From NCBI GenBank assembly GCA_900314125.1, contig OMUD01000123.1, forward strand, positions 1 through 32,939: a stretch of 32,939 bases of DNA, given 5' to 3'. Positions 1 to 32,939 of this stretch are shown here, piece by piece. The notes under the pieces were generated by a model. The model did not search any database. It had not been told where the DNA came from and worked only from the letters and a program-made list of their open reading frames with translations. Position 1 is the stretch's first letter. Every line of letters begins with the position of its first letter. Made by a program: the position numbers and the translations under genes. This DNA comes from an uncultured Prevotellaceae bacterium. Its GTDB lineage: Bacteria > Bacteroidota > Bacteroidia > Bacteroidales > Bacteroidaceae.

Positions 1-720
1 GACCGACGTCAGCTCCACCCTCCCAGAAAATGCATAGGCCCCTATCTCCACCACATTCTTCGGAATCACAGCTGAACCGCTTGCCTGAACCAAGACGTGC
101 GTCTTCAAATCGACCACACAGCCCGAACCATCCATATCACTGTAGTGGATGTTGCCATCTGCCACATTGATATCCATCAGGCTCTCACAATCTCCAAAGG
201 CTCCCGCCCCCACAAATCCCACGCTGGCTGGAATCTCCACATAGGACAGGGCGCTGCATCCATAGAATGCCATCTCACCAAGATAGGTAAGTTGCTTCGG
301 CAATCGCAAACGGTAAATTCCACTGCATCCAGAGAAGGCTGCGCTGTCAATGCGGGTGATATTGGCAGGGATGGTTATGCCAGTGAGTGATGTACAATCC
401 TTGAAAGCGCGCTTGCCCACGGCCGTCACCCGGTAACGGCGTCCTTGATGCCGAACAGACCGGGGAATGGTATAGCTCCCTTCATAATGGGAGCCAGGGT
501 CACCAAAAGTCACCTCACAAGTGTGTTCTTCTGCCGACAAGATGTTGAAAAACAGCAACTGACCGCGGCTGCGCTCATAAAAATCATAGGAAAATGCATC
601 GGTCACTAAAGCAAACAGGCACAAAAGAAGCAGGAGGATGCGTGGCAATCCTCCTGAATGTTTAGTTTTTATGGTTTTCCGTTTGAGGAAAACCTGGGAG
701 ATAGACATTGACAATAGCAT
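1..720 (-). CDS. BspA-like leucine-rich-repeat surface protein, partial (N-terminal 240 residues)
   Basis: The minus strand is open from an ATG at 720 to the window edge, so the C-terminus is missing. Residues about 26-44 form a hydrophobic signal peptide (LPRILLLLLCLFALV, then TDAFS), so the protein is exported. From about residue 95 the chain shows leucine-rich repeats of roughly 23 residues of the BspA/LRR_5 type, with units such as AVGKRAFKDCTSLTGITIP, AAFSGCSGIYRLRLP and MAFYGCSALSYVEIP. BspA-like proteins of this phylum are surface-exposed and often adhesive; a binding partner cannot be told from sequence. An in-frame ATG at 708 would shorten the N-terminus by four residues and keep the signal peptide. 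Only 8 bases separate the start from the stop of the upstream ATPase gene, so the two are probably cotranscribed. Confidence 0.8.
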   Translation of the reverse strand, partial: MLLSMSISQVFLKRKTIKTKHSGGLPRILLLLLCLFALVTDAFSYDFYERSRGQLLFFNILSAEEHTCEVTFGDPGSHYEGSYTIPRSVRHQGRRYRVTAVGKRAFKDCTSLTGITIPANITRIDSAAFSGCSGIYRLRLPKQLTYLGEMAFYGCSALSYVEIPASVGFVGAGAFGDCESLMDINVADGNIHYSDMDGSGCVVDLKTHVLVQASGSAVIPKNVVEIGAYAFSGRVELTSV

Positions 721-728
721 AGCTGCAA

Positions 729-2324
729 TTACTTCAGATTGCCTAAAATATCACGGGTCAACTCTTTCGTGATGGTACGGGTGGCGGCGGAAGTGGCATT
801 CTTCACCACCCTTCCGGTCGTGCTCGTGGACGACTTCCTGCGTTTGGTTCCTGTCACCTTGTCTGCCACAAAGGCACCGATAATCGTGGCAAGCGTGGAG
901 GTGATGGCGGTCAGAATGGCTTTCCATACTTTCTTGAAGAAGCCAGGCTTCTTCGACTTAGCCTCTTCCTTCTCTGCTTTCTCTGCGCTCTTGGCATCTT
1001 CAGCGGCGACTTTGGCTTCCTCAGCAGCTTGGGCGTCACGCTCCGACTCGGCAATCAAAACCTCAAAAGCACTCTCACGATCTATTGGTGTGTCGTATTT
1101 GCCAAAAACACGGCTCCGACGGATGATGTCGCTGCGCTGACCCTCGCTGATGGCGCCAATCTGGCTCAGCGGGAAGAGAATCTTTGCACGCTCCACCACC
1201 GAAGGGGCACCTTTCTCATCCAGGAAAGAAACCAACGCCTCACCCGTCTCCAGGTTCATGATAGCCTCATCAGTCTTGAAGGCAGGATTCGGACGGAACG
1301 TGTCGGCAGCAGTCTTCACTGCTCGCTGGTCTTTTGGCGTGTAGGCACGGAGAGCATGCTGCACACGGTTACCCAACTGACCGAGAATCACGTCTGGAAT
1401 GTCGGCAGGACTCTGCGTCACAAAGTAGATACCGACACCCTTACTGCGGATAAGACGGATCACCTGCTCAATCTTGTCAACCAATGCTTTCGATGTGTCC
1501 TCAAACAGCATGTGTGCCTCATCAAAGAAGAACACGAGTTTCGGATATTCCAAATCACCCACTTCCGGCAACTTGGAGTAGATGTCGCTCATCAGCCAAA
1601 GTAAGAACGTGGAATACAGCTTTGGCTGCATCATCAGCTTGTCGGCAGCGAGCACGTTCATCACACCCTTTCCTCCTTCTGTCTGCATAAGGTCGAAGAT
1701 ATCGAATGCCGGCTCACCGAAAAACTTGTCTGCTCCCTGATTTTCAAGCTGGAGAATGGCTCGTTGGATGGCCCCCACACTGGCTGTTGCGATGTTGCCA
1801 TATTTTGTTGAATAGGTTGATGCATTCTTAGCCACATAGTCCAGCATAGAACGGAGGTCCTTGATGTCGAGCAAGAGCAAACCCCGCTCGTCGGCCACAC
1901 GGAACACAATCTCCAGCACGCCGGACTGGACCTCGTTCAATCCCATTAGTCGAGAAAGCAGCTGAGGTCCCATCTGCGACACCGTGGCACGCATCGGATG
2001 TCCCTGTTCACCATACACATCGTAAAACCGGACTGGACAAGCCTGGAACTCAGGATTCTCTATACCAAACTCAGGAAGACGTTTCTCGATGAAGCCACTC
2101 ATCTTACCCACCTGGCTGATGCCCGACACATCGCCTTTCATGTCGGCCATGAAGCATGGCACGCCAACCTGGCTAAAACTCTCTGCCAACACCTGAAGGG
2201 TCACGGTTTTTCCCGTACCCGTGGCTCCAGCCACAAGACCATGACGGTTGGCCATCTTCCCGATGATGCTTAACGGACCATTGTCGCAATGCGCAATGTA
2301 TAATCCTCGTTCTTTATCGTACAT
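729..2324 (-). CDS. HerA/YjgR-like ATPase (DUF853 family)
   Basis: This 531-residue protein resembles the YjgR/DUF853 branch of the HerA-FtsK ATPases. The P-loop GATGTGKT lies at residues 33-40 and a Walker B strand with [11 protein letters not shown] is near residue 265. Related HerA proteins are hexameric DNA translocases, but YjgR itself has no settled function. The last 100 residues differ in style: an Ala/Glu/Lys-rich, probably helical stretch, then a Lys-rich segment, then about 20 hydrophobic residues ([19 protein letters not shown]) and a basic, Thr-rich tail. This could be an amphipathic or membrane-associating end. The start at 2324 lies downstream of a well-matched promoter, and the gene probably leads a two-gene operon with the leucine-rich-repeat gene. 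Family assignment is confident; cellular role is unknown. Confidence 0.9.
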
Positions 2325-2374
2325 AATTATTGGATTTTTAGGAGTGAGTAACTCGCTTATTTGTCTTTAGCTCA

Positions 2375-2405
2375 CAAAGATAAACGTTTTTTTTATAAAT
2401 ACAAA
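2375..2405 (-). promoter_or_regulatory. Bacteroidetes-type promoter of the HerA-like ATPase gene
   Basis: Read on the minus strand, TTTG (2405-2402) is followed after exactly 19 bases by TATCTTTG (2382-2375), matching the -33 TTTG and -7 TAnnTTTG elements of the phylum. The start codon follows at 2324, so the untranslated leader would be about 45 bases. Confidence 0.75.
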
Positions 2406-2536
2406 CGCTCAGCGCAAAATAATCGGATTTAAAAACAATTTCAATGCACGACATTCTATCAGAGTGATGTGAACGCCTTCTTTTTACTGGTTGAACCAAA
2501 ATCAGTCTCAGACTGGTTGATGTCTGGAAAAGACAT

Positions 2537-2573
2537 AAAAAAAAGTGCAGGACCAAAATGGTCTTGCACTTTT
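2537..2573 (-). terminator. Rho-independent terminator of the HU gene
   Basis: On the minus strand AAAAGTGCAAGACCA, a short loop and TGGTCCTGCACTTTT form a stem of about 15 pairs with one mismatch, followed by a run of T. It begins about 20 bases after the HU stop codon. The flanking A and T runs make it nearly symmetrical, so it could also stop plus-strand transcription. Confidence 0.85.
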
Positions 2574-2591
2574 GATTTTTGATAAGTCTGA

Positions 2592-2864
2592 TTAGTTAAG
2601 AGCAGCAGTCAACTCAGCACCACCCTTGAATTTTGCAGACTTCTTGGCTGCGATGGTAATTGGCTGCTTGGTTGCAGGGTTGATTCCCTGACGCTCACCT
2701 CTCTCAGCTACAGAGAAAGTACCAAAACCGATAAGAGCTACTTTATCGCCAGCCTTGAGAGCATCTGCGATAACTTCTGTTGTTGCGTCGATTGCTTTCT
2801 TAGCATCCACCTTAGTCAGACCAGCCTTTTCAGCTACTGCACTTACTAATTCATTCTTGTTCAT
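2592..2864 (-). CDS. hup: Histone-like DNA-binding protein HU
   Basis: The 90-residue product has the normal HU length and pattern. The N-terminus MNKNELVSAVAEKAGLTK and the core GFGTFSVAERGERQGINP are typical, and the DNA-binding arm includes the family's conserved GINPATKQPI. HU dimers bend and compact the nucleoid without strong sequence preference. The gene stands alone, with its own promoter on one side and a terminator on the other. It is divergent from the rhomboid gene, the two starts being 301 bases apart. It is the shorter, alpha-type HU, not the larger HU-related proteins also common in Bacteroidales. Confidence 0.97.
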   Translation of the reverse strand: MNKNELVSAVAEKAGLTKVDAKKAIDATTEVIADALKAGDKVALIGFGTFSVAERGERQGINPATKQPITIAAKKSAKFKGGAELTAALN

Positions 2865-2947
2865 AGGATAATGTTTTTTAAAGTTAATATAATATGGTTA
2901 TAACGTGTTTTTGCGTTTAGCAGGCCATAATTCCCTAATTTATAGTG

Positions 2948-2978
2948 CAAATTTATACTTTTCAAAGCAACAAACAAA
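2948..2978 (-). promoter_or_regulatory. Promoter of the HU gene
   Basis: On the minus strand TTTG (2978-2975), a 19-base spacer and TAAATTTG (2955-2948) match both Bacteroidetes promoter elements. Transcription would start near 2941, giving an AT-rich leader of about 77 bases. The surrounding 2865-3165 interval is AT-rich, non-coding and shared by the divergent HU and rhomboid promoters. Confidence 0.8.
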
Positions 2979-3032
2979 TATTTTTGTTAAAAAAATTGAT
3001 ATTTTTGCATTTTTTTTATGATTTATCCAATA

Positions 3033-3067
3033 TTTGCGTAATAATCAGAGAAAAAAAGGTAATTTTG
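3033..3067 (+). promoter_or_regulatory. Probable promoter of the rhomboid gene
   Basis: TAATTTTG at 3060-3067 fits the TAnnTTTG element. The nearest upstream TTTG is at 3033-3036, giving a 23-base spacer that is longer than usual, so the -33 half is weak. The predicted transcript would carry a leader of about 90 bases. Confidence 0.5.
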
Positions 3068-3165
3068 CACTTAATTTTAAACAAACAGTACCTGATTGCC
3101 AAAAACTGTCCTAAAGGAGGGCACAGCCACAGTCAGCCCAAAAACAAAAATTACAAAAAACAGAT

Positions 3166-4050
3166 ATGCAACTGCCTAATGTCGTAAAATATCTTCTCAT
3201 TGCAAACATTGTCGTATGGATCCTCAGTGAGATTCTCACCATGAGGGGAATCGACGTGAGTCCGCTCTGTCTCTTCTATGTGGGAAGTGGAAAATTCATG
3301 CCTCACCAAGTGGTGACCTACATGTTCATGCACGCTGGATTCATGCACCTCTTCTTCAATATGTTTGCACTCTTCATGTTCGGACGGATCATGGCCATGA
3401 CATGGGGCGAGAAGAAATTCCTCATCTACTACCTTGTCTGCGGTGTGGGTGCGGCCATCACTCAGGAAGTGGGTCAGCTCACAGGACTGCTCGAAACCAA
3501 CTCATGCACCCTGGGCGCTTCAGGCGCCGTGTTCGGCATTCTTCTGGCTTTCGGACTCACCTATCCAAACGAGCGCATATTCATCATCCCCATCCCGTTT
3601 CCAATCAAAGCCATCTATTTCGTATTCTTCTATATTGCACTGGAAGTGATTGAGTTTCTCTCCATCAAGGATGGAATCGCACACCTTGCACACCTGGGAG
3701 GTATGCTCTTCGGTTGGCTACTCATGCTCTACTGGAAGCACAATAAGTCGAAAGACATCAATAACTGGAAACAGACCAAAAGCCACAGTGGCGGTTCAAC
3801 AAGCAAAAACGGAAATATCTTCGGATGGGGAACAAAACAGACGACCCATTCGGCATCATCACAATACACCTCCTACTCCACCACAGCTGGACCATCAGCC
3901 CCTCATCAAGACGCATACGCCGACAATGCCCGCAAAAAAGAGGCTGCCAGGGTAATCGATGAGATTCTCGACAAAATCCGAAAAGACGGATGGGACAGCC
4001 TCTCGAAGGAAGAGCAGCAAAAAATCATCGACGCAAGCAAAGAAATATAA
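3166..4050 (+). CDS. Rhomboid-family intramembrane serine protease
   Basis: This 294-residue membrane protein cleaves substrates within or near the membrane, if active. The hydrophobic first 190 residues carry the rhomboid signatures: HLFFN (His61, Asn65) in the second core helix, catalytic Ser119 in GASG, and catalytic His176 in AHLGG. Residues after about 192 form a soluble, Ser/Thr/Gly-rich linker and a charged helical end (KKEAARVIDEILDKIRK...LSKEEQQKIIDAS), a tail often seen on rhomboids of this phylum. The ATG at 3166 puts the first helix directly at the N-terminus. A near-perfect Shine-Dalgarno-like AAAGGAGG lies at 3113-3120 but is 45 bases away, too far to serve this start. The substrate is unknown. 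Confidence 0.93.
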   Translation: MQLPNVVKYLLIANIVVWILSEILTMRGIDVSPLCLFYVGSGKFMPHQVVTYMFMHAGFMHLFFNMFALFMFGRIMAMTWGEKKFLIYYLVCGVGAAITQEVGQLTGLLETNSCTLGASGAVFGILLAFGLTYPNERIFIIPIPFPIKAIYFVFFYIALEVIEFLSIKDGIAHLAHLGGMLFGWLLMLYWKHNKSKDINNWKQTKSHSGGSTSKNGNIFGWGTKQTTHSASSQYTSYSTTAGPSAPHQDAYADNARKKEAARVIDEILDKIRKDGWDSLSKEEQQKIIDASKEI

Positions 4051-4081
4051 TAAGGACCTCACCGCCACAATAAGCAATGGA

Positions 4082-4102
4082 AAATGTTGATTTTCAACAT
4101 TT
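4082..4102 (+). terminator. Perfect hairpin after the rhomboid gene, possible weak terminator
   Basis: AAATGTTGA, a three-base loop and TCAACATTT form a perfect 9-bp stem 31 bases after the rhomboid stop. The bases after it are pyrimidine-rich but have no uninterrupted T run, so it may only weaken read-through into the next gene or stabilise the rhomboid mRNA. Confidence 0.35.
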
Positions 4103-4191
4103 CTCCCCTATTTTCAATCCTTCCAACCTTTAAAACGGTTGATGGGGGCTGAAAAATCTCGGATAAAAAGTCCGCAATTGATGCTAAACTC

Positions 4192-5244
4192 GTGAAACGC
4201 AGGATTAAAAATATCGTGAAATATTGTGCAGTCACGCTTAATGTCATTATCGCCTTAGCGATGGTGGTGACGGCTTACTGCGGCATGCTCCCACCCCAGG
4301 AGTATCCTAAACTCTCAGTCCTGCCATTGCTGTTCCCTTATTTCCTCACAGCTTCACTTCTTTTTCTCATGGCATGGCTGTTCATCAAATGGAAGATGGC
4401 ATTCATCAGCCTTGCTGCCATGATTCTGTGCGCCACCGACATCAGGGGTTATTTTCCTATCAACATACCATCTGACGCGCCGCAGTCGGCATTCAAGATC
4501 ATGTCGTACAACATCGGTGGAGTCACCAAACAGAAGAAAGACTCCCTCATTGAGTTCATGCTGGAGAATGCCCCCGACATCATCTGCTTTCAGGAATGCG
4601 GAAAATCGCTCGACTTACCCAACGACGAGCGAGTGGCCAAAGCCTATCCATACAACAACATCAACGGGAAAGAAGGACGCAACGTATGCCTTTCAAAATT
4701 CCCAATCCTATCCAGCGAAAACATCAAGTATGAGTCGCATGGAAACGCATCGACTGCACACAGGATACTCATTGGCTACGACACCTTACTTGTCATCAAC
4801 AACCACCTGCAGTCATACCTGCTCGCAAAGACTGACATTCAAGAATATAAGGACATCACAGGAAAGTCCACGAGCATGTCGGAGAGAGAAAAAAACACCA
4901 AGGATGTGGTCAAGAAAATCATGATTGGAAATAAGCAGAGAGGACCGCAAGCAGAAATTGTGTGCGATTATATCAGAAAAAACCACCATAGGCTCATCAT
5001 CGCCTGTGGAGATTTCAACGAGAACACAACAGGCTACGCACACTATCTCTTCACAAAGGAACTCAATGACGCCTACACACGGACAGCCAACGGATTCGGA
5101 TTCACCTACAGCCGCAACAAGATCCACTACAGAATCGACCACATTCTCTGCTCAGACGCATTCAAACCCTACGATTGCCATGTGGTCAATTCATGCAACC
5201 TCAGCGACCATTTTCCTATAATTTGCTACCTCGACAAGCAGTAA
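4192..5244 (+). CDS. Membrane-anchored endonuclease/exonuclease/phosphatase-family protein
   Basis: Residues about 10-90 form three hydrophobic segments. They are followed by an endonuclease/exonuclease/phosphatase (EEP) fold with the expected active-site blocks in order: IMSYNIGG, DIICFQEC (metal-binding Glu), NNHLQS (His), IIACGDFNEN (Asp and Asn) and, at the end, NLSDHFPI (catalytic Asp-His). All key residues are present, so a metal-dependent phosphodiesterase or nuclease is likely; the substrate could be nucleic acid, a phosphoinositide-like head group or another phosphodiester. The start is taken at GTG 4192 because no in-frame ATG precedes the first membrane segment. The gene follows the rhomboid gene by 141 bases without a recognisable promoter, so they are probably cotranscribed. 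Confidence 0.88.
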   Translation: MKRRIKNIVKYCAVTLNVIIALAMVVTAYCGMLPPQEYPKLSVLPLLFPYFLTASLLFLMAWLFIKWKMAFISLAAMILCATDIRGYFPINIPSDAPQSAFKIMSYNIGGVTKQKKDSLIEFMLENAPDIICFQECGKSLDLPNDERVAKAYPYNNINGKEGRNVCLSKFPILSSENIKYESHGNASTAHRILIGYDTLLVINNHLQSYLLAKTDIQEYKDITGKSTSMSEREKNTKDVVKKIMIGNKQRGPQAEIVCDYIRKNHHRLIIACGDFNENTTGYAHYLFTKELNDAYTRTANGFGFTYSRNKIHYRIDHILCSDAFKPYDCHVVNSCNLSDHFPIICYLDKQ

Positions 5245-5279
5245 ATAAGCAAAATATCACATTTTTATAAGGAAAAATC

Positions 5280-5302
5280 TGTGAAAAGTCTTTATTTTCA
5301 CA
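5280..5302. promoter_or_regulatory. 8-bp palindrome over the secDF promoter upstream region
   Basis: TGTGAAAA, seven bases and TTTTCACA form a perfect inverted repeat immediately upstream of the -7 element of secDF, where the -33 element should sit. It could be an operator, or the end hairpin of the preceding transcript. No T run follows it on the plus strand, which argues against a plus-strand terminator. Confidence 0.4.
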
Positions 5303-5311
5303 AAAAAACAC

Positions 5312-5319
5312 TAACTTTG
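5312..5319 (+). promoter_or_regulatory. -7 element of the secDF promoter
   Basis: TAACTTTG matches TAnnTTTG. No TTTG is found at the usual 19-base distance upstream; that space is filled by the inverted repeat at 5280-5302, so activator dependence is possible. Transcription would begin near 5326. Confidence 0.6.
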
Positions 5320-5325
5320 CAAACT

Positions 5326-5513
5326 TGAAAGAGTATGTCTGAAAACCTACAACAGACATGAATGGATTATGTCAGAATAGAATTTGCTCTCAAAGAGCCA
5401 GTTCCATTCGACATTCTTTGTGCGCTGAAACCTCAGCGGATATGAGGACGAAGCATCTCTTGCGAAACAACATCAAAACAATTCAATAATCAAAACAATT
5501 AACAATTAAAAAA
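5326..5513 (+). promoter_or_regulatory. Long structured leader of secDF with two overlapping small open frames
   Basis: The leader is about 190 bases. CGCTGA-AACC-TCAGCG (5423-5438) and CCTCA-GCGGATAT-GAGG-type pairing (5431-5447) share the same central bases, so the two hairpins exclude each other. Two small frames cover most of the leader: 8 codons at 5335-5361, then 43 codons at 5358-5489, joined by an ATGA overlap and ending 24 bases before the secDF ATG. The 43-residue product would be basic, Cys- and Ser-containing, and not hydrophobic. Neither frame has a clear ribosome-binding site. Coding status is unproven; a structured regulatory leader is the broader inference. Confidence 0.35.
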
Positions 5514-8500
5514 ATGCAAAACAAAGGATTTGTAAAAGTGATTGCAGTGCTGCTCACGCTCATCTGTATCTTCTACCTCTCGTTTGCGTTCTACACCAAC
5601 TATCAGGACAACAAGATAGAGAAGCTGAGAGCTACAGACCCAGATGCAGCAGAGGCATTACTCGACTCACTTAACACAGAGAAATGCTACCTTTGGGCTT
5701 ACACCCTGAAAGAGTGCCGCGAGAACGCTATCGGTCTCGGTCTCGATTTGAAAGGTGGTATGAACGTGATGCTCGAGGTCTCTGTGCCAGACGTTGTCAG
5801 AGTGCTTTCTGACGACAACCAGTCACCAGCATTCACACAAGCTGTGTCCGAGGCTCAGAAAGAAGCACAGGAGAGCCAGACGGACTTCATCTCACTCTTC
5901 ATTGAGAAATACAAGAAGCTGGCTGGCGAGGAAAAACTTGCTGCTGTGTTCGCCAACTCAAAGATGGGTGACAAGGTTAAGACCAACAGCTCCGACAAGG
6001 ACGTGGAAAAAGTACTCAGAACCGAGGTTGAGTCTGCCATCGACAACGCTTTCCAAGTGTTGCGTACGCGTATTGACCGCTTCGGTGTGGTACAGCCAAA
6101 CATACAGAAAATCGAAGGTCAGACCGGACGTATCAACGTGGAGCTCCCTGGTATCAAGGAGCCGGAACGTGTGCGCAAACTCCTCCAGGGAAGCGCCAAC
6201 CTCGAGTTCTGGGAGACCTACGACACACAGGTGGCTCTGCCTTACCTCTCTCAAATCAACAGTGCCCTCCGTGGAGGAACTGATGCAGAGGAAGTGAAGT
6301 CAGACTCCACTGCGGCAACTCCTGCCGCAGTTGCTGACACAACAGCCACCGCACAGGTTAAGGACACCACCGCTGCCGTAGTGGCAAAAGCCGATACCGC
6401 CGCCAAGCCAGACGTGCTGGCCAAGGTAGATGCCAACGCAGCTGCCGACAAGGAAGGCGACAAGAAGCTCAGCAAGGAAGAGGAAGAGAAAATCAAGAAA
6501 GAAAATCCTCTCTTCGCACTGTTGCAGCCAGCCCAGGGAGCAGCAGGAGCCATGGTGGGTATGGCACAGGCCAAGGATACCGCTGAAATCAACCGCATCT
6601 TCCGCTCAGAGACAGCCAAGCAGATCTTGCCTGTTGACATGGAGCTCAAATGGGGTGTGAAAGCCATCGACAAAGCCGGAAAGGTGTTTGAGCTCTATGC
6701 CCTTAAGAGCAACAGCAACGGAAAAGCCTACATGGAAGGCGACGTGGTGACCAGTTCTAAGGACGACTTCAACCAGGAAGGCAACCCTGTTGTCACAATG
6801 AAGATGAACACTGAAGGTTCACGCAAATGGGCCGCTATGACAGAAGCCAACGTGAACCACGCCATCGCCATCGTGCTTGATGACCTCGTTTACAGCGCAC
6901 CGAACGTGAAAGGTAAGATTGAAGGTGGAAGCACTGAGATTTCAGGACACTTCACCACCAACGACACCAAGGACCTCGCCACCGTGCTTTCTTCCGGTAA
7001 GATGCCTGCAAGAACTGAAATCGTTCAGGAGGACATCGTTGGTCCAACACTCGGTCAGGAGTCCATCAAGGCTGGTTTCATCTCCTTCATCATCGCATTC
7101 ATCGTCCTGATGGTATATATGTGCATGATGTATGGTCTGAGAGCCGGTATGGTGGCCAACGGAGCACTTATCCTCAACTTCTTCTTCACACTGGGTATCC
7201 TCACGTCATTCCAGGCCGCACTCACCATGTCGGGTATAGCAGGTATGGTGCTCACACTCGGTATGGCGGTCGACGCCAACGTGCTCATCTACGAGCGTAT
7301 CAAGGAGGAGCTCAGAGGAGGAAAGGGCATGAAGTCTGCTATCGCAGCAGGTTACAGCAATGCCTTCTCAGCCATCTTCGACTCCAACCTCACCTCTTTG
7401 ATTACTGGTGTCATTCTCTTCTCTTACGGTACAGGTCCTATCAAGGGATTCGCAACAACCCTCATGATTGGTATCGTCTGCTCATTCTTCACTGCAGTTT
7501 GGCTCACCCGTATCGTGTTTGAGCACTTCGTGAACAGAGAGAAATGGCTCGACCTCACCTTCACCACAAGTGTCTCACGCAACTTGTTCAAGGACACCAA
7601 GTTCAAGTTCATGAGCAGCTACAAGAAGTCGTTCACCATCTTCGGAATCCTCGTAGCAATCGGCATCGCATCGCTTGCTATCCGCGGACTCAGCCAGTCC
7701 ATCGACTTTACTGGAGGACGTAACTTCAAGGTGGAATTCACAAAACCTGTGGACATTGAGAGCACTCGTGCCGCACTCCAGAAGAACCTCGCTGACCCAG
7801 AAGGCAAAGAGTCTGTCAACACTAATGTCATCGCACTCGGTACCGACGGAAAGAGCATCCGTGTGACCACAAACTATAAGATTAAGGACAACGCATCGAA
7901 CATCGACGACGAAATCGAGAACATCCTCTACAACACATTCGTAGAACAGGGCATCGTTGACAAGAAGGTTTCGTTTGAGGAATTCAGCGACCGCGACAAC
8001 CGTGCAGGCGGTTCCATCGTAAGTTCACAGAAGGTGGGACCATCCATCGCTGAGGACATCACTTACGGAGCCATCATCAGTGTGATTCTCGCCCTCATCG
8101 CCATCTTCCTCTACATCCTCGTGCGTTTCCGCAACCTCGCATACTCAGTTGGATCTATCACGGCTCTGGCCATCGATACATTCATGATTATCGGTATGTA
8201 TTCCGTATGCTATGGATGGATTGGATTCTCGCTTGAGATTGACCAGACATTCATCGGAGCCATCCTTACGGCCATCGGTTACTCCATCAACGACAAGGTG
8301 GTGGTGTTCGACCGAATCCGTGAGAACTTCAAGCTCTATCCGAAACGTGAGCACCAGCGCATTTTCAATGACTCGCTGAACCAGACACTCACACGTACCA
8401 TCAACACGTCGGTATCTACACTTATCGTGCTCCTCGCCATCTTCATCTTCGGTGGTGACTCCATCCGTTCATTCGCATTCGCAATGATTCTGGGTGTGAT

Positions 8501-8609
8501 CTTCGGCACATGCTCTTCCATCTTCATCGCCGCCCCTACCGCTTACCTCGTGATGGGACGCAAGATTAAGGAAGCCCCTGCTGCAGAAGCAACGGAAGAA
8601 ACCAAGTAA
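5514..8609 (+). CDS. secDF: Protein translocase subunits SecD and SecF fused (SecDF)
   Basis: The 1031-residue membrane protein joins SecD and SecF, the proton-driven partner of SecYEG that pulls exported proteins across the inner membrane. An N-terminal helix (VIAVLLTLICIFYLSFAF) is followed by the SecD signature LGLDLKGG near residue 80, the periplasmic P1 region, and the SecD helices containing LGMAVDANVLIYERIKEE. The SecF half begins near residue 700 and carries IDFTGGRNF near 730 and the matching GYSINDKVVVFDRIRE motif. A low-complexity Ala/Thr/Asp/Lys-rich stretch at about residues 257-335 is inserted in P1. The fused arrangement is usual for Bacteroidetes. The gene is monocistronic, with its own promoter and terminator. 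Confidence 0.97.
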   Translation: MQNKGFVKVIAVLLTLICIFYLSFAFYTNYQDNKIEKLRATDPDAAEALLDSLNTEKCYLWAYTLKECRENAIGLGLDLKGGMNVMLEVSVPDVVRVLSDDNQSPAFTQAVSEAQKEAQESQTDFISLFIEKYKKLAGEEKLAAVFANSKMGDKVKTNSSDKDVEKVLRTEVESAIDNAFQVLRTRIDRFGVVQPNIQKIEGQTGRINVELPGIKEPERVRKLLQGSANLEFWETYDTQVALPYLSQINSALRGGTDAEEVKSDSTAATPAAVADTTATAQVKDTTAAVVAKADTAAKPDVLAKVDANAAADKEGDKKLSKEEEEKIKKENPLFALLQPAQGAAGAMVGMAQAKDTAEINRIFRSETAKQILPVDMELKWGVKAIDKAGKVFELYALKSNSNGKAYMEGDVVTSSKDDFNQEGNPVVTMKMNTEGSRKWAAMTEANVNHAIAIVLDDLVYSAPNVKGKIEGGSTEISGHFTTNDTKDLATVLSSGKMPARTEIVQEDIVGPTLGQESIKAGFISFIIAFIVLMVYMCMMYGLRAGMVANGALILNFFFTLGILTSFQAALTMSGIAGMVLTLGMAVDANVLIYERIKEELRGGKGMKSAIAAGYSNAFSAIFDSNLTSLITGVILFSYGTGPIKGFATTLMIGIVCSFFTAVWLTRIVFEHFVNREKWLDLTFTTSVSRNLFKDTKFKFMSSYKKSFTIFGILVAIGIASLAIRGLSQSIDFTGGRNFKVEFTKPVDIESTRAALQKNLADPEGKESVNTNVIALGTDGKSIRVTTNYKIKDNASNIDDEIENILYNTFVEQGIVDKKVSFEEFSDRDNRAGGSIVSSQKVGPSIAEDITYGAIISVILALIAIFLYILVRFRNLAYSVGSITALAIDTFMIIGMYSVCYGWIGFSLEIDQTFIGAILTAIGYSINDKVVVFDRIRENFKLYPKREHQRIFNDSLNQTLTRTINTSVSTLIVLLAIFIFGGDSIRSFAFAMILGVIFGTCSSIFIAAPTAYLVMGRKIKEAPAAEATEETK

Positions 8610-8636
8610 CTACACTGACTGATTATATTATATCAA

Positions 8637-8672
8637 AACCGGTCTCAGCTTAATGCTGCGACCGGTTTTTTT
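8637..8672 (+). terminator. Rho-independent terminator of secDF
   Basis: AACCGGTC and GACCGGTT form an 8-bp GC-rich stem, with an inner CAGC/GCTG helix, followed by a run of seven T. It begins 28 bases after the secDF stop. Confidence 0.92.
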
Positions 8673-8758
8673 ATTTACATTTTTACTCAAAAGTAAGTAA
8701 AATGCTGACGTTTTGCAAAATAATCAACAAAAAGAGTGTGATTTTGAAAAGAAATGAT

Positions 8759-8766
8759 TAACTTTG
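8759..8766 (+). promoter_or_regulatory. -7 element of the ddh promoter
   Basis: TAACTTTG fits TAnnTTTG; the -33 position shows only a partial match (TGTG at 8737-8740). The 12-base sequence TTTGCAAAATAA overlaps this element (8763-8774) and also occurs 51 bases upstream at 8712-8723. Confidence 0.6.
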
Positions 8767-8811
8767 CAAAATAAAGGAAAATATATCATCATTTTTTAAA
8801 GAATTAAAGCT

Positions 8812-9711
8812 ATGTCAAAGACAAAAGTGGCCATCATCGGATATGGCAACATCGGAAAGTACACGCTTCAGGCCATAGAGGCAAGCGGCGACATGGAATG
8901 TGTGGGAATCGTGCGCAGGAATGGCGCGGAGAACAAGCCTGCAGAACTTGCCGGCTACAACGTTGTCAAGAACATCAAAGAGCTGAGCGGAGTGCAAGTG
9001 GCTATCCTCGCCACCCCAACCCGCAAGGTGGAAGAATATGCCAAGGAATGCCTTGCACTGGGCATCAATACCGTCGATTCTTTCGACATTCACACCCAGA
9101 TAGTGGACCTCAGACGCTCACTTGATACTGTGGCCAAGGCAAACAATGCTGTGAGCATCATCTCAGCAGGATGGGATCCGGGAAGCGACTCCATCGTGAG
9201 AACACTGATGGAGAGCTTGGCACCCAAGGGAGTGTCGTACACCAACTTCGGCCCTGGACGCTCAATGGGACACTCTGTGGCTGTGAAAGCCATCGACGGC
9301 GTGAAAGACGCACTCTCTGTAACCATTCCGCTCGGAACGGGTATCCATCGCCGCATGGTGTATGTGGAGCTTGAGCAGGGATATGACTTCAATGAGGTGG
9401 CTAAGCAGATCAAAGCTGACCCATATTTCGTGAACGACGAGACACATATCCAGCAGGTGGATTCTGTGGATGCGTTGAACGACGTGGGACATGGCGTGAA
9501 TCTCGTACGCAAAGGTGTGTCGGGAACCACCCACAACCAGTTGTTCGAGTTCAACATGAAAATCAACAACCCAGCACTCACCGCTCAAGTGCTCGTGAAT
9601 GTGGCACGCGCATCGCTCAAGCAGCAGCCTGGTGCCTACACCATGATTGAGATTCCGGTGATTGACATGCTCGAAGGCGACAAGGAGACCCTCATCCGTC
9701 ATCTCGTGTAA
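8812..9711 (+). CDS. ddh: meso-diaminopimelate D-dehydrogenase
   Basis: The 299-residue product matches the NADPH-dependent dehydrogenase that converts tetrahydrodipicolinate and ammonia to meso-diaminopimelate in one step, supplying lysine and the peptidoglycan cross-linking residue. The dinucleotide-binding motif GYGNIGKY is at the N-terminus, followed by the family blocks SAGWDPGSDSIVRT, FGPGRSMGHSVAVKAI and PLGTGIHRRMVYVE. Length is normal for the family. The gene sits alone between its own promoter and a terminator. Ddh is the alternative to the succinylase and aminotransferase routes and is patchily distributed, but it is common in Bacteroides and Prevotella. Confidence 0.95.
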   Translation: MSKTKVAIIGYGNIGKYTLQAIEASGDMECVGIVRRNGAENKPAELAGYNVVKNIKELSGVQVAILATPTRKVEEYAKECLALGINTVDSFDIHTQIVDLRRSLDTVAKANNAVSIISAGWDPGSDSIVRTLMESLAPKGVSYTNFGPGRSMGHSVAVKAIDGVKDALSVTIPLGTGIHRRMVYVELEQGYDFNEVAKQIKADPYFVNDETHIQQVDSVDALNDVGHGVNLVRKGVSGTTHNQLFEFNMKINNPALTAQVLVNVARASLKQQPGAYTMIEIPVIDMLEGDKETLIRHLV

Positions 9712-9763
9712 AAAGCCCATCCTTCCAAGACTACTAATAGAATAAAGACAACACTCATATCGC

Positions 9764-9805
9764 GAACCCAGGAAGTTTTTAGCTTCTTGGGTTCACTTTT
9801 GTTTT
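9764..9805 (+). terminator. Rho-independent terminator of ddh
   Basis: GAACCCAGGAAG and CTTCTTGGGTTC pair over 12 positions, one being a wobble, around a 7-base loop. The stem is followed by ACTTTTGTTTT. Confidence 0.85.
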
Positions 9806-9877
9806 AAACAACCTCCTGTTTACATCCTATTTATTCACTTTTTATTCAAATATCCACCCTCTGTTCGCTACAAAATA

Positions 9878-9909
9878 TTTGGATTTTAACACACTTATTT
9901 GTATCTTTG
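9878..9909 (+). promoter_or_regulatory. Promoter of ruvB and probably of the genes after it
   Basis: TTTG (9878-9881), a 20-base spacer and TATCTTTG (9902-9909) match both promoter elements. I found no other full match before 20683, so this may drive the whole ruvB-to-SEDS-PBP series, although weaker internal promoters cannot be excluded. Confidence 0.75.
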
Positions 9910-9947
9910 CTTTTTTATAGCTATACGATAAACAAACATGTAAAGAA

Positions 9948-10985
9948 ATGACCGACGAAAATTTCGATATAAGAAAGGAGCAGCAATTCAGTAAGGAGAA
10001 AGACTTCGAGAATGCACTCCGTCCACTCCGATTCGATGACTTCTCCGGACAGACCAAGGTGGTGGAGAACCTCAGCGTGTTCGTGGAAGCAGCCAAATTC
10101 AGAGGGGAGCCACTCGATCACACCCTCCTGCACGGTCCTCCAGGACTGGGAAAAACCACGCTCTCCAACATCATTGCCAACGAACTGGGCGTGGGATTCA
10201 AAGTGACCAGCGGCCCGGTGCTCGACAAGCCGGGAGACCTCGCGGGTATTCTCACCTCACTCGAAGAGAACGACGTGCTCTTCATCGATGAGATTCACCG
10301 CCTCTCACCCGTGGTGGAGGAATACCTCTACAGCGCCATGGAGGACTACCGCATCGACATCATGATTGACAAAGGACCGTCGGCCAGGTCCATACAAATC
10401 GACCTCAACCCTTTCACCCTTGTAGGCGCGACTACGCGAAGCGGCCTGCTCACAGCTCCGCTCAGGGCAAGGTTCGGAATCAACATGCACCTGGAATACT
10501 ATGATGCCAGCGTGCTCAAACGGATTATCCTACGCTCAGCAAAACTGCTGAACGTGCCTTGCGACGACAATGCCGCAGCAGAAATTGCAGGAAGGAGCCG
10601 CGGAACGCCACGTATTGCCAACGCACTGCTGAGGAGGGTGCGCGACTTTGCCCAGGTGAGGGGTAACGGATGCATCGACCTCGACATCGCACACCATGCA
10701 CTCGAAGCACTCAACATCACGAAATACGGGCTCGACGAGATTGACAACAAAATCCTCACCACCATCATAGACAAGTTCAATGGTGGACCGGTCGGCATCG
10801 GAACCATCGCTACAGCCATCGGAGAGGATGCCGGAACCGTGGAGGAAGTTTACGAGCCATTCCTCATCAAGGAAGGATTCATCAAGCGGACTCCAAGAGG
10901 ACGTGAAGCCACACCACTCGCCTACCGACACCTCGGTCGCACCATCCAAAACGGGAATGTGCTCATGAACGACTTATTCGCTTGA
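9948..10985 (+). CDS. ruvB: Holliday junction branch-migration ATPase RuvB
   Basis: The 345-residue AAA+ motor forms hexameric rings that, with RuvA, move Holliday junctions during recombinational repair. Walker A GPPGLGKT is at residues 63-70, Walker B and the following sensor region read FIDEIHRL, and the RuvB-specific blocks [25 protein letters not shown] and [18 protein letters not shown] are all present. The C-terminal winged-helix part ends with [13 protein letters not shown]. Length is normal. The flippase gene follows after 67 bases on the same strand with no terminator between them, so transcripts may continue into the envelope genes. Confidence 0.98.
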
Positions 10986-11052
10986 TTTCCCCTGACACTA
11001 TCAATTCTATTTGCATTAGATCGTTGTTTTCAAACACTCTTATTAACATTCA

Positions 11053-12489
11053 ATGGCAAGCATAAAATCTCTGGCTAAAGATACAGCAATCTATGGTATG
11101 AGCAGTATTGTGGGACGTTTCCTCAACTACCTGCTCGTGCCTCTCTACACCAATAAAATCTCTGCAGAGAGCGGAGGCTATGGCGTGGTGACCAACCTCT
11201 ACGCCTACACCGCACTGATTTTCGTGATTCTCACTTTCGGTATGGAGACTTCTTTCTTCCGGTTCGCCAACAAAGAAGGAGCCGACTATAGGAAAGTGTT
11301 CTCGACATCCCTGTTCGTGGTGGCGACGCTCAGCATCGTTTTCCTGGCTGGCGTGTTTGGCTTCATATCACCACTGAGCAACGTACTGGGATATGGCGAC
11401 CACAAAGAATACATCATGATGATGGCCACAGTGATTGCCCTCGACTCCATCCAGGCTGTTCCGTTCGCTTTGCTGAGGTTCAAGAAGCGGCCTTACAAGT
11501 TCGCGGCACTCAAACTCCTGTTCATATTCCTCAACATCGGACTCAACCTCCTCTATTTCCTTGTGCTGGGAAAGACGCAACCGGTCTATATCTTCATGCT
11601 CAATCTGGTTTGCACATCCATCGTCACGTTCTTCTTCATCCCAGAGTTCAAAGAATTGAAATTCATATTCGACAAGCAACTGCTCAAGCAGATGTTGTCC
11701 TACTCATGGCCGATACTTGTGCTCGGCATAGCCGGAATCCTCAATCAGACGGCCGACAAGATTCTCTTCCCCCTCATCTACCCGGATGAGTCCACAGCTC
11801 AGCAGCAGCTCGGAATCTACGGAGCCTGCGTGAAACTGGCCATGATCATGACGCTCATCACACAAGCATTCCGATATGCCTACGAACCATTCGTCTTCGC
11901 GCAGAACCGGGAAAAAGACTCCAAACAGACCTATGCTCTGGCCATGAAGTACTTCATCATCGTCACCCTCCTCGCATTCCTCTGCGTGGTGGGATACATG
12001 GACATCCTCAAGCATTTCATCGGAGCAGGATACCGAGAGGGACTGCGGGTTGTGCCTATCGTCATGGCAGCAGAAATCATGATGGGAATTGCACTGAACC
12101 TCTCCATCTGGTATAAACTCACTGATAAAACCATCTGGGGAGCAATCGTGTCCATCATTGGTTGCGCCGCTCTTTTCGCCATCAACATCATCTTCGTTCC
12201 TCTATTTGGATATATGGCTGCGGCATGGGGTGGATTTGCAGCATACGCCATCACAATGATTCTCAGTTATTTCCTCGGGCAAAAATACTATCCAGTGAAC
12301 TATCCGCTCAAGGAAATCGCACTCTACACCCTGCTCGCCATCATTCTCTTCGTCCTAATGACCTACATTCCGCAGAACTGGAACACCATCCTGCGCATTC
12401 TCTTCAACACCCTGATGATCGGCATCTTTGCTGCATGCTTCTTCATCAAGGATCTCTGGCCTGCGGTTAAAAACCGGCTGCACAGATAA
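11053..12489 (+). CDS. MOP-superfamily flippase (Wzx/RfbX-like polysaccharide exporter)
   Basis: This 478-residue protein is hydrophobic throughout, with about 12-14 membrane segments and no large soluble domain. The start (SLAKDTAIYGMSSIVGRFLNYLLVPLYT) is typical of Wzx/RfbX polysaccharide-biosynthesis flippases, which move undecaprenyl-linked sugars across the inner membrane. No glycosyltransferase genes lie next to it. It is followed by a kinase, FHA proteins and a SEDS-PBP fusion, so a lipid-II-type (MurJ-like) substrate is an alternative worth considering, although the sequence looks more like Wzx than MurJ. It lies 67 bases after ruvB and 47 bases before the kinase gene. Confidence 0.85.
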   Translation: MASIKSLAKDTAIYGMSSIVGRFLNYLLVPLYTNKISAESGGYGVVTNLYAYTALIFVILTFGMETSFFRFANKEGADYRKVFSTSLFVVATLSIVFLAGVFGFISPLSNVLGYGDHKEYIMMMATVIALDSIQAVPFALLRFKKRPYKFAALKLLFIFLNIGLNLLYFLVLGKTQPVYIFMLNLVCTSIVTFFFIPEFKELKFIFDKQLLKQMLSYSWPILVLGIAGILNQTADKILFPLIYPDESTAQQQLGIYGACVKLAMIMTLITQAFRYAYEPFVFAQNREKDSKQTYALAMKYFIIVTLLAFLCVVGYMDILKHFIGAGYREGLRVVPIVMAAEIMMGIALNLSIWYKLTDKTIWGAIVSIIGCAALFAINIIFVPLFGYMAAAWGGFAAYAITMILSYFLGQKYYPVNYPLKEIALYTLLAIILFVLMTYIPQNWNTILRILFNTLMIGIFAACFFIKDLWPAVKNRLHR

Positions 12490-12536
12490 CACCTTTAAAG
12501 AATTGTTTTCAATTCTGATTGCAAAAGCCATCATCC

Positions 12537-14411
12537 ATGAGCACCTACAACGATGAATATGAGAAATTGAGTCTTCTGGGCCAAGGTGCTTTCGCCAGCA
12601 TCTGGAAAGTGAGACATCGGAGGTTGGGCTATGTCCGTGCGCTCAAAGAATTGAACATGGGCATTGAAAATGAAGACTCGCCAGCCTTCATTTCCTTTCT
12701 CAATGAATGCGGGCTTCTGATGAGAATCGGAAACGGAGCTCATCCGGGAATCGTGAGGGTGTATCAGCCCAGGCTCATCAGCAACAAGGCAACAGTGGAG
12801 ATGGACTTTGTTGATGGTCTGACCATCAACGAGTATATCCGGGAAAAAATATTCGTAGGTTTTGATGAGGTCATGCGGTTCGTTCGTGAGGTGACCGATG
12901 CGCTCGCCTATTGCCATGTAGATGTTTACAAGGACATGATGAACCCGCTCGAAGACCAGCTGAAACGCAATCCTGACGATGCACGGCAGTTTATCATCAA
13001 TCAGGACGACGAGCAAAGATTGATTCAGAAATACGGAGTCGTGCATAATGACCTTCATTCCAACAACATCATGAGGAGGAACCGTGACGGACGGTTTGTG
13101 CTTCTCGACTTCGGACTCGCCATTCAGAACGGAAACTCCGTGAAAAGCAGCTCAAGGATGGATGGAGCTGTGGAATACAAGGCTCCTGAAAAATGGGACA
13201 ACGAGGAGTATATCACCACCATGTCAGACATCTACAGCCTCGGAATCCTCTTCTTTGAGATGCTGGCAGGAGCCGTGCCTTTCCCGTTCGGACAAAACCC
13301 TGCCACAGGGTTGGCAAACCTCGTCGGGATGATGAAGATGCACAAATATGCCGAAATCCCTGCTATCGAGCCGCTCAGAAAGAAGGCATTTGAACAGACT
13401 CATCCAGGACAGGCTTACGTGAAGGACTACCCCGACTGGCTTGAGCAAACAATAAGAAAATGTCTGGCAAAACGTCCTGAAGAGCGCTTCCATGACGCTA
13501 AGGAACTCCAGACCCACATCAACCAGTTCGACAATCAGCAGCAATCCCCAACGGCGCCACAACAGCAAATGCCCAAAGATGCATTGGAACAGCTGCTGAA
13601 AAGCTATATCTCACAAAAACCTGACATCAGCGCCAAGGAAATTCTTAACGCATTGCAGCCCATAGAGGAAAGACAAACAGACACACTGCATGCCGCACCG
13701 ATAACAAAAGACACTGCCAAAGCAGAAAAAGCGTATCCCAACATCACGACATTTACAGTGGGAGATATATCCTTCAACATGGTCAGGGTGGATGGCGGTA
13801 AATACACTATGGGTGCCACGGGAGAGACAGGAATCGGTGCCGGTGACGAGGAAAAACCACCTCACGAGGTGTTTGTAAGAACCTTCCTCATCGGACAGAC
13901 CCCAGTCACCCAGGAACTCTGGACTGCCGTGATGGGCAGCAACCCTTCAAAATACCAAGGGAAAGACCATCCAGTGGAAAGTGTGTCATGGAACGACTGC
14001 CAGGAGTTCGTCAAGCAGCTCAACCTGCTTACTGGGCAATCTTTCAGGTTGCCCAACGAAGAAGAATGGGAGTTTGCGGCTAGAGGAGGACTCCAGAGCC
14101 AGGGTTTCACTTTTGCTGGCAGCAACGACATCAGACAAGTGGCATGGTACGAAGCCAACAGTGGCATGACCCCACAGCCTGTAGCGACAAAAGCCCCTAA
14201 CGAACTGGGACTATACGACATGAGCGGCAACATTTTTGAATGGTGCCACAACAACTTCTACCGCTACGATACCCCTTCAAACCCCACAACGGGCAAAACC
14301 CGCAGAGGAGGAGGATGGAACAGCAGCCCCAAAAACTGCAGAGTATCCTTCCGCTACGACAACGAACCGGACAAACGGAGCCAAATTATCGGAATGAGAC
14401 TGGCAATTTGA
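12537..14411 (+). CDS. Soluble Ser/Thr protein kinase fused to a formylglycine-generating-enzyme-like (SUMF1) domain
   Basis: The N-terminal kinase (about residues 8-330) has a Gly-rich loop GQGAFAS (15-21), ATP-binding Lys37 in ALKE, catalytic Asp172 in HNDLHSNN, DFG at 191-193 and APEKWD, so it should be active. About 35 extra residues (DVYKDMMNPLEDQLKR...) lie just before the catalytic loop. A Gln/Pro-rich linker without a membrane segment leads to the SUMF1/FGE-sulfatase domain (about 405-624), with TPVTQELWTAVMG, PVESVSWNDC and RLPNEEEWEFAARGG. In true formylglycine-generating enzymes two cysteines lie five residues apart near the end; here only one (Cys601) is seen and the other position is Ser596, so the domain probably binds rather than oxidises. 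The start at 12537 is preferred over an in-frame TTG at 12519. The gene heads the FHA/SEDS-PBP cluster. Confidence 0.9.
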   Translation: MSTYNDEYEKLSLLGQGAFASIWKVRHRRLGYVRALKELNMGIENEDSPAFISFLNECGLLMRIGNGAHPGIVRVYQPRLISNKATVEMDFVDGLTINEYIREKIFVGFDEVMRFVREVTDALAYCHVDVYKDMMNPLEDQLKRNPDDARQFIINQDDEQRLIQKYGVVHNDLHSNNIMRRNRDGRFVLLDFGLAIQNGNSVKSSSRMDGAVEYKAPEKWDNEEYITTMSDIYSLGILFFEMLAGAVPFPFGQNPATGLANLVGMMKMHKYAEIPAIEPLRKKAFEQTHPGQAYVKDYPDWLEQTIRKCLAKRPEERFHDAKELQTHINQFDNQQQSPTAPQQQMPKDALEQLLKSYISQKPDISAKEILNALQPIEERQTDTLHAAPITKDTAKAEKAYPNITTFTVGDISFNMVRVDGGKYTMGATGETGIGAGDEEKPPHEVFVRTFLIGQTPVTQELWTAVMGSNPSKYQGKDHPVESVSWNDCQEFVKQLNLLTGQSFRLPNEEEWEFAARGGLQSQGFTFAGSNDIRQVAWYEANSGMTPQPVATKAPNELGLYDMSGNIFEWCHNNFYRYDTPSNPTTGKTRRGGGWNSSPKNCRVSFRYDNEPDKRSQIIGMRLAI

Positions 14412-14476
14412 CGCAAATTTTCTATGTTCTCTTTAGGAGACACGCAAATACTGACACCCACCAAAAACTTCCACCC

Positions 14477-15277
14477 ATGAGCATTTTCAAGAAAATATTC
14501 AGCCCTTATGCCGACGGCAAGAACGAGAATAGCGACAAGGCAGCCCCAGAGGAAAACGGAAAGTCGGAGATGCAAAAGAAATCATCAGCAAAAGCGCATA
14601 TCGACCTTGAGGAGCGAATTCTCGAGGCGGTGGTGGAAGCGGTGAAACCTCTCAGGGGAATGAAAGGCGGAGGAAGCCTCCGAATCCACACCTGCGACCC
14701 TTACTTCAGCACCGTCATTTCCGACGATGAGTTTCCGAGCAACCTGGCACTCGCATTCGACAATGAGGGCATGGAGGAATTTGGAAGAATGAAGGTGGCG
14801 GTGAGCACCGCCATGCCTCAAAACAAATCAGAAATGATTGAGGCCATTGAAGGAAAACTCTTCATCGCCATAGGTAAGAAAGAGGGACCGAAGACGATGA
14901 GAATAAGCATATTAGCAGAAGAACCCAATGATGCGCTCGAAGACAGTCCCATCCTCCTCGACAGTGCCGCCAAGCATCTGTTCCACATCGGAAGAGGGAA
15001 GCATCCCATCAACACCATGAGGCGGGAAAACGACATCGCCGTGGCTGAGCAATACAACACCGTAAGCTCTGCCCATGCCGACATCAAATACAAGAACGGG
15101 CGGTTCTTCCTCCAGGCAAAACCAGGAGGATGCCGGGCTGAAGGCGGCAGCGCCACCTTCATCCTGCGCGACGGACAGCCCAAAGAACTGCTCGACACCT
15201 TCAGCATGACCCTCCTGCGACACAACGACATCATTGAATTGGGAAAAACCGTAAGGCTGAAAGTGGAATTCACCTAA
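14477..15277 (+). CDS. FHA-domain protein
   Basis: This 266-residue soluble protein ends in a forkhead-associated domain, which binds phosphothreonine peptides. FHA marks are IGRGK (171-175), the phosphate-binding NTVSSAHADI (about 194-203) and the closing HNDIIELG (249-256). The first 40 residues are charged and probably disordered; residues 45-150 form a separate unrecognised domain. The frame stays open upstream into the kinase gene, but the ATG at 14477 is chosen because everything before it overlaps kinase coding sequence and an AGGAG lies upstream at 14434-14438. As neighbour of a Ser/Thr kinase it is a likely reader of that kinase's autophosphorylation or substrates, comparable in position to actinobacterial FhaB/FhaA. 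Confidence 0.85.
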   Translation: MSIFKKIFSPYADGKNENSDKAAPEENGKSEMQKKSSAKAHIDLEERILEAVVEAVKPLRGMKGGGSLRIHTCDPYFSTVISDDEFPSNLALAFDNEGMEEFGRMKVAVSTAMPQNKSEMIEAIEGKLFIAIGKKEGPKTMRISILAEEPNDALEDSPILLDSAAKHLFHIGRGKHPINTMRRENDIAVAEQYNTVSSAHADIKYKNGRFFLQAKPGGCRAEGGSATFILRDGQPKELLDTFSMTLLRHNDIIELGKTVRLKVEFT

Positions 15278-15311
15278 GTAACGATTTAATATCGATAAAA
15301 AAACTACAATC

Positions 15312-16280
15312 ATGAAACTGAAAGACCTATTTTTCCCCAGCGACAAAGACAACGGGTCGGCAAACATCACCCGGCAGGAAATGCTCGATGAGCTGTTCCA
15401 CCATTTCCGGCAGCGATTCGACGAAGAGACCACTACCGAGAGCATGCTCTTCCCAACATCCTTCTATGTCTATATGAACGAAGAGGATTTCAACCTCAGA
15501 TGCCAGTCGCTCGGAAATACCGTCACAGACGTGGTGAATCGAATCAACCGTTTTCTCAGAAGGAAAAAATTCAGATACTCCAACTATATTCCCCACTCCA
15601 AGTATTGGCTCTTCCAGTTCACCCCACTCTCTCCCGACACTTTCATCGAGGGAATGCCCGACGACGCATCGCAACTTCAGCCCAAACAACTCTACATCAT
15701 TTCCACCATCTACCCACAGGAAAATACTCAAAACGGAGGGGAGAGGATGGTGGGAACGATGCATGTGAAGGACTCCTTCCTCATCCACAACCTTGCCATC
15801 AACTCCAGGGCGCTCATGGGAATGGACATCGTTGGGCGCTACCGTTTCAAAGTGCCTTTCGCCGACTTTTCCAACATCAGGAAAACACCAGTCAGCATGG
15901 CTCAGCAGACCACAAATTCCTCTTTGCCGGTAGCTTCACTCACCATCAGACAGCAGCAGTATCAGTTCGTACTCCACCCCATGAACCATCATGCGCAGGT
16001 GACTGAAATCGAAACGCCCATGCTTCAAGTGGGAGGAATGGGATGCACACCGGGAATTCGAAACGGCATACAATGTGTAGGTATCAACAGCCAGCAGGTG
16101 GAGGACCCACACCTGCAGATACGGAGAAATCCCGACGGCACTTTCTCCATCATCGCATACGCACAAGTCAGACTCAACGAGATACCACTTGCTCCTAACT
16201 TATGGGTGCCGCTTCCCAACTTCTCGGTCATTCTCATCAACGACGAAATACAGCTCAATTTCAGAATCGACAAACCCTGA
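15312..16280 (+). CDS. FhaA-like protein: DUF3662-like N-terminus and divergent FHA-like C-terminus
   Basis: No family is certain for this 322-residue soluble protein. Residues 46-60 read LFPTSFYVYMNEEDF, close to the pattern P-x-x-Y-x-V-x-L-x-x-x-D-Y in the DUF3662 domain that starts actinobacterial FhaA; the following helical stretch also fits. The last 90 residues look like a worn FHA domain: LQVGG for the GR loop, NSQQVEDPHLQI for the SR-x-H motif, then RLNEIPL and NFSVILINDEIQLNF for the closing strands. The usual Arg and Ser phosphate ligands are missing, so it may bind protein without phosphate. The ATG at 15312 is 34 bases after the FHA gene, and the stop is 3 bases before the SEDS-PBP start, suggesting translational coupling to it. 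Confidence 0.6.
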   Translation: MKLKDLFFPSDKDNGSANITRQEMLDELFHHFRQRFDEETTTESMLFPTSFYVYMNEEDFNLRCQSLGNTVTDVVNRINRFLRRKKFRYSNYIPHSKYWLFQFTPLSPDTFIEGMPDDASQLQPKQLYIISTIYPQENTQNGGERMVGTMHVKDSFLIHNLAINSRALMGMDIVGRYRFKVPFADFSNIRKTPVSMAQQTTNSSLPVASLTIRQQQYQFVLHPMNHHAQVTEIETPMLQVGGMGCTPGIRNGIQCVGINSQQVEDPHLQIRRNPDGTFSIIAYAQVRLNEIPLAPNLWVPLPNFSVILINDEIQLNFRIDKP

Positions 16281-16283
16281 CGC

Positions 16284-19200
16284 ATGAATCTCAAAAAACT
16301 CATCATCCCCACCCTGGTAGCCGTGCTCATGATCATCGGATTCGTGAGCATCAAAAACGCGCATCAAGACTATTTCAGACAAGTGGAGCAGGCATACTCT
16401 GACCACCAGGCACTCAATCTCAAGAAGGGAGTGAGGGCAGAAGAACTGAAGGCATTCATCATCAGGAAAGGATATGCTGAAAGTACAGAAGACGCAGCAT
16501 TCATCGCCAGACACATCGCACAACGTCTCCATGAAGGAGAGCAGATGAAGAATCTCGGAGCGCTCAACACACCGGCATTCAGATGCAAGGCTGCTGAAGC
16601 GGAAATGCAGGGCGGAGATGAGTTGAGACGAAGAGTGGAAAACTCACGGGCTGCACTCGGATGGAACGAAACGGTTCAAAATTATTATGAAAAACAATCT
16701 GTGGCATCCACCAGCACTCAACAGGAGGGGGGAGCAACACTGACAGTGAGCGTGGTGGAGGAAGACACCACTCAGTATGGTTTCTTTACAAGAATATGGA
16801 ACACACTCACCGGTCGCCACCGCAAACCCGTGCAGGGAACACTGGTCAGGCTGAAAGAGCATTACTATGAAGGAGAAAAAGACAGCGAGGGGCATCTCAT
16901 CAACCCTCATGCTGCAGACACCGTCGTGGCCTACGCCATGACTGACCAAGAGGGAAAAGTGCAGTTCAACGTGATTGAAGGCCACTCCTACAGCGTGCTG
17001 CCCATCCGAAAAGACTTTGAATATGGTGCGTCACAAGGAACCACGGGTGGGAGCCTCAGCGGCGACAGAAAATTCCGATTCATACAGAAGCCACACACCA
17101 TCACCCTTTTCGCGCCCATTACCTACCAGCACCTGAAAGCCGATGGAATGCTGACGGTGAGGACACCACAGGAATTCAACAACATGATGGTCACGGACAT
17201 GCTCTTGTTCATCATCTGCTGGCTCGCTGCCTTCATCATCATGCATATCAGGAACAGACAGCCGGAATTATCGGCGGCACACATCATCGCATCCATCGCC
17301 ATGATGCTCACAGCTCTCAGTCTCATGATGATGTTTTCCATCACCCATCCACTCACCGACACCGCCACAGGAAACGAAACGACATGGGGAATCTGCATGG
17401 GAGTGGTGGCTATGACCATCCTGACCAACGTCAACATCACCTGGTTGCACCGACTCACCGAACAGAACCTGTTCGGATGGATAGCACGCCCATTCACTCA
17501 GAAACTGAATGCGGCAAAGATTCAGGAGAAGGATGCCGGTCCCCTCAAAATCATCGGATATTATGTCCGACTCATCTTGGCTTTCATTTGCCTACCGCTC
17601 GAAGGCTTGGCCAGACTCGCCAGCTGGATTGCTGATAAAACGGGAACCAAAACTCCCGAAGGAGCCGGCTATGCATTTGTGGCAGTGATGCTCATGTTCC
17701 TACTCTACCTCTTCGGCACCGGGCCTGAAGGAAGCGACGCAAAGGTGAATCTCTGGGGATTCCAACCCAGCGAAATAACAAAGCTCCTCATCGTCTTTTT
17801 CATGGCTGCATTCTTTGCCAAAAACGCCAAACGCATCCAAACATTCTCACGGCAGCCCGGACGATTCATGCTGAAGATGCAGGTGAAGACTGTAGCGTCA
17901 GTGGCGGTATGTCTCCTGATTCTCATCCTCATGTATCTCAAACTCAGCGACCTGGGACCAGCCTTGGTGGTCATCACCACCTTTGTGCTCATGTATGCCG
18001 TGGCACGTAAGGACTTTGTTGAACTCACCATCGGCACCGCTTCGTTCATCATTCTCCTGTGGATAGGAAGCGTCATCAATCCCGGCTCCACCACCACTCC
18101 ACTCCTCCTCGCCCTCCTTTGGTTTGTGGCTTGGATTGGAGGAGGGTGGCTCTGGAAACACCGCATATATGAAAGTGCCCTGTTCATGAACCTGCTCATC
18201 ACGGCATTCGTCTTCGGTGGCACGATCCTTTCCCAACTGGGAATGGCAGAGGGAGAACGGCTGGACAACAGGAGTGCCATGGCATGGAATGGAGTGTGGG
18301 ACAACAATGTGCCGGGAGGCGACCAGGTGGCACAAGGAATCTGGAGTCTCGCCGCGGGAGGGACAACAGGCCAGGGCATGGGTGAAGGCCACGCCAACCT
18401 GGTTCCTGCCTGCAACACCGACATGATATTCACCAGCATCGGAGAGACACTGGGATGGCTGGCGCTGGCGGTCATCGTCATCCTCTTCTTCATCATGCTC
18501 CACCATTCTCTCCTCATTGCCAGGAAAGCGGGAATGCCGTTTGCCTTCTTCCTCGTGTCAGGCATCGGAATCATCACGGCGGTGCAGTTCCTCGTCATCG
18601 TCACCGGCAGCACCGGCCTCATCCCGCTCACTGGAGTAACCCTCCCATTCCTGAGTTTCGGAAAGTCGGGAATCATCATGAATCTTGCTGCCACCGGCAT
18701 CATCTGCTCCGTGGCGAGAATGAAAGCCACGAGAAACCAGATGGCAGACATCAGGCAATACGACGGAGTGCTTTCTGCCGCCTGTCTTGCTTTCATCATT
18801 GTGGCGGTGGTCATACTCGCCACCACATTCAACTGTCAGGTGGTAAACCGCGACAAATTCATCCTCAAACCGGCCTATACCGCCAATCTCAACGGGGTGA
18901 GAATACAAGAATACAACCCACGAATCGCACTGTTAGTCAACCAGTTGCCGATGGGTGACGTGTATGACCGGAACGGATTGCTCCTCGCCACTTCCGACCC
19001 TCAGAAAATCAGCAAACTGGAGAACAAATACTCCGATGCGGGAATCAGCAGGAAGGAACTCGCCAGCATCACCCAAAGAAGGCTCAGGAGATACTATCCG
19101 TTCGCCGACAGACTCTTCTTCTTTACCGGTGACTTCAACACCAGAGTGCTGTGGAACAACAACGACCTCAACCCATACGGCTACATGGCTGAGAACAAGC

Positions 19201-20603
19201 ACCTCGCCACACTCAGGGGATTCGACAACACCGCTCGCGACGACAACGGGCACGCCATCCTGGACAGGGTGGAGAGCAGCACGGTGAAGGAAAGCCGCTT
19301 CCTCAAGCCATTGGGAAAAGAAGGAAGCGAGGACTTCGTACGACGTGACTACAGTGAGCTACTGCCCTTTTTGCTCAACGGAAACTTTGAAGAAGCAGCG
19401 CGCAACTGGAACCGCCATCAGGACATCACACTGTCGGTTGATGCCACCTTGCAGACTGCAATGCAGGAGAAAATGAGTGAAAACCAGTTTGTTGATTTCA
19501 AGCATTCGCTCAAACCAAAAATGAGGGCGTCAGTTGTGGTGGTGGACACCGACGACGGATCCGTGCTTTGCTCAGCCAACTATCCTCAGCCAAGTCAGGA
19601 AGAAATTCAGCGGCATGCCGACATCCCATATTATGAGCGGATTGAGGCAGACATGGCTGTGAAGGCGTATGCCGACCGCGACCTCGGACTCACCTACCAG
19701 ACCAAGCCAGGCTCAACAGCGAAAATCATGTCGGCCATGGCAGGATTCATGAAATACGGAAAAGAAATCATCCACACCACCTACATACTCAAACAGGGAG
19801 AGCGGATTTCCCACGCCTACGCCGACACCATCTCTCTCCGTGAAGCCATCGTGAGGTCGTCGAACAGTTTCTTCGTCAATTTCGTGCACGACAAGCAGCT
19901 CTACAGCCAGCTCGACACCATTTATCAGCTCTTTGGAGTGAACCTGCAGATTGACTGGTTCAAAGGCTACGACAGACGGAACCGATCCATCACCCCTTAC
20001 TTCTTTGATTTGGCTGACAACGACTCCATCCGTTCGCTCGAATTTTCGGAGGACATGGAATATCTGGCGAAGGCGGCGTATTCCAAATACGATGAGTATC
20101 AGGAGAAGAAGAAAGCCAACAAGAACTACGTGGAAAAAATGAGTGATCCAAAGCTTGGATGGACGACCTGCGGAAGTGCATGGGGACAGTATAACATCAA
20201 GGCTTCGCCCCTCAACATGGCACTCATGTCCGCCACCGTGGCGAACGATGGACTCTTCATCCCCGCCAAGTTCGTGATAAGCGAGCCATCGGCCAATGCC
20301 CCGAAAAGGTTGCTCAGCAGGGAGGTGGCAGGAGAGTTGAAAAACGCCATGGAAGCGGAGTCGGACAAGAACCTATTCAATATCAGGGGAATGGGCGGAA
20401 AAACAGGAACACCACAGCGAGTGTTCAACCACAAGCCAGTGAACGACGCATGGTACACCTTCTTCATCCCGAAACACGGAAAAACGGGTTATCTGGCCGT
20501 GGCACTCAGGATTGAGCGGAGCATGCTCAATTCCAAGTCTGCTGTGAAATACACCAAAGATGTGGTCCTGCCAATTCTGAAGCAAACGGGCTACATCCAA
20601 TGA
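16284..20603 (+). CDS. Natural SEDS glycosyltransferase-class B penicillin-binding protein fusion (RodA/FtsW-PbpA type)
   Basis: One 1439-residue chain should both polymerise and cross-link peptidoglycan. An N-terminal helix (7-23) leads to an extracytoplasmic region of about 280 residues including a beta-rich stretch (TDQEGKVQFNVIEG). The SEDS part follows with WGFQPSEITK (about 490-500), SDLGPALV, AGGTTGQGMGEG, NTDMIF with the probable catalytic Asp712, and TGVTLPFLSFGKSG. After a short cytoplasmic linker a new helix begins near 830, then the PBP part with YDRNG (about 893-897) and all three transpeptidase motifs: STAK near 1143, SSN near 1192 and KTGT near 1372. Both active sites appear intact. 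The start lies 3 bases after the FhaA-like gene. Separate RodA-PBP2 and FtsW-FtsI pairs are normally present elsewhere in Bacteroidetes, so this is probably accessory. Confidence 0.92.
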   Translation: MNLKKLIIPTLVAVLMIIGFVSIKNAHQDYFRQVEQAYSDHQALNLKKGVRAEELKAFIIRKGYAESTEDAAFIARHIAQRLHEGEQMKNLGALNTPAFRCKAAEAEMQGGDELRRRVENSRAALGWNETVQNYYEKQSVASTSTQQEGGATLTVSVVEEDTTQYGFFTRIWNTLTGRHRKPVQGTLVRLKEHYYEGEKDSEGHLINPHAADTVVAYAMTDQEGKVQFNVIEGHSYSVLPIRKDFEYGASQGTTGGSLSGDRKFRFIQKPHTITLFAPITYQHLKADGMLTVRTPQEFNNMMVTDMLLFIICWLAAFIIMHIRNRQPELSAAHIIASIAMMLTALSLMMMFSITHPLTDTATGNETTWGICMGVVAMTILTNVNITWLHRLTEQNLFGWIARPFTQKLNAAKIQEKDAGPLKIIGYYVRLILAFICLPLEGLARLASWIADKTGTKTPEGAGYAFVAVMLMFLLYLFGTGPEGSDAKVNLWGFQPSEITKLLIVFFMAAFFAKNAKRIQTFSRQPGRFMLKMQVKTVASVAVCLLILILMYLKLSDLGPALVVITTFVLMYAVARKDFVELTIGTASFIILLWIGSVINPGSTTTPLLLALLWFVAWIGGGWLWKHRIYESALFMNLLITAFVFGGTILSQLGMAEGERLDNRSAMAWNGVWDNNVPGGDQVAQGIWSLAAGGTTGQGMGEGHANLVPACNTDMIFTSIGETLGWLALAVIVILFFIMLHHSLLIARKAGMPFAFFLVSGIGIITAVQFLVIVTGSTGLIPLTGVTLPFLSFGKSGIIMNLAATGIICSVARMKATRNQMADIRQYDGVLSAACLAFIIVAVVILATTFNCQVVNRDKFILKPAYTANLNGVRIQEYNPRIALLVNQLPMGDVYDRNGLLLATSDPQKISKLENKYSDAGISRKELASITQRRLRRYYPFADRLFFFTGDFNTRVLWNNNDLNPYGYMAENKHLATLRGFDNTARDDNGHAILDRVESSTVKESRFLKPLGKEGSEDFVRRDYSELLPFLLNGNFEEAARNWNRHQDITLSVDATLQTAMQEKMSENQFVDFKHSLKPKMRASVVVVDTDDGSVLCSANYPQPSQEEIQRHADIPYYERIEADMAVKAYADRDLGLTYQTKPGSTAKIMSAMAGFMKYGKEIIHTTYILKQGERISHAYADTISLREAIVRSSNSFFVNFVHDKQLYSQLDTIYQLFGVNLQIDWFKGYDRRNRSITPYFFDLADNDSIRSLEFSEDMEYLAKAAYSKYDEYQEKKKANKNYVEKMSDPKLGWTTCGSAWGQYNIKASPLNMALMSATVANDGLFIPAKFVISEPSANAPKRLLSREVAGELKNAMEAESDKNLFNIRGMGGKTGTPQRVFNHKPVNDAWYTFFIPKHGKTGYLAVALRIERSMLNSKSAVKYTKDVVLPILKQTGYIQ

Positions 20604-20655
20604 CCGATTCGGAATAACCTCAAAGAACGACCCACATCCTTCGTCCGAAAATCCT

Positions 20656-20685
20656 AAAAAAGTGCTTTTTTAAGCACTTTTTTTT
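20656..20685 (+). terminator. Terminator of the kinase/FHA/SEDS-PBP cluster
   Basis: AAAAAGTGCTT, a four-base loop and AAGCACTTTTTTTT form a stem ending in a T run. The last T residues are shared with the TTTG element of the next promoter. Confidence 0.9.
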
Positions 20686-20713
20686 GATAATACAGCAAAA
20701 ACATTTAACTTTG
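20683..20713 (+). promoter_or_regulatory. Promoter of the DPP7-like peptidase gene
   Basis: TTTG (20683-20686), exactly 19 bases and TAACTTTG (20706-20713) match both elements. The TTTG overlaps the T run of the upstream terminator. Confidence 0.8.
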
Positions 20714-20775
20714 TTGGTTAATAGTGATAAAACGCATTTTTATCCCGAAAACTCAAAAAAACAAAATAGAACGAC

Positions 20776-22884
20776 ATGAAAAAAATGCTTCTCGCCGCTT
20801 TGATGCTGACTGCCACCATCGGAGCACAAGCCGATGAGGGAATGTGGATGATCTGCAATCTCTCGGCCAAGACTGATTCCGTGCTCAAAAGCATGGGACT
20901 TGAGCTCACTCACGACCAAATTTACAGCAAAGACCACCCTTCACTCAACGACGCCATCGTCCAGTTCGGAGGATTCTGTTCGGGTGTGGTAGTGAGCAAC
21001 GATGGACTGGTCTTCACCAACCACCACTGTGGCTATGGTTCCATTCAGGACCACTCCACTCCGCAACACGACTACCTGAACGATGGATTCTTCGCCAAAA
21101 AGCTCAAAGACGAACTCCCTAACGAAGACCTATATGTCGATTTCCACATTGGAACCACCGACGTGACCGATCGGATTCTGAGCTATATCACTCCCGACAT
21201 GGACATCCAACGCAAGAATGCTGTGATCGACTCTCTCACCACAGCCATCACTGATGCTGTGGACGACCCAGACAACGGTATTCATTCAGCTGTAGTGCCT
21301 TACTACAAGGGTAGCAAATACTATCTCAGCGTTTATCTCAAATACAGCGACGTGAGACTCGTGTTCGCCCCACCACAGTGCCTGGGCAAACATGGCGGTG
21401 ACACAGACAACTGGATGTGGCCGAGGCAGACTTGCGACTTCTCTGTCTTCCGCATCTATGCTGGAAAGGACAACAAACCAGCGGAATACAGCAAGGACAA
21501 CGTGCCGTTCCACCCGAAAAAATATGCTGTGGTCAGCACCCAGGGTTACAAACCGGGAGACTTCTGCATGACTTTCGGCTATCCAGGCTCTACAGAGAGA
21601 TACCTCAGCAGCTACGGAATCACCCAGACTGTGAACTGCGAGAACATCCCGAGGATCGAAGCCAGGGAAATCAAGCAGGCTGTGATGAAGGATGCCATGA
21701 ACTCCAGCCAGGCACTCCGAATCATGTACTCTTCCAAATATGCGCAAAGCTCCAACTACTGGAAGAACTCCATCGGCCAGAATAAGGCGCTCAAGGATCT
21801 CAACGTGGTGGAGGAAAAGCAGCAGCTTGAGAAGGAAATCATTGACTGGGTGAGCAAAGACCCTGCAAGGGTGGCAAAATATGGTGCAATGCTCGACTCT
21901 CTCAAGGTGAGCTATGAGAGGACAACGAAGCGCGATTACACCTACACCATGTGGGAAGAGTGCTTCTATTCTGGAAGCGACGTCATGCAGTTTGCACTCA
22001 AGCAGTTCCTCAGCATCATGCAGGAGAAGGACAACAACCTGCAGAAGCAGGTGGAGAAGGCATACAAGGACATTGACATCCCTACCGACAAGAAACTCTT
22101 CGTGGCGTCTCTCCAGTGCTACAAAGACCATGTTGACGCGAAATACCTGCCGGAATTCTATAAAAAAATCGACGAGAATTTCAACGGCGACATCAGCGCT
22201 TATGCCGACGACGTGTTCGCCAAATCGACCCTCTGCAAGCCTGAAGAAATGCGGAAGCAGAAGGAAATCCAGCCGCTCTTCCAAACCGATCCAATGATGC
22301 AGGCTGCCCTCCAGGCCATCATGCAGCTCTACACCATGATGGACAGAAACGAGATGAGAGACGAATATGAGCGACTGCTGGGCGACGCCCTCCGCGAGAT
22401 GAATGCCGACAAGGAGTACTATCCGGATGCCAACTTCACCCTCCGCATGAGCTATGGAATCGTCAACGGATACACCACCAACGAGGGTGTGAAATACGGA
22501 TGCTACACCCCTTCGCAGTCCATCATCGACAAGTTCGAGAAACAGGGCGACAACCCTGATTATGAACTCACCAAACCGGTGTATGAATGGCTGAAGAAGG
22601 GCAAGTATGGCAAACGCTACATCGACAAGCAGTCGAACGACATGCAGCTCTGCTTCCTCACCAACAACGACATCACCGGCGGTAACTCCGGTTCGGGTAT
22701 GTTCGACGGAAAGGGACGCCTCATCGGCCTGGCGTTCGACGGCAACTGGGAAGCCATGTCGGGCGACATCCTCTTCGACGAGAAACTCCAACGCACCATC
22801 GGTGTTGACATCAGGTACGTGCTCTCCGTCATTGAGAAATACGGTAAGGGCAAACGACTCATCAAAGAGCTGACACTGGAATAG
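20776..22884 (+). CDS. Secreted S46 dipeptidyl-peptidase, DPP7-like
   Basis: S46 peptidases remove dipeptides from the N-terminus of oligopeptides in the periplasm of peptide-fermenting Bacteroidetes. A signal peptide (KKMLLAALMLTATIGAQA) precedes a mature start of the family type (DEGMW). The trypsin-like triad is visible: His in TNHHCGYG (about 84), Asp in the GGDTDNWMWPRQTCDFSVFR block, and Ser638 in GGNSGSG. The residue 18 after the serine is Gly656 (FDGNW). Gly there is known in DPP7, which prefers hydrophobic P1 residues, while DPP11 (Asp/Glu preference) has Arg. DPP7-type specificity is therefore inferred. Length (702) is normal. The gene has its own promoter and terminator. Confidence 0.95.
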   Translation: MKKMLLAALMLTATIGAQADEGMWMICNLSAKTDSVLKSMGLELTHDQIYSKDHPSLNDAIVQFGGFCSGVVVSNDGLVFTNHHCGYGSIQDHSTPQHDYLNDGFFAKKLKDELPNEDLYVDFHIGTTDVTDRILSYITPDMDIQRKNAVIDSLTTAITDAVDDPDNGIHSAVVPYYKGSKYYLSVYLKYSDVRLVFAPPQCLGKHGGDTDNWMWPRQTCDFSVFRIYAGKDNKPAEYSKDNVPFHPKKYAVVSTQGYKPGDFCMTFGYPGSTERYLSSYGITQTVNCENIPRIEAREIKQAVMKDAMNSSQALRIMYSSKYAQSSNYWKNSIGQNKALKDLNVVEEKQQLEKEIIDWVSKDPARVAKYGAMLDSLKVSYERTTKRDYTYTMWEECFYSGSDVMQFALKQFLSIMQEKDNNLQKQVEKAYKDIDIPTDKKLFVASLQCYKDHVDAKYLPEFYKKIDENFNGDISAYADDVFAKSTLCKPEEMRKQKEIQPLFQTDPMMQAALQAIMQLYTMMDRNEMRDEYERLLGDALREMNADKEYYPDANFTLRMSYGIVNGYTTNEGVKYGCYTPSQSIIDKFEKQGDNPDYELTKPVYEWLKKGKYGKRYIDKQSNDMQLCFLTNNDITGGNSGSGMFDGKGRLIGLAFDGNWEAMSGDILFDEKLQRTIGVDIRYVLSVIEKYGKGKRLIKELTLE

Positions 22885-22894
22885 AATTAAGGAA

Positions 22895-22930
22895 ACCTGA
22901 GACCCATCTATATGGGTTTCAGGTCTTTTT
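22895..22930 (+). terminator. Terminator of the DPP7-like gene
   Basis: ACCTGAGACCCAT and ATGGGTTTCAGGT pair over 13 positions (one wobble) around a 4-base loop, followed by CTTTTTG. Confidence 0.88.
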
Positions 22931-23052
22931 GCTTATTTTTTCCATCTCACCCTTCTCTCCTTCCGTCCCACACATTGAAATTGTGGACGGTTTCATATCC
23001 AAAGAGCCTGTGAAGGTTCATATCAACGATTAACTGACTAAATAGAACTATT

Positions 23053-25737
23053 ATGAAAAGGAGCATGAACTCAAAGAAGGTTCTGGCGGCTCTCATCCTT
23101 ATGGCTGGCTCGACCATGGCTTGGGCCAACGGAACAAAGACCGTCTTTCATCTGGATATCCAGAGAACTGCAGCGCAAACCACAGAGTCATCCTGTGCGG
23201 TCAACCCTAACGTGCTGGCCAACAAGCTGCATTGCAAAGTGAAACTGGAGGATGCACTGACCAAGAAAACCGTCAAGTGGCATTATGTCAATCCTTCTAA
23301 TGGAAGATATTCCAACAGTTCCACCATCTCTCCTTACGGCAACTACTTCAATGCCAACGGAATGGCGGTTTCTGGAGCCAACAAGGCGAAGATTCTCCAA
23401 TCTAAGTTCACTCTTACAGCCTTCTGCATCAACACCGAAGATGGAATGGTGGAAGAGGGAAAGACCTACAGTTGGAAGCAGGCTCTTATCAACACGGAAA
23501 CCAACGACACGGTGGACTTCCATTTCACCATGACCATCGGAGCTGAACAAAGCATGACTTCCGACATTCCGACGGTGAACCACAGAAAAGACCGCATCGA
23601 CGACTGGATGGCCGTTCCTTACCTGAAAGTGAACGACCAGCAGGCAGAAATCAACAACTGCGTGCAGGGAAATGTGGGCGATGACATCACCATCTCCCTC
23701 CAGCCGAAAAAAGAGGGTGACATCGTGAAGTTCAATGTGAAGGCACCTGACGGAAATACGCTGAAACCGACCAACAGTAAAGACTGCGTGATTCAGGACA
23801 TCAGCATGTCGGATGCCGGAGCCTACGAGCTCCAGGTGAGATACACACCCCAAGGAGGATCACAGACAGTTCAGATCGTATATGTGTACTTAGATGTGCA
23901 GGAACACCAAGGCGAATACTACGATTGGAAACAGCATACTCCATATTGGAGCTACAATTTCAGGGATGAGAATCCCGACGGATTCCCAATGCCGACAAAG
24001 AGCCACAACTTCACTAAGAAAGGCGGAGGAAAAGCCAACTGCGTGGAAGGTGAGTGGTGGTCAGTGTTCTGGGGCGACAACCTCAACTCCGTGGTGGGAA
24101 ACAACGACTACAACGCCATGACCAACATGGTGAAGAAATACGACACCGACTTCGCCTACATCAGGGACGTCATGGGATGGCCACCTGATATCAACGCGCG
24201 GATGGGATGGAAGTCGTTCGTCTATATCTTCGGTTCGGGACTCAGCAACGACAACGAGTCGCAGACCACCGAGGGTGGCTATCAAAGCTCCACCTATGTG
24301 GATGGACGTTCCTGGCCATGTGTATGGGCATCCTACTATCCAGTCAGCCGCTTCCGCGACGATGCCGACCGAAAATGGAACGATGGCGACTACCAGCGTG
24401 AGGCCATGATCCACGAGGGCATACACGCCACCTTCGCCGACATGGAGGGAGTCAAGCAGTCGGCTTGGTTCCACGAGGGAGGCAACGTGTGGCTGCAGAT
24501 GGCCATGAACGCCAAGCGCGACAACGTGTACGGCGAACCGGGATGGCTCGGAGTAGGCAACCTCATCTGCCCGTTCATGCCGATTGAGTGCTACTCAGGG
24601 TGGCTTCAAGACGGGTCGTTTGGAGGGCCAAGCGCCGAAGGTGTCAATATGTACAACAGCCAGGGAAGACAAGTCTGCACATGGCGCAACCTCATCGGAG
24701 GAGTGCAGTACGGAGAAGTGTTTCCGCTCTTCCTCGGAGAGGCAGTGGGCGATGGAGCAGTGCCTTGGATTTGGAGATACTGCAAGACCCGGGTGCTCGA
24801 AGGCATCGCATTGGGCAACAAGGCTGAGAACGTCGAAGGTATTGGCGACGAGGCCATGCGGCTGTTGGTCATGCAATACCGCGCTCGTCTCGCCACCATG
24901 GATTTCGGACGCTTTACCAAGGGATGCCGGAACCTGCTTGACAGCCGTTTCGGCAGCACGGTCAAAGCAGAATTTGAGCCACACTGGATTGATGTTGAGC
25001 CGTTCCAGCTCACACCTTACCAGACTCTTGAACCAAACGATGAGGAAGGATGGATGGCTCCCGACACCATCACCAACCCAGGATGGAGCGGTGGAAACAT
25101 CATTCCTATCCATGTGGCTGAAACGGGATGCGAGGTGTTCTTCCGTCCAGAGGACGACAACATGATGGCGCAACTCTGCTACAGGACGAAAAGCGGAGAA
25201 ACCTATTACAGCCAGCCTGTCACCTGCGGAAAGATGAAACTCTCCTGGACCGACAGCAACAGCCCTGCCAACGGAGTGGTGTTCGCAGTGGTGGCCAACA
25301 CTGATTACATCTACACCGGCGAGGAGCAACGCAAAAAGCACTGGGACTACAGGCTCAAGCTTGGCGAAGGCGCACTCGCTCCTGCATCTAAGGATATCAG
25401 ATGGTACTTCTATGAGCGCACCCTCACCGACCCTGACTTCGCCACGGGAATTGAGCAGGTGCAAACCGACATGGAAGGAAACGGTCCAAAGGAACCGGTC
25501 ATCAGGATTCTCTCCGGAGCGCTCCGTAGCGGAGGACAGATTGTACTTGACCTCAACGGCATAGAGCCAAAGAATGTGGTGGCACACCTTGTGGGCGTCA
25601 GCGGCGTGCTCATCGACGAGCAGCAGGTGAGCGACGCATCCACCATCCAGCTCCCTTCAAACCTGAGAAAAGGCATGTATATCCTCGCCTTGCGCCACAA
25701 CGGAAAGACCGACTCCTTCAAAGTGTATGTGGAATAG
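23053..25737 (+). CDS. Secreted HExxH metallopeptidase-like protein with Ig-like domain and probable type IX sorting tail
   Basis: I place this 894-residue protein with the gluzincin-like secreted proteins of the DUF6055 kind, without certainty. A signal peptide (VLAALILMAGSTMAWA) is followed by beta-rich sequence and an Ig-like module (about 200-285, ending DISMSDAGAYELQVRY). The central domain has HEGIH at 454-458, an HExxH zinc site, and WFHEGG with Glu475 as plausible third ligand. The end (RKGMYILALRHNGKTDSFKVYVE, split by family motifs into a G-Y-I-L strand and a final K-V strand) resembles type A type IX secretion tails, implying export to the cell surface. Start may be 23053 or the in-frame ATG at 23065. 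Next to a DPP7-like exopeptidase, it fits protein or glycoprotein degradation. No promoter match is seen; a small hairpin lies at 22963-22990. Confidence 0.7.
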   Translation: MKRSMNSKKVLAALILMAGSTMAWANGTKTVFHLDIQRTAAQTTESSCAVNPNVLANKLHCKVKLEDALTKKTVKWHYVNPSNGRYSNSSTISPYGNYFNANGMAVSGANKAKILQSKFTLTAFCINTEDGMVEEGKTYSWKQALINTETNDTVDFHFTMTIGAEQSMTSDIPTVNHRKDRIDDWMAVPYLKVNDQQAEINNCVQGNVGDDITISLQPKKEGDIVKFNVKAPDGNTLKPTNSKDCVIQDISMSDAGAYELQVRYTPQGGSQTVQIVYVYLDVQEHQGEYYDWKQHTPYWSYNFRDENPDGFPMPTKSHNFTKKGGGKANCVEGEWWSVFWGDNLNSVVGNNDYNAMTNMVKKYDTDFAYIRDVMGWPPDINARMGWKSFVYIFGSGLSNDNESQTTEGGYQSSTYVDGRSWPCVWASYYPVSRFRDDADRKWNDGDYQREAMIHEGIHATFADMEGVKQSAWFHEGGNVWLQMAMNAKRDNVYGEPGWLGVGNLICPFMPIECYSGWLQDGSFGGPSAEGVNMYNSQGRQVCTWRNLIGGVQYGEVFPLFLGEAVGDGAVPWIWRYCKTRVLEGIALGNKAENVEGIGDEAMRLLVMQYRARLATMDFGRFTKGCRNLLDSRFGSTVKAEFEPHWIDVEPFQLTPYQTLEPNDEEGWMAPDTITNPGWSGGNIIPIHVAETGCEVFFRPEDDNMMAQLCYRTKSGETYYSQPVTCGKMKLSWTDSNSPANGVVFAVVANTDYIYTGEEQRKKHWDYRLKLGEGALAPASKDIRWYFYERTLTDPDFATGIEQVQTDMEGNGPKEPVIRILSGALRSGGQIVLDLNGIEPKNVVAHLVGVSGVLIDEQQVSDASTIQLPSNLRKGMYILALRHNGKTDSFKVYVE

Positions 25738-25806
25738 CACCAGACAGATGTTTGCTATCTGCAAATTTCTAAAAACTGTCAACTGAAAAAGATAATAACA
25801 TAAAAT

Positions 25807-27114
25807 ATGGGTAACAATCAAAAAGCGCTGAAGACGCAACTGATCTTCATGAACTTCCTGCAGTTCGCCGTGTGGGGAGCGTATCTCACTTGCATGGGAG
25901 CATACCTTGGACGGGTAGGCCTTGGCGACAATATCGGCACATTCTATGCCATGCAGGGCATCGTGTCCATTTTCATGCCGGCACTCATTGGAACCATTGC
26001 CGACCGATGGATTCCGGCACAGCGGATGCTCGGCATCTGCCATCTCATAGCCGGACTGGCCATGGTGGGATGCTTCATCTACGGCCAAAGTGCGGGCGAG
26101 AACGTGCAGTTCACACCGCTCATCGCCATGTTCACCGTCAGTATCGGATTCTACATGCCATCGCTCGCCCTGTCCTATTCTGTGGCATATACCGGACTTA
26201 CCAATGCGGGGCTTGACACTGTGAAGGATTTCCCGCCAATCAGGGTATGGGGTACGGTAGGATTCATCGCCACCATGTGGTTTGTCGATATCATGGACTA
26301 TGAGACCATGCCACATCAGTTCCTCACCAGCGGCGTGCTCAGTATCTGCCTCTTCTTCTACTCATTCTTCCTGCCGAAGTGCAGCATCAGCAAAAGCAAG
26401 GAGAAAAAAGGTATTATCGATGCCTTGGGGCTCAGGGCCTTCTCGCTATTCAAACAGCGCAACATGGCCATTTTCTTCCTCTTCTCCATGATGCTCGGCG
26501 TCTGTCTGCAGATCACCAACGGTTTTGCGGTGCCGTTCATCAAGAGCTTTGATGGAAACCCTGAATATGCCGGAGCGGTGGCGCTGCAATACCCAGTCAT
26601 CCTGTCGTCGCTCTCGCAGGCCAGCGAGACACTCTGTATCTTGCTCATCCCGTTCTTTATGAAGCGGTTCGGCATCAAGACGGTCATGCTCATCGCATTC
26701 TTGGCGTGGGTGCTCAGGTTCGCTTTGCTTGGATTCGGCAATCCTGGTCCTGAAATGTTGAGCTGGGGATTCCTCTCATGGGTGCTGTCCATGATTGTGT
26801 ATGGTGTGGCGTTCGACTTCTTCAACATCTCCGGCTCTCTTTACGTTGACCGTTGCACTTCAGCCTCCATCAGGTCTTCGGCACAGGGAGTGTTCTTGCT
26901 CATGACCAACGGATTCGGAGCCACTGTAGGTTCTTTCGCTGCGCAGACGGTAATCAAGGCAAACACCTTAGATGGCGTGGTGGATTGGACGAAATGCTGG
27001 TATATCTTTGCTGGCTATGCGCTTTTCGTGGGAGTGCTCTTCGCCCTCCTCTTCCAAGAGCAGAAAAGCCGCAAAGAGAAACGCCTTGACAAGAAATTCG
27101 GCTATGAAGACTGA
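25807..27114 (+). CDS. nupG: Nucleoside:H+ symporter of the NupG family
   Basis: The 435-residue protein has 12 membrane segments and clear similarity to E. coli NupG, an MFS permease importing purine and pyrimidine nucleosides. Shared blocks include NFLQFAVWGAYLT at the first helix, DFPPIRVWGTVGFI between helices, NMAIFFLFSMMLGVCLQITN and the late AFDFFNISGS and SSAQGVFLLMTNGFG. It begins 69 bases after the metallopeptidase gene with no recognisable promoter or terminator between them, and guaA lies three genes further on, so a link to purine salvage is plausible. Length is close to the E. coli protein (about 418 residues). Confidence 0.93.
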   Translation: MGNNQKALKTQLIFMNFLQFAVWGAYLTCMGAYLGRVGLGDNIGTFYAMQGIVSIFMPALIGTIADRWIPAQRMLGICHLIAGLAMVGCFIYGQSAGENVQFTPLIAMFTVSIGFYMPSLALSYSVAYTGLTNAGLDTVKDFPPIRVWGTVGFIATMWFVDIMDYETMPHQFLTSGVLSICLFFYSFFLPKCSISKSKEKKGIIDALGLRAFSLFKQRNMAIFFLFSMMLGVCLQITNGFAVPFIKSFDGNPEYAGAVALQYPVILSSLSQASETLCILLIPFFMKRFGIKTVMLIAFLAWVLRFALLGFGNPGPEMLSWGFLSWVLSMIVYGVAFDFFNISGSLYVDRCTSASIRSSAQGVFLLMTNGFGATVGSFAAQTVIKANTLDGVVDWTKCWYIFAGYALFVGVLFALLFQEQKSRKEKRLDKKFGYED

Positions 27115-27168
27115 TTCACAGCCACCTAAGACAGTACTCACAAACTTCTATCTGACAAAACGATAATA

Positions 27169-27753
27169 TTGAACATCAAACCCTACATACTGATTCTCTC
27201 GACTGTGCTTATGCTTTTGTCGGCTTGCGACACCAAAAACAATAAGGGCAGTCAAGAGAATCATTTGTCTGATAAAAAGCTTTCCATGCCGGCGAAAAAG
27301 GAAATGAGAGGCCGCGTCGGAATGAAGGCGACGGACAGGATGCTCACTTTCATCCAAGCCGACAGCGACTCCATCAGCATTGAGATTGACAATGGACGGA
27401 TTTTCGGTGAGTTGGAGCAAGGAATGCCAGTGGATGTCGCATTCATCGACATCGATGGGCACCATGTCGCTTCCACCATCGTCAGTCTTCCTTCAATCGC
27501 CCACCAGTGGACTTGCCGCGACGACAGCACTGGGCAGACACACACAATCGACCTCTCCGCATACGACACTGAGGCAAAGATGGTTGAAGATACTGAAGAA
27601 AATACCTGGATGCTTCACGACGGAATGATCATCATCAACTCCGACACTCAGACAAACGGAAAAAACAGCCATGACACGCTTGCCATCCTGCAACTGACTG
27701 GCGACACGCTCATTGTCAGGGAAAATGGTGCCAAAAGACTATATACCAAATGA
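27169..27753 (+). CDS. Lipoprotein of unknown function
   Basis: This 194-residue protein is not recognised. Its N-terminus is a lipoprotein signal ending in the lipobox LLSAC, so it should be anchored to a membrane through Cys. The mature part is acidic and predicted mostly beta, with a repeated Asp-Ser/Thr pattern (DSISIEIDNGRIFGEL, DTLAILQLTGDTLIV) suggesting a small lipocalin- or beta-sandwich-like domain; this is a guess from the pattern. The start is taken at TTG 27169 because the frame has no ATG before the hydrophobic segment. It lies 54 bases after nupG and 56 bases before the DUF2264 gene on the same strand, consistent with one operon. Confidence 0.75.
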   Translation: MNIKPYILILSTVLMLLSACDTKNNKGSQENHLSDKKLSMPAKKEMRGRVGMKATDRMLTFIQADSDSISIEIDNGRIFGELEQGMPVDVAFIDIDGHHVASTIVSLPSIAHQWTCRDDSTGQTHTIDLSAYDTEAKMVEDTEENTWMLHDGMIIINSDTQTNGKNSHDTLAILQLTGDTLIVRENGAKRLYTK

Positions 27754-27809
27754 GAAAAAACTTCAATTGATTCACAGACAAAAATTTAATAAAAAATAAC
27801 GACAACAGC

Positions 27810-29126
27810 ATGAAGAGAATTATTATTTCTATTGTCGCCATTCTGCTCTGTTCAGCAGTTGTGGAGGCAAAAAAACCTAAAAGCACGCCAAAAACCGACC
27901 GAGAGGTGTGGGTGGACATCATGTACCAGATGGCCGAACCAGTGCTGAAAAACATGGCTGAGGGAAAACTCCAGCAGAACATGACGGTGGAAAACGGAGG
28001 ACTTGAACTCTCACCTACTTGGGACAACCGCGACAAGAAAGTGAGCTACATGGAAGCCTTCGCAAGACTCATGGCAGGACTGGCTCCTTGGCTCTCACTG
28101 CCCGACGATAACACCGATGAGGGTCTGAAACGGAAGCAACTCAGGGAGTGGGCGCTGAAGGCATACGCCAATGCGGTTGACCCACAAAGTCCTGACTATC
28201 TTGGATGGAAATCAGGAGGACAGACACTCGTCGATGCTGCCTACCTCGTGGAAAGCCTTTACAGGGGATATGATGCCCTGTGGGTGCCGCTCGACTCAGT
28301 AACCAAACAGCGCTACATCAAGGAAATACAGGGACTGCGCCGCTACGATCCTCCTTACACCAACTGGGTGCTCTTCGTGGGCATGGAGGAGGCATTCCTC
28401 ATGTATGTTGGTGCCAGCTACGATGCCTACCGCATCAAGATGGCCGTGAGCAAAGCGGAGGAATGGTATATTGGCGACGGACTCTACAGCGACGGTCCTT
28501 CCTTTGCCTTCGACTATTACAACGCTTTCGTCATCCAGCCGATGTACACCGAAATTCTGGAGATGGTGGCTGCGAAAAAGCCAAACGACACCTATCTCGT
28601 GAGAAGCCACGGCGACAAGGACAACAAACGCAATGGAGCCAAAAACCGAGTGAACGAGGTGAGAAAGCGCATGCAGAAATATGCGGTCATCCTCGAGCGC
28701 TTCATATCGCCAGAAGGTACATTCCCTGTGGTTGGAAGAAGCATCCCATACCGCATGGCTGTGTTCCAGCCGCTCGCACAGCTGGCTTGGAGAAAGCAAC
28801 TTCCGAAGGAACTGAGCAACGGACAGGTGAGGGCCGGCATCACGGCGGTGGCGAAAAACATGTTTGAGAAAGCCAACAACTTCAACAAGCAAGGCTTCCT
28901 CACCATCGGTTTCGTGGGCAACCACCCGAACGTGGCCGACTGGTACACCAACAATGGATCGCTCTACATGACCTCACTCGCATTCCTTCCACTCGGACTT
29001 CCTGCCGACGACCCATTCTGGACTGACCCAGCAGAGAAATGGACATCCAAGAAGGCATGGGACGGCGATGACTTCCCGAAAGACCACAAATGGGATATCA
29101 ACCGGCAGATTCTCTACTGGGAATAA
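27810..29126 (+). CDS. Exported DUF2264 family protein
   Basis: The 438-residue protein has a signal peptide (MKRIIISIVAILLCSAVVEA) and then the DUF2264 domain, with the marked blocks EEWYIGDGLYSDGP and FDYYNAFVIQPMYTEIL near residues 215-250. DUF2264 proteins are probably all-helical toroids, like many polysaccharide-active enzymes, but their activity is not established. Aromatic and acidic residues in these blocks would suit a sugar-binding groove. Its neighbours (nucleoside permease, lipoprotein, GMP synthase) do not point to a polysaccharide locus, and no SusC/SusD pair is present. Family call is firm, function unknown. Confidence 0.88.
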   Translation: MKRIIISIVAILLCSAVVEAKKPKSTPKTDREVWVDIMYQMAEPVLKNMAEGKLQQNMTVENGGLELSPTWDNRDKKVSYMEAFARLMAGLAPWLSLPDDNTDEGLKRKQLREWALKAYANAVDPQSPDYLGWKSGGQTLVDAAYLVESLYRGYDALWVPLDSVTKQRYIKEIQGLRRYDPPYTNWVLFVGMEEAFLMYVGASYDAYRIKMAVSKAEEWYIGDGLYSDGPSFAFDYYNAFVIQPMYTEILEMVAAKKPNDTYLVRSHGDKDNKRNGAKNRVNEVRKRMQKYAVILERFISPEGTFPVVGRSIPYRMAVFQPLAQLAWRKQLPKELSNGQVRAGITAVAKNMFEKANNFNKQGFLTIGFVGNHPNVADWYTNNGSLYMTSLAFLPLGLPADDPFWTDPAEKWTSKKAWDGDDFPKDHKWDINRQILYWE

Positions 29127-29207
29127 AAAAGACACTTCAGAAATCTATTCATTAACCTGGGACTTACTCCATGTGGGTCCGATACAAATTTACAGAACAA
29201 ACCTACA

Positions 29208-30815
29208 ATGCAAAAAATCATTATCCTGGACTTCGGTTCACAGACCACGCAGCTCATCGGACGAAGGGTCCGCGAGTTGGACACCTTCTGCGAAATCCTG
29301 CCATACAACAAATTTCCGCACAACGACCCAGAGGTCATTGGAGTCATACTCTCTGGAAGTCCGTTTTCAGTTTACGACAAGGAGGCTTTCAAAGTTGACC
29401 TCTCCGAGATTCGCGGACGCTACCCAATCCTCGGCATCTGCTATGGAGCGCAATTCATGAGCTACACCTACGGAGGAAAAGTGGAACCGGCGGGGACCAG
29501 GGAATACGGCCGTGCCAACCTGCAGTGGATGGAGAAGGACAACCCGCTTTTCAAGGGATTCGACGACAACTCACAGGTGTGGATGAGCCATGGCGACACT
29601 ATCACCGCCATTCCGCAGGGATTTAAGAAAATCGCATCCACAGAGAAGGTGAACTTCGCCGCCTATCAAGCTGATGGCGAACCACTCTGGGGCGTACAGT
29701 TCCATCCGGAGGTGTTCCACTCCACTCAGGGCAGCCTCCTGCTCAAGAACTTCGTCGTAGATATCTGCGGAAGCCGTCAGGACTGGAGTGCGGCTTCGTT
29801 CGTCGATACCACGGTTGCGGAGCTCAAACAGCAGCTTGGCGACGACCGCGTCATCCTCGGACTTTCAGGAGGAGTGGATTCGTCGGTGGCAGCTGTGCTG
29901 CTCAACCGCGCCATCGGTAAAAACCTCACCTGCATATTCGTAGATCACGGCATGTTGCGCAAGAATGAGTTCAAGAATGTGCTTCACGACTATGAGTGCC
30001 TCGGACTCAATGTCATCGGAGTGGACGCCTCGGAAAAGTTCTTCAAGGAACTGGAGGGAGTGACGGAACCGGAACGCAAACGCAAAATCATCGGTGCGGG
30101 ATTCATCGATGTCTTCAACGAGGAGGCACAGAAAATCACCGATGCCAAATGGCTCGCACAAGGCACTATCTATCCAGACCGCATTGAGAGTCTCAACATC
30201 ACGGGAAAGGTCATCAAGAGCCATCACAACGTGGGTGGACTGCCAGAAAAGATGCACCTCCAGTTATGCGAACCGCTGAAATGGCTCTTCAAGGACGAAG
30301 TGAGACGGGTGGGACGCCAGCTGGGCATGCCTGAGCACCTCATCACCCGACACCCGTTCCCGGGACCGGGACTGGCGGTCCGCATTCTCGGCGACATCAC
30401 TCCAGAGAAGGTACGTGTGCTTCAGGATGCCGACGACATCTTCATCCAGGGACTGCGCGATTATAAGGTGAACATGCCGGCAGAACAGGCTAAGAAGGTG
30501 CTGGCGGCCGGATCACCGCTCGAATACACCGATAACGGCGAGGTGGCGGTGTCGCTCTACGACCAGATCTGGCAGGCGGGTGTCATTCTGCTCCCTGTCA
30601 AGTCGGTGGGTGTGATGGGCGATGAACGTACCTACGAGAGAGCCGTGGCACTCAGGGCGGTCACGTCCACGGATGCCATGACGGCAGACTGGGCTCACCT
30701 CCCTTACGATTTCATGGCCAAGGTGAGCAACGACATCATCAACCACGTCAAAGGAGTGAACCGCGTGTGCTACGACATCTCGTCGAAGCCACCAGCCACT
30801 ATCGAGTGGGAATAA
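29208..30815 (+). CDS. guaA: GMP synthase (glutamine-hydrolysing)
   Basis: GuaA converts XMP, ATP and glutamine to GMP, the last step of guanine nucleotide synthesis. The N-terminal class I glutaminase has Cys78 in GICYGAQ and the His-Glu pair in QFHPEVFH. The ATP-pyrophosphatase part follows, with the PP-loop LSGGVDSS near residue 220, and the dimerisation domain with [11 protein letters not shown] and the closing [16 protein letters not shown]. All catalytic residues are present; at 535 residues it is slightly longer than the E. coli enzyme (525). No promoter match was found in the 81 bases upstream, so it may be read from the nupG operon. A hairpin terminator follows. Confidence 0.97.
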
Positions 30816-30830
30816 AAAAACGTTATGGCA

Positions 30831-30871
30831 GTAAGTCGGGACATCATTCCCGGCTTATTGCACTTTTATTG
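30831..30871 (+). terminator. Probable terminator of guaA
   Basis: AGTAAGTCGGGA, a six-base loop and TCCCGGCTTATT pair over 12 positions (two wobbles), followed by TGCACTTTTATTG. The T run is short and interrupted, so termination may be partial. Confidence 0.65.
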
Positions 30872-30880
30872 CTGTAGAAT

Positions 30881-31429
30881 ATGAAACTTTCACCATATAT
30901 AACCGAACTCTTGAGAGAGAAGTCGGGTAATGAAATCCGGCTCTCTGGCCATTGTGAACGCCTGGCACTCGATGTGGAGGCTGCCACAGGCGAGCACATT
31001 GGAGTCAACACCATGAAGCGGTTGCTGGGGTTCATTGCCGACGAGCGTGTCCCACGCACAACAACTCTTGATATCATTGCCCGTTATCTTGGATACGACA
31101 ACTGGGATGCTCTGCGGCTGATTGATGAGAACTGCAGCAATTCTGCGTTTGACGACCGCGATGAATATTTGGCTTGCTATATGGAAATCGGTCAGCAAGT
31201 GGCCATCTCCTATCCACCCAATCGGAAGCTGACCATCGAAAATCTGGGTGACAACCATTTCCGTGTGACTGATAGTGAGAACAGCAAGTTGCTGAAAGGC
31301 GACCTGCTGACACTGACGCATATCGTCCGCAACTACCCCCTGCTGGTAGCCGAAGTTATCAGAAACGGCGAGAATCTGGGAGCATTCACTGCGGGAAAAG
31401 CACAGGGCATTGACTTTGAACTCCTATGA
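30881..31429 (+). CDS. Conserved-looking small protein of unknown function, partner of the following kinase
   Basis: I do not recognise this 182-residue protein. The first 85 residues are helical and resemble a compact DNA-binding-like bundle (REKSGNEIRLSGHCERLA, TMKRLLGFIADERVPRTTTLDIIARYLGYDNW), but no standard helix-turn-helix motif can be fixed. The second half (about 105-182) is beta-rich and ends GIDFELL; it could be a small OB- or SH3-like barrel. There is no signal peptide or membrane segment. The start lies 10 bases after the guaA terminator, and the transmembrane kinase begins 52 bases after the stop, so the two are probably one unit and the protein may be a regulator or substrate of the kinase. 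Confidence 0.7.
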   Translation: MKLSPYITELLREKSGNEIRLSGHCERLALDVEAATGEHIGVNTMKRLLGFIADERVPRTTTLDIIARYLGYDNWDALRLIDENCSNSAFDDRDEYLACYMEIGQQVAISYPPNRKLTIENLGDNHFRVTDSENSKLLKGDLLTLTHIVRNYPLLVAEVIRNGENLGAFTAGKAQGIDFELL

Positions 31430-31481
31430 ACTTTTTTCATCGAGTAACAAAAAGCCTAAAAAACAAAGTCAGAAAAAAACT

Positions 31482-32915
31482 ATGGACAGCACATCTTCGT
31501 TTTCAAAAGTAAGGCAGCCCTTCCCCGACGCAGAACTGCTGAAGGTCGGTGGCAGCACATGTGAGTGCTACCGAGTGAGGCTTTACGGTAAGCTGCACTT
31601 CTTGAAACGATTGAAGCCCGAACTGCGGACAAATCCACAATACGTGGCTGCCATGGAAAAAGAGTTCCTCATGGGCTACCAGCTCGACCATCCTCATTTG
31701 GTCCGTTATGCCGCCAGAACCGATGACGGCATCCTGATGGACTATGTGGATGGTGAGACGCTCAACCTCTTTATTGAGCATCATCCCGACTATTTTCAAA
31801 AACATGAAAACGCAGACCGATTCCTACACCAGTTGCTCAGCGTCGTCGACTATCTACACAGCCATCAGATTGTCCACCTCGACCTCAAGCCCGGAAACAT
31901 CCTCATCACCCGCATTGGACATGATGTGAAACTCACCGACCTGGGCTACAGCTATGCCGACTGCTACACCGACACAACGGGACGTACTGATAAATATGCC
32001 GCACCTGAGCAACTACGTGGAGAACCTGTCGATGCCCGTACCGACATCTATGCCATCGGACGTATTCTCCAAACGCTGCCTTGTGCTCCTAAATATGATC
32101 ATATCTCTCATAGGTGTACGGCTGCAGATCCATCCAAACGTTTCCAAAGTGTGGCGGAAATGGAGGCTGCCATCAGCCGAAAACGCCCTCACTGGTTGAC
32201 GGTTGTCTTGTCAACAGCTGCGTTGTTGGCTGTCCTTCTCTTTCTCTGGAATCCGTTCCGCCATGCTGAAACACCATCCGCACAGGTGCCTGCCGCCAAT
32301 GACTCCTTGCTTGTATCACAAGAGCAGATGCCTCAGCCGTCAATATCCCCGTCAGAACAGCAACCGGCACCCACTGTGACAGATCTGGTTGCAAACCAAC
32401 AAAACATCCCCAAAGGTGAGCTTACGAAGACAGTGAATATGGAAGAGTCCAGTTCTTCTGCAAAATCTTATGGTCAGACAGCCCCTTCCTCACCTGCCCA
32501 ATCTATAACGCCAACAGTCCAAGCAACACCGTCTCAATCTCATAGCCAGGCAACACCATCCACACCAGCTCAATCGGAGTCCTCCGTGGCCGGTACTCAA
32601 TCACATAAAGCGGAATCTTCAGCTGCCGATTTAGCGAGTCTGCATCGCCTGCTTGACAATGCCATAAGACCCATATTCGAAGAGTACCTCGGAGCCTATA
32701 AGAATAGGGACTATCATCATCTGGACAAAGAAGAACTAAAAGAATATACAGAAAAACATTCAGCTTATCAACGGGCCTGCTTGAATAAGTTTAATGAGTT
32801 ATGGAAAACCTATCAGCATCAGTATGACAAGGAATTGTTTTATGCTGAAGGCTGGAAAACACACGACTCTTATGACTCACTAACGTTCCTTCCCTCAAGA
32901 TTATCCCATAAATAA
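31482..32915 (+). CDS. Transmembrane Ser/Thr protein kinase with Ser/Thr/Pro-rich extracytoplasmic region
   Basis: The 477-residue protein has a cytoplasmic kinase domain (about 15-235), one membrane helix (about 238-256) and a periplasmic region of some 220 residues. Catalytic Asp134 sits in HLDLKPGN and the metal-binding Asp in DLG (about 153) instead of DFG. APEQ and DIYAIG are present, and Lys42 (FLKRLK) is the likely ATP ligand. The nucleotide loop is unusual: VGGSTCECYRV lacks the normal glycine pattern. The outer region is rich in Ser, Thr, Gln, Pro and Ala up to about 385, then becomes helical and charged, with no PASTA repeats. The start at ATG 31482 is preferred because the longer frame upstream overlaps the 182-residue gene. 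The distal part reads more AT-rich than neighbouring genes. Confidence 0.85.
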   Translation: MDSTSSFSKVRQPFPDAELLKVGGSTCECYRVRLYGKLHFLKRLKPELRTNPQYVAAMEKEFLMGYQLDHPHLVRYAARTDDGILMDYVDGETLNLFIEHHPDYFQKHENADRFLHQLLSVVDYLHSHQIVHLDLKPGNILITRIGHDVKLTDLGYSYADCYTDTTGRTDKYAAPEQLRGEPVDARTDIYAIGRILQTLPCAPKYDHISHRCTAADPSKRFQSVAEMEAAISRKRPHWLTVVLSTAALLAVLLFLWNPFRHAETPSAQVPAANDSLLVSQEQMPQPSISPSEQQPAPTVTDLVANQQNIPKGELTKTVNMEESSSSAKSYGQTAPSSPAQSITPTVQATPSQSHSQATPSTPAQSESSVAGTQSHKAESSAADLASLHRLLDNAIRPIFEEYLGAYKNRDYHHLDKEELKEYTEKHSAYQRACLNKFNELWKTYQHQYDKELFYAEGWKTHDSYDSLTFLPSRLSHK

Positions 32916-32939
32916 GAAAAAGTGGACGGAATGGATGAT

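Follow-up and report, generated by a model that had tools for sequence, protein, structure and literature searches.

Four adjacent genes in the DNA of an uncultured, gut-type Prevotellaceae bacterium encode a Ser/Thr kinase, an FHA protein, a second protein resembling FhaA, and a polypeptide in which a SEDS polymerase is joined to a class B PBP. A cluster of similar content, fhaA-fhaB-pstP-rodA-pbpA-pknA-pknB, has been described for Actinobacteria and some Firmicutes (PMC6554272). The locus thus raises the question of whether the two groupings share ancestry, or whether the genes were assembled independently or serve different pathways. The most probable answer, to which a probability of about 0.68 is given, is that the four genes belong to an accessory synthase of peptidoglycan that comes with a phospho-signalling set of its own, shares ancestry with the pkn/fha/pstP/rodA/pbpA cluster and has its polymerase and transpeptidase in one polypeptide. 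The cluster of PMC6554272 would thereby be extended to the Gram-negative phylum Bacteroidota.

The module and its insertion site

The window, which is the whole stretch of 32,939 nucleotides that was analysed, contains the following features:

12490-20775, no strand: insert holding the module, flanked by a polysaccharide flippase gene (last base 12489) and dpp7 (first base 20776)
12537-14411, + strand: Ser/Thr kinase-SUMF1 gene, ATG start, intact ORF; kinase at residues about 3-335, C-terminal SUMF1/FGE-like domain at residues 414-623
14477-15277, + strand: FHAB, an FHA protein, ATG start; FHA domain after a conserved N-terminal domain
15312-16280, + strand: FHAA, an FhaA-like protein, ATG start; FhaA_N-like N-terminal domain and C-terminal FHA fold
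16284-20603, + strand: SEDS-PBP fusion of 1439 aa, SEDS polymerase and class B PBP; from the N-terminus TM1, a periplasmic domain that is partly Ig/CarboxypepD_reg-like, additional TM helices, then SEDS and class B PBP
16353-17183, + strand: N-terminal domain of the fusion, predicted periplasmic, residues about 24-300; partly Ig-like, CarboxypepD_reg in relatives
17661-18752, + strand: SEDS (RodA-type) core, residues 460-823, with the TD motif (D713)
19530-20558, + strand: transpeptidase domain with intact SxxK (S1144-K1147), SxN (S1192-N1194) and KTG (K1373)
20656-20683, + strand: intrinsic terminator after the module, a 12-bp stem followed by a U-run

The four ORFs all lie on the + strand, are intact with full catalytic motifs, and are separated by gaps of 65, 34 and 3 bases. 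The earlier note had described them as adjacent genes followed by a terminator, with RodA and PbpA in one protein, and this description is confirmed by the ORFs, the Pfam matches and the hairpin. Pfam Pkinase (5.9e-35) and FGE-sulfatase/SUMF1 (1.9e-41) match the kinase protein, FHA matches FHAB (6.9e-05, above cut-off), and FTSW_RODA_SPOVE (3.4e-37) and Transpeptidase (4.7e-17) both match the single ORF of the fusion. FHAA of the window has no significant Pfam match by itself; its family does. The terminator hairpin has a folding energy of -15.4 kcal/mol (z -6.3) and is not listed by a consensus terminator scan, probably because its stem is A/T-rich.

The flippase gene and dpp7 are adjacent in five congeners, relative to which the module is an 8-kb insert. 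At its ends there is neither a direct repeat of at least 9 bases nor a tRNA, and the G+C content is not unusual, so that a mobile-element signature is missing. Third-position G+C of the module differs little from that of the neighbouring genes.

Conservation of the module in Bacteroidota

A search for related loci with a single protein as the query gave no match, and a two-sequence alignment retrieved two Prevotellaceae loci. The earlier note had made its proposal depend on conservation of the neighbours, which holds: the fusion is full-length in 18 loci, and in all 18 SEDS-PBP is adjoined by both FHA proteins; a kinase is nearby in 15 (all except the deep members L080-L082), and a PP2C phosphatase is adjoining or fused in 14 (all except the window and L080-L082). 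The four-gene grouping is not due to chance, as these neighbours are found together again in distant genomes. Of 395 sampled Bacteroidota genomes, 15 contain the FHAA family, searched for with a profile built from module members, and these 15 and no others contain the fusion. A Spirosoma plasmid is annotated with this gene set as well.

The conserved Bacteroidota module is FHAA - PP2C - SEDS::PBP - FHAB - Ser/Thr kinase(s), of which the window holds one copy. All 12 genomes that were checked have separate SEDS genes besides the fusion, and the module is accessory to the native RodA and FtsW. The proposed accessory module with an actinobacterial parts list is therefore found across the related loci as kinase, FhaA-type protein, second FHA protein, PP2C, RodA and PbpA-like transpeptidase. 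No description of it in Bacteroidota was found in an incomplete search of the literature.

Ancestry of the synthase and its partners

The TD motif of SEDS and the SxxK, SxN and KTG motifs of the transpeptidase are invariant in all 19 fusions; D713 of the TD motif is presumably the SEDS catalytic Asp. In the SEDS tree, which has long branches and few outside phyla, the fusion groups with RodA of the actinobacterial pkn clusters and RodA of Monoglobus with a support of 100/99. Topology tests reject its placement with native Bacteroidota RodA (p 0.0001) or FtsW (p 0.0003), ruling out both as the source of the SEDS half. For the transpeptidase half, neither a grouping with PbpA (p 0.18) nor one with native PBP2 (p 0.13) is rejected, and a grouping with FtsI is.

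The second line of evidence comes from FHAA. Pfam FhaA_N (PF12401, DUF3662) is matched by 5 of the 18 FHAA members, deep ones, the best at 4.9e-6; the L080 protein scores 26.5 bits against a curated cut-off of 25. Among 14 control genomes, FhaA_N occurs only in Corynebacterium. Profile comparison ties FHAA of the window to the FhaA_N-matching family at 98.7% for the full length and at 80% for the N-domain alone. This link to FhaA_N is transitive, because the N-domains of Bacteroidia FHAA give no confident match to actinobacterial FhaA directly. An hhalign comparison of the FHAA profile with one Nocardia FhaA matched the FHA part alone, weakly, and a VIA-align comparison also matched the FHA domain alone. 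Profile searches of the PDB returned generic FHA domains and PBPs and no closer relative.

The SEDS half belongs to the RodA lineage of the pkn clusters, the FHAA family includes FhaA_N, and the window copy was inserted relative to congeners. On these grounds, shared ancestry with the pkn/fha/pstP/rodA/pbpA cluster, followed by condensation through fusion, is favoured over independent invention. The earlier note had allowed either an independent origin or an old transfer with rebuilding, and it is the latter that agrees better with these data. A look-alike cluster might still have been put together from Bacteroidota's own RodA and PBP2 and from generic FHA, kinase and PP2C genes, as the kinases are not specifically PknA/PknB-like and the transpeptidase half could group with native PBP2. 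Such an assembly is unlikely, however, given where the SEDS half is placed and given an FhaA_N domain in the same cluster. In the kinase tree, the module kinases are spread over several lineages and are not tied to PknA/PknB in particular, and those scanned, the window kinase included, gave no PASTA match; the kinase was therefore probably exchanged during the history of the module.

Like the cluster of Mycobacterium and its relatives (PMC6554272), the module groups an FhaA-type protein, a second FHA protein, PP2C, a SEDS protein of related RodA lineage, a class B PBP and a Ser/Thr kinase. It differs in that a single polypeptide comprises SEDS, PBP and a new N-terminal domain, PASTA is missing, the gene order is partly permuted, native RodA and FtsW are present alongside, the phosphothreonine site of FhaA is lost in Bacteroidia, and the window has no PP2C. 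A Clostridia locus on a Monoglobus plasmid (L126) likewise has an FHA protein beside RodA, which is in the same supported group, and PbpA, but the latter two are separate, and no kinase, PP2C or FhaA_N gene is annotated in the stretch examined. Other single-ORF SEDS-PBP fusions have been noted (PMC10449877). Those on Rhodococcus plasmids (L095, L125) also combine polymerase and transpeptidase in one chain, but they lie elsewhere in both trees, have no match to the N-terminal domain of the module fusion and no annotated FHA or kinase neighbours.

A possible phospho-switch on the synthase

FHAB of the window has the canonical phosphothreonine-binding motif (IGRG...SSAH), and in the alignment of 18 members, the window included, the G and SxxH columns are invariant and R is nearly so. 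In FHAA of the window the corresponding residues are lost (VGG, EDPH), as is common to the Bacteroidia members. Since FHAA has no phosphothreonine-binding residues, FHAB seems, judging from these motifs, the likelier phospho-reader. The window kinase retains the catalytic K, HND, DFG and APE, and no TM helix was found in it. The earlier picture of a soluble SUMF1 kinase is thus correct for the window but not for the module as a type: the orthologous module kinases of two relatives, G045 and G514, each carry a single TM helix, that of G045 being 58% identical to the window kinase over the kinase domain. Similarly, no PP2C gene was found in the window, as had been said of PstP, but most relatives have one, among them the congener G045. 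The active-site motifs are intact in the module PP2C, as in the kinase, SEDS and PBP.

The SEDS lineage, the insertion site, the gene content with its conservation and the motifs for catalysis and binding are observed, and phospho-regulation of the synthase, the direction of the signalling steps and the occasions on which the synthase is used are inferred. The target of the kinase would be the synthase, an FHA partner or the kinase itself. FHAB would then bind the phosphothreonine and alter how active the SEDS polymerase and the tethered transpeptidase are, or where they are placed, and PP2C would reverse the phosphorylation. FHAA would be a partner with a structural role, and in Bacteroidia it would have ceased to read phosphothreonine. 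In the window organism, a phosphatase would have to act in trans (contig C59 has candidates, or one may lie in the part of the genome that is not assembled); otherwise, the switch would have no dedicated reversal.

A role of the kinase, FHA and PP2C proteins in some other signalling pathway, such as a conflict or stress system, with SEDS-PBP as an effector or passenger, for example in wall repair after envelope attack, is quite improbable. The module of L040 does adjoin further FHA, PP2C and kinase-SUMF1 genes, the Spirosoma module is on a plasmid, and contig C59 of the genome to which the window belongs carries a PP2C-FHA-caspase-VWA-kinase cluster. However, that cluster is separate from the module and uses different PP2C subfamilies, and FHAA, FHAB and SEDS-PBP stay together in every full-length-fusion locus. 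That the window copy is a decaying remnant with no working switch (PP2C lost though present in G045, the kinase without TM and its sensor replaced by SUMF1, the FhaA reader dead) is very doubtful, as all ORFs and catalytic motifs are intact, the FHA residue loss is common to Bacteroidia members and third-position G+C is near that of the neighbours.

Returning to the synthase with its own signalling set, a further proposal is tentative and rated at somewhat below even odds: a transferred and condensed actinobacterial growth-control cluster might form a self-contained wall synthase with a phospho-switch, working next to the native Rod and division machines. In some lineages PP2C is covalently joined to the polymerase-transpeptidase, so that the switch would act on the synthase or its immediate complex.

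In Firmicutes, PASTA kinases of the PrkC/StkP/PknB type and their PP2C partners are linked to wall synthesis; the module kinases scanned differ from these in having no PASTA, and their genes are coupled directly to a synthase. In mycobacteria, the link of the cluster to growth and division makes it hard to dissect how Ser/Thr kinases and FHA proteins act on SEDS-PBP. The Bacteroidota module is compact, accessory and occasionally plasmid-borne, in bacteria that keep RodA and FtsW, and can therefore be removed and rebuilt. Two loci, L040 and L084, have PP2C fused to SEDS-PBP, which indicates that dephosphorylation probably takes place at the synthase complex.

The fusion and its neighbours

The earlier note had described four adjacent genes on one strand followed by a terminator. 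The ORF limits and the intergenic gaps of 65, 34 and 3 bases match this description, Pfam agrees on the kinase, FHAB and the fusion, and folding bears out the terminator.

12537-14411, + strand: kinase-SUMF1 (Pfam Pkinase and FGE-sulfatase)
14477-15277, + strand: FHAB, an FHA protein (Pfam FHA)
15312-16280, + strand: FHAA, an FhaA-like protein (C-terminal FHA fold in the structure model)
16284-20603, + strand: SEDS-PBP fusion (Pfam FTSW_RODA_SPOVE and Transpeptidase)
20656-20683: terminator (-15.4 kcal/mol, z -6.3)

The SEDS-PBP fusion is rare in the Bacteroidota sample. With the window's own genome counted each time, 2 of 151 genomes in the family carry it, 2 of 393 in the order, where a stricter cut-off was applied, and 15 of 395 across the phylum. 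The reciprocal search, with an FHAA profile built from module genomes, returns exactly the same 15 genomes, and nothing else among the 395 reached 1e-10. Profiles seeded with genes of the window served to annotate the 20 kb neighbourhoods of the fusions. The neighbours, on whose conservation the earlier note had staked its proposal, are conserved: FHAA and FHAB both adjoin the fusion in 18/18 loci with the full fusion N-terminus, a kinase lies near it in 15, and a PP2C phosphatase is adjacent or fused to it in 14. The kinase is missing near the fusion in L080-L082 (three genomes of one genus group), and PP2C in these and the window. A second fusion in G668 (L085 5165-9088) showed no recognisable N-terminal domain and is without FHA neighbours.

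Typical gene orders are kinase-FHAA-PP2C-SEDS::PBP-FHAB-kinase in L073-L077 and FHAA-PP2C-kinase-kinase-SEDS::PBP-FHAB in L071. An annotated Spirosoma oryzicola plasmid carries the entire module in the L071 order (L094 6009-16565, NZ_CP089545.1). In two distant lineages PP2C precedes SEDS-PBP within a single chain, forming triple fusions (L040 9068-13984 and L084 8261-12415). In the three Bacteroidales loci, those of the window, G045 (L036) and G514 (L041), the genes follow a single circular order (SEDS, kinase, FHAB, FHAA, PP2C) that starts at a different point in each; its PP2C slot is empty in the window. These rotations hint at a circular intermediate or at duplication-deletion.

Relation to the actinobacterial pkn cluster

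The pknB-fhaA cluster is known from Actinobacteria and a subset of Firmicutes (PMC6554272), and SEDS-PBP single ORFs are known to exist (PMC10449877). No description of the Bacteroidota module was found in a non-exhaustive literature search. For comparison, actinobacterial loci of Nocardia, Tsukamurella, Nonomuraea, Actinomyces oris and Arthrobacter were drawn from the records of a plasmid collection. The Nocardia locus encodes, in order, FhaA_N + FHA, FHA, PP2C, RodA, PbpA and two kinases, and that of Actinomyces oris is annotated as DUF3662/FHA, FHA, PP2C, RodA, PBP2, kinase and PASTA kinase. Cluster and module both contain an FhaA-type protein, an FHA protein, PP2C, a RodA-lineage SEDS, a PBP and a kinase. 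RodA and PbpA are separate in Nocardia, whereas SEDS and PBP form one chain in the Bacteroidota module, and PASTA, present in the Actinomyces oris cluster, is absent from the module kinases scanned.

In a SEDS tree of 53 rows, the fusion domains form one clade joined to the RodA of actinobacterial pkn clusters and of Monoglobus (100/99). This group is separated from the RodA and FtsW native to Bacteroidota as well as from E. coli, Listeria and Tsukamurella FtsW. Forcing the fusion domains together with native RodA (p 0.000118) or native FtsW (p 0.000305) is rejected. The transpeptidase half is compatible both with PbpA (p 0.18) and with native PBP2 (p 0.13), and a grouping with FtsI is rejected. 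Five deep-branching FHAA members have Pfam FhaA_N + FHA, the FhaA architecture, and the window FHAA is joined to them through profile comparison. FhaA_N occurs among 14 control genomes in Corynebacterium glutamicum only, and in the phylum sample only in genomes carrying the fusion. The module kinases come from several lineages in the kinase tree. Together, the SEDS tree, FhaA_N and the mixed kinase lineages point to a common ancestry of polymerase and FhaA with the pkn cluster and to an exchange of the kinase. Of the two origins allowed by the earlier note, independent or by old transfer and rebuilding, the former is thereby disfavoured. Two SEDS-PBP fusions on Rhodococcus plasmids (L095 7077-9902 and L125 3477-6317) are of separate origin.

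Accessory status and insertion site

The module was expected to be accessory, and further, separate SEDS genes are indeed present in 12/12 module genomes checked, their RodA and FtsW forming clades distinct from the fusion. In five congeners lacking the module at this site, ruvB, flippase and dpp7 are contiguous; in the window the module sits exactly between flippase and dpp7. Three other congeners have other genes after the flippase. The base composition of the insert is not deviant, and neither direct repeats nor a tRNA were found at its ends. Downstream of dpp7 lies an 894-aa protein with no Pfam family (23053-25737).

Kinases, FHA proteins and phosphatase

K, HxD, DFG and APE-type motifs are present in the module kinases with readable sequence. 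The soluble SUMF1 kinase of the earlier note is correct for the window, where SUMF1 takes the place of a TM helix, but is not typical: in the majority of related kinases a single TM helix follows the kinase domain. SUMF1-kinases also adjoin the L040 module, their SUMF1 domains being 41-44% identical to that of the window. Other C-terminal domains occur in module kinases at L079 14653-16041 and L084 603-3116, FHA in one and WD40 repeats in the other. The stretch 30881-32915 of the window encodes a second Ser/Thr kinase of 501 aa (one TM, DLG for DFG, low GC3 of 48.6%), together with a 182-aa protein of no assigned family that overlaps the kinase start.

The canonical GR/SxxH combination is kept throughout FHAB and in deep FHAA members, and is lost from the FHA domain of Bacteroidia FHAA, including that of the window; FHAB is therefore the likely phospho-reader. 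SxxK, SxN, KTG and the SEDS TD motif are invariant in 19 fusion sequences. The N-terminal domain of the fusion is predicted to be periplasmic, and in relatives part of it resembles Ig/CarboxypepD_reg. In the most likely mechanism the kinase output would be read by FHAB, which would then adjust the single-chain polymerase-transpeptidase, and PP2C would reset the switch. This proposal draws on gene linkage, on the fusions of PP2C with the synthase, on the intactness of the motifs and on the precedent in mycobacteria (PMC6554272).

The absence of a PstP phosphatase, claimed earlier, is true of the window and does not extend to most of its relatives. A module-type PP2C may have been missed in the window genome, whose assembly reaches 85% completeness. 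The only two PP2C genes located there, neither of the module subfamily, both lie on contig C59 in a cluster (L045 471-9766) with the order PP2C-FHA-caspase-FHA-PP2C-VWA-kinase. One FHA protein of this cluster has a Zn-ribbon and the caspase-like protein is a C14 peptidase, the whole resembling conflict or stress signalling loci.
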